Source: a virus. From it: a DNA stretch of 63,935 nucleotides. The notes under the pieces were generated by a model. That model had not been told where the DNA came from and did no database searches. It worked only from the letters and a program-made list of their open reading frames with translations. The number at the start of each line of letters is the position of its first letter. The stretch's first letter is position 1. Positions 1 to 63,935 of the stretch are shown here, piece after piece. The DNA is taken from positions 1 through 63,935 of the IMG/VR virus record IMGVR_UViG_3300027974_000038; one strand, given 5' to 3'. The position numbers were made by a program, and so were the translations under genes.

Positions 1-978
1 CGGTATGCGTTGCGTATTGGAGTACATATTGGTTCAGTTTACGTTTATGGCACCAATCTTTTAGGTGACACAGTGAATCTCGCTGCTCGTATAGAAAGTC
101 AAGCCGACTATGGCGGAATCTGTTTGAGCAGTAGTGTATATGAAGTTGTCAAAACTGCTGTCGATGATTTAGTTATTGAAAATCGTGGACTACAAGAATT
201 TAAAAATATAGATAAACCCATTAACATATATGCAGTAAAAATGCCAGGATCAGAGATCAATCCGTCTGTCAAAGTCAAACAGACTGTACGTTATAGTAGG
301 GAAGAATTAATCAAGGGTGTGGTAAATGATCGAGCTGCACAGGGTCGTAGTTTTGCAGAAGCTCAGCATTATAAATTAGATCGTAATTACAGGGCTACAG
401 TACGTATTCTAATGTGGCGTTTAACACGTAAGTGTATGGACAGTATGACTGAGTTATTTGACATGGCTGCAAAGGGGCTAGTGCCGGAAGAGTTACGTGA
501 TCCTTGTGTAGCTGTAATCACTGAATATTGCAAGGGCATAGACAGTGAAAATGCCATGAAGATTAGCAAGTTGTTAGAGGGGCCGTTAGGCGCTCATCGT
601 GCTTATAGTTTGTATTTCTTAACATTGGCAGCAAAGACTAACGTAGAAGCTCTAGTGCGATATTTTGACATAGTCATAGAAGATTCCGCCAGTAGCCTAC
701 GTGAAATTACAGATGCTGTGGAGAGATTAACGGAAGCTGCTCATAGAAAGCACGTACCTGCTATATTAAGATTAGCCCAGCATTATGCCTTAGATGGCAA
801 TAAGCGTGAGCAGTTTAAGTGGTTATGGGTAGCACGTAGTATGCGTGATGAATCAGCACAGGAAGAATTACAAAAACTAGCCAATAGTATTAGCAAGAGT
901 GATTTTAATAATTACAAGTTTGATGCAGAAGCCTTGTTGGACGAGGTCAATTTCAATCGTTCAACCAGTATATATTAA
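1..978 (+). CDS. Class III nucleotidyl (adenylate/guanylate) cyclase, C-terminal part, with helical C-terminal region
   Basis: The reading frame is open at the window edge, so the true start lies outside. The first 50 residues match the end of the class III cyclase catalytic domain: ALRIGVHIGSV, then GDTVNLAARIES with the Asn and Arg that in this family stabilise the transition state, then GGICLSSSVYE. Family role: NTP to cyclic NMP and pyrophosphate. Residues from about 85 onward are mostly alpha-helical with no motif I can name. The last 80 residues (AILRLAQHYALDG, then FKWLWVARS) look like one or two Sel1/TPR-type helical repeats. The gene converges on the small membrane-protein gene, overlapping it by four bases. 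Substrate (ATP, GTP or pyrimidine) cannot be judged because the specificity residues are outside the window. The class call is firm; the biological role in a phage is unknown. Confidence 0.82.
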   Translation, partial: RYALRIGVHIGSVYVYGTNLLGDTVNLAARIESQADYGGICLSSSVYEVVKTAVDDLVIENRGLQEFKNIDKPINIYAVKMPGSEINPSVKVKQTVRYSREELIKGVVNDRAAQGRSFAEAQHYKLDRNYRATVRILMWRLTRKCMDSMTELFDMAAKGLVPEELRDPCVAVITEYCKGIDSENAMKISKLLEGPLGAHRAYSLYFLTLAAKTNVEALVRYFDIVIEDSASSLREITDAVERLTEAAHRKHVPAILRLAQHYALDGNKREQFKWLWVARSMRDESAQEELQKLANSISKSDFNNYKFDAEALLDEVNFNRSTSIY

Positions 979-1292
979 TAGTCCTCTTCTTCGTCGTCTT
1001 CGTTAGGTCCACTGTTAATACGACGATCGGCCAGTATACGTTCCATTTCAATGGTCTTACCACGTAGTTCCATCACAGTAACAACCTTTTGATTTAGGCG
1101 TATGAGGTCGTTGTCCAACAATCTAATACGATCAATCAAGTGTATAATAGTTTCATTAGTTTCTTTAATAACGGGTTTAATTTCTGTGGTAACCCAGTGC
1201 CATACATAATAGATTAGGTATGCCATGCCACCAGCAGCTACCACTGGAAATCCGTATTCGTTGATAAGATCGGTAATAGCACTAGTTTCCAT
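975..1292 (-). CDS. Small membrane protein with N-terminal TM segment and coiled coil (holin-like candidate)
   Basis: This 105-residue protein has one predicted membrane segment (about residues 14-35, starting GFPVVAAGGMAYLIYYVW), then an amphipathic helical stretch with heptad-like spacing (residues 40-80) and a very acidic tail (EDDEEED). The layout resembles the small BhlA/YvrJ-type phage membrane proteins sometimes annotated as holins. Its start codon overlaps the stop of the upstream gene (TAATG), so the two are translationally coupled. The upstream protein shares the GFP motif at the start of the membrane segment, suggesting tandem paralogues. A lysis role is inference from size, topology and a late-type promoter upstream of the pair; no lysis gene homology was seen. 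Confidence 0.6.
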   Translation of the reverse strand: METSAITDLINEYGFPVVAAGGMAYLIYYVWHWVTTEIKPVIKETNETIIHLIDRIRLLDNDLIRLNQKVVTVMELRGKTIEMERILADRRINSGPNEDDEEEDY

Positions 1293-1564
1293 TAGTCTTT
1301 CCTATGATCAATCTGTTCAGCTCTGGCTATGCGTTCATAGTCAGGTTCTAGGCCTAGTGCATGACTAACTTTGACATCAACTCTTGTTAGTTGATTGGTC
1401 ATAACATCCACACGGATTTCTAAATTTTTAATAGTACTACTCATGCTATGGATACTGCTGGTCACGCCATCCAGTATGAATTTCAGTGTAAGGAATACAA
1501 AGTATCCTGCCATTAGGCTAGCAGCAATGGGAAATCCTACATCAGTGATTAATTTAAAATCCAT
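1292..1564 (-). CDS. Small membrane protein, tandem partner of the preceding gene (holin-like candidate)
   Basis: This 90-residue protein begins MDFKLITDVGFPIAASLMAG, giving an N-terminal membrane segment (about residues 8-32), followed by a hydrophilic helix with regular hydrophobic spacing (MSSTIKNLEIRVDVMTNQL) likely to form a coiled coil. It has the same plan and the same GFP motif as its downstream neighbour and is probably a diverged duplicate. A late-promoter-like octamer lies 19 bases upstream of the ATG, so the pair should be expressed with structural and lysis genes rather than with the helicase gene upstream. Function unproven; holin or inner-membrane scaffold are both possible. 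Confidence 0.6.
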   Translation of the reverse strand: MDFKLITDVGFPIAASLMAGYFVFLTLKFILDGVTSSIHSMSSTIKNLEIRVDVMTNQLTRVDVKVSHALGLEPDYERIARAEQIDHRKD

Positions 1565-1583
1565 GGCTTTTCCGTTATATACA

Positions 1584-1591
1584 TATTTAAA
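1584..1591 (-). promoter_or_regulatory. T4-late-type promoter candidate for the small membrane-protein pair
   Basis: Minus-strand TTTAAATA, one mismatch from the T4 late consensus TATAAATA, placed 19 bases before the ATG at 1564 in the 56-base gap after the helicase gene. The same octamer-to-ATG distance recurs at several structural genes in this window. In AT-rich DNA single octamers are weak evidence; the repeated position is what supports it. Confidence 0.5.
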
Positions 1592-1620
1592 TGTACTCGT
1601 GGAAAAGTTAAACTAGTAGA

Positions 1621-3021
1621 TTATTCGTTAAATTTGTTTAGCAGTTGTTTTAGTTTAGTGCTTTCTACTTCGACCTTTCTAGGTGCTGACACACCTTCAG
1701 AAGGTTCATCTCTCTGTGCTGCTGAGCGTTGTTTAATAGTGTTAAGAATATTGCTGCCACTTCTAACATCTACTGGTTCAGCATCCTCATTAAGGTCACT
1801 GATACGTAGACTATCCAAATCAAAAGCCAATTCAATCTTCTGTCCAACTCCACTACTGCTACGAGTTTTCAGCAGTTGTATTTGATATCTGCCATGATCT
1901 CGCATACCTCTGCTAATGTAAATACCAAACACGTTGTCAGCTGTTTGAATCTTACTAATACCACCGCTGATATGGCTGTGGTCAAATTCAACTTCTTCCA
2001 CTGCACCTCTGTTCAACTGCGCCGCTGTAACTAGCACACAGTTCTTTTCTACTGCCAAATTGCGTAGTTCTTCTGACACGTATTTGTCTTTGATAAACAA
2101 ATTTTCAGCACTGATCTTCTTGCTCATGGGCATGAGTAAGTCCAAATAATCTACCAGTAGTACGTCAGTCTTACGTCCAATTTTAATTTCAAATTCCTTC
2201 ATGAAGCTGCGTATATCGTTAACAGTCTTGCCTGCGGGCATGTATTTGATCTGATAATTGCCGCTCTTTTTACCTATTACACGAACCTTCATTTCTACTT
2301 CATCAATCTGTTTGAACACTTCTCTAGTACTGATTCCAGTGCTCATACTGTCTAGTCTTAGCCCCACTAGTTCTTCACTAAGTTCCAATGTCAAGTATAC
2401 TACATTAAGTCCAGCTAGTGCCCAGTTAAGTCCAAGATTGGCCAAGAACAAGCTCTTACCAGCGCCTGAACCACCAGCAAAAATGTTTAGTTCACCTCTG
2501 TTAAATCCACCAAATAGTTTCTGATCTAGACTAGACCAGCCTGTACTGACCTGTCCATTTTTATCCTTAATGCGTAGTAATCTGCTACGTGGATCTTCAA
2601 AGTAGTCAGTGCCTAGATCTTTTTGCAAGCCTATTTGTACTGCTTTCTTAATGAGATCTTCCACTGGTCCATATTCGCCTTGTTCCAGCAAATCAGCACT
2701 GGCCAATATGGCTCTGCCCAAGCTTTTGTGTCTAATAAAAGTTTCAAAGCTGGTCAGTAGCCAGTCATAGTGTTGTTCTTCTAGTTCGCCAACTTCTTTA
2801 ATTTCAATGCCAGTGGCAGCAGTCACTATGTCGTAAGTGGGCATGATGCTATGATTAGTCACATAGTCATGTATAAATTTTGCTGCTGGTTGTAGTTTAC
2901 GATCAAACAGTTCACTGTCAAAAATGCTTTGGCAGCGTACAAAGGTAGCGCTGTCACTCAGCATCATTTCCAAGTATAGTTTCTGTACGTCGTAGCCGTA
3001 TTCTGGATTCTGTGTAGCCAT
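1621..3021 (-). CDS. 41: Replicative DNA helicase, DnaB family (T4 gp41-like)
   Basis: The 466-residue protein has the T4 gp41/DnaB plan. A helical N-terminal region (1-130) is followed by the RecA-type motor with Walker A GGSGAGKS (183-190), the motif YLTLELSEE (about 209-217), Walker B VLLVDYLDLL (287-296) and the AAQLNRG arginine/glutamine-sensor region. The C-terminal tail (from about 415) is charged and probably flexible. It is expected to form a hexamer that unwinds DNA at the fork with the primase encoded two genes upstream. The ATG lies six bases after the -10 box of a good sigma70-type promoter, so the transcript should be leaderless; no Shine-Dalgarno site is seen. Length is close to T4 gp41 (475). 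Confidence 0.93.
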   Translation of the reverse strand: MATQNPEYGYDVQKLYLEMMLSDSATFVRCQSIFDSELFDRKLQPAAKFIHDYVTNHSIMPTYDIVTAATGIEIKEVGELEEQHYDWLLTSFETFIRHKSLGRAILASADLLEQGEYGPVEDLIKKAVQIGLQKDLGTDYFEDPRSRLLRIKDKNGQVSTGWSSLDQKLFGGFNRGELNIFAGGSGAGKSLFLANLGLNWALAGLNVVYLTLELSEELVGLRLDSMSTGISTREVFKQIDEVEMKVRVIGKKSGNYQIKYMPAGKTVNDIRSFMKEFEIKIGRKTDVLLVDYLDLLMPMSKKISAENLFIKDKYVSEELRNLAVEKNCVLVTAAQLNRGAVEEVEFDHSHISGGISKIQTADNVFGIYISRGMRDHGRYQIQLLKTRSSSGVGQKIELAFDLDSLRISDLNEDAEPVDVRSGSNILNTIKQRSAAQRDEPSEGVSAPRKVEVESTKLKQLLNKFNE

Positions 3022-3026
3022 ACTAT

Positions 3027-3055
3027 ATTATAACTTCTTTAAACGTTAATTTCAA
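3027..3055 (-). promoter_or_regulatory. Sigma70-type early promoter for the helicase gene
   Basis: On the minus strand TTGAAA (3050-3055), a 17-base spacer and TATAAT (3027-3032). The predicted transcription start falls on or next to the A of the helicase ATG at 3021, giving a leaderless message. The promoter overlaps the 3' end of the carbamoyltransferase gene, so helicase can be made independently of the upstream operon. Confidence 0.72.
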
Positions 3056-3986
3056 TGTGTTTGACAGGATCCCATTTATAATCCCATACTCTTTGTGTTG
3101 TATGATATAGTACTGCGCCAATGCTGCTACTTGGATCTCCTGGATTTGGCAAGCTCCATCTATACTTAAACAATGGTTCAACTACAGATTTATTAGCCTT
3201 GCTATTCATAGCACATCCTCCCATATAAACTAAACAATCTGTATTAGTAAGTTGTTTTGCTGTGGTCATTACCATTTTAACTTGCTCTTCAAATACCTGT
3301 TGTACTGCGGCTGCCAAATCGCATTGTTCTTCTAATGTTGTTAATTCATTATGTTCCCAACGCAATACTCCTCGATGAAAGTTTGTATTAGAGTTCAATA
3401 CACTAGCATTAAAGTAACTTCTTACATACTGTAAGAATTTAGATGGGCTGCCTCGCTCTGCCATTTGTTGTAGTAAATATTCATCTTTGATCGGAGTTAA
3501 TCCTACAAATTTTGTGAATGCACTGTAGAACAATCCAAGACTATGTGGATAACTTCGACGCCATACCTTTGTCATTTTGCCTTGAGCACATTTCCATATG
3601 GTAGCACATTCAAATTCTCCAATTGCATCTAATACAACTACTGCACAATTATCGAAGGGGCTAGTATAATAGCCTGCGGCAGCGTGGCTACCATGATGTG
3701 GAGTATAAGTCACAGGAACATAATTAAACTGTGTTAGATGGCGTTTAGGCAATACCTGCATGTCCAATGCTGTTGAATATTGGCCAGCATAGAATTGCCT
3801 TGCTTTTTTAAGCCAAGGTCTTTCGTACCAAAAAATACGATTGGGCTGACCATGGGCCAATGCTGAATTATATAGAGTACTATCTATGTAATCCAAAGTA
3901 CTTGTAGTCTGTGACAGTAGTTTTCCCTCTTTAAACACAGCAAGACTACTGCCGTGATTAAGAGCGTTTATGCCCCAGTTAATCAT
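3039..3986 (-). CDS. Carbamoyltransferase, NodU/CmcH/TobZ family, N-terminal (Kae1-like) domain only
   Basis: Family members transfer a carbamoyl group from carbamoyl phosphate to hydroxyls of sugars or antibiotics. Visible are the metal/nucleotide-binding histidines in TPHHGSHAAAGYYTSPFD (H97, H98, H101), the LDAIGE strand (D120), MGGCAMNSKAN (about 254-264) and GDPSSSIGA (about 284-292). At 315 residues it ends after the Kae1-like domain; bacterial relatives are usually about 550-600 residues and carry a C-terminal YrdC-like domain that makes the carbamoyl-adenylate. Either it acts with a host partner or it does a partial reaction. Its start overlaps the stop of a 38-residue protein by ATGA. 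It may belong functionally with the sugar genes further along. Confidence 0.8.
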   Translation of the reverse strand: MINWGINALNHGSSLAVFKEGKLLSQTTSTLDYIDSTLYNSALAHGQPNRIFWYERPWLKKARQFYAGQYSTALDMQVLPKRHLTQFNYVPVTYTPHHGSHAAAGYYTSPFDNCAVVVLDAIGEFECATIWKCAQGKMTKVWRRSYPHSLGLFYSAFTKFVGLTPIKDEYLLQQMAERGSPSKFLQYVRSYFNASVLNSNTNFHRGVLRWEHNELTTLEEQCDLAAAVQQVFEEQVKMVMTTAKQLTNTDCLVYMGGCAMNSKANKSVVEPLFKYRWSLPNPGDPSSSIGAVLYHTTQRVWDYKWDPVKHIEINV

Positions 3987-4099
3987 TTGTAGATAAATGG
4001 ATCACGTTTGCGTAATTCTTCAAGACGACGTTTAAATCGTTGACGTTCTTGCCAACGATGATACGGATACAATATGAAATTTTTAATTTTTTCTAGCAT
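3983..4099 (-). CDS. Small basic protein (38 residues), conserved-looking
   Basis: A short gene missed by length cut-offs. It begins MLEKIKNFILYPYHRWQ and ends RKRDPFIYK, with the middle rich in Arg, Lys and Glu. Its ATG overlaps the end of the primase gene by seven bases and its stop overlaps the carbamoyltransferase ATG (ATGA), so it fills an otherwise unexplained 107-base gap exactly. A hydrophobic N-terminal patch followed by a basic helix suggests a peripheral membrane or nucleic-acid contact. I recall similar short proteins ending RDPFIY in marine T4-like phages, but cannot confirm this here. Function unknown. Confidence 0.7.
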   Translation of the reverse strand: MLEKIKNFILYPYHRWQERQRFKRRLEELRKRDPFIYK

Positions 4100-5052
4100 T
4101 TAAACCACTCCCTAGCTATTAATTTTATTTTAACGTCGTTGGTAATTTCAGCTTGTTTAATCATCAACAACGTGGTCAATTTACCATATGTTCGAACTGC
4201 ATCATTGATATCTTTTATGCCTTCATCCCAGTTAGGCATACTCACTGACCAATTATATTTAACGGCTTCTTCTACTAATTTTTTACCTGCATCGTCTCTA
4301 TCTGGGACTAGAATAATTCTTTTGTTTAACCGTTCAATAATGTATCTTTGTTGACTGTTTATTTCTGATCCCATAATAGAAACTGCATCAATACTTATAG
4401 CATCTAATGGACCTTCACAAACAATTATGCAATTTCTATCAGTTTGATGATCCAAATTAAAAACGTATCCTGGTTGTTGTTCACTCAAGTATTTGGGAGT
4501 GCCTGATCTAATATGTCTAGCAGTATATCCTACAATGCGATTTTGATAGTAAAATGGCACAATCAATCTACTGACAAAAGCAGGTTCAGGACTCCAATAA
4601 AATTTATAATCCTCAAGATATAAGTTTCTACTCAGTAAGTATTCTAATACTGGGATTAAGCTTTCAGGTGGATCATTTATATAGTTTTCAATAGGTTCTG
4701 CGCCTATGGGTAATGATTTGGTCAAAAATGTAGGTGTTAGCTGTTTGGGCGTATATGAGTCTGAATTCTGTTCTCTTAGTGCTTCAATAAAACATTTGGA
4801 AATAATGTCATCAGGTACATGCAGTTGTTGCATGAGTTTGTGTAATTTGGAACTAATTGTTCTACCAGGTTGCCAACTGGCTTTGAAACCGCAGTTAAAG
4901 CAATGATAGCTAATGACTTCATTTTCCATAATAATGCCACCACGTTGCCTATCATCTTGGCAGCAAGGTGCATTGAAACTGATCCAGCCGCTGGGAGTTT
5001 GTTTTCTTTTAGGCGGCAGATAATTGGTGATTATTTCACTGACATAGCTCAT
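4093..5052 (-). CDS. 61: DNA primase (T4 gp61-like)
   Basis: The 319-residue protein has an N-terminal zinc-binding motif (C30/C31 and H50-C51-x2-C54, in APCCQDD and YHCFNCG), a linker, and a TOPRIM catalytic domain. The latter has the CEGPLDAIS motif with Glu near 213, the LVPDRDDAG acidic motif near 249-253, and KDINDAV near 283. It should make RNA primers for lagging-strand synthesis in complex with the helicase encoded downstream. The size is close to T4 gp61 (342). A sigma70-type promoter sits directly upstream so the message probably starts at the ATG. The next small gene overlaps its 3' end by seven bases. Confidence 0.9.
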   Translation of the reverse strand: MSYVSEIITNYLPPKRKQTPSGWISFNAPCCQDDRQRGGIIMENEVISYHCFNCGFKASWQPGRTISSKLHKLMQQLHVPDDIISKCFIEALREQNSDSYTPKQLTPTFLTKSLPIGAEPIENYINDPPESLIPVLEYLLSRNLYLEDYKFYWSPEPAFVSRLIVPFYYQNRIVGYTARHIRSGTPKYLSEQQPGYVFNLDHQTDRNCIIVCEGPLDAISIDAVSIMGSEINSQQRYIIERLNKRIILVPDRDDAGKKLVEEAVKYNWSVSMPNWDEGIKDINDAVRTYGKLTTLLMIKQAEITNDVKIKLIAREWFKC

Positions 5053-5057
5053 GCTAT

Positions 5058-5086
5058 ATTTTACACACTTAGTATAGCGTAGTCAA
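5058..5086 (-). promoter_or_regulatory. Sigma70-type early promoter for the primase gene
   Basis: On the minus strand TTGACT (5081-5086), a 17-base spacer and TAAAAT (5058-5063). The -10 box ends six bases before the primase ATG at 5052, the same geometry as the helicase promoter, so a leaderless transcript is predicted. It lies within the last codons of the structural protein gene 5061-5885, separating an early gene from a late one. Confidence 0.72.
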
Positions 5087-5885
5087 CTTTTCCGGTGGTA
5101 TTAGTGTATTTTAATCTAAGATAAGTAACTTCGGTTACGTCTATGTTATCAAATATTACGGGAGTATTTCTTGCTTGTGTAAATGTTTGAGTTTGAATTG
5201 GATCTTTCAAAAATGATTCGTGGCTAAAAGTTTCAGTTTGCGTTGACTGTATACTAATTGTACCTATAAAGTCTGTGACATATGCTGTGACTTTTAAAGT
5301 AGTGGTCGGTACAGCTTCATAAAATCTCACAGGCATGGAGTCGCTATAGTAGGTAATAATGTGGTTTTGATTTGTTTGGTAGTTGGTTTCTTGTTTAAAG
5401 TTATCGTAGCGTTTGTTTAGACTGGGTTTGGCATTCAAGCCATTAAGTAAGTCAATAGTACCTCTGGCTCCATATTTGCTGTCGCCATAGAGTATTTCCA
5501 GTGTGGCATCCTCATTGTGCATATAAACAATAAAGCTAAAAGATTGAGGAATCAGATTTTCTAAATCAGTGCTCATTATGTTTATTCTTGCTAGTCCTTT
5601 GCTGGTTTGACTGCTATCATCTTCCAAATTAGTAGCAAGGTATCTATTAACTTCGTTATTAGCTTGATCAAAAATAACCATATAAATCTGTTTGCCCAAT
5701 AGACTAATACGTTTTTGATCATTATTTTTAACGTCTACTTCCAAGACATTATCAATGCCTTTATAAATTTTTATTGTACGTTGATACACGATACGCCACT
5801 CCACTTGGTCATTGTTAGATTCTTCATCCAAATTGGTGAGTAACTGGATTCGATTTGGATATAAATAACTTGATATTTTTTGCAT
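5061..5885 (-). CDS. Putative virion structural protein (baseplate or fibre associated, beta-rich)
   Basis: This 274-residue protein is predicted to be mostly beta strands. Residues 35-80 (RTIKIYKGIDNVLEVDVKNN, then ISLLGKQIYMVIFD) resemble the N-terminal Ig-like domain of BppU-type baseplate upper proteins. The C-terminal part (DVTEVTYLRLKYTNTTG) looks like a second beta domain. It has a Shine-Dalgarno site (AGGTG) and a late-promoter-like octamer 15 bases upstream, unlike the early genes around it. It sits alone among replication genes, so it was probably inserted or has been kept separate from the main tail block. The exact role is not established. Confidence 0.6.
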   Translation of the reverse strand: MQKISSYLYPNRIQLLTNLDEESNNDQVEWRIVYQRTIKIYKGIDNVLEVDVKNNDQKRISLLGKQIYMVIFDQANNEVNRYLATNLEDDSSQTSKGLARINIMSTDLENLIPQSFSFIVYMHNEDATLEILYGDSKYGARGTIDLLNGLNAKPSLNKRYDNFKQETNYQTNQNHIITYYSDSMPVRFYEAVPTTTLKVTAYVTDFIGTISIQSTQTETFSHESFLKDPIQTQTFTQARNTPVIFDNIDVTEVTYLRLKYTNTTGKVDYAILSV

Positions 5886-5900
5886 AGTATCACCTAATAT

Positions 5901-5908
5901 TATTTATG
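5901..5908 (-). promoter_or_regulatory. T4-late-type promoter candidate for the structural gene 5061-5885
   Basis: Minus-strand CATAAATA, one mismatch from TATAAATA, 15 bases before the ATG at 5885, with the Shine-Dalgarno AGGTG in between. It overlaps the first codon of the divergent plus-strand gene, so late transcription from here would run away from that gene. Confidence 0.5.
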
Positions 5909-6283
5909 ACAATAAAACTCAAGGATGTAGCCCAAGAAAATTTTCCATTTATCAGTGTTATCAATTACGGTGACAATGAATATGTGGGTATCATTATCAA
6001 TCAAGATCAGCATGTGACCAGTTTCTACGACATCAATGCCATACATAATGTTGACGATAAAAACCAGTTCCTACTCATGGGAGAAACATGGTGGTGGGAA
6101 AGCAATAGACAAATACCCATAAATATATTTCTCAAAACAGAAATAGAGCAATTCAAATATTGTATTAAGACATTCAATAGTAAGGGTGTTAGAATAGTTC
6201 TAGGACCCACAGTAAACGTCTTAAATCTCAGCTATAAACGACCCAAACGTAAGAGTGTAGAATTAGTTAGACGAGTAGATTAA
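5906..6283 (+). CDS. Hypothetical protein (125 residues)
   Basis: No function recognised. The protein begins MTIKLKDVAQENFPFISVIN, has an alternating hydrophobic pattern in its first half (YVGIIINQDQHVTSFYDI), a Trp-rich patch GETWWWES and a basic C-terminus (YKRPKRKSVELVRRV). It is plus-strand between two minus-strand operons, divergent from the structural gene (20-base gap) and convergent with the polymerase-like gene (four-base overlap). No clear Shine-Dalgarno site precedes the ATG. The basic tail could contact nucleic acid, but this is only a guess. Confidence 0.6.
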   Translation: MTIKLKDVAQENFPFISVINYGDNEYVGIIINQDQHVTSFYDINAIHNVDDKNQFLLMGETWWWESNRQIPINIFLKTEIEQFKYCIKTFNSKGVRIVLGPTVNVLNLSYKRPKRKSVELVRRVD

Positions 6284-6843
6284 CCATAGTCGTAGCTAAC
6301 GCTTTCACAGATTAAATTCATCTGCACTACCACAGCCATAGCATAGGCAATGGCATGTGCTTTCTTAAAATAATATTCGTTGTTGTCAGGTTTCGTCCAA
6401 ACTTGACTCATGATCTCCGTCCATGATTTCCCAATCAAATGTTTCTTTGCTGGGCGGATCATAGCTAGGACGGCAGCTAATTGTTCCAAAGAAGTTGGGC
6501 AATTCATCTTCAAAATTGAACTGTGGCCATTCAAATGAAATAGTAGATCCACAAATTCTTGTTGTTCGAGTAGGTCCCATAGTGGTTCAGTCTCCATTAA
6601 AGTTTTAAGATGTAGTTCATCTCTAATGTCTTTATAAACATTGAGATTTAAAAAATCAATTTTAAAATATCCTCTATTTTCCGCTGTTTTATAATCTATA
6701 CTGGCAATATTATTTACTGGATCATGTGGTATATGTTGTGCGTATATGCCTGTATTATGATGTGCGTGATCTCTTCTTGCTCTAATATGTGGTATAATAT
6801 TTAATATTTTTTCTCTATTTGCAAAGTCTATATCAATGTCCAT
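6280..6843 (-). CDS. Mini protein resembling the catalytic core of C-family DNA polymerase (DNA pol III alpha)
   Basis: The 187-residue protein matches scattered signature blocks of bacterial Pol III alpha in the same order. MDIDIDFANR parallels PDFDVDFC (two catalytic Asp). HNTGIYAQHIP parallels KHAGGVVIAP. GYFKIDFLNL parallels GLVKFDFLGL (third catalytic Asp, here D63). SLEQLAAVLAMIRPAKK parallels FEDMIALVALFRPGPL, and YYFKKAHAIAYAM parallels GFNKSHSAAYAL. Long stretches between the blocks are missing, as are the PHP, beta-binding and OB parts, so it is far smaller than the 1,160-residue enzyme. All three catalytic aspartates seem present. Its ATG overlaps the stop of a 54-residue gene (TAATG). 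Polymerase activity is not proven; it could be a decoy or regulator. Confidence 0.72.
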   Translation of the reverse strand: MDIDIDFANREKILNIIPHIRARRDHAHHNTGIYAQHIPHDPVNNIASIDYKTAENRGYFKIDFLNLNVYKDIRDELHLKTLMETEPLWDLLEQQEFVDLLFHLNGHSSILKMNCPTSLEQLAAVLAMIRPAKKHLIGKSWTEIMSQVWTKPDNNEYYFKKAHAIAYAMAVVVQMNLICESVSYDYG

Positions 6844-7007
6844 TAATGCGCTACCTCGCTATTGAAGAAAATTAATCTAGCATGTTTATGTAAGAATTCA
6901 CAATATTTTTCTGCGTCCTCTAGGGTGTCAAATCCTTTTAATGCAACATGAACGGATTTTTCATCCTCATCAATTTCAAAACTTATTTCTAATTTAGTAT
7001 AGTTCAT
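6843..7007 (-). CDS. Small acidic hypothetical protein (54 residues)
   Basis: A short gene filling the gap between the zinc-finger protein gene and the polymerase-like gene. It begins MNYTKLEISFEIDEDEKSVH and continues VALKGFDTLEDAEKYCEFL, suggesting two beta strands then a helix, a compact alpha/beta fold. It overlaps the upstream stop by ATGA and the downstream start by TAATG, so it is embedded in the operon by coupling on both sides, which is strong evidence that it is real. No function recognised. Confidence 0.75.
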   Translation of the reverse strand: MNYTKLEISFEIDEDEKSVHVALKGFDTLEDAEKYCEFLHKHARLIFFNSEVAH

Positions 7008-7684
7008 AAATTACTTTCTTTGGCAATTTGCCTAGCAAAATCCGCATCATCTGGCATGGTTCTAAATTTTTTATACCAAAAATTTGGATCAATAGTTGTG
7101 CCAATCGACACCAATTGTTCATCATTTAATGTGGTCAATAACTTTTTACCAGTGTCGCTGTTCAATAAAATCCAAGGGCTAATTTTTCCATCTTTAATGT
7201 CAAAAGTTGCTCTATTTGTGGACACATAAAGAAAATAATGATTCCAAACGCTGTCATGTGTACTAGCCCAATCATTCATGTGCATTATGGATCTTTGTAG
7301 GGCAACTTCAACAGGTTCGTTTTTAATCAAATTTAATATGTATTCTTCATATAAACTTTCTCTACACCAATGATCTAGTTTTACTCCGCTAGTAACCACA
7401 TAGTCAATGTATTTTTCTGGATATAATGGATTTACATTACTTAGAAAACTGCCAAACTTAACAAAGGCATTATAGTAAGGACTTTGTGCGAATTCTTCGT
7501 AGGTTTTTGTTTTATCATTCTTTTGAGCAAGTTTATAAAATTTATCGTATGTTTGATAGGCCAGTTGTACATGTTTTTCATTTTTGGCCAAGTGTCTACG
7601 TTTTTGTTCACACATATGTACAAACAAAGTTTTTTCTTTGGTAAACTTTGCATTACAGTGGTCACAATTATATGCTATGGTCAT
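7004..7684 (-). CDS. Conserved phage protein with N-terminal C2HC zinc finger
   Basis: The 226-residue protein starts with a zinc-finger motif, C7-x2-C10-x12-H23-x-C25, followed by a basic EQKRR stretch that would suit nucleic-acid binding. The rest is helical and rich in Tyr and Trp (FAQSPYYNAFVKFGSF, then NDWASTHDSVWNHYF). It lies in the operon that starts at UvsW, overlapping its neighbours by four bases on each side. I recognise it as a type of protein found in marine T4-like phages, without a known role. A replication or DNA-repair accessory is plausible from context only. Confidence 0.7.
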   Translation of the reverse strand: MTIAYNCDHCNAKFTKEKTLFVHMCEQKRRHLAKNEKHVQLAYQTYDKFYKLAQKNDKTKTYEEFAQSPYYNAFVKFGSFLSNVNPLYPEKYIDYVVTSGVKLDHWCRESLYEEYILNLIKNEPVEVALQRSIMHMNDWASTHDSVWNHYFLYVSTNRATFDIKDGKISPWILLNSDTGKKLLTTLNDEQLVSIGTTIDPNFWYKKFRTMPDDADFARQIAKESNL

Positions 7685-8148
7685 GGAAAATATTTTTTAA
7701 TTTCTTCGTCACTCCATCCAAAACTAACAGCTAATTCTTTTAATTCTTTAGTGGAATTAATTTTAGCCAAGGTTTCAATATCACTAGATTTTAGTTCAGG
7801 ATAAAGTATTTCTAAAAATTTTGTTTTTTTGTTATTGCCAGTTTTCTTTTTAAAACCAATCCATTCATGAAAATAGTTTTCCTTAGTTTCATAACCACAC
7901 ATGCAAAGCAGTTGCCAAAGCAATTTGGGATGTTTGCTCAATGAATAAAAATGTTTGTTGAAATATTCATTAGTGGCCAACACATAATGTTCTTGAATAT
8001 CTCTTTTAGGATTTTTTACTGAACTAACGTATCGATTCAAAAGAAAGAATTTTACCTCTTTTCTTTGTTCATCGTCAAGTAGATCCCAAATATCTCTGCC
8101 ACCTTGATCGATAGCAGATAGTATTTCACTTAGTGTTATTTTGCTCAT
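7681..8148 (-). CDS. Conserved hypothetical phage protein (155 residues)
   Basis: No function recognised. The start was placed at the ATG giving MSKITLSEILSAIDQ; an upstream GTG at 8157 would add three residues. The protein is mainly helical, with LWQLLCMCGYETKENYFHEWIGFKKK in the middle and a C-terminal segment ELAVSFGWSDEEIKKYFP. It overlaps the upstream gene by 23 bases and the zinc-finger gene by four. The dense packing between UvsW and the zinc-finger protein suggests a DNA metabolism role. Confidence 0.65.
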   Translation of the reverse strand: MSKITLSEILSAIDQGGRDIWDLLDDEQRKEVKFFLLNRYVSSVKNPKRDIQEHYVLATNEYFNKHFYSLSKHPKLLWQLLCMCGYETKENYFHEWIGFKKKTGNNKKTKFLEILYPELKSSDIETLAKINSTKELKELAVSFGWSDEEIKKYFP

Positions 8149-8386
8149 GATTGCCACTTAATTTGTGTATTAGTATAGCACGATCAAGGGCCTTTTGTAA
8201 AGTAGGATTGGTCTTCGCTGCTGCTCTAATCTCTTGCCAAAGCATAGTTTGTTCAGCTTCCACAAGCAGATCACGTGCTCGTTCACTTATGGAGTGAAGT
8301 TTTCGATCAGTAGATCCAAATGGCCTACTGTAAACAGTTTCACCTCCATCAGGACTTTCGTAAACTATCCTATCTTGATTTATCAT
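8126..8386 (-). CDS. Conserved hypothetical phage protein (86 residues)
   Basis: The protein begins MINQDRIVYESPDGGETVYS, a short beta hairpin region, followed by one long helix (ERARDLLVEAEQTMLWQEI, then KTNPTLQKALDRAILIHKL). The YESPDGGETVY motif is one I associate with small proteins of T4-like cyanophages. Start overlaps the upstream stop by ATGA. Function unknown. Confidence 0.68.
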   Translation of the reverse strand: MINQDRIVYESPDGGETVYSRPFGSTDRKLHSISERARDLLVEAEQTMLWQEIRAAAKTNPTLQKALDRAILIHKLSGNHEQNNTK

Positions 8387-8889
8387 AATATTTTACTTAC
8401 ATCTATGAGTTCACTTTGACGACTGACTTCCTTGATAAAAAACACGCATTCTGGTTTTTCTTCAAATCCCATCGGGGTAACCAATAATTGATTGTTACGC
8501 ATTTTAGGAAAGTACCATTTGACATCATTGTAAAAATTTACTATTTCAATCGGTCTATAATCGATTTTAAAACTGCTTAGAGGGTTAAAAGCAATTGCGT
8601 CAAATCCTCTGTCATTCAAGCTGGTCAATGGTAAGATTTCTGCATCTATGTTACTGGTACTGTCGCCCACAGCAATACTCCAATCTATGGGCATGGAGAT
8701 TTCGTTGTCACCAATTCTTAGTACAATTGCTGGACTATTAAAACTTTCTAAAAAGATCAAGGGTACAAAAAAGAAATCTGGGTTTTTTGGATCACTGTTG
8801 TCTAGTACTGCAAACCGAGTATTTTCGTCTACTTGTTCTGGAAGATTATTCAATGAGAACAATTTATTTTCTAATGTTAGTATCTGCAT
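8383..8889 (-). CDS. Conserved hypothetical phage protein (168 residues)
   Basis: The start was placed at ATG 8889 (MQILTLENKLFSLNNLPEQ), two bases past the UvsW stop; the longer frame would begin at a TTG inside uvsW. The protein is beta-rich in the first half (IVLRIGDNEISMPIDW) and ends with KWYFPKMRNNQLLVTPMGF, then CVFFIKEVSRQSEL. I recognise no domain. Its fixed place just after uvsW suggests a role in recombination or replication, or a small-subunit-like partner, but nothing in the sequence proves this. Confidence 0.65.
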   Translation of the reverse strand: MQILTLENKLFSLNNLPEQVDENTRFAVLDNSDPKNPDFFFVPLIFLESFNSPAIVLRIGDNEISMPIDWSIAVGDSTSNIDAEILPLTSLNDRGFDAIAFNPLSSFKIDYRPIEIVNFYNDVKWYFPKMRNNQLLVTPMGFEEKPECVFFIKEVSRQSELIDVSKIL

Positions 8890-8891
8890 GA

Positions 8892-10361
8892 TTATTTTTG
8901 CCAATCTATCTTTTCTAAAGAGAAAGGATATTGTGCGTCCTTATAAAATTTTTTGCGTTCTGTGAGATGACGTTTGGCAAATTTGCAAGTGCTGGTAATA
9001 TCCCAAATTTTCACAAAGTCTTTGTCTTCGGCTCTTCTAATTCCTCTTCCAATGCTTTGAATAACTCGGACAAAACTTTTTCCTGGTTCCAAAAGGACCA
9101 GATTAAAAATCCTGGGTATATTAATCCCAACGGCAGCAACGCCATAAGTGGCCACGATAATTTTGTTGTCACTTGTTTTAATTTCGTCATATTCTTCTTT
9201 CCTATCTTTGGTCTTTACTTCGCCTGAAATAAACACACTGTCTTCGATTTCATTTACTATAAATTTGCCTGAGTCTATTCTGTTTACTAATACTAGTGTG
9301 TTGCCTGAGTCTGCTATTTGTTTGATTAATTTACTTACGAAGATCATTCTGTCTTCATCTGTAACAAGATACTTTAATTCTTCTGCATATGTCCTAAATT
9401 CAGCCACATCCAACAATTGTGAAATGGTAACGTGGCAATTACTAAGCACACCTTTTTCCTGCAATTCATGTGCAGCAATGCCTCCAACTACTGGCCCAAT
9501 TGATGCAAAAATCACTTCGCTTTCATGTTTGGCTTTGGGAACAGTACCAGTCAAACCCCAACGTATACAAGCATTATTCAAGTTACGTGTCAGTAAGTTC
9601 TTTAGTACATCTGCTTTGGCCATGTGTACTTCGTCAACAATTACTGCTCTAACACCGTCTAAAAATTCAGCCAAAGTCAGTTGATCCTCTACTGCACCTT
9701 TGCTTTTTTTATCTAGTATATTGAGGCTTTGCCAAGTACAGATTGTATGAGTTTTGTTTAAATCTTTGCGATCACCATAGTATACACCCACATCTAATCC
9801 TACGTTAATATAGTCTTCCTCTGTTTGTTCTACTAGGCTTTTGTTGGGAACAATAGTAATAGTTCTGCCATATTGTTCACATAATTGACTCAATGTGGCA
9901 GTGGTAATTGTTTTGCCAGCGCCTGTGGCAATTTCCTGTAAACTATGTGGATTTTTTAAGAATGTATTAATTGCGTCAACTTGATAATCACGTAGTAAAA
10001 TAGGCTGACCTGCCATTTGATGCCCTTCTGGCCATACTTTACCCTGATCTTTCCAATATGTTTCTGTTACAGGTTGAAAGTCAATGTTTATAGCTGTCCT
10101 GTTGTCATTGACGTCAGTAACTTCAATTTTCATCTCTTCCAGCAGTTCTAATATCTTTTCTATTTGATACAAGTAACCACTGCCGCCAATACTAAACATG
10201 CTAATTGAGCCGTCCCAGCGTCCTAATTTGTAACTGGGACGATGTCTTGCAGTGGGATCTTGAAATTTAAAAGTATTAGCCAACTTTCTTCGTGCTTCAA
10301 TAGGAAGCCCTTCCAGTTTGATGTTTACTTCATCCTTAATGATTAATTTACATGATGTCAT
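8892..10361 (-). CDS. uvsW: DNA/RNA helicase of superfamily 2 (T4 UvsW-like)
   Basis: The 489-residue protein has a UvsW-type N-terminal DNA-binding domain (RHRPSYKLGRWDGSISMF, about 40-58) and an SF2 motor. Motor motifs are the Q-region LLRDYQVDAI, Walker A ATGAGKT (near 147), DEVH box (near 242), LTGTVPK (motif III), NRIDSG region and QSIGRGIRRAEDK (motif VI). In T4 UvsW unwinds R-loops and branched recombination intermediates and helps the switch to recombination-dependent replication. The start was set at ATG 10361; a TTG one codon earlier is the alternative. The gene overlaps its upstream neighbour by 14 bases. Length is close to T4 UvsW (503). Confidence 0.92.
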   Translation of the reverse strand: MTSCKLIIKDEVNIKLEGLPIEARRKLANTFKFQDPTARHRPSYKLGRWDGSISMFSIGGSGYLYQIEKILELLEEMKIEVTDVNDNRTAINIDFQPVTETYWKDQGKVWPEGHQMAGQPILLRDYQVDAINTFLKNPHSLQEIATGAGKTITTATLSQLCEQYGRTITIVPNKSLVEQTEEDYINVGLDVGVYYGDRKDLNKTHTICTWQSLNILDKKSKGAVEDQLTLAEFLDGVRAVIVDEVHMAKADVLKNLLTRNLNNACIRWGLTGTVPKAKHESEVIFASIGPVVGGIAAHELQEKGVLSNCHVTISQLLDVAEFRTYAEELKYLVTDEDRMIFVSKLIKQIADSGNTLVLVNRIDSGKFIVNEIEDSVFISGEVKTKDRKEEYDEIKTSDNKIIVATYGVAAVGINIPRIFNLVLLEPGKSFVRVIQSIGRGIRRAEDKDFVKIWDITSTCKFAKRHLTERKKFYKDAQYPFSLEKIDWQK

Positions 10362-11514
10362 CAATTTTTACGCTCAATGGTGTGGTAGCTGTATAGTATA
10401 CAATAAGATCACAGGCATTGCAATAGGTTACACTTCGATTATTTCTAAAACTATTTGTGAATGTTATTGCAGCATCTGGGTACCATTCATTATCAATCAT
10501 AAATTTTGGTATTTTTCCATTTGCAATACCTACAATTTTGGTATTTTTGTCTAATTTTTTATTAAAAGAATTTTCTGCAATTAGTTTATTAAATTCTTTT
10601 CCATCACTTTTGTTATCAAATCTAAAATAAATTCCCACATTATTTTCACATAATTCATTTAGGGAATTTTTCACATTTTTTAGTTGTTCTACGCAATCTA
10701 CTGGTTTATACTCGTCAAAAATCAGTAAAATTTTGTCTCTTTTTAATGACAGTAAATTTTTTAAAATGTCAGTTAGAGTGACCTGTTTAGGGTCCAAGTA
10801 CACTGGAGCTTTTTTTCTACTAGCAATTTTATAGGCCAAACTTTCTTCAGTATTTTTGTCAAATTTTGGTGAAAAATGGTATTGATAGCGAATTTTTCGA
10901 TCTAAAATTAATAAGTCATTTTGTAAAATATCTTCTTTGATTTTTTCTTGATTAAAATTAGTAAAATTAAATTTTGATTGAATTTTTTCAACATCAACGT
11001 TTTTAACTTTTTCTAAAATTTCTAAAAAATCGTCAGAAAATTCAAAATTTAGTGGTTCTAACACCTTATGTATATTGACACAGGCTCTTTCCTCCAATAC
11101 AAAAAAGATATGTTTTCCCTCATTGTACTTTTTGTCAATTTGAGCAACTTTTTCTAAGCCTTTTAAAATTTTTATGATCTCACTGTCATAGCTAAAATAC
11201 ACATCTATCAAAAAATTCTTATTTGGGGATTGAATAACGCTGACTTTTCTAATTACTTCCAGAGTTTTAAATTTTTTCCTCCAAGTAGGATTTTTTATAG
11301 CAAAAACCAAACTGGGACCAATAAAAGTCAAATAGTCTAAATTATTTTTTAGAATTTTTAAAATCAAATTAGCTTGACTTTCGGTAATATAGGTGTCGGA
11401 GTTTAACAAAACTGGCATATTTTCCAATATGCGTCTATCTCTATGGGAGACACATCGATTTAAGTTTTCAACCCCAAACTTATCTAATTCAAAAATGATA
11501 TCATCTACATACAT
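10348..11514 (-). CDS. Conserved hypothetical protein upstream of uvsW (388 residues), very AT-rich
   Basis: No domain recognised with confidence. The N-terminal part has helical DRRILENMPVLLNSDTYIT and ESQANLILKILKNNLDYLT. The middle is Lys-rich and helical. The C-terminal part has alternating strands (KILLIFDEYKPVDC, then VGIYFRFDNKSDG) and a conserved-looking YCNACDLIVYYT near the end. FDEYK is a possible Walker-B-like acidic strand, but no Walker A is seen. The coding DNA from about 10500 to 11500 is strikingly AT-rich, with many Lys, Asn, Phe and Ile codons compared with uvsW next to it. It is the first gene of the operon driven by a near-perfect sigma70-type promoter, so it should be early and abundant. 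Confidence 0.6.
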   Translation of the reverse strand: MYVDDIIFELDKFGVENLNRCVSHRDRRILENMPVLLNSDTYITESQANLILKILKNNLDYLTFIGPSLVFAIKNPTWRKKFKTLEVIRKVSVIQSPNKNFLIDVYFSYDSEIIKILKGLEKVAQIDKKYNEGKHIFFVLEERACVNIHKVLEPLNFEFSDDFLEILEKVKNVDVEKIQSKFNFTNFNQEKIKEDILQNDLLILDRKIRYQYHFSPKFDKNTEESLAYKIASRKKAPVYLDPKQVTLTDILKNLLSLKRDKILLIFDEYKPVDCVEQLKNVKNSLNELCENNVGIYFRFDNKSDGKEFNKLIAENSFNKKLDKNTKIVGIANGKIPKFMIDNEWYPDAAITFTNSFRNNRSVTYCNACDLIVYYTATTPLSVKIDDIM

Positions 11515-11520
11515 AAGGCA

Positions 11521-11549
11521 ATTATATACGATTAAACTAATGGTGTCAA
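11521..11549 (-). promoter_or_regulatory. Consensus sigma70-type early promoter of the uvsW operon
   Basis: On the minus strand TTGACA (11544-11549), a 17-base spacer and TATAAT (11521-11526), both boxes perfect. The -10 box ends seven bases before the ATG at 11514, so the transcript is predicted to start at the A of ATG and be leaderless. It overlaps the last codons of the glycosyltransferase-like gene 11532-12389. Confidence 0.8.
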
Positions 11550-12389
11550 CTTAACTTTACTTAATAATCTTTCTAAAGGTAAGCCTGATGCAATTTCTTC
11601 TTGGGTCCACTCGGTATGCACAATTTTTTTGAACCATTCAGTTCTATCTACTAGTATTGGCTCATTAATTTGGTCAAGACTGATTGAAACTTCATGTGCC
11701 AAACTGGAATGGTCTGTAAGTACTGGTGTGCCATTCAAGGCTGCTTGTACAGCAATACCGCTATTATAGTTGATTACAACGGAATAGTCAAAATCTAAGT
11801 CATATTTGTCATAGGTATTGGCAATCTTAGTAGGCGTACTCATGAATATATTATTTCCTGTAAAATTTCCAATATAAAATCTTGGATGCGGACGAACTAC
11901 GATAGGTCTATCTGTATATTGCCTTATTTTTTCTATTTGTGCCTTAATCCATTCACGTACAGTCAATGGCGACGTCCATTGTAGGCTATTTTCATGTTGT
12001 GCTGCAATCAATATAGGTGATTGACTGTCAATTTTCCTAGTAACTAAGTTAATATCTAATTTTTTACTTCTGTCTGCGTCTAAATTTTCAGTATTGGCAT
12101 AATCACCATATTTTGTAATATTGTTTAAGGCAACTTTCCAAGTTCTTCCACGATCCAATGCACCTACTTCAATTATGAAAACAGGTTTTCCTTGTTTTCT
12201 GTAATGTTCGTAGACTAACTGATTTTTTTCCATCCTACCTTGCCATAGTACACTCCAAATTAAAGCTGCATCAGCTGTCATGCTATTTTCCACGGCAGTG
12301 ATATTAAATTTTTTGCAGCTATCTAAAAAACTTTGCCAAATTGGTTGAGATTTCTGAGCTGTTTGGTCGGGAAAGTAGGATATATACAT
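11532..12389 (-). CDS. Capsule-polysaccharide-synthesis-like glycosyltransferase (GT-B type)
   Basis: The 285-residue protein has the C-terminal features of KpsC/LipB-type capsule glycosyltransferases: IVVRPHPRFYIG (about 164-175), then a YNSGIAVQAALNGTPVLTD block (about 209-227) typical of nucleotide-sugar binding in the second Rossmann domain. The N-terminal half (QTAQKSQPIWQSFLDSCK, then ALIWSVLWQGRM) is the likely acceptor domain. It would transfer a sugar, possibly Kdo-like, but donor and acceptor are not determined. It is the last gene transcribed in the accessory block and is divergent from the plus-strand glycosyltransferase next to it, with only 16 bases between starts. Confidence 0.65.
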   Translation of the reverse strand: MYISYFPDQTAQKSQPIWQSFLDSCKKFNITAVENSMTADAALIWSVLWQGRMEKNQLVYEHYRKQGKPVFIIEVGALDRGRTWKVALNNITKYGDYANTENLDADRSKKLDINLVTRKIDSQSPILIAAQHENSLQWTSPLTVREWIKAQIEKIRQYTDRPIVVRPHPRFYIGNFTGNNIFMSTPTKIANTYDKYDLDFDYSVVINYNSGIAVQAALNGTPVLTDHSSLAHEVSISLDQINEPILVDRTEWFKKIVHTEWTQEEIASGLPLERLLSKVKLTPLV

Positions 12390-12405
12390 ATATTATTATT
12401 TAATC

Positions 12406-13215
12406 TTGAAACTACCACCTTTATTAGGGGAATTCCCCCAAACTGATGTTTGTTTTTATGTAGCTGCCGATGAAACGTATTTTAATCAGCATGCCAAGCC
12501 TTTGATTGGCAGTATTAGGCAGTATTTTTCATATCCCATACACTTTCATTTATATAATCCTAGTGATGTGTCAAAAAAATGGTGTGGAGTCAATGATATC
12601 AGTTATAGTTATGAAGTTGTTGACATAAAAATTGTAGATCCAGCATTTGACATTTATCGCAACATGCCCACTGATGTAGAATTACAGCGACGTCGCAGCA
12701 AAATGATCAAGCCTGGTGAAAATGTTGAAAAAATTCGTAATGAGTTGATAAAAACATATTATGCCTGTACTAGATTTGTGAGATTGAGTGAATTATTGAT
12801 CAAGCCTACTTATATTATTATGTTAGACACTGACAGTTTAGTTAGAAATAAGTTTTACTTATTAAGTAAGGATTGTGACATTCATATCTATGAAAAAAAT
12901 CATAGAAGCCATGTAAACTATACTCAACATTTAGCCAGTACTATATTTTATACTGGTACACAAGGTAGTTTTGATTTAATTCAAGATCATGCTAGATTAA
13001 TCTTAGAAGAATACGTTAAAGATACACTATATTGGTTTTTAGATCAAGAAACATTAGATGTAGCCATACAAAAGTATTCTAAACAGCCATTATCATTAAG
13101 TTTCGTAGACTTTGAAATGAAAGACGCCAGTAATATATGGTGTGCCAAAGGTCCTAGAAAGAATTTACCTGTTTGGTTGGGCGAAATCAAAAAGTACATG
13201 CCTATAAACATCTAA
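12406..13215 (+). CDS. Glycosyltransferase family 8-like protein
   Basis: The 269-residue protein has a GT-A plan. It opens VCFYVAADETYFNQHAKPLIGSI, which fits the first strand-helix of GT8 enzymes, and carries the metal-binding DxD-type motif in YIIMLDTDSLVRN (about 137-149). The predicted start is TTG; no ATG is available before residue 84, which would remove the fold. It is the only plus-strand gene in the 11.5-28.9 kb accessory block. Its last 51 bases overlap the 3' end of the aldolase-like gene on the other strand. Substrates unknown. Confidence 0.65.
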   Translation: MKLPPLLGEFPQTDVCFYVAADETYFNQHAKPLIGSIRQYFSYPIHFHLYNPSDVSKKWCGVNDISYSYEVVDIKIVDPAFDIYRNMPTDVELQRRRSKMIKPGENVEKIRNELIKTYYACTRFVRLSELLIKPTYIIMLDTDSLVRNKFYLLSKDCDIHIYEKNHRSHVNYTQHLASTIFYTGTQGSFDLIQDHARLILEEYVKDTLYWFLDQETLDVAIQKYSKQPLSLSFVDFEMKDASNIWCAKGPRKNLPVWLGEIKKYMPINI

Positions 13216-14190
13216 AACTGAAAATATTTCTTTTTTTAAATTAATTTTAAATTGATCTAAATTTATCAGATTTAGTAATTGTTTAGCTTGTGGTGAATTT
13301 AAAAAATAGTGACCACTCACTAATAATTTAGTTTCATCGTCATCTATATTTGAAGTGATCCATTTTTTCCATACTTCTTTTTTAAGTACATATTCTTTAA
13401 AAATATTATATTCTATTTTAAAATATTTGCCTAAGTTCAGTAAATTTTTTGTATGAATTACACCTAATTGAGGGGCAATATTTAATGAATCTACCCCGGC
13501 TTGTTTACGCAAACTAATATTTGCTGCTGTTAAATAGTCAGCATTATGTTCTTTAAACAAAAAGTCATTAGAATGAATAATATCAGCTAGTTTAGTGTTG
13601 TTTAATAAGGAAAAATTTCCTACTTGTTCATGTTTAGTAAGACTGCCAGTTCTTCCAACTAGGAATTTTATATTAGATTTATATTTTTTACTAAACTCAA
13701 TATCGTCATATATTTGATTAATATTTTCTTCTTCAGAAAGATTATCCTCGCTGCCAAATTCTAAAAATATTTCATTATTCAATTTTAGAATGTGACTGAT
13801 AAACTCATCTGCTATGATATATTTTTTTTCATCAGAAACTCTACTAGGGTCTATATGAATCAAATCAAAATCATTTTTAATGTCAGATTCAATTGTGCTG
13901 ATACAATTTTTTACAGCGTCTTCAATTGATAAGTTGTTATCAATATCTGCATAGTAAGGACCACAATGATCTCTACATATAAGTATCCTATTAGGATCAT
14001 AGTTTATATTAGATTTGACAAAATTTACTAATTTTTCTGTAGTAAATGAATATCCAGTATAAGCGTCAACCTGATTTCTACTGGCAATGATCATCATAGG
14101 GAAATTATTAACTTTGCTATATTCTAAGCAAATATCAACAATTTCTGGGCTCATAGGCCCTATACCTAATTTAAATTTGCTCAAGTCCAT
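13165..14190 (-). CDS. GatZ/KbaZ-like (tagatose-bisphosphate aldolase subunit family) TIM-barrel protein
   Basis: The 341-residue protein follows the GatZ/KbaZ pattern along its length: SRNQVDAYTGYSF (like the SNQVNQ-GGYTGM block), ILICRDHCGPYY (GGDHLGPN), LIHIDPSRVSDE (IHLDASM) and FKEHNADYLTAA (AHSTDYQT). It ends the match with SLNIAPQLGVIHTKNLLNL (LKVGPALTFALREALFAL). In enteric bacteria GatZ/KbaZ support the class II tagatose-1,6-bisphosphate aldolase. A phage copy next to a KdsC-type phosphatase and a sugar nucleotidyltransferase suggests aldol synthesis of an unusual sugar phosphate, but that is inference. No GatY/KbaY partner is seen. It overlaps the phosphatase gene by 20 bases. Confidence 0.7.
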   Translation of the reverse strand: MDLSKFKLGIGPMSPEIVDICLEYSKVNNFPMMIIASRNQVDAYTGYSFTTEKLVNFVKSNINYDPNRILICRDHCGPYYADIDNNLSIEDAVKNCISTIESDIKNDFDLIHIDPSRVSDEKKYIIADEFISHILKLNNEIFLEFGSEDNLSEEENINQIYDDIEFSKKYKSNIKFLVGRTGSLTKHEQVGNFSLLNNTKLADIIHSNDFLFKEHNADYLTAANISLRKQAGVDSLNIAPQLGVIHTKNLLNLGKYFKIEYNIFKEYVLKKEVWKKWITSNIDDDETKLLVSGHYFLNSPQAKQLLNLINLDQFKINLKKEIFSVLDVYRHVLFDFAQPNR

Positions 14191-14662
14191 TTATTACTTT
14201 TTCTAAATACAAACATGCATCTAAAACAGCACCCTCGCCTGCACGAGAGCATGTTACATATTTTGCTGCTTCTCTTGCTTCTATTCTTGCCGAAATTGGT
14301 GCTATACCAATTTTAACTCTTTTCAATATAGGCGCATCATTATACCCATCAGCTATGTATGCTGTAGTGTCAAAATTGCAGTTTTTTTCAAACCATCCCA
14401 TACGATCCTCTTCTGTAACTAATAATAATTGCGAAGGATCATATTTCCAATCTTTTACAATTCGGGCATAAGTTATGTCCCAACCAGTTACATCTGCTGT
14501 AATAAAAGTAATATCATTCAAATATTTTTTTATTATTTTAAATCCATCTTTGTCATGTGGACCAAAGACTTTGAACATTTTTCCTTGACTGCTATATAAA
14601 ATATGTCCAGTGTTAAGTACTCCGTCAACATCTAATACTAGTTTATTAATTATCATCTTCAA
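14171..14662 (-). CDS. HAD-superfamily phosphatase, KdsC-like
   Basis: The 163-residue protein is a compact C0-type HAD phosphatase. Motif I is LDVDGVLNTGH (nucleophile D11, acid/base D13), motif II FITADVTG, and motif IV IADGYNDAPIL, followed by KIGIAPISARIEAREAAKYVT, the typical KdsC ending region. KdsC removes the 8-phosphate from Kdo-8-phosphate; relatives act on other sugar-acid phosphates such as Neu5Ac-9-P. Length matches the family (about 160-190). It lies between the aldolase-like and the oxidoreductase-like genes with 20- and 17-base overlaps, so the three are likely made together. Confidence 0.82.
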   Translation of the reverse strand: MKMIINKLVLDVDGVLNTGHILYSSQGKMFKVFGPHDKDGFKIIKKYLNDITFITADVTGWDITYARIVKDWKYDPSQLLLVTEEDRMGWFEKNCNFDTTAYIADGYNDAPILKRVKIGIAPISARIEAREAAKYVTCSRAGEGAVLDACLYLEKVINGLEQI

Positions 14663-15344
14663 TTTCCAATTGACTCAAAGTTATTCCAGTGTAAATTTCA
14701 AATTGTTTTTTAAATTGTTGTTGGTAAAACTCTTTTCCGCCTACATATTTAATACTAGATAATGTGGCCTGTTTTTTTAAATCATTTTCATTTATAGCCA
14801 AATCAATTATGTAATTTATTTTTGGCAATTTGGTAAAAGGACTGTCCTTGGTAGAAGTTCCCAAGCTTGTGCAGTTTATTACCGTTCCAGTTAATGAGTA
14901 TATTTTATGCCAGTTGCCCAAGGAACGACTATAGACATTAGCTCGATTATTTAAAATCTTTTTGAACATATTTCCCATTGCACCGTTGCCTAATATATTA
15001 ATAGGCTCATATTCTGGCACATTTTTCAATACATGTATTGCTCCATAATAATCAGTGTTATAACCAATATATTTTTGATCAATATTCACTACTGTATTAC
15101 AGCTATTGAATTGTGTAACTAATTTATCTACTGAATCTAACAACGATATCACCGACGATTTATAAGGCATGCTTACACTAAATCCATTAATATTAGATTT
15201 TTTTAATTGAGTTACACTTTCAATTATATTTTCGCATGCTAAGGCATTATAAGTATATGGTAAATTTTTTAAAGTAAAAAACTTACGATAATAGTTTTCT
15301 CCTGTTTTGCCAGGATATCTACTTAAACTAACATAATTTTTCAA
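14646..15344 (-). CDS. Shikimate-dehydrogenase-like (AroE family) oxidoreductase
   Basis: The 232-residue protein keeps the AroE plan. The substrate domain has GFSVSMPYKSSV (like GxNVTxPxK, catalytic Lys K62) and CNTVVN, then GYNTDYYGA (catalytic Asp D98). A Rossmann domain follows with the loop INILGNGAMGNMFKKIL (about 115-131) and INCTSLGTS. It is shorter than AroE (about 270 residues). Within a sugar cassette it more likely reduces or oxidises a related cyclic keto-acid than serves aromatic amino acid synthesis, but this is inference. It overlaps the phosphatase gene and follows the SGNH gene by one base. Confidence 0.72.
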   Translation of the reverse strand: MKNYVSLSRYPGKTGENYYRKFFTLKNLPYTYNALACENIIESVTQLKKSNINGFSVSMPYKSSVISLLDSVDKLVTQFNSCNTVVNIDQKYIGYNTDYYGAIHVLKNVPEYEPINILGNGAMGNMFKKILNNRANVYSRSLGNWHKIYSLTGTVINCTSLGTSTKDSPFTKLPKINYIIDLAINENDLKKQATLSSIKYVGGKEFYQQQFKKQFEIYTGITLSQLEIEDDN

Positions 15345-15345
15345 T

Positions 15346-16260
15346 TTACAATAAACTATGTTTAGTTATGTATTCAGCTAGTTCTTTAGCCCAAATTGCA
15401 TGTCCTTCAGGACTAGGGTGTATTCCAGTAATTGGGTCATCAATATTAGAATTTTCTATAAAAGATTTGAATGAGTTACTAGTCTGATTTTTGTTATAAT
15501 ATCTAATATCGTCAATTTCTGCCCAAAGATTTGAAAAATGAAATGGGGAAGCCTGTCTAACACCTAGATTTTTAGAATCAAAAAAGTTTGTATAACCCAA
15601 CATAGAATTGTCTAGCTTTTTTAGCTCATCATGTAAATCTAAATCTGTCCAATTACTAATATGCCTTACACCGCCTTCTCGAATTGTCCCGTTTCCTTGA
15701 TAAAATGCATTAAAGTGTAAAAATTTAATTCCATTTGATTTACAAAAATGTTCAAATGTGAGTAAATTGATTATATGTCTCACTATATATTCTTCAGGAT
15801 TCCAAAAATTCATAGCATAAATTTTCCAAAATTTATAAATGTCAGAATCCGTTGGGAAGCCAATACCATGCGGGCTAAGTCTATATATAAAACTTTCTGA
15901 TGGATTTGTTGGATTTTTGTACCAAAATTCTCTACGCTCCGGGGTAGTCCAACCGTGTATTATCATCAAGTTATCACTGGTAAAAGTTTTATTTTGTAAT
16001 CCTTGAAGTACAAAATTTATAGTTCTATTTAAGATTGCATTGTTATCATCAGCTACTCTACCAATATTAATTGTTCGTACATTTAGTTCCCTAGACAAAC
16101 AAGTTGGCCAAATTCTATCAACTCGATAACTATCATTTTCTATTAACAACTCAAGTTCCCAAACTGATTTTTCAGGGTATTTTGTAAAGAGCTCTGGTAG
16201 AAATATTTCAGAACCATATGTCCAACTGTCACCATTACAAATAATTACTTTATCATTCAT
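15346..16260 (-). CDS. SGNH/GDSL-type hydrolase-like protein
   Basis: The 304-residue protein opens with VIICNGDSWTYGSE, the GDS block I with the nucleophile Ser, and ends with TGIHPSPEGHAIWAKELAEY, matching block V (His of the catalytic dyad). The middle is not conserved to my eye. SGNH proteins in polysaccharide clusters add or remove acyl groups on sugars. There is no signal peptide, so it would act in the cytoplasm or on the virion. Start overlaps the nucleotidyltransferase gene by eight bases. Confidence 0.7.
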   Translation of the reverse strand: MNDKVIICNGDSWTYGSEIFLPELFTKYPEKSVWELELLIENDSYRVDRIWPTCLSRELNVRTINIGRVADDNNAILNRTINFVLQGLQNKTFTSDNLMIIHGWTTPERREFWYKNPTNPSESFIYRLSPHGIGFPTDSDIYKFWKIYAMNFWNPEEYIVRHIINLLTFEHFCKSNGIKFLHFNAFYQGNGTIREGGVRHISNWTDLDLHDELKKLDNSMLGYTNFFDSKNLGVRQASPFHFSNLWAEIDDIRYYNKNQTSNSFKSFIENSNIDDPITGIHPSPEGHAIWAKELAEYITKHSLL

Positions 16261-17806
16261 ATTCTATTCCTTGAAATAATTTAATTCCTAAATACCATAA
16301 AAATAAATCAAAAGGTGCGGCATGTAGAGGACTCATGTTCCAATATATGATTGGGATTAGCGTTTGTACTTTTTTGTAATCGTATCCTTGATTTATTATA
16401 AATTCTTTAAGTTGTTTTTGATATATTGTAATTTGATCTACACTTGGGATAGATAAAGTAACATTATCATTGTCTATTTTAATATCAAAATTATGTTCTT
16501 TAATTTTAGAATAGTTAATTATTAATCCACCTGCTAATTTAGCTAGATCATAATAGATATCGCCAAACTCAACTACATTACCAAATTCATGTCTCCAGTC
16601 TATTACTTTGAATTCACCGTCATTATTGATAATAGTATTATCAAAATGTAAATCACCATGAATGAAACCTGGCAATGTAGTATTGCTCAAATAGTCCCAA
16701 TCAATCTTATCTAAATAATAGCCATAATCATTAACTTTTACTCCATCAATAAAATTAATTTGTTTGAGGTTTGGATATTTTTCTAAAAACTTATTGACTC
16801 GTGATAGAGTTTTATTTTTATAAAATTCAATCGATGCATTAGTAATATCTATGTCTACCAACAACCAAACATCATCTTTTAACCAATTAAGATATGAAGC
16901 AAATATATTTGAATCATTACGTTCATATAATATTTTACCATCAAAATAATCATATGCCATAAAGTTACCAATATGTTCACAATTGGATGGGAAAACTGAA
17001 GGATTTTTTAATGTTTTAATATATTTTTTCTTTGGAGTTGATGAATCTAGCCACCATTTAACTACACGATTATTACAGATATAGGTTAATTCATTTTCTT
17101 TAGTGAAATCAAATTTTTGGCTTTTATTCAATTCAATTTGATAATTTATAGGATTACCAAAGTCCTGCCATGAGTTTAAATTGGCCACATTATCACCTAA
17201 CTGTATCGAGTAAATTAATTCTTCAGAATTAATTTGTTCTAAACTATCAAAAAAATTCTTATACTCATGTATGTACATTAGCCCAGTAAAGGCCTTATTT
17301 GTATGCGGGGTATGTTGTTTAAATGTTATTTTACTAATTTTTTGATTGTCATCCACGTCAAACATAGTATACAAATGTGTGTCTTTTTCTAAAATTGTCT
17401 TTACAAAATAACAATTTTTATCTGTTACTTTATCAACAATTGATTCATTAAAATAAGTATCACAGGGTACGTACCAAAATGGACCGTTTACCTTTTCTCT
17501 GCAATGTCGTAATGTATATGAAGTTCCAGATTTACTACTAACATAGTCATCTATTTGAACAAATTCAATATCTCGATTAGCATACGCTATTTTACAAAAG
17601 TCTTTAATTTGATCGGCCAAGAAACCAACTGGAATGATAAATTTAGCATCTACAGGAAATTGATCAATAATGTGTGATATGACTGGTTTAAATTTATAGG
17701 GCAGTAATGCTTTGTTAAGATTTTTTGTATAATTTTTCATTCTACTGCCCAATCCAGCAGTAGGTATAATAACAATGCTATTCGTGCTCGTATCTAATTC
17801 TACCAT
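16253..17806 (-). CDS. Fused sugar/choline-type nucleotidyltransferase and APH/choline-kinase-like phosphotransferase
   Basis: The N-terminal domain has the nucleotidyltransferase signature VIIPTAGLGSRMKNYTKNLN followed by KALLPYKFKPV, and a metal-site strand in FWYVPCDTYF. The C-terminal half is a kinase-like domain with HGDLHFDN (near residue 385, catalytic Asp) and VIDWRHEFG (metal-binding Asp). Such fusions phosphorylate an alcohol or sugar and then activate it as an NDP/CMP derivative. The start was placed at ATG 17806 because GAGG lies eight bases upstream; a longer frame to 17845 overlaps the cupin gene more. It is the natural activating enzyme for the product of the neighbouring aldolase, phosphatase and dehydrogenase-like proteins. 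Confidence 0.8.
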   Translation of the reverse strand: MVELDTSTNSIVIIPTAGLGSRMKNYTKNLNKALLPYKFKPVISHIIDQFPVDAKFIIPVGFLADQIKDFCKIAYANRDIEFVQIDDYVSSKSGTSYTLRHCREKVNGPFWYVPCDTYFNESIVDKVTDKNCYFVKTILEKDTHLYTMFDVDDNQKISKITFKQHTPHTNKAFTGLMYIHEYKNFFDSLEQINSEELIYSIQLGDNVANLNSWQDFGNPINYQIELNKSQKFDFTKENELTYICNNRVVKWWLDSSTPKKKYIKTLKNPSVFPSNCEHIGNFMAYDYFDGKILYERNDSNIFASYLNWLKDDVWLLVDIDITNASIEFYKNKTLSRVNKFLEKYPNLKQINFIDGVKVNDYGYYLDKIDWDYLSNTTLPGFIHGDLHFDNTIINNDGEFKVIDWRHEFGNVVEFGDIYYDLAKLAGGLIINYSKIKEHNFDIKIDNDNVTLSIPSVDQITIYQKQLKEFIINQGYDYKKVQTLIPIIYWNMSPLHAAPFDLFLWYLGIKLFQGIEYE

Positions 17807-18218
17807 GCGTTCTACCTCGATCATCTTGTAATCTAAAAACATCATCTAGCTCAGGAGAACTCATCTCGATAAATTCTAAGTCTGTATTTGAATTTGCTAT
17901 AACACGATGTACATATCCTGGGAATATATGAAAAACTATGCCAGGACTGAGCAGTATTATATCAAATGTTTTTTCATATTCTTCCACTTCATTGGCAGGC
18001 ATACCTTTTTCTAAAAAAGTTGATATATCAAATACCTGTTTACTGCGACGTAAAATCCCAGTGCCATTTAATACATAACTAGTTTCTATTTTATGCTGAT
18101 GTACTTGAAGACTAGTTCGATGTCCGGCCAAAAATAATATTTTTTTACCAGCGTATGGGGTACTTGTACCATCAGCTATCCATAATTCTTCACCCCAGTG
18201 TTTTTTTACAATTTTCAT
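17778..18218 (-). CDS. Cupin-domain protein, mannose-6-phosphate isomerase type II-like
   Basis: The start was placed at the ATG giving MKIVKKHWGEELWIADG, just after the upstream stop; a longer frame to 18251 runs back into the previous gene. The W-GEE-W opening and HRTSLQVHQHKIETSYVLNG with a second metal His in GYVHRVIANS match single-domain cupins of the ManC C-terminal/phosphomannose isomerase type. It could isomerise a hexose phosphate feeding the nucleotidyltransferase encoded next, or bind a sugar nucleotide. Only the metal-site pattern is seen; substrate is inferred. A perfect TATAAATA octamer sits five bases before the ATG. Confidence 0.72.
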   Translation of the reverse strand: MKIVKKHWGEELWIADGTSTPYAGKKILFLAGHRTSLQVHQHKIETSYVLNGTGILRRSKQVFDISTFLEKGMPANEVEEYEKTFDIILLSPGIVFHIFPGYVHRVIANSNTDLEFIEMSSPELDDVFRLQDDRGRTHGRIRYEHE

Positions 18219-18223
18219 ATTTT

Positions 18224-18231
18224 TATTTATA
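18224..18231 (-). promoter_or_regulatory. Exact T4-late consensus octamer directly before the cupin gene
   Basis: Minus-strand TATAAATA in the 14-base gap between the stop at 18233 and the cupin ATG at 18218. Transcription would start at about the ATG, giving a leaderless late message for the cupin-nucleotidyltransferase-SGNH-dehydrogenase-phosphatase-aldolase run. The DNA is AT-rich, so a chance match is possible; position is the only support. Confidence 0.4.
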
Positions 18232-18232
18232 G

Positions 18233-19030
18233 CTATCCTGGTCCTTGCCAAATAAAGGGGGGATCACTGCCATAGTATTGTTGTTCACAATCGTAACACT
18301 CTTTAAAATTTAATGGATCAAGGTGTTTGCATTCTTCTCGAAATATTGAATATCCATTTTGATATTCAATAATGTCATTTTTAATCTTTTTATATTTGAT
18401 ATTCATTAGTTTCATATAATCTATAAATTCTAATGTTTTAAAATCATTTTCTAACCAATATTTATACAAGTAAAACCAATATTCACTAGCTTTTAACATA
18501 TTACTAGCACTAGCAACCCAAAATACATCATCGATTCTAGTATCAATTAAATTATCAACTAAAAATATTTCTTGATTTAAATTATATTGATTTATTGCAT
18601 TTTTTAAACTTCTATAAGAAGGAAATATAACATCAGTTCTTAATTTTACCATTACATCATATTGTTGATACTCAGAAGCCATTAAGACACTTTTTTGCCA
18701 CGAATAAAATAATGGGACCCAATTCCCCCCAATTGATAATTTTCCATGTTTAGCTTCTATGCTAGATAAACATTCATTATAATTTTCAATTTCAATTTTT
18801 TTAGGCTGATATATCTGTTTAAGTTCTTCAAATCTTTCCATTGGGACTTGTGTGACTGGTCTAGGCTTAAAGGCTGTTGGACCCCAATGCTTACTTCGTA
18901 ACTGCTCAATATCCCATGTGTGTATAAAAAAATCGCATTGGTCCCACAAATCTCCTATAAATCTTTTTAGATTAATAGATGATAATGTAGAAGTTCGAGT
19001 CTGACCACTAAAACATATTGCTATTTTCAT
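18233..19030 (-). CDS. Putative glycosyltransferase-like protein (MKIA-CFSGQ family, copy 1)
   Basis: The 265-residue protein opens MKIAICFSGQTRTSTLS and has a charged pattern VMVKLRTDVIFPS (about 126-138) in the position where GT-A enzymes carry their metal-binding acidic residues. It is one of three adjacent relatives with the same opening and similar spacing, and is best considered a glycosyltransferase-like family of unknown specificity. Four bases overlap the next gene upstream. Two features favour a real enzyme: HTWDIEQLRSKHWG after strand 2 and the conserved RTD. Confidence 0.55.
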   Translation of the reverse strand: MKIAICFSGQTRTSTLSSINLKRFIGDLWDQCDFFIHTWDIEQLRSKHWGPTAFKPRPVTQVPMERFEELKQIYQPKKIEIENYNECLSSIEAKHGKLSIGGNWVPLFYSWQKSVLMASEYQQYDVMVKLRTDVIFPSYRSLKNAINQYNLNQEIFLVDNLIDTRIDDVFWVASASNMLKASEYWFYLYKYWLENDFKTLEFIDYMKLMNIKYKKIKNDIIEYQNGYSIFREECKHLDPLNFKECYDCEQQYYGSDPPFIWQGPG

Positions 19031-19701
19031 CTTAAATCTCTAGGTATAATATTTTTTATAGCCAGCCATTTCCAAACTAATGCTTTATAATGCATGTTCT
19101 TATAAGCGGAGTCATAATAATCTGATTTTAATATTTGATACAGTGCTCCGTTACTATAATATCTATGAAAATTATTAACGACATCCATGGTCAATGAAGA
19201 ACCAAAACAAAAGTCAGTATTAAATCTAGGAGTTTTGTAATCAGAATATTCTACACTATATTTCCCAAATACACTATTAGGATAATTATCAATGCCTATA
19301 TTTGTAATAGTATTAAATAATTCACCTTGACAATCAACGCTAAAATTAATATTTACTACAATATTGAATACTATGTCATGATCTATTTCATATTTCCTTT
19401 TTAAGGTATTCACTTTCATCATACTATTAGTTATATCTGTATATTTGTCGGGTCTATTGTGTATTGCAGTTACTTCAGTTAAACAACTTGGAACGGCGTT
19501 CAATTTAATATTCAAATCCGTATAATATTCATTATCTTTTATGACATAGGGTGTATCTATAATAGTAGATGTAAATCCATCATTATTAAATTCAGTATAT
19601 GAATGAGCAAATAGGCAATAGTTGCTTACTTTAGGATAAAGTAAATTTCTCATATCCTTATAGTTAAATCCATTACCAAATAAACAAATTGCTATATTCA
19701 T
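19027..19701 (-). CDS. Putative glycosyltransferase-like protein (MKIA-CFSGQ family, degenerate copy 2)
   Basis: The 224-residue protein opens MNIAICLFGNGFNYKDMRNL and shares the overall plan of its two neighbours, but where they have RTD or RPD it has VFNIVVNINFS, so the acidic metal site appears lost. It is also the shortest of the three. It overlaps both neighbours by four bases and is intact as a reading frame, so it may have become a non-catalytic partner or acquired a different reaction. Relationship to the neighbours rests on the shared opening and gene order only. Confidence 0.5.
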   Translation of the reverse strand: MNIAICLFGNGFNYKDMRNLLYPKVSNYCLFAHSYTEFNNDGFTSTIIDTPYVIKDNEYYTDLNIKLNAVPSCLTEVTAIHNRPDKYTDITNSMMKVNTLKRKYEIDHDIVFNIVVNINFSVDCQGELFNTITNIGIDNYPNSVFGKYSVEYSDYKTPRFNTDFCFGSSLTMDVVNNFHRYYSNGALYQILKSDYYDSAYKNMHYKALVWKWLAIKNIIPRDLR

Positions 19702-20480
19702 ATGCTCGTATTTAATATTTCATTACCTTGAAGGAATCCCTTTCGTGCCATTGATTCAGCAGTAACTACGACTCTAGGATCAACGTTTGCAAAATCTAAA
19801 TCTATCCCGATACTTTTTATATAATAATAAAAAATATATTCAGGAGGGGATCCTGGAATTAAATCTATTTCGTCTATAAATCTTAATGCATCAATAAACC
19901 AACTAATTTGATCAAATGTAAAACTATCACAATGATAATATACATCGCCTATTGCATATTTGTCTAATTCCTTAGAAAATCTTCTATGTATAGTATACAC
20001 TGTGTTAGGTTTTACTTTGTCAATAGTTGGTCTGCTCTCAAATATAGAATCAGGACGCATACGAATAACAATATCATATTCAAAATTATTTTCTAATTCA
20101 TACTGTCTTTTTAAATTCGCCGATTTCATTAAACTATAAAATTGATTTCGATGCCAAGGTATTAATCTATTGGCTACTTTTTTTGAATACCAATTTTCTA
20201 AATTTGGCAAAACTTGAACATCGCCCCATATCTTTTTAGATCCAAATTCAATTTTTTTAGGCTTTAATGAATCTATTATAGTTTGTTTTTCATCAGCAGT
20301 TAATAATACATCCTCTGGAATTTTATCATATCCATTTTTAGATCCTTCAGGAACTGAGTTATAATCCCAAAAATGGCAGAAATAATCAACATCCCCAAGC
20401 GGGGTTAAATTATCTATCCAATTTTGATAACAATATTTCCAAGTTCTTACTTGGCCACTAAAACATACTGCTATTTTCAT
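19698..20480 (-). CDS. Putative glycosyltransferase-like protein (MKIA-CFSGQ family, copy 3)
   Basis: The start was placed at the ATG giving MKIAVCFSGQVRTWKYCYQ, which matches the openings of the two downstream relatives and overlaps the upstream stop (ATGA); an upstream ATG would add three residues. The protein has VDYFCHFWDYNSVPEG near residue 35 and the acidic motif DIVIRMRPDSIFES in the middle. The RPD pattern parallels RTD in copy 1. Likely a GT-A-type transferase; donor and acceptor unknown. Confidence 0.58.
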   Translation of the reverse strand: MKIAVCFSGQVRTWKYCYQNWIDNLTPLGDVDYFCHFWDYNSVPEGSKNGYDKIPEDVLLTADEKQTIIDSLKPKKIEFGSKKIWGDVQVLPNLENWYSKKVANRLIPWHRNQFYSLMKSANLKRQYELENNFEYDIVIRMRPDSIFESRPTIDKVKPNTVYTIHRRFSKELDKYAIGDVYYHCDSFTFDQISWFIDALRFIDEIDLIPGSPPEYIFYYYIKSIGIDLDFANVDPRVVVTAESMARKGFLQGNEILNTSI

Positions 20481-21454
20481 TTTTTCCATTTTTCGAGTAG
20501 CTCTTGAAAGTACTGTTTTTTGACTAAATGATCATAAATTTGTTCAGAAAAATTGAAATGAGAGTTAGGTCCCCAATGCAGTGCATCACGAGCAATTTCA
20601 TATGGAAATTTTTTTTTATAAATACCTGGATAAAATCTATCAAACTCTTTGTCAAATACTAGTGAACCTGGGATATAGTGATCTTGCAATTCGTACGGAA
20701 TGGATGTATCTAGATTTAAATTTCCTTCAACGGCATTAGAAATCATATCTGAGTTGAATTCACCATTCCAAAAAGCAAATGCCCAATTAATTTGCTCAGT
20801 CATTAAAAAATATTTCAAAAACAATAAATTTTTAAAAGCTGAGTTATAACTATCTCTATAATTAAGCATGCCTAATAATGCTGAATGAGTTCGTTTTAGC
20901 TCAACGAATGCATCATTTGGGGGAGTATAGTTATGTATAAAATTAAAAGTTGTCATCCTATTTAAGGGTTTACAATCTAGTATTACTTCTTTTCGCGTAA
21001 CTCCTGGCATCATAAAAAAAACAAAATCAGGTTTAAAATTATTTTTAATTGTTAGATATGTGTATCTAACCATTGAATCAATTGCGTGACCTCCACGTGA
21101 TACATTATATAGGTTTATTGGTTTTCCTATTTCTTTTGAAATTTGATCATTTAAAAAACTAGCCCAAATATGTTCTATTGGAAGACCAGTTCCCTCGGTT
21201 ACTGAACACCCCACGTACAATATTTTAATAGGATCATGATTGTCAAATTCAGATGATCTAAAACCTAAAGAATTAAATTTATAAACAAATTCGTCTTTAC
21301 CATAAGTTTTAATATTTTTTTTTATATTTTGAGCCCATGCTTCCTCATTGTCCGCCCCAGAAGAGTTAAAAGTTTTATTTCGAAGAGTATATTCATGATA
21401 ATTCATGCCAGTATCCAGTGTATCCCATAAATTAATTACATTAAGCATACTCAT
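20477..21454 (-). CDS. SGNH-hydrolase-like protein with modified block I
   Basis: The 325-residue protein has IKILYVGCSVTEGTGLP (about 77-93), a block I in which GDS is replaced by GCS, then NVSRGGHAIDSMVRY (block II Gly region), FVFFMMPGVTRKE (block III) and ALHWGPNSHFNFSEQI near the C-terminus with a His in the place of block V. The Ser nucleophile is kept. A sugar O-acyl transfer or esterase role would suit the glycan block, but activity is inferred. No signal peptide. It follows the radical SAM gene by four bases and runs into the glycosyltransferase-like trio. Confidence 0.68.
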   Translation of the reverse strand: MSMLNVINLWDTLDTGMNYHEYTLRNKTFNSSGADNEEAWAQNIKKNIKTYGKDEFVYKFNSLGFRSSEFDNHDPIKILYVGCSVTEGTGLPIEHIWASFLNDQISKEIGKPINLYNVSRGGHAIDSMVRYTYLTIKNNFKPDFVFFMMPGVTRKEVILDCKPLNRMTTFNFIHNYTPPNDAFVELKRTHSALLGMLNYRDSYNSAFKNLLFLKYFLMTEQINWAFAFWNGEFNSDMISNAVEGNLNLDTSIPYELQDHYIPGSLVFDKEFDRFYPGIYKKKFPYEIARDALHWGPNSHFNFSEQIYDHLVKKQYFQELLEKWKK

Positions 21455-21458
21455 TTTA

Positions 21459-23045
21459 TTAGATATTTCCTTTTTTTTCTATGGGATTTTGGTATCCTTC
21501 TATTGGTTTAACATAGTTTTTACTACCTGGATTTGGATGAGTTGGTTTTAAAATCCATTTTTCTTGATTTGCCTTTTCTATTAATTGTTCTAGATGACTT
21601 GATTCCAATACGCTGTCTCCACTAATTAATTTTATTAATGGAGCAATATTAGTTTCAGGAATAGAATCATACCATTCTGAAAGTTCTGGAAAAACTTTTT
21701 TAAAATCCTTACCTCTTCTTTGATCATATTGCATGAAAAAACTTTTAAAATCTCTTTGTCTAGATTCTAAACTACTAGTATGGTTATGCCCTACATTCAA
21801 TTCTCGAAGATAGGATACAAGCCTTTTGATCCCTTCATATTCCATTTGATTTATAAGTCGATTGCCTTGTAAATCTACATTTTCTTGTCCACTCCATTTA
21901 GCATCAATCCAAGTTTCTATTTTATTAGATAGTTCAACTCTTATATTTTCTGGTAATACTAATGGACTCATAAAACTAGGAAAACGTAATATATTAAAAC
22001 TCATATGACAATGATCACGCCCATATTGACGTCGAATAGACAACATTTCTTCCATGAATTCCACAATACTAAAAAGACATAGAGCATTGATAGTCATCAT
22101 GATATGTGTAGATTTACATTTTCCCTTAGAAATCATCATACGTAAATTATCTAGCCAAACAGACCAATCTAACCCGTCTCTAATATATTCTGCTTGATTG
22201 CCAAAGCATTCATTACTGGTATATAAACGAAAATTTTTAAAACTATGTGTAGATTTGCATAATCTTTCAATAAGCTGTTGTTTGGCTCCTAAATTGCTAT
22301 TAACTGCCAATCCAACATCACATTCAGGATGCTGTTCCCACCAATCTATTAATCGCCAAAAATCTTGGCTCATGGTGGCCTCGCCGCCAGTAATTCTTAA
22401 TTCACGTAGGCTATGTTGTAAATCACCTTCCCACCATTTCCAAAATGCAGCTATGTATGGATTATCTAAGTTTTTGATTCCATAAGGCTGAGCCCAAGTA
22501 CCATCCTGTTGATATGCCCCTCCGCCATCGCTAACTAAGTTTTGATAAAAGCCATGAGTTTTGATGTCAGTCATCCAAGTAGTGCTAAAACTAGGATTAC
22601 AATAGCTACAGGCAAAATTACAATTAGCATCAAACGCTATTTCCAAAGTCTTTAAATCTACATCTAAGTTACTGCCAAAAATATTTTTAGCATCTTGTAA
22701 TTCCTGCTCTGTGTAAAGTAAACTTTTATAAACACGATCACTAACCTTATCCTCGCCCAACCCCTCAATTTTCCAACAATAATCACATTCTTCGGGTTTC
22801 TTACCTTGAAGCATTTGCTCTCTCATTAATTTTTTATATTTGGTATTATGTAATGCTTTTGGGTTATCCCTTAATTCTTCTAAAGGTATTTTATGTGAAG
22901 GTGGATGATGGCAACTAGTTGTTGTGCCACTTCCTAACCAGATAGTTGCATTATACCATTTAGCCCCACAAAAACCAGGGCCTATAGAATTTAATACTCT
23001 ATCTCTATATTCTACGTTACTTTCGTTATTTGGTTTATGCATCAT
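21459..23045 (-). CDS. Radical SAM protein, twitch-domain type (copy 1)
   Basis: The 528-residue protein has the radical SAM cluster motif C142-x3-C146-x2-C149 in CNFACSYCNPSFSTTW, which binds a 4Fe-4S cluster and S-adenosylmethionine, and LRELRITGGEATMS later for SAM and radical handling. N-terminal to it are further Cys/His groups (FCGAKW, TSCHHPPSHK, CDYCWK) that could hold an auxiliary cluster, typical of the twitch-type proteins. The reaction is unknown; relatives act on peptides or sugars. It is 10 bases after a second, related radical SAM gene and should be co-expressed with it. A Shine-Dalgarno AGGA lies before the ATG pair. Confidence 0.85.
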   Translation of the reverse strand: MMHKPNNESNVEYRDRVLNSIGPGFCGAKWYNATIWLGSGTTTSCHHPPSHKIPLEELRDNPKALHNTKYKKLMREQMLQGKKPEECDYCWKIEGLGEDKVSDRVYKSLLYTEQELQDAKNIFGSNLDVDLKTLEIAFDANCNFACSYCNPSFSTTWMTDIKTHGFYQNLVSDGGGAYQQDGTWAQPYGIKNLDNPYIAAFWKWWEGDLQHSLRELRITGGEATMSQDFWRLIDWWEQHPECDVGLAVNSNLGAKQQLIERLCKSTHSFKNFRLYTSNECFGNQAEYIRDGLDWSVWLDNLRMMISKGKCKSTHIMMTINALCLFSIVEFMEEMLSIRRQYGRDHCHMSFNILRFPSFMSPLVLPENIRVELSNKIETWIDAKWSGQENVDLQGNRLINQMEYEGIKRLVSYLRELNVGHNHTSSLESRQRDFKSFFMQYDQRRGKDFKKVFPELSEWYDSIPETNIAPLIKLISGDSVLESSHLEQLIEKANQEKWILKPTHPNPGSKNYVKPIEGYQNPIEKKGNI

Positions 23046-23054
23046 AATTAATTC

Positions 23055-24509
23055 CTAGTAAGGTCCTTGTGTTTGCCACTTTTTAGTATACATTTTACAT
23101 TTCTGATAAAAATCAGCTAATTCTGGAAAAGTTTCTTTAAAATTAGTGCCGCGGCGTCGATCATATTCTGTGATATATTCTGCAAATTGTGCTCTTAATG
23201 GATCAATCCTAGAAGGATCAGAATGGTTTCTTATCATTTCATCCCTCACAGTATAAAATACACGCTCAATTCTATTTACTTCGTAATCAAAGAAGCCTTT
23301 ACCACAAAGTGGTGGCCAATTTAGTTGATGAAGATTTTTAAACATATGGGTAACTACGTCTTCAAGCATGGGCAAAAATTTGACATCAGCGACCCATGGT
23401 GCTAAAAACTCAGGCCAACGAATATAAGGTACATCCAATGATACTGGATTTTTACGAATAGGTTGTTGAGTATATTGACATTTCATATCAATGATATCAT
23501 TCATCAATAATTTAAAACTGGGCAAACTAAGAATATTGTAAGCAGCCATAATTGTTAATTGACTATCAGGAATTTCAGATAATACGCGATGACAATTTTT
23601 TAACCATTGATCATAATTTAATCCAAATCTAATATATTCAGCCTGTTTGCCGTGTGCTTCATTACTGGTATAAATTTTAAACTTTCGTATTGCTTTTTTT
23701 TCTTGAACAATTTTCATCTTATCAATAAATTTGTTCATAATCTCCAGAGGAACATCAAGATTAGTATTAATATTAAATTCTAAATTTGGTTGAGGATTAT
23801 CGATTAAATGATCCAATACTCTAAATACTTGTTTACTTAATAATGGCTCTCCACCTGTAATTCTAAAAACATGTAAATCTTTAACAAGATCAGGCCACCA
23901 TTTCCAAAAAGCTTCCATGTATGGATTGTGATGTGATACTGGAATTGGCATCGAGCCCTTTTCTTTTAAATAATCTAAACTATGCATTGTCATATTTGTC
24001 AAATTATAAGGACCATGCTGTTCTATTTCTTGACGCCAAGTAGAAGAAAAAGTTGGTGAACAATAAGCACACTTAAAATTACATACAGTATCAAATGATA
24101 CTTCTAGATATGTAGGGTTGACGTCGAAATCCCAAGGTTTAGATTGAATTTGTTCTAGATATGGTCTAGCCCAAGGCTCAGCACTTTTTGTAATTCTGTC
24201 ACTAAAAACAACATTTTCATTAATATTTGTTTGAGCATCCTCTACTCTCCAACAATAATTACATTCAACAGGTCGTTGGCCTTCCATCATCTGTTTTCTT
24301 AATAATTTTTTATGTAAAGTGTTATGTAAAGCAGTATGATTTTCTTCTACTTCTTCTATAGGTATTTTATGTGGTGCTGGATGATGACAACTATGCGTTA
24401 ACCCTGCTCCTAGATGAAGTGTAACTTGATTCCATTTAGCTAGACAAAAACTAGGACTAGTTTTATCAAGTGATTCCTTTGTTTGTCTAAATGCTTCAAA
24501 ATTATCCAT
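23055..24509 (-). CDS. Radical SAM protein, twitch-domain type (copy 2)
   Basis: The 484-residue protein carries C143-x3-C147-x2-C150 in CNFKCAYCSPTFSSTW and the downstream HVFRITGGEPLLS motif. Its N-terminal Cys/His groups (FCLAKW, SCHHPAPHKIP, CNYCWR) align with those of the neighbouring paralogue, and both proteins share KLL/KLM and EYIRDGL/EYIRFGL segments. The two are clearly duplicates that have diverged widely outside these motifs, so they may work as a pair on one substrate or carry out successive steps. Upstream gene stop and this ATG are two bases apart. Confidence 0.85.
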   Translation of the reverse strand: MDNFEAFRQTKESLDKTSPSFCLAKWNQVTLHLGAGLTHSCHHPAPHKIPIEEVEENHTALHNTLHKKLLRKQMMEGQRPVECNYCWRVEDAQTNINENVVFSDRITKSAEPWARPYLEQIQSKPWDFDVNPTYLEVSFDTVCNFKCAYCSPTFSSTWRQEIEQHGPYNLTNMTMHSLDYLKEKGSMPIPVSHHNPYMEAFWKWWPDLVKDLHVFRITGGEPLLSKQVFRVLDHLIDNPQPNLEFNINTNLDVPLEIMNKFIDKMKIVQEKKAIRKFKIYTSNEAHGKQAEYIRFGLNYDQWLKNCHRVLSEIPDSQLTIMAAYNILSLPSFKLLMNDIIDMKCQYTQQPIRKNPVSLDVPYIRWPEFLAPWVADVKFLPMLEDVVTHMFKNLHQLNWPPLCGKGFFDYEVNRIERVFYTVRDEMIRNHSDPSRIDPLRAQFAEYITEYDRRRGTNFKETFPELADFYQKCKMYTKKWQTQGPY

Positions 24510-24511
24510 TA

Positions 24512-25417
24512 TTAATCCGTTTCTATTAGATCAACTCTATTATGAGGTTGATATACTATTTTAAAAAATTTAGATTGAACACTATCTAAAGTAGTCACAC
24601 TTAAATCTAAATCATTAATTAGCTCTTTGGCATAAAAATTCAATCTTTCAACAAGATTCACTTCTTTAACTTGACTATGCCACATGTCAGTCAAATAGTC
24701 AAAATCTCTTACATTACGATAATCCCAATCAGTTAAATTGGTCATATAACAACCTTGTCTAGCACCCATCATAGCCCATAACCCATTATCTACATCACTG
24801 CCAATATTACACCAAATCATTAGTCTATGTAAATTTTTCCAATGTACGCCTTCTTTAACTGAAACTTTAGTTAGCTTGACTCCACGATCTAGACTCATTT
24901 TAACACCTTCTCTAAATCCTGCTCGCCATGCTTGAAAAGCAGTAGCATTGTTATGTACATCACTATAACAATCATTCATTTGAATATATTGATGGTCCCA
25001 ACAAAAATCAACTTGACCTACGCTATCTTTGGGATCAGCATTTTCATGTGTACGCATATTCATGACAAAGTCTATAGTCCAACATTTTAATCCGCCATTA
25101 CCATACATTAGGCCATTGATGATATTATAGCCACTCCAACTGATTACACTGTTTTCTAAATTGGGATATTTGGCTATGTCTATTTCTATGTTTAAAAAAT
25201 CTGGACGAATTATATTGTCGCCATCCACTGTGGTAAATCTTGGAGTCTCGCTTAATCGAGCACAGGCTTTGTGAGCACTATCACTACCTTTGACCCCGTG
25301 AACACGTTTGGCCCAAGGCACTTTGGTTAATAAATCTGCGTAATTTTTCTCAGCATTTGGTTCATCATAGCTAAGATATATGATATCATAATCAAGTGGT
25401 CTGAATATTTTTGTCAT
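24512..25417 (-). CDS. Putative glycosyltransferase-like protein with DGDN motif
   Basis: The 301-residue protein opens IFRPLDYDIIYLSYDEPNAE, reaches TVDGDNIIRPDF (about 68-79, DxD-type metal site typical of GT-A folds) and has YNIINGLMYGNGGLKCW next, a likely acceptor-loop region. I recognise it as a type recurrent in marine T4-like phages and annotated as glycosyltransferase. It overlaps the next gene upstream by four bases. Substrate unknown. Confidence 0.6.
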   Translation of the reverse strand: MTKIFRPLDYDIIYLSYDEPNAEKNYADLLTKVPWAKRVHGVKGSDSAHKACARLSETPRFTTVDGDNIIRPDFLNIEIDIAKYPNLENSVISWSGYNIINGLMYGNGGLKCWTIDFVMNMRTHENADPKDSVGQVDFCWDHQYIQMNDCYSDVHNNATAFQAWRAGFREGVKMSLDRGVKLTKVSVKEGVHWKNLHRLMIWCNIGSDVDNGLWAMMGARQGCYMTNLTDWDYRNVRDFDYLTDMWHSQVKEVNLVERLNFYAKELINDLDLSVTTLDSVQSKFFKIVYQPHNRVDLIETD

Positions 25418-26076
25418 ATTTTTGTTTTAATATATTGATATTTTTCAAATATTTTTCTTGCATATACACTAACCCTAATCTCATCTTCATCTACTCGATC
25501 AAATGGTAGTATGCAATAAAAATTATTAATTAACTCAGTCATAGGAACTTTTAATGTTTTATATAACACGTTAGGGTCATTAAATTCTGTTAAGTAAATT
25601 TCGTAAATTTGATCAAAATATAATTTTCTATCACGTAATGATCGAGCTAAATTACCATTAATATATATTTTCCAACAAGTATCTGTATAGTCTTGTATAA
25701 CAGTAATATCATTGGTAAGATCATACTCTAAAGGCACACTAGTGTCTATTATGCATGGAAATTGAAATATCACATCATGTATGCTTTGTAATATTTCTTC
25801 TTGCTCATCTAATCGAATAAATGCGTAGTCTTTGGCATCTGGACTAAAAATAACTTTATAGTTATGTATGACATCTGTGCCTTCTAGCAAGCTTTTAACT
25901 TGACTAAAAGTTACAGTAACAGATGGCAATGCTTGATCATTGGCCATATTAGATATGCCTTTTATTTCACCAGTCTCGGGTTCATAAAAAACAAATCTAA
26001 AATCATCTTGTTTGATTTTGTCTTCGTAGGATTTTAAATCTTCCTCGGTGATGTCCCACTCTACTTGTAACAACAT
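25414..26076 (-). CDS. Hypothetical protein (220 residues), beta-rich
   Basis: No function recognised. The protein has the segment RFVFYEPETGEIKGISNM near residue 30, a pattern I associate with small phage tail or fibre-associated proteins, and a C-terminal beta-rich part (CWKIYINGNLARSLRDRK, then YCILPFDRVDEDEIRVSVY). It lies among glycosyltransferase-like genes and overlaps the downstream gene by four bases. It could be a structural acceptor protein that becomes glycosylated, but this is a guess. Confidence 0.5.
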   Translation of the reverse strand: MLLQVEWDITEEDLKSYEDKIKQDDFRFVFYEPETGEIKGISNMANDQALPSVTVTFSQVKSLLEGTDVIHNYKVIFSPDAKDYAFIRLDEQEEILQSIHDVIFQFPCIIDTSVPLEYDLTNDITVIQDYTDTCWKIYINGNLARSLRDRKLYFDQIYEIYLTEFNDPNVLYKTLKVPMTELINNFYCILPFDRVDEDEIRVSVYARKIFEKYQYIKTKI

Positions 26077-26919
26077 TTAATTTATTCCTGTAATTTTTTC
26101 TAATTGATTTATTATATGATCTGTTAAAAAACTATATTCTGTATAATGGAATAAGCCTTGTTGTTGATAATTGCCTATTTTAAGTTCACATTTTTTGTCA
26201 AAATATGCCCCAATGCTATCCTGCCAAGATTCAGTTGGGCTCTCCCAATTTTGAATCATGGGCTTCATATGAGTAAAAGTTATAGGTGCATTTTTATGAC
26301 TAACTAGATTTTCGCAATCTAAAATTTTGGCAGCTAAACTAACAGTTACATCCATACTGGGCAATTTAGGATAATTTACATTAACATAACGCCCATAAAA
26401 CAATTCCCAATTATTACTGATATCTTCGACCCAATTAAAATATTCTTTTGCATAATCGCTCTTTTTAAAATAAGCAGCACCAAAGTAAAAGTTTGGTAAG
26501 TTATTACTATCAAATGTTTTTCTGTAATATCTCCCAGTTATAATTTTTCCTCTGTAGTCTAATACATTACTGGTTAAAAATACGTCATAATCTTTTAAAT
26601 ATTCCCACCAAATATCCAAGTTAGAAAACGCCAACATGTCTGCATCCAATACAATAGTTTCGTCATATGGACTACAATGATAGAGTTTCCATCTATCTTC
26701 TGTTTTAAAAAATGTAGTTGTTTTATTTCTATCACGCCATGGGACTGGGACAATTTGATCGAATACTAAACGATATTTTTCAGGAACTTTATTGTCAGTG
26801 ACCAAACTTATGTTACTATCAGGCATATGATTTTTTATACTCAATGCTAATGCATAAGCAGATCTTGTATACTTTTTTAACTTGGCATCCTCAGCGAATA
26901 TCAAAAATCCTTTAGACAT
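26077..26919 (-). CDS. Glycosyltransferase family 8-like protein (short form)
   Basis: The 280-residue protein opens MSKGFLIFAEDAKLKKYTRS and has a GT-A plan with the DxD site in SPYDETIVLDADMLAFSN (about 86-103). The C-terminal PITFTHMKPMIQNWESP resembles the donor-site His/Met region of GT8 proteins. It is a paralogue of the next gene upstream, which has the same opening (MSKG-LI-A) and the same SPFDETLVIDCDYL site, but with a 200-residue insertion. It overlaps that gene by eight bases. Confidence 0.65.
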   Translation of the reverse strand: MSKGFLIFAEDAKLKKYTRSAYALALSIKNHMPDSNISLVTDNKVPEKYRLVFDQIVPVPWRDRNKTTTFFKTEDRWKLYHCSPYDETIVLDADMLAFSNLDIWWEYLKDYDVFLTSNVLDYRGKIITGRYYRKTFDSNNLPNFYFGAAYFKKSDYAKEYFNWVEDISNNWELFYGRYVNVNYPKLPSMDVTVSLAAKILDCENLVSHKNAPITFTHMKPMIQNWESPTESWQDSIGAYFDKKCELKIGNYQQQGLFHYTEYSFLTDHIINQLEKITGIN

Positions 26920-28567
26920 TTAGTTCCTCATTTAATATTCTGCTTATACTAAATTTATTCATTACATGCACATTAATACTCTTAGTTTTCATTAATGTAT
27001 ATTCACCTCGATATTTTTCTTTTTCAATTAAAAATTTCATCTCAGTATCTTCATGTTCAAGTAATATGTCTTTGTCAATGGTATAGTATAATTTTCCTGG
27101 CAGATCATGGGACCATGTGCCATTTTGATATCCATTCATGACATGTATAGCGATACTAAAAGCAAAGTCATTTCTATATAACCCTTGCTCAATTTGATAG
27201 ATATATCTATAATAATTCCAGTTTTCTTGTATATGTCCTAGGTAATTAAAAAAGATTTCTGTATTTTTATTTTTTCTAAAAAAGAACACAGTGGCCCAAT
27301 AGAAGTCAATGCTTTTATCGCTTAAAGTAATTAATCTTGGGTCATACCTATAACCACTAAGATCTACTGCCTGTTTATGTATTAAAAAATCATGGGGCTG
27401 TTGCCAGCAATATTTTAATATATCGTTATTGATTAAGTAGTCGCAATCAATAACCAAAGTTTCATCAAATGGACTCAATTCAAAACTTTTAATACGAATA
27501 TCATTTTTAAATCTTAGTTTTTTATGAGTCATCGCACCATCAAAATATTGACGATATTGTGGAGCAGAATCATATACTAAAAATCTTTCTTTGGTATTTT
27601 CCCACAAATCATATCTAATTTTATCTTTAGTGTTATTATGTGCAAGATCATAATTTATTAATGATATCCATAAAACTCTTTCATGAAATAATATATCACC
27701 TTTGGTAAATTTAGTTTGCTGCGTTAATTCCTTGACATTTTCTAAAACAACGTCATATTGGTCTAGGCTAAATTTTTCTTTTTCCTCATATTCATTATGG
27801 CATCTATATAAAGTGTTTTCATACCAAACGTGTTGGCCTACCAAATAGGGTAAATTAGGATACCATTTATCAATGTCAATACCTTCATAAACTCTAATAA
27901 AATTATCCTCAATTTTATAAGTTTTTTGAATATTAGTATTGCTTGCAGATATTTTATCAATTTTACTCATCCATAAAGTACGATTAAACAGAACAATATC
28001 ACCTTTAATTATTTCTTCAATGACTTCGCTATCTCGAACACGATCAATTAATGAAATATATTTGTCTTTACTAAATATTTCTCCTTCAGTATATTGTATA
28101 GCACATCTATATAACGTGTTTTCATACCAAACGTGTTGGCCTACCAAGTAAGGCAAGTTTGGGTACCATTTGTCGATGTCAATGCCTTCATAAACTGGTT
28201 CAAAGTCTTCTTGATTAAAAGTGTAAACTTCTTTCTCAGCGACTTCAACAACTTCAAGAACTTCAAGAACTTCAGGACCTTCGTTAATTTTGTGCCATAT
28301 AGTACCATTATAAAAAGCCAAACTGTTTACAGGATATTGCCAGGTCGATGTCCAAGGCTGTACTTCCGCATCTTGAACAACTTTTATGACCATGTCAACG
28401 TCGTCTTTATAATTGGGATATTGTTGATATAACCAATCAGCACTATCTGTGACTAAGGCTACAGGCACACCTAAGTACTGTTTTACTCGTCTCGCAGCAT
28501 TTAACGCCAATTTAGCATAGTCAATCTGCTCATTGTTTAGAGCATAGATTAGAACTCCTTTGCTCAT
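26912..28567 (-). CDS. Glycosyltransferase-like protein with duplicated carbohydrate-binding-like insertion
   Basis: This 551-residue protein is a GT8-like enzyme split by an insertion. Residues 1-65 (MSKGVLIYALNNEQIDYAKL and following) and 350 onward (LSPFDETLVIDCDYLINND) match the short paralogue next door. Between them lie two copies of a 101-residue unit (about 124-224 and 225-325). Each contains an identical 30-residue segment (YEGIDIDKWYPNLPYLVGQ and the following HVWYENTLYRC) and a weaker second motif (KGDI-LF-R-LW). The W-Y-x2-G-x2-V-Y-x4-Y pattern resembles ChiC-type CBM5/12 modules, so the insertion may bind glycan. The gene follows a 115-residue protein gene by four-base overlap. 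Confidence 0.65.
   Translation of the reverse strand: MSKGVLIYALNNEQIDYAKLALNAARRVKQYLGVPVALVTDSADWLYQQYPNYKDDVDMVIKVVQDAEVQPWTSTWQYPVNSLAFYNGTIWHKINEGPEVLEVLEVVEVAEKEVYTFNQEDFEPVYEGIDIDKWYPNLPYLVGQHVWYENTLYRCAIQYTEGEIFSKDKYISLIDRVRDSEVIEEIIKGDIVLFNRTLWMSKIDKISASNTNIQKTYKIEDNFIRVYEGIDIDKWYPNLPYLVGQHVWYENTLYRCHNEYEEKEKFSLDQYDVVLENVKELTQQTKFTKGDILFHERVLWISLINYDLAHNNTKDKIRYDLWENTKERFLVYDSAPQYRQYFDGAMTHKKLRFKNDIRIKSFELSPFDETLVIDCDYLINNDILKYCWQQPHDFLIHKQAVDLSGYRYDPRLITLSDKSIDFYWATVFFFRKNKNTEIFFNYLGHIQENWNYYRYIYQIEQGLYRNDFAFSIAIHVMNGYQNGTWSHDLPGKLYYTIDKDILLEHEDTEMKFLIEKEKYRGEYTLMKTKSINVHVMNKFSISRILNEELNV
27801..27893 (-). repeat. Direct repeat copy A (93 bp) inside the split glycosyltransferase gene
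   Basis: This copy differs from copy B (28104-28196) at about ten of 93 positions, with no gaps. Both copies encode the same 30 residues, so every difference appears synonymous. The offset is 303 bases, exactly 101 codons, so the unit of duplication is a whole in-frame protein module. Confidence 0.85.
28104..28196 (-). repeat. Direct repeat copy B (93 bp) inside the split glycosyltransferase gene
   Basis: Partner of 27801-27893. The flanking parts of the 101-residue units have diverged much more than this core, which points to selection on the core or to local gene conversion. Confidence 0.85.
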
Positions 28568-28911
28568 TGAGTCAATGCCTCTACGCTTCTATTCTTTTTA
28601 AGAAGTTGATAATCGTTATAATAACTGTTTGAAGCAATAAAATATTGATCAATTACATCATCTAAAAATTTTTGTAAATCACTTACTCTAACAGGCAAGT
28701 CATTATCATCAATCACAACTACATCAGTAGTATTGCCCATGTCTATTAGTGTTTTAAGAAAAGTAATGAGATCTTTGGTAATTGTAAATGTACCACCATT
28801 TTGGTAGTATACACAATCAGTATGATATTTTTCTTTTAGAGATCTTTTTTGATTATTTAGAGTTACCATAAAATTGGCAAACTCTAGAGCCTTTTCCAGT
28901 CTTTCGTCCAT
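28564..28911 (-). CDS. Conserved hypothetical phage protein (115 residues)
   Basis: The protein begins MDERLEKALEFANFMVTLNN and is helical, with a central beta hairpin (DCVYYQNGGTFTITKD) and the segment VVVIDDNDLPVRVSDLQKFL. I recall proteins of this type at the tail/sugar boundary of marine T4-like phages; function unknown. It has a strong Shine-Dalgarno (AGGAG) that lies within a stem-loop. The next gene downstream (split glycosyltransferase) overlaps it by four bases. Confidence 0.65.
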   Translation of the reverse strand: MDERLEKALEFANFMVTLNNQKRSLKEKYHTDCVYYQNGGTFTITKDLITFLKTLIDMGNTTDVVVIDDNDLPVRVSDLQKFLDDVIDQYFIASNSYYNDYQLLKKNRSVEALTQ

Positions 28912-28914
28912 AGA

Positions 28915-28951
28915 AACTCCTGCATTGTATATTAATTATCTGCTAGGAGTT
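28915..28951 (-). promoter_or_regulatory. Stem-loop covering the ribosome-binding site of gene 28564-28911
   Basis: On the plus strand AACTCCTGCA (28915-28924) is complementary to TGC-T-AGGAGTT (28941-28951), a 10-bp stem with one bulged base and a 16-base AT loop. In the minus-strand mRNA the AGGAG Shine-Dalgarno is in the 3' arm, so the folded form would hide it. A weak late-type octamer (AATTAATA, 6 of 8, 28930-28937) sits in the loop, and would produce a shorter mRNA lacking the 5' arm and therefore translatable. Confidence 0.55.
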
Positions 28952-28964
28952 GGTGTTAGAAAAT

Positions 28965-29777
28965 TTATGGACCGCTAGTAGTAGTTACTGTGGGCGCTGT
29001 CACTGATACATAAGAACCAGTGGCACGATAATGACTTACAGTGCTGGTAGTTGTTCCATCAACGTCTTCGTCAATGTTACCAGTTGAACCTGTGTCTGCA
29101 AATGTCATAGTTAAATAAAGATTAGTAGAGTCTGCTCTAGCCTGTACCCTAAAAATATTTCCAGAATAAGTACCAGTATCTGTAAAAGTAGTTATTGTTT
29201 GATCACTACCAGTCATAGCCGCCCAATTTGAGTAGTTAAACGTCACTGTACTAAAAATAGCAGCCCATCTTCCGCCTTTTGAAACAGAGCTAGTATAGCC
29301 AGTTTGACTGGGTATAATTTTTATTGTACTACCACTATTGAAAAAATATCTTGCCGCATCTGCAGATGCAAATGTCACTCTTACAGCATGAGTTCTTGTT
29401 CCATTCCAATTAGTAAAAGTTGGATTTACTCCAACAGTTTCTGTTGCTTGAGCACTGCTTAATGTAAATTTATTAGTTTGTAACGTAGTTGCTTGACTAG
29501 AGTAAGTGCTCCAATCACTGGCCGTAATACTGCCCCCAACTGACACACTAGGAGCTGTGCTTGCTGCATTAGTTTGATGGTAGGAAATTTTATCCAAATC
29601 AGTTTTTAAATTTTGCATTTGACTGGCTGTTATGGTGTTGTCTGCTGCTACTTGACTACTAGTTACTGATTGTCCATAACCTGATTGGCCACTGCCAGAC
29701 CCCAACACTGTAGACACTATGGTCTGTATTGCGTTATAATCTGATGCTAAAATTGTATTGCCGGCGCCAATGGTCAT
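28965..29777 (-). CDS. Putative tail fibre or virion structural protein (270 residues)
   Basis: The protein is rich in Ser, Thr, Gly and Ala, opens MTIGAGNTILASDYNAIQTI, and is mostly beta with low-complexity Ser/Thr patches. I recognise the opening as that of small structural proteins in marine T4-like phages. Segments such as RTHAVRVTFASADAARYFFNSGS and SKGGRWAAIFSTV suggest a compact beta domain near the middle. It has a good Shine-Dalgarno (GAGAGGA) and an exact late octamer 15 bases before the ATG, so it is a late gene with its own promoter. Probably a fibre tip or decoration protein; the exact place is not known. Confidence 0.65.
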   Translation of the reverse strand: MTIGAGNTILASDYNAIQTIVSTVLGSGSGQSGYGQSVTSSQVAADNTITASQMQNLKTDLDKISYHQTNAASTAPSVSVGGSITASDWSTYSSQATTLQTNKFTLSSAQATETVGVNPTFTNWNGTRTHAVRVTFASADAARYFFNSGSTIKIIPSQTGYTSSVSKGGRWAAIFSTVTFNYSNWAAMTGSDQTITTFTDTGTYSGNIFRVQARADSTNLYLTMTFADTGSTGNIDEDVDGTTTSTVSHYRATGSYVSVTAPTVTTTSGP

Positions 29778-29792
29778 TTTTATTCCTCTCGT

Positions 29793-29800
29793 TATTTATA
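29793..29800 (-). promoter_or_regulatory. T4-late promoter (exact TATAAATA) for gene 28965-29777
   Basis: Minus-strand TATAAATA, overlapping the stop codon of the upstream fibre gene, 15 bases before the ATG at 29777 and followed by GAGAGGA. This is one of the three exact matches placed before genes in the window. Confidence 0.6.
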
Positions 29801-31655
29801 GTATTAAACACTCTACTAATTTAATACCAGCTTCAACATTAGTTTCCAATGCAATAGCAAATGCGTCATTGTGATTACCAAATGCCTGCGCTGTACCATT
29901 AGGAGCTGCTACTAATCTTTGTCCTTTGATGACACTGCCTGCAACTTTAACTGGCACACGGCCTTTCAGCGCAACTGCTACCCCGCCCTCTAATTCATTA
30001 TTCATCAAATAAGCTGGACTTTCAGACACAACACCTACAGCACGAAATCCTGTTTGTGCTGCTGTAACTTCTTTTTCTCCGCCTACCATTAACACAGTGC
30101 CAACATCATAATTGGCATCTGGCAAGTATTTTTCTGCCAAGTCTGCATATTTTGCTGATGTTGATACACCACTAAAAATGGCACATCTTAATGTGTTTGT
30201 GTTTGGATTATAGGTAAATCTGTCATCATCAACTCTTAGTGTTTCACTACTAGTTTTGCCACTGGTAAATGTAACATAATAATCAGCATTGGTGTCTGTG
30301 GTATTAGTAACACTGATACTGGTAGCTTGTCCTACGTTAAATAAGGCGCTTAATGATGTCCAAGTTGGTAATCCATTCTTAACTGCCAACACTTGATCTG
30401 TTGAGCCAATAGTTAAAAAGTTTGTTAAATTCTGTGAACTTTGATAAACAAGTGATCCAGTAGCACCACCACTGATTGTGCTAGTAGCGTCTACAAGACC
30501 AATAAATCTACGGGCTGTGATATCACCGTTACCATCCCTGACTGTTACAGTATTAACTGTTGCCGCTGTTGCCGCAGCTCTATAAGTTCCGCCGACATTT
30601 AACAGATCTGCTCTACTGGCAGTGCCGCTAAGATCACCATTAAAATTAACTGCATAAATATTGCTAAATTTATTATCACTTGACCCTATAGTACTATATT
30701 CAGAACCAGGTAATAGTGCTAACCCTTGTAATTTAATTGGGGTTTTTTCAGTTGCTCCCCCACCTAAAACATTGACGGTAGTTTTAAAAATTATAGGTTT
30801 GTCAGCTGAATTGTTCTTGATAACAGCGTTGGTATTATCAATAAAAACTGCTAAGTCGTTGTTATTCCCAACAGTAAATCCTGGATCAAGAAATCTTGTA
30901 AGATTAACAAAACTAGGAGTGCCTACTTTGACAAAGTCGTTAGCTGTTAATAAAGTTGATCCGTTGCTGTCAACAATTCCTTTGGCTGCACTGGCTGTGC
31001 CCCAATAAACATAATCATTAGAACTAATCCCACTATTACTAGGAGTATTGGCTAAAGTGATACCCTTTTTAATTGTAGTGAATACTCTTTGAGTATTTTC
31101 AACAAGATCAACATCTAGCAGAGCAATATCTGTTGGTAGATTGAATGTTGTTTTACTTATGATAAAAACAACTTTGCCATCAATAATGCCTTTGATGATT
31201 GGATGCGGATCGCCTTGATCATCATCAACGCTAGTACTCTTAAGTTCAGTAGTTTGTGCATTTTGTACGGCCTGTGGCCCAATAAGCACAAAGTTATCGT
31301 CTCCAGAACAGCTATACAATTGATTTGTATCAGTGTTATACCAAAAATCGCCCACCGATAACCCGCTTGGTTTTAGTGCTCCTATTTCAGTTCCGCCTGC
31401 ACTTTTGAATTTATTGCCATCAAAAAACTTTAATTTTTTAACACGAGTATCGTACCAAATTTGACCTGTGATTTTTCTAGGTGGTTCAGTGCCACTGGCA
31501 AAATTTTCTAAAAGATGCACTAGATTTTCATTTTGAACTTCGCCATACCCAGCGTAATTTCTTCCAATTAGACTGATGTCTAATGTATTATCCACAGTGC
31601 CGTCTTCTACAACTGCAACCAGTGTACCATCATATTTGTTAATATTATATGGCAT
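29796..31655 (-). CDS. Tail fibre protein with shared N-terminal domain and peptidase G2-like C-terminus
   Basis: The 619-residue protein shares with the next two upstream genes an N-terminal attachment domain: SLIGRNYAGYGEVQNENLVH, LLENFASGTEPPRKITGQIW and YDTRVKKLKFFDG (about 28-80). The middle is a long repetitive beta region. The C-terminal 110 residues (ADLAEKYLPDANYDVGTVLM, then VSESPAYLMN and VALKGRVPVKVAGSVIKGQR) resemble the peptidase_G2-type autoprocessing or chaperone domain of phage fibres. A late-type octamer and a Shine-Dalgarno-like AGGG precede the ATG. It follows the 944-residue fibre gene by 31 bases. Confidence 0.75.
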   Translation of the reverse strand: MPYNINKYDGTLVAVVEDGTVDNTLDISLIGRNYAGYGEVQNENLVHLLENFASGTEPPRKITGQIWYDTRVKKLKFFDGNKFKSAGGTEIGALKPSGLSVGDFWYNTDTNQLYSCSGDDNFVLIGPQAVQNAQTTELKSTSVDDDQGDPHPIIKGIIDGKVVFIISKTTFNLPTDIALLDVDLVENTQRVFTTIKKGITLANTPSNSGISSNDYVYWGTASAAKGIVDSNGSTLLTANDFVKVGTPSFVNLTRFLDPGFTVGNNNDLAVFIDNTNAVIKNNSADKPIIFKTTVNVLGGGATEKTPIKLQGLALLPGSEYSTIGSSDNKFSNIYAVNFNGDLSGTASRADLLNVGGTYRAAATAATVNTVTVRDGNGDITARRFIGLVDATSTISGGATGSLVYQSSQNLTNFLTIGSTDQVLAVKNGLPTWTSLSALFNVGQATSISVTNTTDTNADYYVTFTSGKTSSETLRVDDDRFTYNPNTNTLRCAIFSGVSTSAKYADLAEKYLPDANYDVGTVLMVGGEKEVTAAQTGFRAVGVVSESPAYLMNNELEGGVAVALKGRVPVKVAGSVIKGQRLVAAPNGTAQAFGNHNDAFAIALETNVEAGIKLVECLIL

Positions 31656-31674
31656 TCCCTAAACCCCTTTAGAA

Positions 31675-31682
31675 TATTTATC
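31675..31682 (-). promoter_or_regulatory. T4-late-type promoter candidate for fibre gene 29796-31655
   Basis: Minus-strand GATAAATA, one mismatch from consensus, 19 bases before the ATG at 31655 in the 31-base gap between fibre genes. Confidence 0.5.
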
Positions 31683-31686
31683 AAAA

Positions 31687-34521
31687 TCAAGCATTATCGT
31701 AAACCCACCCTCTGGTTGCTCCAGTATATACTAAATTGAAAGCACGACCTGGAGTAGTAATATTAATATCATCAGTAGAAGCATTAATCAAATTACCATT
31801 TCTTCTAATAAACAATTGAGCTGCTAAACTAATACCAGTTTGGTCAATGAATCGAATTTCATCGCCCACTGCGGGCGTTAAAGGTAATGTTACTTGAATA
31901 TTATTATTAAATCTAACTGTGTCTATTAGTAAACGATCCCCGGCCTTAGCTTCATAGTTAGCCCTAATCACTGTCCAAGCAAGTGTTAACTTGCCCGGGA
32001 TATCAACTACTGTATCAGCATTACCAATATTAATAGTATCTACCTGAACTCCTGTGCCAGATCCGTTGTCAACAAAAAGATTTGCAATATTTGTTAAAGA
32101 TTTGATCTGACCTTGATCTAGTATGAAATCTTCTTGTACTTCAGCATTCCAAAGCACAGCGGTATTATTGTCACCATAAATTCTTCCACTGAGGTATATG
32201 TCGCCCAAAATCCCTAATGCACGTGATGGACCATAAGTTCGTACTAGTTCCGAAGCAGTAACTATATCGTCATTGTCCTTGAATAATAATCCTGCCCCAC
32301 CAATACCACTGGCATTAGAATCAAGATTGGGCATTATTAAATTATTATTAACGGTCAAATTATGTTGAATTGTGACCATACCACCTTCTTGTAAATTGGC
32401 AATGTCCTCAATACGACCTATTCTAATTTGACTAGCTACTGCACCAATTTTTAAGTCAGTAACATACGTTGGAAACAAATCAAACTCAGTAGTAAATTGA
32501 CCTACTGAGATTGTGCCCTTACTATTGACACCACGACCGTTGATTGTAATACTACCATTGATTTCTAAATTATTCTTAATTAGGGTTTGACCAAAAGTAT
32601 TCCCCATTTCAATGTTAAATGCAGCACCACCAATGGCCAGTGAAGTAACATTTTGGTTGAATATACTGGCTGTTCTAGTATCATCAGCGGAGCGTATGTC
32701 AGCTGATGATCCACCAGTTAAAGACTTTCCTTCAATTACAATATCGCCATCAAAATAAGCCGAAGCATTACGAATACGCAGTCGTCCTGTGGAATCCCCA
32801 ATAACTATGTTGTCAGCTTTGCCACCTAAATATATGTTTTTAGTTTTAGTATCAAAAACATACATAGTTTCTGTTTTAGCTTTTAAGTAGGCTGGAGTAC
32901 TGTCGTCATATCCTATGAATACTTGACCAATGACATTTAAATCGTTATTAACATAGGTATCCCCTGTTACAGCGCCTATAGTAATAAAAGTAGCTTCTCC
33001 ACCAAAATATATATTTTCTACAGTATCTGGTAAAAAGTTAAAATATAACCCTGCTGGATTTGATGTAGTAATTTCAGCAGTTCCTGCCACATCAAAAATC
33101 AATTTTTTCTGTAAAATTAAGTCTTGTTTAGCCAATGCATCAGTGCTAAATTCAATAGAATTAGTAGCATCTAAAATTAAGTTGCCTGAAGTAGATCTAA
33201 CAGTATTGCCTTTAATTAAAACGTTGGTAGATTGAATCTCGTTAGAAACAGTAAGACGATTCTGTATATCTACATCGTTTTTAAATTTAGATATACCAGT
33301 AGCACTACCAATGTTTATGGTATTAGTAACAGCACCTAAATTAATTGTCTTAACTGTGGTGTTAAAAAGATTAAAATTAGTCAATGTAGTGTTTAAACTG
33401 CCGCCATCAATATTGACGTTTTGAGTTACGCTTAAATCATTATTGATCTTAGTTGTGCCAGTGCCGGCACCAATATTAACTTCTGTAGCAGCACCAGCAA
33501 AATTCACTGCGGTTGCTGTGGTATTAACAATGCCAATAGAACTGCTATTAGTTACAATGTTGTTACGGAAATTAGCATCACCAGCAACATCAAATGTGCT
33601 TACTGGGTTTGAATTATAAATGCCCACTCTGCTTCTGGTTGCATCAATATAGATTGCATTCCTAGATCCAGAATTATTTTTTACATTTACCGCCAAGTCT
33701 GAATTTTGAATATTACTTTTAAGCGTGGTTAGATTAGATGCTAACTCAAATGTTAAATTATTAGATGCGCCCAATGTCAACGGTGTATTACTGACAATGG
33801 TCAATGAGCCGTTAATAAAACTATTTCCAGTTGTCTGAACAAAGTTACTGACGTTAATAACATTGCCAAATGCATCAATTAAGTTTTGCGCACTTAATGC
33901 TGTGCCATAAAACCCAAATCCTGTAATTGCTGGGGTAAATCCTTTTCTAATAACTCCGGTTATGCCTTCGTTTTGTAAAATGCGTCCGGTTGAAGTTAGA
34001 TAGTTTGGAGTAAATGTGTCTTTACTGAATACACCTAAGAGAGCATCACCAATTTTTAATTTGATTAAAGTTTTTGTTACACCACCAACATCAGTTATGT
34101 TAATAATTTCGTTACCAGAAACACCTTGTTGTGCTGTGTAAATAGGGCCTGCTAGTCTTGTACCTTGACCATCATTAAAATACAACTGTCTTCTTAAACT
34201 GTCAATCCAAATATCACCAGGACTTAAAGAGGGTTCGACGCTGCTGACCTGTGGTCTATTTGGTTCTTTAAAGATGCTACCATTAAAAATTCTAATTTTT
34301 TCTTCACTAGTGTCATACCATATCTGCCCTTTAATGGGAGCTTTTGGTGCAGTTGTGCTGGCAAAGTTTTCTAATAATTTAATAAAATTTTGATTAAATT
34401 CTAAGCCATAATTGTTAGTGCTTTTGCCTACCAGTGTTAAGTCAGTAGATATTTTGTCTACACTGTTATCTAAGATATCAGCTAATACACTTCCGTCAGT
34501 TTTAATTATAGTATATGGCAT
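31687..34521 (-). CDS. Long tail fibre protein with shared N-terminal domain
   Basis: The 944-residue protein has the same N-terminal domain as its neighbours (LTLVGKSTNNYGLEFNQNFI, LLENFAS, PIKGQIWYDTSEEKIRIFNG). A very long central region follows of repeating Asn/Ile/Gly-rich strands (for example INIGSATG, VNIGAGTG, EINIGN-type units), typical of beta-helical fibre shafts. The C-terminus (GDEIRFIDQTG, then LFIRRNGNLINASTDD and FNLVYTGATRGWVYD) matches a common fibre-tip pattern in which a short domain presents a GW-containing loop. Its ATG overlaps the stop of the gene upstream (TAATG), so both are coupled. Confidence 0.72.
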   Translation of the reverse strand: MPYTIIKTDGSVLADILDNSVDKISTDLTLVGKSTNNYGLEFNQNFIKLLENFASTTAPKAPIKGQIWYDTSEEKIRIFNGSIFKEPNRPQVSSVEPSLSPGDIWIDSLRRQLYFNDGQGTRLAGPIYTAQQGVSGNEIINITDVGGVTKTLIKLKIGDALLGVFSKDTFTPNYLTSTGRILQNEGITGVIRKGFTPAITGFGFYGTALSAQNLIDAFGNVINVSNFVQTTGNSFINGSLTIVSNTPLTLGASNNLTFELASNLTTLKSNIQNSDLAVNVKNNSGSRNAIYIDATRSRVGIYNSNPVSTFDVAGDANFRNNIVTNSSSIGIVNTTATAVNFAGAATEVNIGAGTGTTKINNDLSVTQNVNIDGGSLNTTLTNFNLFNTTVKTINLGAVTNTINIGSATGISKFKNDVDIQNRLTVSNEIQSTNVLIKGNTVRSTSGNLILDATNSIEFSTDALAKQDLILQKKLIFDVAGTAEITTSNPAGLYFNFLPDTVENIYFGGEATFITIGAVTGDTYVNNDLNVIGQVFIGYDDSTPAYLKAKTETMYVFDTKTKNIYLGGKADNIVIGDSTGRLRIRNASAYFDGDIVIEGKSLTGGSSADIRSADDTRTASIFNQNVTSLAIGGAAFNIEMGNTFGQTLIKNNLEINGSITINGRGVNSKGTISVGQFTTEFDLFPTYVTDLKIGAVASQIRIGRIEDIANLQEGGMVTIQHNLTVNNNLIMPNLDSNASGIGGAGLLFKDNDDIVTASELVRTYGPSRALGILGDIYLSGRIYGDNNTAVLWNAEVQEDFILDQGQIKSLTNIANLFVDNGSGTGVQVDTINIGNADTVVDIPGKLTLAWTVIRANYEAKAGDRLLIDTVRFNNNIQVTLPLTPAVGDEIRFIDQTGISLAAQLFIRRNGNLINASTDDINITTPGRAFNLVYTGATRGWVYDNA

Positions 34522-36410
34522 TATGCAAACCTACCAGTAAAAATTATAAATTTTAAGTTGTTTAATGGATTATTATCAACAATATTCAATGGGCCGCCAA
34601 GATTAGGTTTAATATTAGGACTACTATTACTGAGGTTGGGCAATTTAAATACTGGAATACCGTCTCGAATAGTTTCGTTGTCTGCCGTATATTCATGACC
34701 TATTGTTGAAAACAAATCTGAATACAAACTTTGCGGCAATGCTGTGCCATCACAAATTAAATAACCAGGCGGAATAGCAGCAGTTGGTTTGCCAGCCCAA
34801 ATTGTTATTGTGCCTACTGGTACTAATGGTAAAGAATTAAGTAAGCTATTTTTAGAAATTTTACTTAATTGTCTACTACCATTTGATTCCCTACTAACTA
34901 GAAATAAATCAGTGCTAATTAAACTGGTTATTTCAGGTTTATTAGCAATCATATCTGGAGTTAATGAGATTGTCATCAAACTAGGATCTAATGTATTCAA
35001 ATATAGTATATTTTCAGTATTGGTTAATTTAATATCGCCAGTAAATTTAATACCTATGCCGTTGGTTAATTTATTGGCAAACTCAGATATTCCATTAAAA
35101 GTATCACCAGTTATCGTAGTTGCATTTATTATAGGTGCAGTAATATTATTTGCCCAAATATTATTCCATTTATTTGCTTGCGAGCCTAAATTTGCTTGTG
35201 AGGTCGAAGCATTAGGTTCAATTTTTGGTAAAATATTAGCCATTGTGCTAGTTTCGTCAACATAAAGATTTCTACCAACAAAAAGTGATAATTTAATTTT
35301 TGCGCCACCTTCCGTATATATGCTTGGGTAATTTGGTGCTAGAACATCACTGTTATTAGTGCCGTTAATAATCAATGATTCATTAGAGGTTATGCTGCCA
35401 TTTACATCTAAACTTTGAGTAGGGGCAGTGTTATTGATACCTACCCTTCCAGTTCTAGTGTTTACTAATCCAGAGTCAATAGTAAAAATAGTTTCTGCAA
35501 ATAATGATTTTTGAATTTTAAAATTTATTTTAGAGCCAGTATTTTTATTAAAAATTACACTGGTGCCATTGTCAACGCCCAAGCTTAATGATAAGTCAGT
35601 GCCTATTACTAGGCCATTGTCATTTCTAATATTAAATCCGTATTTTGTCACACTGACCTGATCAGATCTAAGAAAATTACTAGCATCAACAACTGTGTCG
35701 CCTACGATCAATGATTCTGCTTTTTCGCTAGTGCCCCAAAATTTAACTCCCTTTGCGTTAGTTTGCGGGATACTGGAGTTTAAATTCAGCCCTTGTTTAA
35801 TTATAGGAAATCCTTGCTGAACTGCTTTGGGTGTAAATTCTCTATCACTGACAATGGCCACTCTACTATTTTTAACATATAATCCCAATACTGGTCTTGT
35901 CGTATTGTCAGCAGCATCTATGATCAAATCAACTTCAGCAGTGGTTTTTTCTCCCTCATTATATTTTGGCCCAATTAATTGCCAAGGAAAACTGCCAAAT
36001 CCCGTATAGATATACAGTTGTTTTCTAGTAGTATCAACATAAAAATCGCCTAGATTAAATCCAGCAATAGGACCTATAGGAGCACTGGCTGATTTTTTTA
36101 CAATGCCTAGTTGTACCCAAGTTGTTCCATCAAATACCTTTAATCCTCTGCCTAAATTATCATTTAATGAGTTGTACCAAAGTTGACCTTTCACTGGGTT
36201 TACTGGGCCAGAGCTTATATCTGAATTGGAATTCTTAGCAGGACTAGAAAAATTTTCTAATAAATGTAAAAAGTTTTCACCAATAATCTGCGTGTATCCC
36301 GTGTAATTTCTACCTATAAAAGTTAGGCTGGTATCTGTATTCGTGCCTTGATCTGGCACTGTATATACATGGTCTAGAGCAGTATTACTTATGGGGGTAG
36401 TATTTGCCAT
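34521..36410 (-). CDS. Tail fibre protein with phage tail collar domain
   Basis: The 629-residue protein starts with the shared N-terminal module (LTFIGRNYTGYTQIIGENFL, LLENFSS, NPVKGQLWYNSLNDNL). Its C-terminus is a tail collar domain: PVGTITIWAGKPTAAIPPGY, then LICDGTALPQSLYSDLF and STIGHEYTAD. In family members this caps trimeric fibres. A Shine-Dalgarno AGGA precedes the ATG. With its two downstream relatives it forms a set of three fibres that may share one attachment site on the baseplate and differ in receptor range. Confidence 0.78.
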   Translation of the reverse strand: MANTTPISNTALDHVYTVPDQGTNTDTSLTFIGRNYTGYTQIIGENFLHLLENFSSPAKNSNSDISSGPVNPVKGQLWYNSLNDNLGRGLKVFDGTTWVQLGIVKKSASAPIGPIAGFNLGDFYVDTTRKQLYIYTGFGSFPWQLIGPKYNEGEKTTAEVDLIIDAADNTTRPVLGLYVKNSRVAIVSDREFTPKAVQQGFPIIKQGLNLNSSIPQTNAKGVKFWGTSEKAESLIVGDTVVDASNFLRSDQVSVTKYGFNIRNDNGLVIGTDLSLSLGVDNGTSVIFNKNTGSKINFKIQKSLFAETIFTIDSGLVNTRTGRVGINNTAPTQSLDVNGSITSNESLIINGTNNSDVLAPNYPSIYTEGGAKIKLSLFVGRNLYVDETSTMANILPKIEPNASTSQANLGSQANKWNNIWANNITAPIINATTITGDTFNGISEFANKLTNGIGIKFTGDIKLTNTENILYLNTLDPSLMTISLTPDMIANKPEITSLISTDLFLVSRESNGSRQLSKISKNSLLNSLPLVPVGTITIWAGKPTAAIPPGYLICDGTALPQSLYSDLFSTIGHEYTADNETIRDGIPVFKLPNLSNSSPNIKPNLGGPLNIVDNNPLNNLKFIIFTGRFA

Positions 36411-36411
36411 A

Positions 36412-37017
36412 TTATGTTCCTAGACCAGTTAAACTTTGAATTCTAACTGTGTAATCTATTTGAATTAGACGGTTTAAACTTTTTTGTACTGGATGAAATA
36501 CCACATGAGTTAGCAATCTACTTTGATTAGTGTCGCTATATGATTTTAATCCAAGCTCATCAAACACATATTCTGATTCATTATTATTCGTATTATCAAA
36601 TGCACTTTGACCACTGGGCTCGCCGTAATCTAAAAAGCAGGTGACAAACACATCTGTATAATTTGTACCAGTAACATGTCTGGTTTCTATGTAATTTCTT
36701 ATGGGATCAATGTTAGTAATACTTCTATCATCGACCACTTTGGTATAAGTTGGATTGTATAAATCGGCATTAATACCAGTAGAATTTGGAGTCAAGTACG
36801 TGATAATGCCTGTAGGGTCTACAGCAGTGCCACCGTTACCAAAGGCCATTTCATAAATAAATCCCTTCCCTGAATTAGATATACTGTTGGCCAGGGCCAC
36901 GCTCATATTTTCATAATGTATGGCATTACGCTTATTGATGTATATTTCTTTAGAACTAGGGTCCCAAATTTTAATATGTCCTTCTATGTGAATTCCGCCA
37001 AAGTCTTTGTTTTGCAT
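36412..37017 (-). CDS. Putative baseplate or fibre-associated structural protein (201 residues)
   Basis: The protein opens MQNKDFGGIHIEGHIKIWDP, a short beta element, and contains FIYEMAFGNGGTAVDPTGII, then RNYIETRHVTGTNYTDVF. The FGNGG-x-D-P motif is one I associate with T4-like phage virion proteins. It lies at the junction between baseplate genes and fibres, so it may link them. It has a late-type octamer 19 bases upstream. No T4 counterpart is recognised. Confidence 0.62.
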   Translation of the reverse strand: MQNKDFGGIHIEGHIKIWDPSSKEIYINKRNAIHYENMSVALANSISNSGKGFIYEMAFGNGGTAVDPTGIITYLTPNSTGINADLYNPTYTKVVDDRSITNIDPIRNYIETRHVTGTNYTDVFVTCFLDYGEPSGQSAFDNTNNNESEYVFDELGLKSYSDTNQSRLLTHVVFHPVQKSLNRLIQIDYTVRIQSLTGLGT

Positions 37018-37036
37018 GATTATTTCTCTATCAAAA

Positions 37037-37044
37037 TATTTATT
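37037..37044 (-). promoter_or_regulatory. T4-late-type promoter candidate for gene 36412-37017
   Basis: Minus-strand AATAAATA, one mismatch from TATAAATA, 19 bases before the ATG at 37017, touching the 3' end of the 1353-residue baseplate gene. Confidence 0.5.
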
Positions 37045-40000
37045 TTATCCATTATTCAGTTTTTTAGGCTTAAATTTTAAAAAATATGCTATGCTATTGC
37101 TTGAATTAGCTATATCTTTGCCTGGATCGTTCCATAAGGTCAATGTCTTTCTAACAACCTGTGTTTTAATTCCCACCCTTGGTGTGCTATTTAAGTGTAA
37201 CTGGGCTGTATTTTCATCAATTGTAAAATCTGCAGGATAGTTTACATCTCCCTCAGGACTTTCTGGATGAATTCTTGCATCATGTAACACATATGGATTC
37301 TTTCTTTGTCTAACACCGCCCACAAACACCTCAATATTATCCTTACTGAGAATATAAGGTAATCTAGTATTTGGATCCCATTCCTGCACATCTGTTTTAT
37401 CTTCATAAGGAATAGTTTCTGCCACACCAATATCTAATACTTCTGTTCCTGTACCATGTATAGTTGGCACACCAGTGCCCCAAGTTCCCCTACGTAATTG
37501 ACTAAGTTTATTTTGATTTTTAATAAAATATTCAATTCGTTCGCCATTAATATAAATTACTCCTGGCTGATTTAGAACAATATTTGGTTCATTCAATGCT
37601 GTTGGATCACTAACTTCAATTTCTTTATCAGAAACTTTTAATTCTTTAGTCAAATAAGTTGTTCTATTTTTGCTTATTCTTTTATAATGTGATCTATTAA
37701 GAATATCTTTAAACTGCATGAATGAAATTGGATCTCTAGTAGTGTTAGATCCAAATGTCATCACTGAGAATCTATCTTGATCAGTTGGGATTACATTTAA
37801 AATTATTTCTGTTTTGTTTTCAGACAATACATAGTCTATATTAGGTATTAATAAAGTTTTATTTTTAATAACCCATACATAGTTAGCATTAATTATTGGG
37901 GCATTTAAGGTCAATATACCGCCACTAACTCTAATAGCGTCTAAATAAAAAACGCTATTTTGATAACTTTCTATGTTGGCTTTAATTTTATAATCACTAC
38001 GTTGAATATTTAATACGTCATGATTGTACATGGAGATAACTTCAATTTGAGTATTATCTGGGTAAGCTGTTTTAAATTCAATATAATTAGAATCGTCATC
38101 TTTAGTTATGGCATAGTCTGAATATTTCACCAATGTAACTATAACTTTAGAATTTTCTGAGTAATAATTTGGTTTAATAATGACCTTTTGCGTAATTAGG
38201 TCTATATTATATGCATCACCTAATTGAACTTCATTATTATCAATATAGACCTTATAGTCTTCGATGATGTTAAACACTTCTGCATCAGTAACACTGCCCT
38301 TACCTAATGGAATATCATAACTGTACACATTGTCTTTTAATATAAAAGAGAATGAATCAGTGGAAGTTAATATTTCATTACCAACTCTAACAATGGTATT
38401 TTGTGTTAGTGGCAAACTTTTGCCAACAGGATTGAATAAATTGTATCTTAAAGTAGTACCATCTGTAATAATTGTTTCTCTACTTACTACACTAGTAGAA
38501 ATGCTTGCTGTCTTTTTAAAAATTATATAATTTACTACCTGTCCTACACTAATTTCATCTACAAATTTAATGGCCAATTTATTTTTAAGTGAGTAAGTGT
38601 CATCAGTTTTAAATATGGTAAAGTTTGCAATTTCACCAGAAACTAATACCATTAATTCTAAATCATCTCTCCAATTAAAATTCAATAACAATTCTTTAGT
38701 GGCAGTTTCTATAATCTTATGATCAATTTCTAAAATATTATCTCCGTTAAATCCCACATTGATAATTGATATAATTTTTCCTTGAGCTGGGATGCTAGTT
38801 AAACTGACTGATAAATTATCAAAGTTCACAGTGTAATCTAATTTTGGACGTAATATATCAGCCCCAACTTTGATAATCACTGCTGATTTATTATTAGGAT
38901 ATTGACTTATTTTATAACTAGTGGTTGCACCATCAGAGATATAATTGTCACAAGCAATATCTGCAGATTCGTTAATTAAGAAATCTGATACCTTAATGAC
39001 CAGTGTATCTGCCACATGTCCTGGCAACATTTCTTCTGGCGCTGGGCTAGTCAATGGGCTAATAAAACGATCGCCATCAATAATGATGTCATCAGCATTA
39101 AATCCTGAAGCAGTTATATAGGGTGTATTACCATTCTTTCCAAATTTACCACCTTCAATTAAGGCATCATAGATTCTAGTATCATCATTGGCTGTTCTAG
39201 GATCCCATAACTTTTCACCCCAAGGGTTATTTTCACTATCCCATTTTTCAGGTGGATCAAAGTTTATGCCTACAATGCTAACTCCGCCGTAGTCAATGCC
39301 TGTCATTAATTGGGCAAAGTCACGACCTATCATACCACTTTCTGGATTATAGTAATAAGTAATCCTATCTAAGGCCTTTAAATGATTAAAATCTTTTGCA
39401 TAATTAACTGTTATAATGGAGCCATTTACTGGAGGAGTATTAAAAACTATTTGTCCATAATGCACAGTATGACTGGCATCCCCGCTTAGTTTGCTGGTTT
39501 TTACCAAAGAATATTCATCTGATATAACGTCTACAGTGATCATATTAATTTCTTTTGTCACTGAAGTTCGACCTTTTTCAATATTTGGACTATAGATAAG
39601 ATCGTATGCGATAGTGGCACCATCACCTAAGAAAGTTTCAGTTTTAGTCAAAGGCAGTATATTTTCTATTGGTTCCTTGGCATATCGATCAAATTTTAAT
39701 ACCATAGTATTAGACCTAACTAGATCATTTTTTATTACTGCTGTTGCTCTAGCTGGTATTCCATCAACATCTAGATGACCTTTTATAACAATGGTAGGTG
39801 CTGTATAATACCCAGATCCTTCATTTAGAACTTGAATGGCAATGACCTGTCCATTGGCAATAAATGCTCTAGCTGTTGCTGGTATTACACAATTGCCCAC
39901 AATTTCGACTAATGGTCTAGAAAGATATCCGCTACCCCCGTCATAAACTTTGATTTCTTTAACAGAAAAACCGGCATTTTCTCGCCATAAGCGCCAAGGG

Positions 40001-41106
40001 TAAGTATCAACTATATTGTCAAAATAGGATAATTGATCCGATGCTCTTGTTTGAATAGCTGTTAATTGAGTTTGAGAAACATATGATGGCAAATCAAAGT
40101 CAGTAATCAAACTTTGTGTGTTTTCCATGTTATTATATACGCTGACAAATTCTCTTATTTTAGTACGATATGGTTTGACTTCAGCAATGTAATTTTCAAA
40201 ATCTTCCAAATTGTCATTGTTGTATGTTACTTTTTGACGTAATTCACCTACATTATGTAATGCTTTGACAAAACTAGTTTTAAAAACCCAATCTACAAAT
40301 GGTTGCTCTGATAGAGCATACTTGATACTTAAAAAGAAAAGATTTAAGTAAAGTATTCTACGATTATCTATTAAGATTTTATCTTTGAGTGTGTTTAAAA
40401 TAATTCTTAATTCAATACTTCCTGAATTATCAAATTTATTAATGTCATACAAACTGCTGTCGTAGCCAAGTTTATTATATTTAAAATTATAAAATTTATC
40501 GCTTAATTGTAATGTTCCATTTTGACGACCTATTACTTGAAAACTTTGAGTATAGTCTATTGATTCTACATCGGCATATTTTTTCAATAATAGCCATCCT
40601 GCACTGCCTACATTTTTAACTTTGACAATTTGACCTATTTTATAGATATTTGTAAACAATTGATAAGTGCTATCCACTACATAATCTATCTTGGTAAATT
40701 GATTATATCCATCTTCGTACCAATCAATATAATGCCAAAACCCAGTAACATCATATTCTTGAATTTTAATTTTACTCCAAGTATTGTTACTATAGGCATA
40801 AATGCACCAACTTCCAAATATTGTACTATCACTGCGTACTAAGACTGTTAGATTTCTTATTGAAATTGCAGTGTTTGAAATATCATAGCCTTCGCCCTGT
40901 GACAGCACGGTGACGCTGCTTATTCCGCCTGTGGCATTTAACTTTGCTTGGACTTTGGCATTTAGTCCAAGACCCACAATGATTATCGGTGGAGCATATT
41001 GATAGCCGTATCCACTGTCCAATATACTCACTGACACAATTTTGCCGTTTTCAATGTTCAAAGAAAGACTGGCTTTTTTAAATGAATCAACATTGATAAA
41101 ACGCAA
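37045..41106 (-). CDS. Large baseplate/tail structural protein (at least 1353 residues), start uncertain
   Basis: The N-terminal part contains two copies of a GY-type module: VSILDSGYGYQYAPPIIIVG with GGISSVTVLSQGEGYD, and IKVYDGGSGYLSRPLVEIVG with VIAIQVLNEGSGYYTAPTIV. The rest is strand-rich with repeated units and ends in a QRKNPYVLHDARIHPESPEG region. In gene order it takes the place of T4 gp8 or gp10-type wedge genes, but no certain homology is seen. The open frame continues upstream of the TTG at 41106 for 24 codons (including APIKVFGLYDYVIDTEKE) to a stop at 41179-41181 without ATG or GTG. Initiation is therefore at this TTG or at a rare codon such as ATT 41152-41154. Confidence 0.7.
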   Translation of the reverse strand: MRFINVDSFKKASLSLNIENGKIVSVSILDSGYGYQYAPPIIIVGLGLNAKVQAKLNATGGISSVTVLSQGEGYDISNTAISIRNLTVLVRSDSTIFGSWCIYAYSNNTWSKIKIQEYDVTGFWHYIDWYEDGYNQFTKIDYVVDSTYQLFTNIYKIGQIVKVKNVGSAGWLLLKKYADVESIDYTQSFQVIGRQNGTLQLSDKFYNFKYNKLGYDSSLYDINKFDNSGSIELRIILNTLKDKILIDNRRILYLNLFFLSIKYALSEQPFVDWVFKTSFVKALHNVGELRQKVTYNNDNLEDFENYIAEVKPYRTKIREFVSVYNNMENTQSLITDFDLPSYVSQTQLTAIQTRASDQLSYFDNIVDTYPWRLWRENAGFSVKEIKVYDGGSGYLSRPLVEIVGNCVIPATARAFIANGQVIAIQVLNEGSGYYTAPTIVIKGHLDVDGIPARATAVIKNDLVRSNTMVLKFDRYAKEPIENILPLTKTETFLGDGATIAYDLIYSPNIEKGRTSVTKEINMITVDVISDEYSLVKTSKLSGDASHTVHYGQIVFNTPPVNGSIITVNYAKDFNHLKALDRITYYYNPESGMIGRDFAQLMTGIDYGGVSIVGINFDPPEKWDSENNPWGEKLWDPRTANDDTRIYDALIEGGKFGKNGNTPYITASGFNADDIIIDGDRFISPLTSPAPEEMLPGHVADTLVIKVSDFLINESADIACDNYISDGATTSYKISQYPNNKSAVIIKVGADILRPKLDYTVNFDNLSVSLTSIPAQGKIISIINVGFNGDNILEIDHKIIETATKELLLNFNWRDDLELMVLVSGEIANFTIFKTDDTYSLKNKLAIKFVDEISVGQVVNYIIFKKTASISTSVVSRETIITDGTTLRYNLFNPVGKSLPLTQNTIVRVGNEILTSTDSFSFILKDNVYSYDIPLGKGSVTDAEVFNIIEDYKVYIDNNEVQLGDAYNIDLITQKVIIKPNYYSENSKVIVTLVKYSDYAITKDDDSNYIEFKTAYPDNTQIEVISMYNHDVLNIQRSDYKIKANIESYQNSVFYLDAIRVSGGILTLNAPIINANYVWVIKNKTLLIPNIDYVLSENKTEIILNVIPTDQDRFSVMTFGSNTTRDPISFMQFKDILNRSHYKRISKNRTTYLTKELKVSDKEIEVSDPTALNEPNIVLNQPGVIYINGERIEYFIKNQNKLSQLRRGTWGTGVPTIHGTGTEVLDIGVAETIPYEDKTDVQEWDPNTRLPYILSKDNIEVFVGGVRQRKNPYVLHDARIHPESPEGDVNYPADFTIDENTAQLHLNSTPRVGIKTQVVRKTLTLWNDPGKDIANSSNSIAYFLKFKPKKLNNG

Positions 41107-41171
41107 TTCTTTTTCAGTGTCAATTACATAATCATATAATCCAAAAACTTTAATAGGAGCTTGATCTTTCT

Positions 41172-44100
41172 TTAGTAATCAGTTAAGTCTATGTTGTCTA
41201 TTTGTATTTTTTTGAATTCGCTATTAAATCTTTCAATAACTTGTTTAATTGCTTCTAATCTATTGACAAATATACTTTGTCTTGGCTTAAATTCTATGCC
41301 GTATCTTTGTTTTGGAGACAATGAAATATCAGGTACCATCTTGCCATTTTCATCAAACCCTACAAGACTATCAATCCATTTTCTTTCAATTTGTTTAGGT
41401 ATTTCAGTTTTTTCATTTTCACTGATAATTTTCCATTCACTATGTATGTTTGCATTATGATCAATATTTGGCAACCAATATTGAATAGATAGTACCACAT
41501 CCTTAGACGTTAACAAGGGTTTAATATTGGTTAGACTAAAGGAATTAGTGTTGATAAATTCAATATATTTTAGTCCCTGTCCTTTGGGATTACTAATAAT
41601 GTTTGCAATTTCCAAAGCTGAATTTAATCTGCTATTTGCATTAGGCAGTGTTGCTTTGTTTTTTACCCAAAAGTAGTATAAAAAAGTAAATTGTTTAGAT
41701 ATTGAATCGTATTTTCTTTTTACGCTGTATACTGAATTGCCATATAATGTAGTTCCAGTAATATCCTGCGCTATTCCATCAGTGGTACTTGCTATTTCGT
41801 CCCAATCTGATGGCATTAATTTAGACTCGACCCATTCATAAACGTCAATACTGCCCGAATCATATAGTGTATTCCAAGTAGAATTTTTATAAGTTATATC
41901 ACCTATGTGTGCATCTAAAAATTTAGCTCTGCGTAAATCCCACCATAGTGTACCAACTTCTTGATCCAACCATGACATGCCATCATCCACGTTTACGTCT
42001 ACTGTGGCATCTAATGCTTTGTAAGTATATGTCGCAGGATCATAATAGGTTTTATATTTGATTTGCTCTTCAGCTTTGCCTGGAATTTTACCTTGATTTA
42101 TATCTACAATATCTAAATAGGCTAATAATTCGTTGGAGCGTCTATTATATAAAAATATTTTTTTGAATAGACTTAGATCAATTTTTGCACTTTCTTGTTC
42201 AATAATTTTCCAACTGTAATCATTTCTATAATGTGTGTATACTGCGCCACTCCTATAATCATTTTGTGCATTTGGGGCTGAAACTATGATATCATTGTCA
42301 GCGGCAGCAACTTGATAACCATACTCTTCAGCCTGACTACTGCCTACTCCTAATGATTCGGCGTAGATAAATTTACTTTCATATCTATCATATATGTCAA
42401 CTCTACCAGAATCAATATTAATAGAACTATCAGCATAGCTCACTGTGCTATCATCATAGCTCACTGTGCTATCATCATAATTAAATATATCATTTTTAGA
42501 ACTATCTCCTAATTTACTAAAAATTACTAGGGTTTTTTCATTGTTGACAAATTTAATATTTTTTCCAAATTCTTCATTGGTATCACGATTATTTCTTCCA
42601 GTTAATGTTTGAAATAGAGAATAATCTTTATAAACATGTACTGATTCATTAGAACTAATAGCCAAATATGTTGCATTTTCCGATAAGGATATTGCTCGAC
42701 CAAAATTTGTTTGATTTAGTTTGGTTATTTCGTGGATTTTAGTAAATGTCTCCCCATGTATTGAATCATTAGTTTTTTGAAAAATTAAAACTTTACCTTG
42801 ACCATTATGAGTTAATGATGTAGATAAGGCTAGTATCGTACCTTTTTGATCAATATCAAACTCATAGGCAAATGGCTGATCATCACAATCTACATCACTG
42901 GGTTGAATATTAGTTATGAATTGCCAAGCTGAACTATCTTCGAAGTTTTTAAAATAATATATTATTCCACTAATACTATCCCCGTCAGTGCTACTGACTG
43001 TTAATGAATATGTTAGATCATAAGCAAATTTAATTTTATGTCCAAAATAAGAATCATTATCTATATCTGGATTAACTAAGGTCTCTTTAAGAACATATTT
43101 GCGATTGATATCGTCTAAAGAAAATAATTTAACAACACCATCATTTTCACTGGTTATTCCACCAACAGCCAACCAAAATCCGTCATCACTAAATGCCAAA
43201 CTAAGTCCAAATTGATCTAAATTTGAGTTTATAACTTGAAACAATGCCCAATCTGATATGACAGAGGGCCTATAATATATAAAAACTTGATCCGTGGATT
43301 TTGCAATTGCTAGATAACTTGCTGATTTACTAACAGCTATAACCTCACCAAATCTACTGCCATTAGCAAGAGTTAATTTAAATATTTTACTTCTATTATA
43401 AACTGAATTATTTGCCCAAATTACATATTTGTTATCAATTGATTTATTAACCCAAGCTAGTTCATTTGCTTTAAGATAATATGGAATTGCTAAATCATCT
43501 ATTGTACTGAATCTTTGTTTGCATAATTTAAAAAGTTTAATAGATTGTAATGGATCCTGTGAAGGAGCAGGACTATAACTTTTTAAGTTTGTTGCAATAG
43601 TAATAGTATTACCGTTAATAGATTCAATTTTACAAAATATATTTAATGGTTGATAATCATTGGTTATGCCAACTATTTCTCCCACAGTAAAATTAGGAGT
43701 TTGATCTAATATTAATGTTAAATCATTGCTTACCTTATTAAATGTTAAGGAATTAACTGCATATTTCATATTTGTAAATCTATGCACATTCCAATCATCA
43801 TTAAATTCATTTAGTACAGGTTCAAATGCTGTCCAAATATAATCTCCCGAAGTAAAATTAACTGTACTGACTGTTAATAAATCTTCTAATTTATCTGTGT
43901 GAACTGCAACTTGATCATATTTGACAAATCCAGGTGTACGTAAAAATGGTTTAAAATTATTATTGACTACCCAAAGATCATTTTCATAATTTTTAGGTCT
44001 TAGATAAATGTCCTTTTTGGTCTGTCTAATTACAAAGTCTAGTTTACTATTATCAATAGTAGAAACTAACTCAACTGCTTGTGGATTAATTTTAAATAGA

Positions 44101-47100
44101 CTTTCATCTAAAACAAATTCTACTTCATCAAATGCATCTTTGCCACCATATTGGCCTACTCTTATGCCCCATTCTTCAATAAAGTCTATGCTATCTTTGT
44201 CATCTGCACTTAGTACATCAAAAAGTTTGTTCAAAGAATTAATTGTACCTTTATCTTGAATCATTCCTTGATAAAATTTAAATTCACTTACGTCATTTTT
44301 AATAATATTTTCTAAGTATTGGCGCTTTTGATAGCCAATTAGATGTTGAGCCATTTTTTGTTGACCAACATCAAAATTGTCGCTGTCTAAATCATAAAAA
44401 TCTGTAAACTGTAAAGCTTTGTAATCCCAATTAGGCAATAGTTCACTAGATGGCTTTTTATCTAATCTGATCCAATTATCTTTGTTAAAAGTTTCCGTGC
44501 CTGGTAAAAAAGCATTTGAGCCATAATAAAATTCTTTATATTTAACAACATCCCCAAGATGATAATCTGTCCAAGGTGCCCAATCATCTATAATAGCTTG
44601 GTCATAGATAAAACCAGGAGCATCTAAACTACCATCCCAATTAATTGTTTTATAACCTGCAACTTGAATTTTTTCTTGTCTATACCCTGTTTCTGGGTTG
44701 TAAATTAAATCATTAAATTGCGTAACATTATCAATTAATAAAACGTGTTCTTTTTGTACTAGATATACGGCAGCACCATATATTCCCAAAGTTTCATTTT
44801 TGGGTCTAAGTGTAAAAACACCTTCATATCTAAGATAATTTAATAAATCTGGATCATATTTTTGACCATCTGCTGAAAATATTTCGTAATTATGTTGTTC
44901 TCTAAGATCATTTACAGTGTTGTATTCTATTTTTAAATCTAGTTGTAATGCTGCTGGACTTAAACTAATTGCTGCTGCACCATCTGAATTTAGATTTTCT
45001 AATTTATAAAAATTTGCAAAATTAAAGACATCACTGGGCTGTTGATCTTGTCTTGATCTGTAGTAGTCACCGTTATAAAATACAATCTCGCCAAGCTTAT
45101 ATGATTTAGTTTCGATCCAATCTGTATAATCATCAGCACCTGAACTCCAATTTTGTGTGGTCCAAAATAAGAATTCTTTTACACTAACTTCCCAACTGGC
45201 AACACTTCTTAACTCTGGATTAAAATTATCAAAACTAAATCCTTGATCTTTTAAGTATTCGCCATGGCCTAGTAAAAAGTCAACTACTTCCTGTATGCTG
45301 TTTACCACAGTGCCATAATTTAATATTATGGGATCTCTTTCCCATTTCTTTCTTAAGTTGGCTGTTACTCCGCCAACTAAAGGCAACGCTGGAATTTTTT
45401 GTAATAAATCATAACTGGGATTATCCTGACTGGTATGACTAATTTTAACTCTATAATAATATCTGTCAACTAACAATATATTGCCAACTAAGTACTGCTG
45501 ATTTGGTGACCATTCAATATAACTTTCACTAATACCGCCTACATTAATATTAATTCCAGATTGCGTCCAAGCATAATAATAAAAATACGGATTAGTTTGA
45601 TTATAACCTTTGATAGAATACCCAATACCACGTTTAGTTTTAATTTTGGTTATAATTACGCCACTGTATGATAATTTTTTAGTTGGGCTACTAACATTTA
45701 AAAATATTTTATAATTTTCATTTGGTACAAAAACTCCAGACTTAGCTGCTGAATTTTTGCTATCTAATATAAGTTGATATTTTTCTTTGCTGGTAAACCC
45801 TGCTAACCTATGACTTAATTTATTGTTAATTAATTTTAAATCACTTTTATATGTGTCTAAAAAGCCACTATTATCACCTTGTAAATAATCAGCAACATAG
45901 TTAACTAGCCCAGAAGTAAACACTCTAACTGTGTCATTTACATTATTTGGCAATTTAAGATCAGCTAAACGCAATCTCAAATTTGTATCCTTATACACTA
46001 ATTGATTGTTTCTATTTCTAATTATTCTAGATCTATCCAAATAGCTGCCTAATACACGATTTGGCTGCATTAGAATCATGGTAATTAGCAAACTAAATGG
46101 ATAATAACTGCTACGTCTCCATGCTGTTTCTACTGGTCCTTGATCACCAAATACATAATTTGAATTGCCATTAGTATCAAATATACCCTGTGTTAAATTT
46201 GCCACAATTGGGTTTACCAAATTTCCTAATTCATCAACAGGTGCAATGTCCAATACTGCTCTGGTAAATTTACTATTTCTATTAACTGGTTTGCCTGGTT
46301 CTTTAATGACGCCATCACGTAGATCCTGCCATAATATTAAGTTATTAGATGTGTATGGTGCTGGGCCATAAGTGTCCTCCCACCATTTTGGCTTAATACT
46401 AAAGCCTAAACTTTCCCAAGGTGTTAAATGTATACGATCAGTGTCAAAATAAAATTTATAAATGCCGCGCCAAAATGCTGGCACATTGTTTCCATCTATG
46501 CCAACTGCTTCACTATAGTTAAATGTAAACGGATTTGAAGCATCATAAACTAAAGATTGTGTAAAATCTTTATCAATTAAGCCAGTCCATTTAAAAAAGT
46601 TAGGTGCTAATATTTCATTAAATTCATCTAAAGAATAATCAGTTGTTCTATTAGCTCCTGGTATAAAATCATATATGTCTAATATAGTTGTATCATAGTG
46701 AATTTTGATGTTATTAAAAATTCTTTTTTCTAATTCTAATATTACATCATCTCTATAATCATTATAGGCCAATATTACACTGCCATCATGACCTTGTATT
46801 AGATATTTTGGTTCAAGTAATGTAGTATCTAAATATTTTTGAGGTTCAAATTTGGGATACAATCCCAAAGTAGTTGGTGTTGGTGGGATAAAACACCCAT
46901 CTGTACTTTCATATTCATAAACAGTTAAGACATCATTTTCTTTAATAGGGGTCAATACCTCAATAAATCCGTCAAACCCAAATGTATAATCTTGTTCGTG
47001 TATTAATTGAACAGTGTTTAAGTAAACATTTACAGCTTTATGACTCAGTGTGTCCAGTGTAAATGGTGCGGACAGCGGGTATTTGACTACTCTATAATCC

Positions 47101-49808
47101 TGTACGGTAAAATCAGTTTGTTTACATGCCCCATATCCTAATACATCACTAAAATAATAGGGTGCTGTTTTAGGATTTCCTTGATTAATATCAAATAGTA
47201 TTTGATCCACTGACTCTTTAACCGATATGTCATTTGATAATTCAGTTAAATGACTAATAAAGTTTCGTTTAAATTTTCCATAATCATCTCTAGATTTTTC
47301 TAATGCATTTATAACATTGGCAGTTTTATTTGTTAAATGATAAAGTGAAGCATTAATACTGCCACTATGCTGTACAAATTTTAAGCCATAAGAACTAACA
47401 TCTGAAAGATCTCTAAGATTACTTACTCCTGGATATGCTCCAACAAATGTGTCAAGATTATCTATTATGGAATCTACATGATCAATTACTTCACCTAGAG
47501 TAAAATCATTAATATTATTGTTTAGTGGATTATTTTGAAAATTAATTGGGAAATCATATTTCCCATTGTTATTTTTACATTGTTTACTATAACATTTTAA
47601 TGTGACTATGTCTGCATCAGTTACATCCTTATCTAATACAACTGTTTTATAGACAATGTCATCGTTAATATGAAATAAATTCTTATCTAATCTTTTGCCA
47701 TTTATATAAACTTTTACCAAAAGATCATCAAGATTATTAATATCATCATAAACATCTACGGGAAAATTATTATATAAATTAGAATTTTTATAAATTCTTA
47801 CTATGGGCTGAACATTTTTTAATTTGTTAACTGTCCAACCATTAAGATATTCGCTGCTTAAATTATTATTCTTTTTAAGAAATTTGTTATCAGTTTTTTC
47901 TGTTATTACTTCAGACTGAATCTTATAAGAAAAAGAATTTTGTAATAGGTCAAAATTAAAAAGAATATCGCCTACATTGTTTATATTCTTATAGCTTAGG
48001 GCAAATTTCAATTCAGAGTCTGCTGTGCCAGTGCCTATCTTATAGGAAAAAATCTTATTTCCTGAAAAAGTTGAGCCATCATATTTGCTGGAATCACCTA
48101 AATTAACGCCATCTTCATCAAATAGGTCAAATAAAGGTTGTTGATTTTGTGCTGATTTTGCCTGACCAAGAATCCATTTTGTGCCATTATACCATAACAT
48201 TTGTGCTGTATACTTTGCACCAGTTTTAACCAATACTACATCATGTAAATTTGGCAGTGTGTCAGGCTCTTCCTCTAAATGGATCCTTCTAATACCAATA
48301 CTGCTATTGTTATCATGTGTGGTGATAAAGTTTACTCGATATATTTTACCATCAACTAAGGGATCATTGTCACCTGTAAATAATATTCTATGTCCGTCAA
48401 GTAAGGATACACCGTCAATATTATAACCTAAAGAACCTTCTATAATAGAAAAAACATCACCAGTAAAATCATCAACTAGATCAATATCTTGTTTGGGAAT
48501 TGTACCAAAATTATAAAGTTTAATATTTGCATTAAATTCTATAATTGGACGTTTGGCTCGCTGCGCTTGATCAAATACTGGCTGCTGCCCAAGTTCAATG
48601 GCAGTTTTTTCTATAATAGATTCATGAAACCAACGATTATATCTACTCCAAGGGTTTCTATCTGAACTGGCTCTATTAATTGAAATATAATCTTTGACTA
48701 GTGGCGCATACTTAACATCATTATAGGCTAATTTATCATAGCCAGTGTCGTCAAAAGTTACCTCATAATCTTTGGTATAAGGTGCAATAATTTCTAATTG
48801 TTTTTCAGGTATAAGTTGAATCTTTTCACCCACACCTTCTACATAAAAGTCGCCCTCACTGTATAAACTAGGAGTTACCCTGCCTCTAAAATTAACTTTC
48901 ATGCCATTGCTTAGACTTAATCCGCTGGCCAGTGTGTATGTTTTTTTATTAAGTATTTCGTTCTCAACATCAATAGCTGTGTTTTCTTTAATGTCAAAAA
49001 CTTTAATAATGCCCGATGTATCTGGTGTATTTTCACTAACATAGTACAGTACATCTGCACATTCTAATGGCACAGTAAAAGTTATTACACCATTTTCTAC
49101 AGCAAAATTATCCACCCCCTCTATGAATCTATATGCTTCACCAGTTTGTCTTTGAGTTTTAATGCTAAAAGGTTCATTAACACAATCAATTTCAAAACGA
49201 TATGTCTGCCCACGATACAATGTCAATGAAGGATTTCTAGTTAATCCATCCGGTGTAAAAAGATACGCTCTATTATCGCCCTCATCGGATAATGTGACTT
49301 TTAAAGTGCTAGATATTTTTTGTTGCTGTCCAGGTATTGTTATGGCATCTGGTCCAAAAGGCAACCAATAATAGTGTGCAAAATTTACTATTTTGTCCCA
49401 ATCTATATGTGGTTCCCAACTATAAAATTCCTGTTGATTAACTCTTTCATGATTACTAGGCTTACCGTCTAATACTGTTAATGTGTTAACATAGTCCAAA
49501 TAATCCTTATAAAAGTTCACATTGCCCAAGGTATCTTCAATGATCAAACTTGGTTCAAGTTGATAATTTTGTCTATCTTGTACAGGCTCATTTAAAAAAA
49601 TGTCATTGGCTGTTGTGGCTTTGGAATTTTCTCTACCTATGTGTCCGTTAAGACGGCGCACAGTACCAGTTTGTATAAGTTGATTAATTGTACCAGAAAT
49701 AAACTTTTTATTGCTGTCAGTTCTATAAAATCTAGGAATAAGATTTTCAGCTTTTCTTCTTTGATTGGGGTCATTTGATGGTGGATTTTCTAATTGATTA
49801 TCGTTCAT
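41172..49808 (-). CDS. Giant baseplate wedge protein (T4 gp7-position), mosaic of domains
   Basis: This 2878-residue protein sits directly after gp6, as gp7 does in T4 (1,032 residues). It opens RRKAENLIPRFYRTDSNKKF and has strand-rich repeats throughout. Around residues 1430-1770 there are three W-Y-x2-G-x2-V-type modules (SPNQQYLVGNILLVDRYYYR, WIETKSYKLGEIVFYNGDYY, WTDYHLGDVVKYKEFYY) similar to CBM5/12 units. Residues about 2130-2540 form FG-GAP-like beta-propeller blades (RFGEVIAVSKSASYLAIAKS, FGLSLAFSDDGFWLAVGG). A 7-residue unit YDDSTVS is duplicated near 2450. The start was set at ATG 49808, overlapping the gp6 stop (ATGA). Likely connects wedge to fibres and perhaps binds surface glycan. 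Confidence 0.72.
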   Translation of the reverse strand: MNDNQLENPPSNDPNQRRKAENLIPRFYRTDSNKKFISGTINQLIQTGTVRRLNGHIGRENSKATTANDIFLNEPVQDRQNYQLEPSLIIEDTLGNVNFYKDYLDYVNTLTVLDGKPSNHERVNQQEFYSWEPHIDWDKIVNFAHYYWLPFGPDAITIPGQQQKISSTLKVTLSDEGDNRAYLFTPDGLTRNPSLTLYRGQTYRFEIDCVNEPFSIKTQRQTGEAYRFIEGVDNFAVENGVITFTVPLECADVLYYVSENTPDTSGIIKVFDIKENTAIDVENEILNKKTYTLASGLSLSNGMKVNFRGRVTPSLYSEGDFYVEGVGEKIQLIPEKQLEIIAPYTKDYEVTFDDTGYDKLAYNDVKYAPLVKDYISINRASSDRNPWSRYNRWFHESIIEKTAIELGQQPVFDQAQRAKRPIIEFNANIKLYNFGTIPKQDIDLVDDFTGDVFSIIEGSLGYNIDGVSLLDGHRILFTGDNDPLVDGKIYRVNFITTHDNNSSIGIRRIHLEEEPDTLPNLHDVVLVKTGAKYTAQMLWYNGTKWILGQAKSAQNQQPLFDLFDEDGVNLGDSSKYDGSTFSGNKIFSYKIGTGTADSELKFALSYKNINNVGDILFNFDLLQNSFSYKIQSEVITEKTDNKFLKKNNNLSSEYLNGWTVNKLKNVQPIVRIYKNSNLYNNFPVDVYDDINNLDDLLVKVYINGKRLDKNLFHINDDIVYKTVVLDKDVTDADIVTLKCYSKQCKNNNGKYDFPINFQNNPLNNNINDFTLGEVIDHVDSIIDNLDTFVGAYPGVSNLRDLSDVSSYGLKFVQHSGSINASLYHLTNKTANVINALEKSRDDYGKFKRNFISHLTELSNDISVKESVDQILFDINQGNPKTAPYYFSDVLGYGACKQTDFTVQDYRVVKYPLSAPFTLDTLSHKAVNVYLNTVQLIHEQDYTFGFDGFIEVLTPIKENDVLTVYEYESTDGCFIPPTPTTLGLYPKFEPQKYLDTTLLEPKYLIQGHDGSVILAYNDYRDDVILELEKRIFNNIKIHYDTTILDIYDFIPGANRTTDYSLDEFNEILAPNFFKWTGLIDKDFTQSLVYDASNPFTFNYSEAVGIDGNNVPAFWRGIYKFYFDTDRIHLTPWESLGFSIKPKWWEDTYGPAPYTSNNLILWQDLRDGVIKEPGKPVNRNSKFTRAVLDIAPVDELGNLVNPIVANLTQGIFDTNGNSNYVFGDQGPVETAWRRSSYYPFSLLITMILMQPNRVLGSYLDRSRIIRNRNNQLVYKDTNLRLRLADLKLPNNVNDTVRVFTSGLVNYVADYLQGDNSGFLDTYKSDLKLINNKLSHRLAGFTSKEKYQLILDSKNSAAKSGVFVPNENYKIFLNVSSPTKKLSYSGVIITKIKTKRGIGYSIKGYNQTNPYFYYYAWTQSGININVGGISESYIEWSPNQQYLVGNILLVDRYYYRVKISHTSQDNPSYDLLQKIPALPLVGGVTANLRKKWERDPIILNYGTVVNSIQEVVDFLLGHGEYLKDQGFSFDNFNPELRSVASWEVSVKEFLFWTTQNWSSGADDYTDWIETKSYKLGEIVFYNGDYYRSRQDQQPSDVFNFANFYKLENLNSDGAAAISLSPAALQLDLKIEYNTVNDLREQHNYEIFSADGQKYDPDLLNYLRYEGVFTLRPKNETLGIYGAAVYLVQKEHVLLIDNVTQFNDLIYNPETGYRQEKIQVAGYKTINWDGSLDAPGFIYDQAIIDDWAPWTDYHLGDVVKYKEFYYGSNAFLPGTETFNKDNWIRLDKKPSSELLPNWDYKALQFTDFYDLDSDNFDVGQQKMAQHLIGYQKRQYLENIIKNDVSEFKFYQGMIQDKGTINSLNKLFDVLSADDKDSIDFIEEWGIRVGQYGGKDAFDEVEFVLDESLFKINPQAVELVSTIDNSKLDFVIRQTKKDIYLRPKNYENDLWVVNNNFKPFLRTPGFVKYDQVAVHTDKLEDLLTVSTVNFTSGDYIWTAFEPVLNEFNDDWNVHRFTNMKYAVNSLTFNKVSNDLTLILDQTPNFTVGEIVGITNDYQPLNIFCKIESINGNTITIATNLKSYSPAPSQDPLQSIKLFKLCKQRFSTIDDLAIPYYLKANELAWVNKSIDNKYVIWANNSVYNRSKIFKLTLANGSRFGEVIAVSKSASYLAIAKSTDQVFIYYRPSVISDWALFQVINSNLDQFGLSLAFSDDGFWLAVGGITSENDGVVKLFSLDDINRKYVLKETLVNPDIDNDSYFGHKIKFAYDLTYSLTVSSTDGDSISGIIYYFKNFEDSSAWQFITNIQPSDVDCDDQPFAYEFDIDQKGTILALSTSLTHNGQGKVLIFQKTNDSIHGETFTKIHEITKLNQTNFGRAISLSENATYLAISSNESVHVYKDYSLFQTLTGRNNRDTNEEFGKNIKFVNNEKTLVIFSKLGDSSKNDIFNYDDSTVSYDDSTVSYADSSINIDSGRVDIYDRYESKFIYAESLGVGSSQAEEYGYQVAAADNDIIVSAPNAQNDYRSGAVYTHYRNDYSWKIIEQESAKIDLSLFKKIFLYNRRSNELLAYLDIVDINQGKIPGKAEEQIKYKTYYDPATYTYKALDATVDVNVDDGMSWLDQEVGTLWWDLRRAKFLDAHIGDITYKNSTWNTLYDSGSIDVYEWVESKLMPSDWDEIASTTDGIAQDITGTTLYGNSVYSVKRKYDSISKQFTFLYYFWVKNKATLPNANSRLNSALEIANIISNPKGQGLKYIEFINTNSFSLTNIKPLLTSKDVVLSIQYWLPNIDHNANIHSEWKIISENEKTEIPKQIERKWIDSLVGFDENGKMVPDISLSPKQRYGIEFKPRQSIFVNRLEAIKQVIERFNSEFKKIQIDNIDLTDY
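42434..42475 (-). repeat. Perfect 21-bp tandem repeat (two copies) in the giant baseplate gene
   Basis: Two adjacent perfect copies of a 21-base unit (CATAGCTCACTGTG plus CTATCAT on the plus strand), encoding the 7-residue unit YDDSTVS in the protein. A partial third copy follows. In-frame slippage would lengthen or shorten a loop between propeller blades. Confidence 0.8.
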
Positions 49809-52800
49809 CAATAGCCTCCACTACTGGATATGTTTTGTTGTGACACAACTGTGTTAGATACGCTTATGGCGCCGTCAGCTGATATGTTACTGGCGGTAAT
49901 GGCCGAGATCACTTCAATATCATCAGTGGTAGCGCCATTAATAAAAATCTGATCACTCTCTGCTTTAATTTCAAATAAACTACCAAAATGCAAGTCTAGT
50001 TGTCTAGGCACTATGACAATATTAACTAGATAAGGAGTAGTTCTATTCATAACATATGTGACTAGTTCACTGAAATAAAAGCTATCACCAAAATCCCAAT
50101 TGTCCACAGCAAAGAATTCATTTATAGCAGACAATACATTAGTTCGTATTTCATTGTCGCTGATTATTTGCTCAGTATTTTTAATAACCTTAAAACTAGC
50201 TCTAAGATTTGGGCTAGCAGTGTTGCCAAATAATACCTTGTATCTTACTGGATGATAGATAACTTCATCACTCATGGCTTTGATAGCATTTAATTCAGTG
50301 GACAATGTCAAACTTAACTGGTCAGAACTTAACGGTAAAGGTTCTGTATCTAGTTTACCAATTAACCATCTTCTAAAATCCAAATCATATTGTTTGGTCA
50401 GTATGTAAAGATCAACAATATTAATTTGACCAGGGTCTATTCTAGATTCATAATCTGCACTGTGTATGTATTGGAATTTTAAATTTGATCTGCCTTGAAA
50501 AACTTTATAATCTAAACTGGCAATAAATCGTCCTTTGGTAGCATTCCATTGCTGCACAGTGTTTGTGTCTATGAAATAGTAATATTGATCAGCAACTTTG
50601 TCAATTACAGATCCAATATTAGGTCTGATTTCTACAATATTTTTATTGCCAATTTTATTAGAAACATATCTATAGTCTGTTTGCCCGTTGCTTATTTCGT
50701 ATTTTTCTAAAATTATGTATCTTGATGTGTCAGTGCTAGGATCCACAATAACGTCAAAAATATTAGGATCATCAACAACACCATCATCATTGCTGTCATT
50801 AAAAGTTATTTCTATTTTTTTAGTATCTACATAACCATCTACGCCTAAAAATTCTTTATGTATTTCCCAATCTAAATTATAGGTAAAGGGGGTTATTTGA
50901 TTTAAACTAGCAGGATTTGTATTAATGTTTAATACTTTTATTTGATCTTTGATAATTAAGTTGCTTCTACTATCATAAATTTTATTATTGCTGTCATAAT
51001 AAAAACGAATTTGCTTGTCACTTTCAAAAATATATTTTAATTTTCTAGCTGTAACTGTGTAATACTCTGTGTCAGTGCTGAATAATAACAGCCAACTACT
51101 GTCTAATTTTTGATTGCTGTCGTCACCAGTTTTGCCAATGTTAAAGTTATCAATAATATTAAGATTACTTTCAAATACTATTTTCCAATTTTTGGATGTT
51201 AAATCATATCTCAGACCAAATGGCTTATTGGCAAAAACCAAATCAATAATGTTTGTAATAGTGGCAGTGTCTAGAGTAGTTCTCCATCTAGGTATGATGT
51301 TTACTAATCGAGCAGTAGATGGAATTTGAACGTTTAGAGTAATTGCTCCGTTGCCGTTGGCTAATATGCCTGTTGGGTTATCAGTGCTACTGCCTAGGCC
51401 ATTGTTAGTAACACTTACCACTTTGGCCCAAATATATGTTGATCCACCAACTGGGATGCCAGTTTGAGGGATACTTACAAAGGCATTTTCATTTGATCTA
51501 TCAAAATAAAATCCAGATTTGGCTTGGAATTTAATTAACGCACCTGGTTCTATATTTTTTAAATCATTATTAGTTGTGCCAATTACTATTTGAGTAGGGT
51601 CTTTAAAATATCCAGTACATTGATTAGTGTCTTGAGTTATTTGATTCCAACTTAAATTATTATATATTACTACCGTTTTATCATAATTGTCGTAGTAAAA
51701 ATTACGAAGGTTTGTATCTTTAATAAAATTAAAAACTTGATTGTAAATTATACCCTCAATATCTGTTTTATTTGTATAATTAAATCTAAAACTGTCCTCA
51801 TATAATTGCTTATAAAGTATACCATCGTCACCAAATAAATTTGTACTGCTATATTTGCCAGTTGGGTCATTTAGGTCAAAATATCTACTAATGCCACTGC
51901 TAGATCTATTAATGGCTTTGATTTTTATTATTTCTTGACTGACACTTAATGGGCTAATATTGTAATCCTCTGCTGTAATCATACGATTTTGCGTATAATA
52001 TGTGGCAGGTGCATTAATTTTTATTTCTTCATTGGTTTCAAACGGGGCGCTGTTGTTTACACTGGTTTGAAGTCCCATGGTTATAGTTAACACTTGACTT
52101 TGACCAGTATTAGAAACATATTGAATATCCACTACAACATTTTTAATATCTTTAGGATTAATAGTATATCTAAGACCATTACTGACTCGATAATAAATTC
52201 TAAAATTACCTAGTGGCAATGTGCCAAATGTGCCGTCACTAAAAGCTACACTAACTCTATCATTGGTCCTAGTGATAACTGAATAGATATTTCTAATATT
52301 TTTCTTTAAGCTATTATATATTACATTATTGCCTTCAAAACTAGGCACCTTAGCCCAGTATTCTGATTCGACACCGTTGGCATTTAATTTATATAACCAA
52401 ACATCTGTGTTATTGATTCCATCAGCATCAATATCTATAATTTCATTTGTACTAGGGTTGCTGATTGAAAATGTACCAGTATTCAAACTGCCCTGTCTAA
52501 AATGTGCAAAAAATCCAGAACTAGGACTGGCTGCTCCTCTGCCATCATCTCTATAAAGAAATGCTAGACTTTTGCCTGCTTGAGGCGGATCTTCTGCGAT
52601 CTCGTTGCCATTTTCTATGATAGTACTGACTACTTCAAAGTTCATGGTCCTGCCATCTACAACCTTTTTAAATGTATAAACGGGAATCACTGTGTTTACA
52701 GTTTGCAATCTATATTGTTCTGTAGGTATATTATAAATTACTGCTTTATTGTCTGGGTTACCAAATTGACTATTTGCCGGCAATGCTGCATTTATTACTT

Positions 52801-53272
52801 TGATAAATTGTTCATACCAATTGCTATTGGCATTGTCATTCCATACTATTTCTTGACCACGTAAATTTCTTCCATTACTGTCAATAATATCTTGTGAAGT
52901 TTGAACACTTTGAAATTTCAGTAAGCCGTTAGCTGTCAAATTACGTTTGGCATTATAACCAATAGTTCTTGATAATCTCAGTACACTTTCTCTACGTTCA
53001 GCTAGTTCTAAAAAGTTATCACGAGCATTTAGGTCCACTCTAAAAGCAATACTTTGGCCTAAAAAAGCAATCATATCTATTAAGGCTAGATATTCACTAC
53101 TTTCAATATAATCATTAAAGTCTTCTGGGTAGTTTTCTCTTAGATAGTCCACCATGACTCTACGAAGATTTTCAAAGTCATAACTCTTAAAGTCCGCATT
53201 GCGATAACTTTGATAGATTTTTTTCCAATCTTCTGATACTAGTAATCTATTTTGTCTATTGGTCGATGACAT
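49808..53272 (-). CDS. 6: Baseplate wedge protein (T4 gp6-like)
   Basis: The 1154-residue protein begins with the gp6 signature: VSEDWKKIYQSYRNADFKSY, DFENLRRVMVDYLRENYPED, YLALIDMIAFLGQSIAFRVD, LNARDNFLELAERRESVLRL. T4 gp6 dimers tie the wedges around the hub and reshape when the baseplate opens. The phage version is larger (T4: 660) through beta-rich insertions in the middle. The C-terminal region (YLVNIVIVPRQLDLHFGSLF) resembles gp6/gpJ-type baseplate domains. It has an exact late octamer 19 bases upstream and AAGGA before the ATG. The next gene overlaps by ATGA. Confidence 0.9.
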   Translation of the reverse strand: MSSTNRQNRLLVSEDWKKIYQSYRNADFKSYDFENLRRVMVDYLRENYPEDFNDYIESSEYLALIDMIAFLGQSIAFRVDLNARDNFLELAERRESVLRLSRTIGYNAKRNLTANGLLKFQSVQTSQDIIDSNGRNLRGQEIVWNDNANSNWYEQFIKVINAALPANSQFGNPDNKAVIYNIPTEQYRLQTVNTVIPVYTFKKVVDGRTMNFEVVSTIIENGNEIAEDPPQAGKSLAFLYRDDGRGAASPSSGFFAHFRQGSLNTGTFSISNPSTNEIIDIDADGINNTDVWLYKLNANGVESEYWAKVPSFEGNNVIYNSLKKNIRNIYSVITRTNDRVSVAFSDGTFGTLPLGNFRIYYRVSNGLRYTINPKDIKNVVVDIQYVSNTGQSQVLTITMGLQTSVNNSAPFETNEEIKINAPATYYTQNRMITAEDYNISPLSVSQEIIKIKAINRSSSGISRYFDLNDPTGKYSSTNLFGDDGILYKQLYEDSFRFNYTNKTDIEGIIYNQVFNFIKDTNLRNFYYDNYDKTVVIYNNLSWNQITQDTNQCTGYFKDPTQIVIGTTNNDLKNIEPGALIKFQAKSGFYFDRSNENAFVSIPQTGIPVGGSTYIWAKVVSVTNNGLGSSTDNPTGILANGNGAITLNVQIPSTARLVNIIPRWRTTLDTATITNIIDLVFANKPFGLRYDLTSKNWKIVFESNLNIIDNFNIGKTGDDSNQKLDSSWLLLFSTDTEYYTVTARKLKYIFESDKQIRFYYDSNNKIYDSRSNLIIKDQIKVLNINTNPASLNQITPFTYNLDWEIHKEFLGVDGYVDTKKIEITFNDSNDDGVVDDPNIFDVIVDPSTDTSRYIILEKYEISNGQTDYRYVSNKIGNKNIVEIRPNIGSVIDKVADQYYYFIDTNTVQQWNATKGRFIASLDYKVFQGRSNLKFQYIHSADYESRIDPGQINIVDLYILTKQYDLDFRRWLIGKLDTEPLPLSSDQLSLTLSTELNAIKAMSDEVIYHPVRYKVLFGNTASPNLRASFKVIKNTEQIISDNEIRTNVLSAINEFFAVDNWDFGDSFYFSELVTYVMNRTTPYLVNIVIVPRQLDLHFGSLFEIKAESDQIFINGATTDDIEVISAITASNISADGAISVSNTVVSQQNISSSGGY

Positions 53273-53291
53273 TAACTATCCTTGTTCTTGA

Positions 53292-53299
53292 TATTTATA
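53292..53299 (-). promoter_or_regulatory. T4-late promoter (exact TATAAATA) for gp6
   Basis: Minus-strand TATAAATA in the 47-base gap between the gp25 and gp6 genes, 19 bases before the ATG at 53272 and followed by AAGGA. This starts a second baseplate transcript independent of the hub genes. Confidence 0.65.
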
Positions 53300-53319
53300 G
53301 TAGATAATAAACTGCTAGT

Positions 53320-53766
53320 TTAACCGATTAATCCATTAGCTTGATCAAATCTAAATCTCAATGATTCAGATATGTTATAGGGCAAATAAGTCAAGTCACA
53401 TTCAATTTGAATGCCATTTTCATAAGCTGTGACAATTATGTCATTGGCTATGACTCTAGGTTCATAATTAATAATGTCCTGTACGTTTTGTGCTATCAGT
53501 GCTTGTAAATCTTCAGTTAATGGTTCAAAAATCACATCCCAAATTATGGTACCAAACTCAGGATTCATTAGTCTCTCGCCCTGTCTAACATGAAAATGAT
53601 TGATAATATCCTGTTTAATTAGAGCCAAATCATAGAGAGCATATGACTCGCTGTCATCACTTACAGTGCTAAATCCCCTATATGTTCTAGGCAGTGGCGG
53701 TTCTAATTTAGGTGTGTTACTTTTTACTACTAGTTTTTCATAAAGACGTTGAATAGCCATAATCAT
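53320..53766 (-). CDS. 25: Baseplate wedge protein (T4 gp25-like, GPW/gp25 family)
   Basis: The 148-residue protein carries the family core SYALYDLALIKQDIINHFHV, RQGERLMNPEFGTIIWDVIF and EPLTEDLQALIAQNVQDII, with the EPR segment after it. In T4 gp25 links gp6 wedges to the hub and sheath. T4 gp25 is 132 residues; the extra residues are at the N-terminus (TPKLEPPLPRTYRGFSTV). The first ATG overlaps the gp5 stop (ATGA); a second ATG two codons later is an equal alternative. Confidence 0.93.
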   Translation of the reverse strand: MIMAIQRLYEKLVVKSNTPKLEPPLPRTYRGFSTVSDDSESYALYDLALIKQDIINHFHVRQGERLMNPEFGTIIWDVIFEPLTEDLQALIAQNVQDIINYEPRVIANDIIVTAYENGIQIECDLTYLPYNISESLRFRFDQANGLIG

Positions 53767-55505
53767 TTATCCTTTTTAACTTTGGCAAAAGTGTCAGTAC
53801 TGGTGGTATATTTTTGCTTGTCAGCTGGTGAGCCTGACCAATATTCTGGTAAATTTTTGTCCACTAATAAAATTGATTCACTATTTTCTTCATTTCTTCC
53901 ATCAATATCTCTATCTGTTTTTTCAGGAGTAAATTGTTCTGGATCTAAATTTTCATGATGTGCCCAAGGTTCGTGTGTTGGTACACGACGCATGATAGTA
54001 TTAAATAATTTTGATCCCTTTTCATCTGGCACACTATGCGTTTTTAATACTTTAGGCAGTTCAGCTTCAGCAGCTTCAGCGGCGGTGGCGGCTGTGGGTG
54101 CTGATGGACCGTTGAGATTGATTGTGCTGGCACTGAGCACTAAACTTGCTCCACCAATACTAGTTGCGCCGCCGCCAGTCCATTTACTGGCGCCGCCACT
54201 TTTAATATCAAGAGCTCCGCCAGCAGTAATTACATTATTGCCTCCAGAGTTAAGCTCTGAATTGCCTCCAGCAGTTAATTTATTATTACCGCCACTTTTT
54301 AGATCAAAATTGCCACCATTTTTATGTAAATGATTACCATCAATGGTGGTATTAACATTACCTTGAACCCAATTGGATTGATTACCTTCTACTATAGTAT
54401 TTTGATCTTTAATTACTTCAGTCTGCATTTCACCGCCAACTTTGGTATTAAAATTTCTACCACACTCCATATTAATATCTCGATCAGCATAGAAATTTAA
54501 ATCGTTTTTGGTATGCACACTGATACTATCTTCTGCATAGATATCTATTTTGCCATTGCTGGACATTTCTATCCAAGTAGTGCCACGAGCATTGCCTATG
54601 TAGATCAAGTCTTCGCTATTGTGTAATAATATTTGATGTCCAGTTCTTGTTTTTATCCTAATTAATTCATTATGGGGGATAGTAACATCGCCACCTGTTT
54701 CCTTATTTTCAACTGACACATACTCTGGAGGGGCTTCACTTGCTGGCTTTTTTCTAAGAAATTTGTCATCACCGTCATCCATTACAAAACTAGATCCACC
54801 TAATCTACTTACAAAGGTTGTGGCTTGATTGTCTATCTTACCTGATTTAGCTTTTTTTGCTCCATCCTGTTTGTCTATAGGTCCAGGAGTGCTTATGCCA
54901 AATACAGCACTGGGCCATTCTCTTCTAGCACTGCTACTGGTAATGCCTCTGATATCATCTAATAATAGTCCCTGTCTGTTTAATATATCTTTAAATGGAT
55001 GAACAGCTTTTTTAGTTTTGCTTAGATCTGTTGGCACCATGTCTATTGCTTTTAAGTTATATTCAGCAACAGGCAATCGTTTTTTAACAGTTTCATTATT
55101 GTAGGTTGTTGCAGCATATCCTGGTGTCATAAAATTCACACCAGGATTTTGTGCGTTATGCACACAACCAATCCAATACCCTTTTTTGGGGTCACCTTCT
55201 ACAAATATGACCATCACAATAGACCCCACATCTGGTGGAATCATCCATAAACCATAACTTTTTTGTGAATTATTATAGTCTAATTCTGATGTAGCATATT
55301 CTGATTCAGTATATCCCATGAAAGGACTCATATATCTTACTTGATGCAGTTCGCCTTCTTTTTGTTTAGCACTACCTACCTCAGTTAAAATCTGCACTTG
55401 CAAATTGCCCATATAAGCAGGATCTAAAAAACTAACAATTTTAGCTAGATATGGTCCTGGATTATTACTACCTGTGCCTGTGGCTACTCTTTTTTCATCT
55501 GCCAT
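53763..55505 (-). CDS. 5: Baseplate hub spike protein (T4 gp5-like, VgrG type) without lysozyme domain
   Basis: The 580-residue protein has an N-terminal OB-fold (PGPYLAKIVSFLDPAYMGNLQ, then SYGLWMIPPDVGSIVMVIFV) and a long C-terminal repeat region typical of the gp5/VgrG beta-helical needle. The needle repeats include IDIYAEDSISVHTKNDLNF, GGNFDLKSGGNNKLTAG, GNSELNSGGNNVITAGG and ASTINLNGP. The T4 gp5 lysozyme domain between OB-fold and needle is absent: the middle (KAKSGKIDNQATTFVSRLGG) does not resemble the T4 lysozyme fold. A 90-residue acidic tail follows the needle. It should puncture the outer membrane but needs another enzyme for peptidoglycan. Confidence 0.88.
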   Translation of the reverse strand: MADEKRVATGTGSNNPGPYLAKIVSFLDPAYMGNLQVQILTEVGSAKQKEGELHQVRYMSPFMGYTESEYATSELDYNNSQKSYGLWMIPPDVGSIVMVIFVEGDPKKGYWIGCVHNAQNPGVNFMTPGYAATTYNNETVKKRLPVAEYNLKAIDMVPTDLSKTKKAVHPFKDILNRQGLLLDDIRGITSSSARREWPSAVFGISTPGPIDKQDGAKKAKSGKIDNQATTFVSRLGGSSFVMDDGDDKFLRKKPASEAPPEYVSVENKETGGDVTIPHNELIRIKTRTGHQILLHNSEDLIYIGNARGTTWIEMSSNGKIDIYAEDSISVHTKNDLNFYADRDINMECGRNFNTKVGGEMQTEVIKDQNTIVEGNQSNWVQGNVNTTIDGNHLHKNGGNFDLKSGGNNKLTAGGNSELNSGGNNVITAGGALDIKSGGASKWTGGGATSIGGASLVLSASTINLNGPSAPTAATAAEAAEAELPKVLKTHSVPDEKGSKLFNTIMRRVPTHEPWAHHENLDPEQFTPEKTDRDIDGRNEENSESILLVDKNLPEYWSGSPADKQKYTTSTDTFAKVKKDK

Positions 55506-55508
55506 GTT

Positions 55509-57917
55509 TTAACCATCCTTTTTAGAAGGACTAAATGCAGATTTTGCAGGAGCTTTTTCTGTTGATTCTGTAGGTTTGAAATCTTGATTCATCATTCTAA
55601 CCAATTTTAATTGCTGTGTAAAAATATTTTTTTCAAAGATACTTTCAAATTGAAATATCCTGTATAGCCCACTGAACTCAGGAACTAATCGTCCCTTCTC
55701 ACCAAAATCATATAATCCGTTATCGGGATCTAGATCAATAGGATTTCTAAAATTAACTACCACATATACTTCGCCGTCTTGAGTGTTTAAGGCTCCATCT
55801 GAATTCATTTCAGGAATATTTGTCGATTTTGCTGTATAATTGCCTATGCCGCTGTCAGCTATATAAAATGGATCACCTAGTATTTTCATATTAAGGTTTA
55901 TCATGTCACCACCATCATTTAAGGCCTTGTTGAATTGTCTAGCAGCAATTGTGCTGGCATCTTCACCAGCAGTGACGCCTCCTCTTTTGGCGTTCATTGA
56001 TGTTTCAGAATATTTTGTAATAACTTTAGTTTGAGCTTTTCCAGGGGTATAATTCGTTTGATCGGCATCTGAATTACCTGCTCCTGTAACATTGGCTCCA
56101 CTGGTTTCAACACCAACATCTTTTCCACTTTGCTCTTTTTCTTCTTCTGCTAAATTTTGTTGAACTGATTCGTTGTTCTTACCACTGTCAGCATTGAGTG
56201 CTTGATAAAAACTTGTTTTAAATTCAATACTAAAATCTAATATATCAATATTTTTTCCAGTGTAAAGATATTCGTATTTTTTAACAACATTCTTCTTTTT
56301 TTCTTCAACTTTTTTAGCTGTTTGACTTCCTGAAACAAAGTTGGTATAATCAATTTTATAGGGTATCACTCTAAAAACACTCAATGTGGGGTTGCGTTGA
56401 TTGCCTTTTAATTTTTTAGATGTTGATAATATATAAAATTGAGTTTCAATTTTCCACCAAGTTACTTTATGATCTTTATCAATATTGTTCTTGTCTAATG
56501 CTCTTCTACCATAGTCACTGGCCAATATTACTTCGTTAATGGCATCAGTAACACTTATTCCCTGTGAAAATTTTGCTATGCCCTTAGTTTTTGAAATTTG
56601 CATGTCACCTCTGGTCCATGTGCCAGTTTTTTCATCATAGATAGCATCCTCTCTGCCAAAAATTGCCTCTAGTCTTTTTACATCCTTTTCAAAACCCATT
56701 GGGCTTTGACCAATAGGATTTGCTATTGGTTGAATTAGGTTATCATAATCCAATTCAACACCTAATTTTTCAAAAATAAGTTTGTCAGTGTCTTTATTTG
56801 TTGATGATGGTGATTTGGTTGCTCCTGGAAGTCTTGAATTATCACTATTGGTGTCATTTTTACCTGTTTGCAAATCCGTAGGGAATAATATTAGTATCCT
56901 ATCTGAGTCAATTCCTGCCTTGTCAGCAATCTCTTTAAGTCTCTGATTAAGAACATATTGTAAACTTAGTCTGTTTTCATCTGTGCCAGTTTGTAACATT
57001 TCCTGTACCGTACCACCTTCTATGGCCACAGTAGTTGACACTCTATTATTATCAATACTAAATGTTGCTTCATTCCATGGTATTGCCGAGCAATCATACA
57101 CAGTGCCTTGCCCACTGACACGCATTTCAATTGCACTCATTTTGAGAGGAATATGCTTTCTAGATAATTTTGCTCTAAAATTTTGTTGATTTGCTGTTAG
57201 ATGGCCTTTAAATTCTATACTTAAAAGCATGGGCATTTGTAACCAATTCATATATCCAGCTTGAAATGCTGCAACTTGGACTGCTTGAAAGAATAATCCT
57301 ACACTATAAGGTTCTGTAATTTGAAAAGTTATAGATGAAGAGTTAGTATTTCCTGTGGCTTTATTGAATCCTATGAGTCCACTTATTTTTATATTGTCTA
57401 TAAAAGCATCATATCTACCAGACTCATTTGCTTTGCTTTTAAAGTTATTTAATTGTATAGCATCTGGATCTTTTATATCTCCTGTGCCACCACTTTTTAC
57501 TATGATAGGTCCAAGAATATCTTTTCTATAAGTTTCATCAGGAAAGTTTATAGAATTACCATTAAGAACGCTTAAGGTAAAAATGCAATTATAACTATCA
57601 AAATCACCAAGTTCATTGGGGAATGGTTCACCGAGTTTTCTTTCAATATAGGCCAAATCCCTGCCAGATAATAATTCGCCATTTATATCTATATTTTTTT
57701 TATTGTCAATTTCAGTAACAACTTTACCAGGCACAGGTTTAGATGTGGCTCCTGAAGACCCCGACAGCCCTGGAACTTTATTTTGTAACTGACCCAATGC
57801 ACCAGAAACATTCTTAACTAGCCCATTCCCAACTAGATTAATGTTTTCTAATTTTTTAGTGACAAAATTTTTGGCAGCATCAGTGGCACTGGCAATATTA
57901 GGCAAACTAAATCCCAT
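55509..57917 (-). CDS. Baseplate hub protein (probable T4 gp27 position)
   Basis: The 802-residue protein has a hub-like core: SITFQITEPYSVGLFFQAVQ, AFQAGYMNWLQMPMLLSIEF and KMSAIEMRVSGQGTVYDCSA, a pattern I recognise in marine T4-like phage hub proteins. Downstream is a Lys/Glu-rich middle (EEEKEQSGKDVGVETSG) and a C-terminal domain with DPFYIADSGIGNYTAKS, VVVNFRNPIDLDPDNGLYDF and FSGLYRIFQFESIFEKNIFT. The placement next to gp5 and gp53 suggests it forms the ring that holds the spike. Its size is about twice T4 gp27 (391). An excellent Shine-Dalgarno AGGAGG precedes the ATG. Confidence 0.7.
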   Translation of the reverse strand: MGFSLPNIASATDAAKNFVTKKLENINLVGNGLVKNVSGALGQLQNKVPGLSGSSGATSKPVPGKVVTEIDNKKNIDINGELLSGRDLAYIERKLGEPFPNELGDFDSYNCIFTLSVLNGNSINFPDETYRKDILGPIIVKSGGTGDIKDPDAIQLNNFKSKANESGRYDAFIDNIKISGLIGFNKATGNTNSSSITFQITEPYSVGLFFQAVQVAAFQAGYMNWLQMPMLLSIEFKGHLTANQQNFRAKLSRKHIPLKMSAIEMRVSGQGTVYDCSAIPWNEATFSIDNNRVSTTVAIEGGTVQEMLQTGTDENRLSLQYVLNQRLKEIADKAGIDSDRILILFPTDLQTGKNDTNSDNSRLPGATKSPSSTNKDTDKLIFEKLGVELDYDNLIQPIANPIGQSPMGFEKDVKRLEAIFGREDAIYDEKTGTWTRGDMQISKTKGIAKFSQGISVTDAINEVILASDYGRRALDKNNIDKDHKVTWWKIETQFYILSTSKKLKGNQRNPTLSVFRVIPYKIDYTNFVSGSQTAKKVEEKKKNVVKKYEYLYTGKNIDILDFSIEFKTSFYQALNADSGKNNESVQQNLAEEEKEQSGKDVGVETSGANVTGAGNSDADQTNYTPGKAQTKVITKYSETSMNAKRGGVTAGEDASTIAARQFNKALNDGGDMINLNMKILGDPFYIADSGIGNYTAKSTNIPEMNSDGALNTQDGEVYVVVNFRNPIDLDPDNGLYDFGEKGRLVPEFSGLYRIFQFESIFEKNIFTQQLKLVRMMNQDFKPTESTEKAPAKSAFSPSKKDG

Positions 57918-57918
57918 A

Positions 57919-58224
57919 TTAACCTCCTAAAACTTTAAATAAACTATTGGCTTTGGGTATGTAAAATTGAACTCCTGGAACAAAATCAAATATGGGATCC
58001 TGAATAACATCTAAATTACGCTGCATAAACACCCACCAAAGATTTGGTGTTTGATATAGGTCAAAGCTTAATAGATCTGGTCTATAGGCATATTGACTCT
58101 CCAATGTATAAAGATAATCATCAAGCTCAGCACTAACTGGTCTAATAGTTAATATGCCTAGATACTCTCTGGTTATTTCTGTATTATACCAAGGGCTATT
58201 TGAATTATATGCTGTTACATTCAT
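57919..58224 (-). CDS. 53: Baseplate wedge protein (T4 gp53-like)
   Basis: The 101-residue protein contains the gp53 pattern YNTEITREYLGILTIRPVSA, then YRPDLLSFDLYQTPNLWWVF and DPIFDFVPGVQFYIP. T4 gp53 joins adjacent wedges; it is 196 residues in T4, so this is a short version with the core only. Its ATG overlaps the stop of the upstream gene (TAATG). Confidence 0.82.
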   Translation of the reverse strand: MNVTAYNSNSPWYNTEITREYLGILTIRPVSAELDDYLYTLESQYAYRPDLLSFDLYQTPNLWWVFMQRNLDVIQDPIFDFVPGVQFYIPKANSLFKVLGG

Positions 58225-59243
58225 TATAGGTAACTTTGTCCTTTATATCCGCCTTTGACAAATTCTTCTAAATTAAATAGACGTACTTGCGTTCTACTGT
58301 ATACTGGCGTGACCACCACACTAAATTGGCTTTGTGTGGGCACATGTGATGGTGCAACTGCCAGTTCTTTAGTTACTGTTTTGCCGCCTTCACTAACACC
58401 TTTTGCCACTTTGGCTCCATTAGATAGAAAATTTAGTACTTGCCCGACAGTTGTGGCACCGACAGCACTGGCTACTCCAGATAATAATCTAGCATTTGCT
58501 CCGATTTTATCTGTTTTTGACCCGCCTCCAGATGATCCTTTTGCACCAGTATATTCTGGATTACCAGGACCTAATTTCATTATATCTACACTGATATAAT
58601 CAACCTCTTTGGGCAATGTCACATTGAAACTTTTGACTACAACTGGTACATTTTTAAAAACATAATCGCCATATGCACTGAATTTTAATATGGGAGGCGG
58701 ATTACCCACATAAGCATTGTCCCCAGCATACATTTTAGTAACACTTCTTAAAAAATGTACAGCAGAAATCCAATATTGAGCTTCACTCCAATCTTGCACA
58801 TAGAAATCTCCATTTATGGTTATATCACTGACTTTGCTATTTTGATAGGCAATAAATTGATAATTTTGATGCGTTAGAGCCTGCTCCCCATAAGTGACGT
58901 TGTGACTAATAGTAATTGTAGGAGTATATGGGAATATCAACCCGCCGGCTTCCCTTATGGGATCCAATATTTGTCCTTTCCTAAAAACTTCATTTATTTT
59001 ATCAATACCAGGAAGAGTCAGTTTAGCTCTCCAATCTGTACTGGTGTCAGTGACAAATGTAGCGTTAGCACTTGCAGAACCACCAGATTGGCCACCTTTT
59101 GGAAGATTGACGCTGCGAATTGCGCTAAGTACTTTACTAGGGTTGCCTGAAGATATTGCAGATCCCAGATTAGAAATGGCGTTAGCTCCGGCAGCTATAT
59201 TACCAAATGCGCTTTTTGCACTACTGATTGGATCGAAAGACAT
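58224..59243 (-). CDS. Baseplate tail tube cap / tube initiator protein (T4 gp48/gp54-like)
   Basis: The 339-residue protein contains DWRAKLTLPGIDKINEVFRK, GGLIFPYTPTITISHNVTYG, FYVQDWSEAQYWISAVHFLR, SVTKMYAGDNAYVG, PPPILKFSAYGDYVFKNVPV and LPKEVDYISVDIMKLG. That is the pattern of the tube-like baseplate proteins that sit on the hub and start tail tube assembly. Whether it equals gp48 or gp54 is not clear, since both share a fold. The start was placed at ATG 59243 (MSFDPISSAKSAF) behind AAGGAG; the longer frame starts with GTG. It is the first gene of the baseplate operon, driven by a late-type octamer 20 bases upstream. Confidence 0.78.
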   Translation of the reverse strand: MSFDPISSAKSAFGNIAAGANAISNLGSAISSGNPSKVLSAIRSVNLPKGGQSGGSASANATFVTDTSTDWRAKLTLPGIDKINEVFRKGQILDPIREAGGLIFPYTPTITISHNVTYGEQALTHQNYQFIAYQNSKVSDITINGDFYVQDWSEAQYWISAVHFLRSVTKMYAGDNAYVGNPPPILKFSAYGDYVFKNVPVVVKSFNVTLPKEVDYISVDIMKLGPGNPEYTGAKGSSGGGSKTDKIGANARLLSGVASAVGATTVGQVLNFLSNGAKVAKGVSEGGKTVTKELAVAPSHVPTQSQFSVVVTPVYSRTQVRLFNLEEFVKGGYKGQSYL

Positions 59244-59263
59244 AACCACTGCTCCTTGGCTAA

Positions 59264-59271
59264 TATTTATT
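59264..59271 (-). promoter_or_regulatory. T4-late-type promoter candidate for the baseplate operon
   Basis: Minus-strand AATAAATA, one mismatch from TATAAATA, 20 bases before the ATG at 59243. Its last base is shared with the -35 box of the divergent gp55 promoter, so late baseplate transcription and early gp55 transcription start back to back. Confidence 0.6.
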
Positions 59272-59299
59272 TGACTTTATAATATACGTATATTATAAT
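59271..59299 (+). promoter_or_regulatory. Sigma70-type early promoter of the gp55-gp47-gp46 operon
   Basis: TTGACT (59271-59276), a 17-base spacer and TATAAT (59294-59299). Transcription would start near 59306, leaving a 16-base leader with AGGA before the gp55 ATG at 59322. Spacer and most of the -10 box lie inside a perfect palindrome, so a bound protein could block it. Confidence 0.78.
59277..59298. repeat. 22-bp perfect palindrome in the gp55 promoter (operator candidate)
   Basis: The sequence runs TTATAATATAC then GTATATTATAA, a perfect inverted repeat without spacer, centred on CG at 59287/59288. It spans the spacer and five of the six -10 bases of the gp55 promoter. It is AT-only apart from the central CG. 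It could bind a dimeric repressor or simply be two overlapping TATAAT-like boxes facing opposite ways. Confidence 0.7.
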
Positions 59300-59321
59300 A
59301 TACCTATCATAGGACTAACTG

Positions 59322-60143
59322 ATGACCGTAAACTATCTCAATAATCGTGATCTCTTAGAGGAAATTCACAGAAGTAAAAATTCCTATAGCGTATACGCTA
59401 GTCCAGAATATCATCAGTATGATATTATTCTTCCCAGCTTGGAGAAAATTAATATTAGAACCACAGCCGAAGCCAAACGCAATCGTGCCAAACGTATTGG
59501 TGACGAAAACTACTCAAGAAGAAAAGCCTCAGGCGAAAAAATCAAAATGGCCGACTGCGAAATTGATTATAAAAAAATTCCAAAGATTGATTTGGTGTTT
59601 AGGATTATGACTTATGAACATATTCCCGTAAATAAAACACGTAAGAAAAGTCAAAAAACTGAAGCTGACGGCAGAGACAAAGTAAACTTTCCTCCATTCC
59701 AACATTGGAAGTTTGACGAAAATGACGAACTAATTTGTGTGGGCAAAAGTCATTGGAAAGGCCCATTAGACAAAGGTCGATTCAGTAAAGATCACGGACA
59801 GATTTCAAATAACCTTGCCCGTATGTATATCAAACTGTGTGAACGCTATGCTACCCGAGGCAATGTCAGAGGATATACCTATAATGATGAAATGCGAGCA
59901 CAGGCCATACTGCAATTAACTCAAATTGGCTTGCAATTTAATGAGTCAAAAAGTAATAATCCCTTTGCATACTTTACCGCCGCAGTGACCAACAGTTTTG
60001 TACGCATTATTAACATTGAAAAGAAAAATCAAAATATTCGAGACGATATTTTAGAAATGAATGACATGGCTCCCAGTTATACTAGAACCAGTAATGCTGA
60101 ATATTCAGCAGGACTACGTAGACATGAACGTGAGGAAGAATGA
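59322..60143 (+). CDS. 55: Late transcription sigma factor (T4 gp55-like)
   Basis: The 273-residue protein ends with the gp55 signature: DHGQISNNLARMYIKLCERY, RAQAILQLTQIGLQFNESKS, NNPFAYFTAAVTNSFVRIIN and IEKKNQNIRDDILE. These cover the sigma region 2-like core that recognises the TATAAATA late promoter. T4 gp55 is 185 residues; this one has an N-terminal Lys/Arg-rich extension (RRKASGEKIKMADC) of unknown role. It overlaps gp47 by four bases, with GAGGAAGA serving as ribosome site for gp47. Its product should recognise the late octamers listed in this annotation. Confidence 0.93.
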   Translation: MTVNYLNNRDLLEEIHRSKNSYSVYASPEYHQYDIILPSLEKINIRTTAEAKRNRAKRIGDENYSRRKASGEKIKMADCEIDYKKIPKIDLVFRIMTYEHIPVNKTRKKSQKTEADGRDKVNFPPFQHWKFDENDELICVGKSHWKGPLDKGRFSKDHGQISNNLARMYIKLCERYATRGNVRGYTYNDEMRAQAILQLTQIGLQFNESKSNNPFAYFTAAVTNSFVRIINIEKKNQNIRDDILEMNDMAPSYTRTSNAEYSAGLRRHEREEE

Positions 60144-61153
60144 CAAATCTTTTTAAACGTGTGGCCCTATTCACAGACATACACTTTGGACTTAAAAGTA
60201 ACAGCGCCACACATAATCAAGACTGTGAAGATTTTGTAGATTGGTACATTACCAAAGCAAAGAAACTAGACTGTGATGTTGGAATTTTTATGGGCGATTG
60301 GCATCATAATCGCAATAGCCTTAATATTACTACCATGGATTATAGTCTTAGGTCCTTGGAAAAACTAGGACAGGCATTTGATCAATTTTACTTTTTTCCT
60401 GGCAATCATGACTTATACTACAAAGACAAACGTGATATTCACAGCGTAGAATTTGGCAAGTATATTCCAGGAATTACCATAGTACACAAACCCATGACCG
60501 TGGGCAATGTGACCATGTGTCCTTGGCTAGTAGGTGATGAATGGAAAAGCATAGGCAAAAAGGGTGGCAAATATATCTTTGGTCACTTTGAATTACCTAG
60601 CTTTTTTATGAACGCTATGGTACAGATGCCAGATCACGGTGAGATTAAACTAGAACACTTTCAAAATTATGAACTTGGCTTTAGTGGACACTTCCACAAA
60701 CGTCAACAACAAAAGAACATGATCTATATTGGCAATGCATTCCCACACAATTATGCAGATGCTTGGGATGATGATCGTGGTATGTGCGTACTAGAATGGG
60801 GAGGGCAGCCAGAATATTATAGTTGGCCCAATCAACCCACATTTAGAACTGTCAAACTTAGCGAACTGATTGACAACGGCGCCAAGATTATCAAACCCAA
60901 ACAACATCTTAGAGTCACATTGGACATTGACATCAGCTATGAAGAAGCCAGTTTTATCAAAGAAACTTACTTAGCGGATTATGACATCAGAGAATTGACC
61001 TTGATTCCAGAAAAGCGTGAAGTAGAATTGACCAGCGACACTAATATTAAGGCATTTGAAAGTGTGGATCAGATTGTGATGAATCAATTAATCAGTGTAG
61101 AAAGCGACACTTACGACGTAAACCTTTTACTAGATATCTATAACAACTTATGA
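60140..61153 (+). CDS. 47: Recombination endonuclease subunit (T4 gp47-like, Mre11/SbcD family)
   Basis: The 337-residue protein carries the Mre11-type phosphoesterase motifs in order: FTDIHFGLKS (D13, H15), FMGDWHHNRN (D53), FFPGNHDLYY (N89, H90), IFGHFELPS and GFSGHFHKRQ. With gp46 it forms the nuclease complex that resects DNA ends for recombination and degrades host DNA. Length is equal to T4 gp47 (339). It overlaps gp46 by four bases. Confidence 0.94.
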   Translation: MTNLFKRVALFTDIHFGLKSNSATHNQDCEDFVDWYITKAKKLDCDVGIFMGDWHHNRNSLNITTMDYSLRSLEKLGQAFDQFYFFPGNHDLYYKDKRDIHSVEFGKYIPGITIVHKPMTVGNVTMCPWLVGDEWKSIGKKGGKYIFGHFELPSFFMNAMVQMPDHGEIKLEHFQNYELGFSGHFHKRQQQKNMIYIGNAFPHNYADAWDDDRGMCVLEWGGQPEYYSWPNQPTFRTVKLSELIDNGAKIIKPKQHLRVTLDIDISYEEASFIKETYLADYDIRELTLIPEKREVELTSDTNIKAFESVDQIVMNQLISVESDTYDVNLLLDIYNNL

Positions 61154-62928
61154 TTCGTATCAAAGATTTAACTGTTAAGAATTTCATGAGCGTGGGTAAT
61201 CAAACTCAGGCTGTGGATTTTTGTAAAGAACAACTGACATTGGTTCTAGGTGAAAATCTGGATCAAGGTGGCGATGACAGTGGTAGTCGAAATGGCACAG
61301 GCAAAACCACCATTGTCAATGCCTTAAGTTATGCCTTATTTGGTCAGGCTCTTACTAATATTAAGAAAGATAACCTAGTCAACAAGACCAATAATAAGAA
61401 CATGTTGGTCACACTGAATTTTGAAAAGAACGGTGTAAGCTATAAAATAGAACGTGGTCGTAGACCTAATATTTTTAGATTTTTTATCAATGGAGAGGAG
61501 CAAGACACTGACAATGTTGACGAAAGTCAAGGTGATGTCAGAGAAACTCAACGTGATTTAGACACACTTCTAGGTATGAGTCACGACATGTTCAAACATA
61601 TTGTGGCACTTAATACCTATACTGAACCATTTCTCAGTATGCGATCTGCTGATCAACGAATGATCATTGAACAATTACTTGGTGTTACTTTACTCAGTGA
61701 AAAAAGTGAAAGCTTAAAGGAACAAGTTAGACTAACCAAAGACGAAATTAATCAAGAGTCAGCTAACATTGAAGCTACTAAAAAGAGTAATGATCGTATT
61801 GAACAAAGCATTACAGGGCTAACGACCAAGCAACGAGCATGGTGTAAACAACAGAAAGATGATTGTGAAAAAGTTGCTGAAAAGATTTTAGAACTACAAA
61901 ACATTGACATCGAACATGAACTGGCTCAACATGCTCTACTAAAAAGTTATGACGAGTTGTCGGCTAAGATTCGTAGTCTCAACAAGGAAAAAGCCACATT
62001 AGAAACTGCTGTTGGTCAGGCTGAAAAGTCCGTGAACAAGTACAAGAAAGAAGTGGAACAACTTGCTGACAAATCTTGCCCTTCTTGTCAACAACAGTTA
62101 TTGGATCATAAACATGGTGAAATGACTGAGACTGCCTTGGAAAACTTCAATGAGGCTAAAGAATATTATAAAAAAACTTCAGCCAGTTTGAAAAAGATTC
62201 AAAAAGAAATCAAAGACATCGGTGATATAAACGGACGACCTGAAACATTTTACGACACCGTAGAACAGGCATTGAAACATCAAAACAATTTGACCAGTTT
62301 GGAAGAAGCATTAGTCAAACGCAGTGATGAAGTAGACCCTTATCAAGAACAGATTGACGAATTACGCAATACAGCCATACAGGAAGTTAGTTGGGATCGT
62401 GTTAACCAACTAAACAAACTAAAAGAACATCAGGAATTTTTACTTAAATTATTGACCAGCAAGGACAGTTTTATTCGTAAGAAAATTATTGATCAAAACT
62501 TGGCCTATCTCAATAATAGATTGACCTACTACTTAGACAAGATGGGACTGCCACATGTGGTTAGGTTTCAAAATGATCTCACAGTGGAAATTACACAGTT
62601 GGGTCAAGACTTGGACTTTGACAACTTGTCACGTGGCGAACGTAATAGATTAATCTTAGGTCTAAGCTGGAGTTTCCGTGATGTGTGGGAAAGTTTATAT
62701 GACAATATTAATTTATTGTTCATTGACGAACTTATTGACAACGGATTAGATGCTAGTGGAGTAGAGGGTGCGTTGGCTGTACTCAAAAAGATGGCACGTG
62801 AACGTAACAAAAATATCTACTTGATCAGTCATAAGGATGAATTGATTGGCCGTGTAAACAATGTGTTGAAGGTCATCAAAGAAAATGGCTATACTAGCTA
62901 TGCCAATGATTTGGAGATAGTTGAATGA
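61150..62928 (+). CDS. 46: Recombination endonuclease subunit (T4 gp46-like, Rad50/SbcC ATPase)
   Basis: The 592-residue protein has Walker A NGTGKTTIVN (about 48-57), Q-loop region TYTEPFLSM, two coiled-coil arms flanking a zinc hook CPSC (near 309-312), the ABC signature LSRGERNRLILGLSWSF (about 493) and Walker B with D-loop NLLFIDELIDNGLDASG (about 520-536). It is the ATPase partner of gp47. T4 gp46 is 560 residues. Stop and next ATG overlap (ATGA), so the small protein that follows is coupled. Confidence 0.95.
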   Translation: MIRIKDLTVKNFMSVGNQTQAVDFCKEQLTLVLGENLDQGGDDSGSRNGTGKTTIVNALSYALFGQALTNIKKDNLVNKTNNKNMLVTLNFEKNGVSYKIERGRRPNIFRFFINGEEQDTDNVDESQGDVRETQRDLDTLLGMSHDMFKHIVALNTYTEPFLSMRSADQRMIIEQLLGVTLLSEKSESLKEQVRLTKDEINQESANIEATKKSNDRIEQSITGLTTKQRAWCKQQKDDCEKVAEKILELQNIDIEHELAQHALLKSYDELSAKIRSLNKEKATLETAVGQAEKSVNKYKKEVEQLADKSCPSCQQQLLDHKHGEMTETALENFNEAKEYYKKTSASLKKIQKEIKDIGDINGRPETFYDTVEQALKHQNNLTSLEEALVKRSDEVDPYQEQIDELRNTAIQEVSWDRVNQLNKLKEHQEFLLKLLTSKDSFIRKKIIDQNLAYLNNRLTYYLDKMGLPHVVRFQNDLTVEITQLGQDLDFDNLSRGERNRLILGLSWSFRDVWESLYDNINLLFIDELIDNGLDASGVEGALAVLKKMARERNKNIYLISHKDELIGRVNNVLKVIKENGYTSYANDLEIVE

Positions 62929-63179
62929 TTCCAAGAGATGAAGAATTGCATGACAAATTAATGGAAGCTTTTAGAGAATATTTCAAAGCCAATCAAGCAT
63001 GGTTGGCCAAAGGCACACGTAGAGCAGGCATGGACACTAGGCATTGGCTCAGTGAAATACGTCATTACGCCATCATGCGAAGGCAGGAAATTCAAGTATG
63101 GCGCAGAGCAATAGAAAAAGAAAAGGCACAAAAACAACTTCAAAAGGCACAGGAACAGGCAGAGAAAGACGCTATATAG
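62925..63179 (+). CDS. Small basic helical protein (84 residues)
   Basis: The protein is nearly all helix and rich in Arg, Lys and Gln. It opens MIPRDEELHDKLMEAFREYF and continues GTRRAGMDTRHWLSEIRHYA, then IMRRQEIQVWRRAIEKEKAQ and KQLQKAQEQAEKDAI. The GTRRAG-x-L-E-I-x-RRQEIQ pattern is one I recall for small histone-like or scaffold proteins in T4-like marine phages, but no annotation can be assigned. Coupled to gp46 by ATGA. DNA binding is plausible from charge alone. Confidence 0.6.
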   Translation: MIPRDEELHDKLMEAFREYFKANQAWLAKGTRRAGMDTRHWLSEIRHYAIMRRQEIQVWRRAIEKEKAQKQLQKAQEQAEKDAI

Positions 63180-63182
63180 TTG

Positions 63183-63620
63183 ATGTCATGGTATTATCAA
63201 GATCAACTAGTCACAGAAATCTCAGGAGATTATATAGGCTTTGTCTACATCATAACAAATTTAACCACAGATAAAAAATACATAGGCAAAAAACTTGCCA
63301 AGTTCGCCAAAACCACCTATAAGGTTGTTAAGCTGAAAAACGGCACAAAGAAAAGAAAAAAGATTCGAGGCAAAATAGAAAGTGACTGGCAAGAATATTA
63401 TGGCTCCAACGACGAACTCAACAAAGACGTATTAACATTAGGCAAAGAAAATTTTAGGCGCGACATACTTTACTTTTGTAAAACCAAAAGTGAATGTAGT
63501 TATATTGAGGCAAGAGAACAATTTTCAAGGCGTGTATTAGAAAGTAACGATTACTACAACGGGCATATTCAGGTCAGAGTTCACGGCAAACACATCATAG
63601 GCAAACAGTTAAACGGTTAA
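63183..63620 (+). CDS. GIY-YIG-type nuclease domain protein
   Basis: The start was placed at ATG 63183; a TTG one codon earlier is the alternative. The 145-residue protein has the GIY-YIG opening GFVYIITNLTTDKKYIGKKL (about 19-38), with the second half as YIGKK. The segment WQEYYGSNDELNKDV follows, then FRRDILYFCKTKSECSYIEA, where the Glu of SYIEA fits the catalytic metal site. The rest is basic (NGTKKRKKIRGKI). Either a free-standing homing-type nuclease or a repair enzyme of the operon. It ends directly before the structured region at 63621. Confidence 0.8.
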   Translation: MSWYYQDQLVTEISGDYIGFVYIITNLTTDKKYIGKKLAKFAKTTYKVVKLKNGTKKRKKIRGKIESDWQEYYGSNDELNKDVLTLGKENFRRDILYFCKTKSECSYIEAREQFSRRVLESNDYYNGHIQVRVHGKHIIGKQLNG

Positions 63621-63935
63621 AGCTGGCGCAGGCTAATTTCATGCGATTCTATACCTGGACATGCGTGTCACAGGGATGAAAAACTCCAGCCGTTAGGAGG
63701 ACTCAACCACTACCCGCAAGGATGAGGATAGCAAAATGCCGCTATTTGGTTGTTTGAAAAGGATTAACAGGCTAAAAGAAGGGGCTCTGATGAAAAAGAT
63801 ACAACCCCACGATAGTTAAGCAAGACTATATTTGTTTAATTATTTCCCGTCGTATAGAAGACTGGGCTCGAGGTACAGGATGACCGCCTCTGTAACGCCC
63901 TAATATAGTATCGGACTAAGCAACTCGCATAATGT
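63621..63935 (+). ncRNA. Candidate structured non-coding RNA (gene-free, many complementary arms)
   Basis: The 315 bases after the nuclease gene contain no convincing gene. Several complementary pairs are present: GCTGG/CCAGC (63622-63626 and 63686-63690) enclosing CCTGGACA/TGTC-A-CAGG (63654-63661 and 63666-63674). Next come CAACC/GGTTG (63704-63708 and 63748-63752) enclosing ATAGC/GCTAT (63728-63732 and 63741-63745). GGGG/CCCC lies at 63781-63784 and 63805-63808. An 8-bp helix ACTATATT/AATATAGT (63825-63832 and 63902-63909) encloses GGGC/GCCC (63864-63867 and 63897-63900) and GAGG/CCTC with an interleaved TACA/TGTA. GGTTGT (63748-63753) can also pair with ACAACC (63801-63806). It is markedly less AT-rich than its surroundings. 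Strand is assumed plus; the far end may be cut by the window. Confidence 0.55.

Follow-up and report, generated by a model that had tools for sequence, protein, structure and literature searches.

Locus and extent of the RNA

The window analysed here, a 63,935-nucleotide stretch of viral DNA (IMG/VR record IMGVR_UViG_3300027974_000038), ends in 315 bases that contain no gene of note. They follow a gp55-gp47-gp46 run and a segE-type GIY-YIG endonuclease gene (Table 1). The gp46 product is closest to those of the giant phages PA5oct, Phosso and Atu_ph07, with identities of about 50% or less. A first-pass annotation had described this stretch as gene-free and as an unexplained structured RNA behind a gp55-gp46-GIY-YIG operon; both descriptions were borne out, the latter by covariation in homologues (see below). 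It had further held that the sequence resembles no riboswitch or other known consensus. The Rfam search that it had suggested showed otherwise: the 5' third strongly matches RF01718, the Polynucleobacter-1 RNA, over the full length of the model, and this is the sole Rfam match in the whole 64-kb window. The exclusion of tmRNA, RNase P and SRP RNA was upheld, none of these giving an Rfam match and ARAGORN finding neither tRNA nor tmRNA.

Homologues were collected with a DNA pattern derived from the conserved P2 hairpin, which retrieved dozens of viral contigs, and with one derived from the conserved 3' end, which retrieved more than 100; all the loci found with the latter also match a 381-position profile of the RNA, here called class I. 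This profile is matched by 184 phage contigs, mostly at full length, and these homologues put the size of the class I RNA at about 390 nt. Its start precedes 63621 and lies inside the last codons of the segE gene. The copy in the window is cut by the contig end, its conserved 3' end extending about 55-60 nt past 63935. The originally proposed interval, 63621-63935, is thus within the RNA and falls short of it on both sides.

RF01718, an orphan motif, dates from 2010, when it was assigned to Burkholderiales and fresh water and listed as probably cis-regulatory; its table entry reads 'cis-reg: y, switch: ?' (Weinberg 2010, PMC2864571). Beyond that list, no literature naming RF01718 was found. 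The class I RNA shares hairpins P1-P6 with the Rfam model, and these published hairpins covary in 69 homologues; what the model leaves out is the 5' arm of pseudoknot a, helices P7-P11, two of the pseudoknots and the twin module at the 3' end described below. RF01718 as recorded is therefore the 5' third of the class I RNA: membership of the window RNA holds by score, and the recorded family is a fragment. In contrast to the published listing, the RNA belongs here to giant phages, and the genes downstream of it are of several families and on both strands, which leaves a leader role unsupported. Membership stands nonetheless, because the regulatory role is a label and not a defining sequence feature. 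That the region is this conserved structured RNA we regard as practically certain.

Table 1. Positions of genes and RNA elements at the right end of the window
Feature	Position	Strand	Evidence
gp55-gp47-gp46 run (59322-60143, 60140-61153, 61150-62928)	59322-62928	+	same order annotated in Atu_ph07
segE-type GIY-YIG endonuclease gene, directly upstream, overlaps RNA 5' arm	63180-63620	+	Pfam PF19835, E 1.3e-32
Class I phage RNA, portion within the window	63606-63935	+	nhmmer, positions 8-325 of 381-position profile, E 1.1e-79
Portion covered by Rfam RF01718 (Polynucleobacter-1)	63621-63755	+	105.4 bits, gathering score 37, model 1-141
Pseudoknot a, 5' arm AACGGT in last segE codons; partner 63689-63694 in P3 loop	63612-63617	+	core columns 97% paired, 3/4 pairs changed on both sides
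Hairpin P1, 63627-63630 / 63642-63645	63627-63645	+	98.8% paired, 5/5 consensus pairs changed on both sides
Hairpin P2, CCTGGACA / TGTC-A-CAGG	63654-63674	+	93.9% paired; also in predicted fold
Hairpin P3, CTCC 63684-63687 / GGAG 63696-63699, pseudoknot a partner in loop	63684-63699	+	97.1% paired
P4, CAACCA 63704-63709 / TGGTTG 63747-63752	63704-63752	+	100% paired, 4/6 pairs changed on both sides
P5, 63714-63715 / 63720-63721, and P6, 63727-63732 / 63741-63746	within P4	+	
Hairpin P7, GGGG 63781-63784 / CCCC 63805-63808	63781-63808	+	87.6% paired, 4/4 pairs changed on both sides
Hairpin P8, 13 bp, 63811-63823 / 63832-63844, loop GACTATAT	63811-63844	+	93.8% paired, 12/13 pairs changed on both sides
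Pseudoknot b, P8 loop ACTATAT 63825-63831 / ATATAGT 63903-63909	63825-63909	+	98.1% paired, 6/6 counted pairs changed on both sides
Pseudoknot c, GTCGT 63849-63853 / ATGAC 63880-63884 in P10 loop	63849-63884	+	95.9% paired, 3/5 pairs changed on both sides
P9, GGGC 63864-63867 / GCCC 63897-63900	63864-63900	+	99.3% paired
P10, GAGGT 63870-63874 / GCCTC 63886-63890	within P9	+	98.3% paired
First twin motif, ACTC-GCATAAT-G	63923-63934	+	

Covariation and the class I fold

Covariation was measured in 105 non-redundant sequences by a G-test with average-product correction against a phylogenetic null (30 simulations), and the structure was scored on 69 of these, aligned separately. Eleven column pairs exceed all 30 simulations; nine are Watson-Crick pairs and the other two correspond to the coupling of pyrimidines 136 and 148 and to the coupling of the twin cores, both discussed below. 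The class I structure comprises 78 pairs, 55 of which have changed on both sides. Its cells are paired in 95.0% of cases, against 80.8% in shuffled alignments and 32-47% when the partners are slid, and none of 500 shuffles did as well on any of five measures; the structure being derived from largely the same sequences, the slid control is biased in its favour and it is the size of the gap that persuades. Helices P1 to P11 are supported, and a 3' UUCG hairpin more weakly. Three pseudoknots complete the fold, joining the 5' arm to the P3 loop, the P8 loop to 63902-63909, and 63849-63853 to the P10 loop. Within the class I pairs, G-U combinations occupy 427 cells and A-C combinations only 59; therefore the plus strand is the RNA. 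Single-sequence folding energy is no better than that of shuffles (z = 0.10 for the window, 0.44 for its relative L103), so that the proof of structure is covariation and not stability. Chance folding is ruled out by the covariation and the slid controls, though energy alone shows nothing.

The covariation analysis of homologous phage contigs had also been proposed in the first-pass annotation, and the arms listed there mostly covary: P1, P2, P3, P4, P6, P7, P8, P9 and P10 are among them. Their supposedly simple nested order did not survive, given the three pseudoknots. The 8-bp long-range helix ACTATATT (63825-63832) / AATATAGT (63902-63909) does covary; it is a pseudoknot of the P8 loop with downstream RNA and not the closing helix it had been taken for. 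GAGG/CCTC, seen as half of a possible pseudoknot, is P10 and does participate in one, with the GTCGT/ATGAC pair as the true crossing partner in place of TACA/TGTA, which is not conserved (most homologues have TACC). A switch between two partners of GGTTGT had been envisaged as well; the second partner, ACAACC at 63801, is confined to the subgroup to which the window belongs, which leaves the switch without support. A riboswitch is likewise not supported, the RNA being no leader of one related gene class and having no two mutually exclusive conserved pairings. The TAAGCAA repeat is probably fortuitous: even the close relative L103 (TTAGGCAA) has not kept it.

The two pyrimidines beside P5 (columns 136 and 148; window 63713 and 63723) are always unlike, U/C or C/U, with 14 of 14 changes shared; they possibly mark one A-U and one A-C pair swapping places. 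The first bases of GAAG at 63857-63860 and of an NAAG found after P11 in homologues tend to agree, and to complement the CTTN of P11. This correlation (columns 268/355/369) is strong statistically (E about 0.1) and imperfect in the sequences, and might reflect an alternative pairing. In the RNA of L098, the 5' part is like the window's type and the 3' part like that of L079, when compared with L103 and L079, as if the two had recombined inside the RNA. A 21-nt partial match to the cow-rumen-2 RNA (RF02947) at P10, sharing ACAGGATGACC, is most likely due to chance (15 bits against a cut-off of 66, E 3.8); it is absent in the L083 scan.

Genomic context, a second RNA class and matched twin cores

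Phages distantly related to PA5oct and other giant phages carry the class I RNA 3' of gp55-gp47-gp46-segE. Of the 160 RNA loci for which an upstream gene was called, 157 have a segE homologue in that place. Conversely, protein searches blind to the RNA found it downstream of gp46 in 132 of 135 loci with room for it, and downstream of SegE in 135 of 142. It is retained where other genes separate it from segE (L098, L060) and is present in a 33-kb fragment that has gp46 and is without segE (L113). Contigs bearing the RNA reach 364 kb, with one copy each in all eight records with a match. The class I RNA belongs to a clade of giant T4-like phages and is kept by nearly every member. A blastn search of 50,697 phage records yielded no cultured carrier, and the plasmids searched none either; PA5oct, Phosso and Atu_ph07 have no RF01718 by covariance model, and no RNA was seen 3' of the SegE homologues of Melnitz-3, V45v66 or C48C1. 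Two pattern matches in bacterial genome contigs were dismissed as chance, being without the RNA. RF01718 was also absent from 369 genomes of the class of a Haliea MAG, a weak result since the control gave no match either. In Phosso (PV764938.1; L266:11861-11990), an unannotated 1-kb gap has a sub-threshold match to the EGFOA RNA (RF02955; 29 bits against 37.7, E 0.0046).

The genes that follow the RNA belong to several families and may lie on either strand; in most loci the next gene shares the RNA's strand at a distance of 80-140 nt, and in 17 it has the opposite orientation. Further hairpins occur between the RNA and the next gene, and the gap often contains its own TATAAATA motif, which we liken to the T4 late promoter consensus. 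In many loci (e.g. L002, L008, L180), a motif of this kind precedes the next gene, which often encodes a protein starting like MK(I/V)xE(I/L)I, a start that may resemble the capsid-targeting leaders of T4 internal proteins.

All seven segE loci found without the class I RNA carry another structured RNA directly after segE, starting AAGGTTGGYGGGCCAG and here called class II. It has no Rfam match, only two chance-level lines appearing up to E = 10. A further scan identified many more contigs, and 124 fetched loci match a 407-position class II profile; L338, L316 and L280 are examples of the location directly after segE, together with about 120 further loci. The class II fold also covaries, with 97.0% of cells paired and both sides changed in 25 of its 55 counted pairs. 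Like the class I fold, it has a pseudoknot whose 5' arm is at the segE stop, and there is a second pseudoknot. Among the fetched segE loci, whose contigs overlap, 367 have class I, 114 class II and 8 neither, and 14 are too short. In one contig (L457:225-672, minus strand), the RNA is a chimera whose 5' half is of class II and whose 3' half resembles class I.

The two classes share their 3' end, which reads ACTC-N7-G, a hairpin, then TGACTGAA(A)CAATCT-N7. In the window, the second copy of the motif (ATCT-GCATAAT) falls past the end and is seen in L103. The N7 core varies among phages (AGATAAT, GGATAAT, GCATAAT, GGATGAT, ACATGAA, ACATAAT, ACAGAAA and others), and yet the two cores of one RNA are identical in 347 of the 351 tails with both copies found (260/263 in class I, 87/88 in class II). 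The search behind these counts took the best match among candidate positions and so favours identity; in an alignment made without such choice the cores agree at the key column in 104 of 105 sequences. Their flanks, CTC and TCT, do not converge. At the R position each copy has changed 20 times, 18 of these changes being on the same branch, where 2.6 shared changes are expected and 9 was the maximum in 5000 draws; the class I tree used for this count was built without the twin-core columns. No other column of the RNA alignment tracks these changes, no complementary partner for the cores was found within the RNA or in its flanks, and the rest of the fetched loci shows no excess of the core sequences. 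In L457 the twin segments have diverged and are complementary instead of identical (CTAGTTT / AAACTAG). Gene conversion would have to act on seven bases between flanks that differ, which is unlikely. The simplest reading of the twin cores would be that selection keeps them alike because both make the same contact with a single partner in trans. To our knowledge, an RNA module with twin cores matched in this manner is without precedent.

Possible modes of action

We put at about even the chances that this conserved RNA of some 390 nt acts in trans, by a free-standing mechanism with a bivalent 3' site. It would derive from the end of the operon transcript, directly or by processing; its 5' body would serve as a replaceable scaffold and its 3' twin motif as a bivalent site, making two identical contacts with one trans partner, which may be a phage protein dimer or an RNA. 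A possible refinement, advanced more tentatively, divides the phage RNA into an exchangeable body (class I, class II or the L457 chimera) and a constant 3' module in which one motif occurs twice in tandem, the two cores matching each other and no fixed sequence. Within this two-part reading, cores that remain identical in lock-step without base pairing would point to one trans partner contacted twice.

The trans-acting reading has to be weighed against several others. We find it rather doubtful that the RNA is a cis-acting 3' UTR element, its compact fold and the following hairpins shielding the gp46-segE message from 3' exonucleases and separating it from the next gene. Such an element would always close the same run of genes, as this one does, fixed directly after segE with its 5' arm inside the segE stop region and more hairpins before the next gene. 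It would hardly be expected to stay when genes intervene after segE (L098, L060) or to be present without segE (L113), and a plain stability or terminator element has no need for about 390 nt, three covarying pseudoknots and twin cores that track each other. The same-strand position of the next gene, 80-140 nt away in most loci, and the 'probably cis-regulatory' mark given to Polynucleobacter-1 in the 2010 table (PMC2864571) would fit a riboswitch-like 5' leader. This we consider unlikely in view of the several families of next genes, the 17 on the opposite strand, and the TATAAATA motif that the gap often has of its own.

Two remaining proposals appear much less probable still. The two direct repeats lie on either side of a hairpin and change in step with each other, as they might in a DNA-level element (an origin, recombination or packaging site) where repeats rather than RNA matter. 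The strong strand asymmetry of G-U over A-C and the long-range pseudoknots are instead signs of RNA, and the fetched loci have no further copies of the repeats; such an element is accordingly most improbable. The adjacency of a GIY-YIG gene to a pseudoknotted RNA, and a resemblance to group I introns suggested in the first-pass annotation, evoke a self-splicing or self-cleaving mobile RNA spread by the nuclease. This idea has the least to recommend it: there is no Rfam group I or ribozyme match up to E = 10, no gene is split on either side, the RNA lies between complete genes at a fixed place instead of at varied insertion sites, and L113 has it without segE.

Some known systems offer parallels. 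GOLLD and ROOL are large, ornate phage and prophage RNAs with several pseudoknots that are not tied to one downstream gene (PMC12286853). The class I RNA would resemble them in manner of working only: it is a large, ornate, pseudoknotted phage RNA, but is shorter (about 390 nt), has no sequence relation to them and is not near tRNA genes in the loci checked; homo-oligomeric RNA-only assembly is a feature of GOLLD and ROOL themselves. Their Rfam models are not among the matches up to E = 10. In OMEGA/HEARO-type RNAs, a structured RNA overlaps the 3' end of a nuclease gene. The class I RNA may be likened to these in its overlap with segE, but the nuclease is of the GIY-YIG type, there is no variable guide segment, and the RNA also occurs in L113, where segE is missing.

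An orphan motif of 2010 now has its true extent, its owner and its fold, those of an RNA of about 390 nt in a clade of giant phages, and a second, unrecorded RNA class occupies the same slot. On the class I tree, the twin cores of the module common to both have changed together at about 20 separate points, a pattern that base pairing and ordinary conservation fail to explain.
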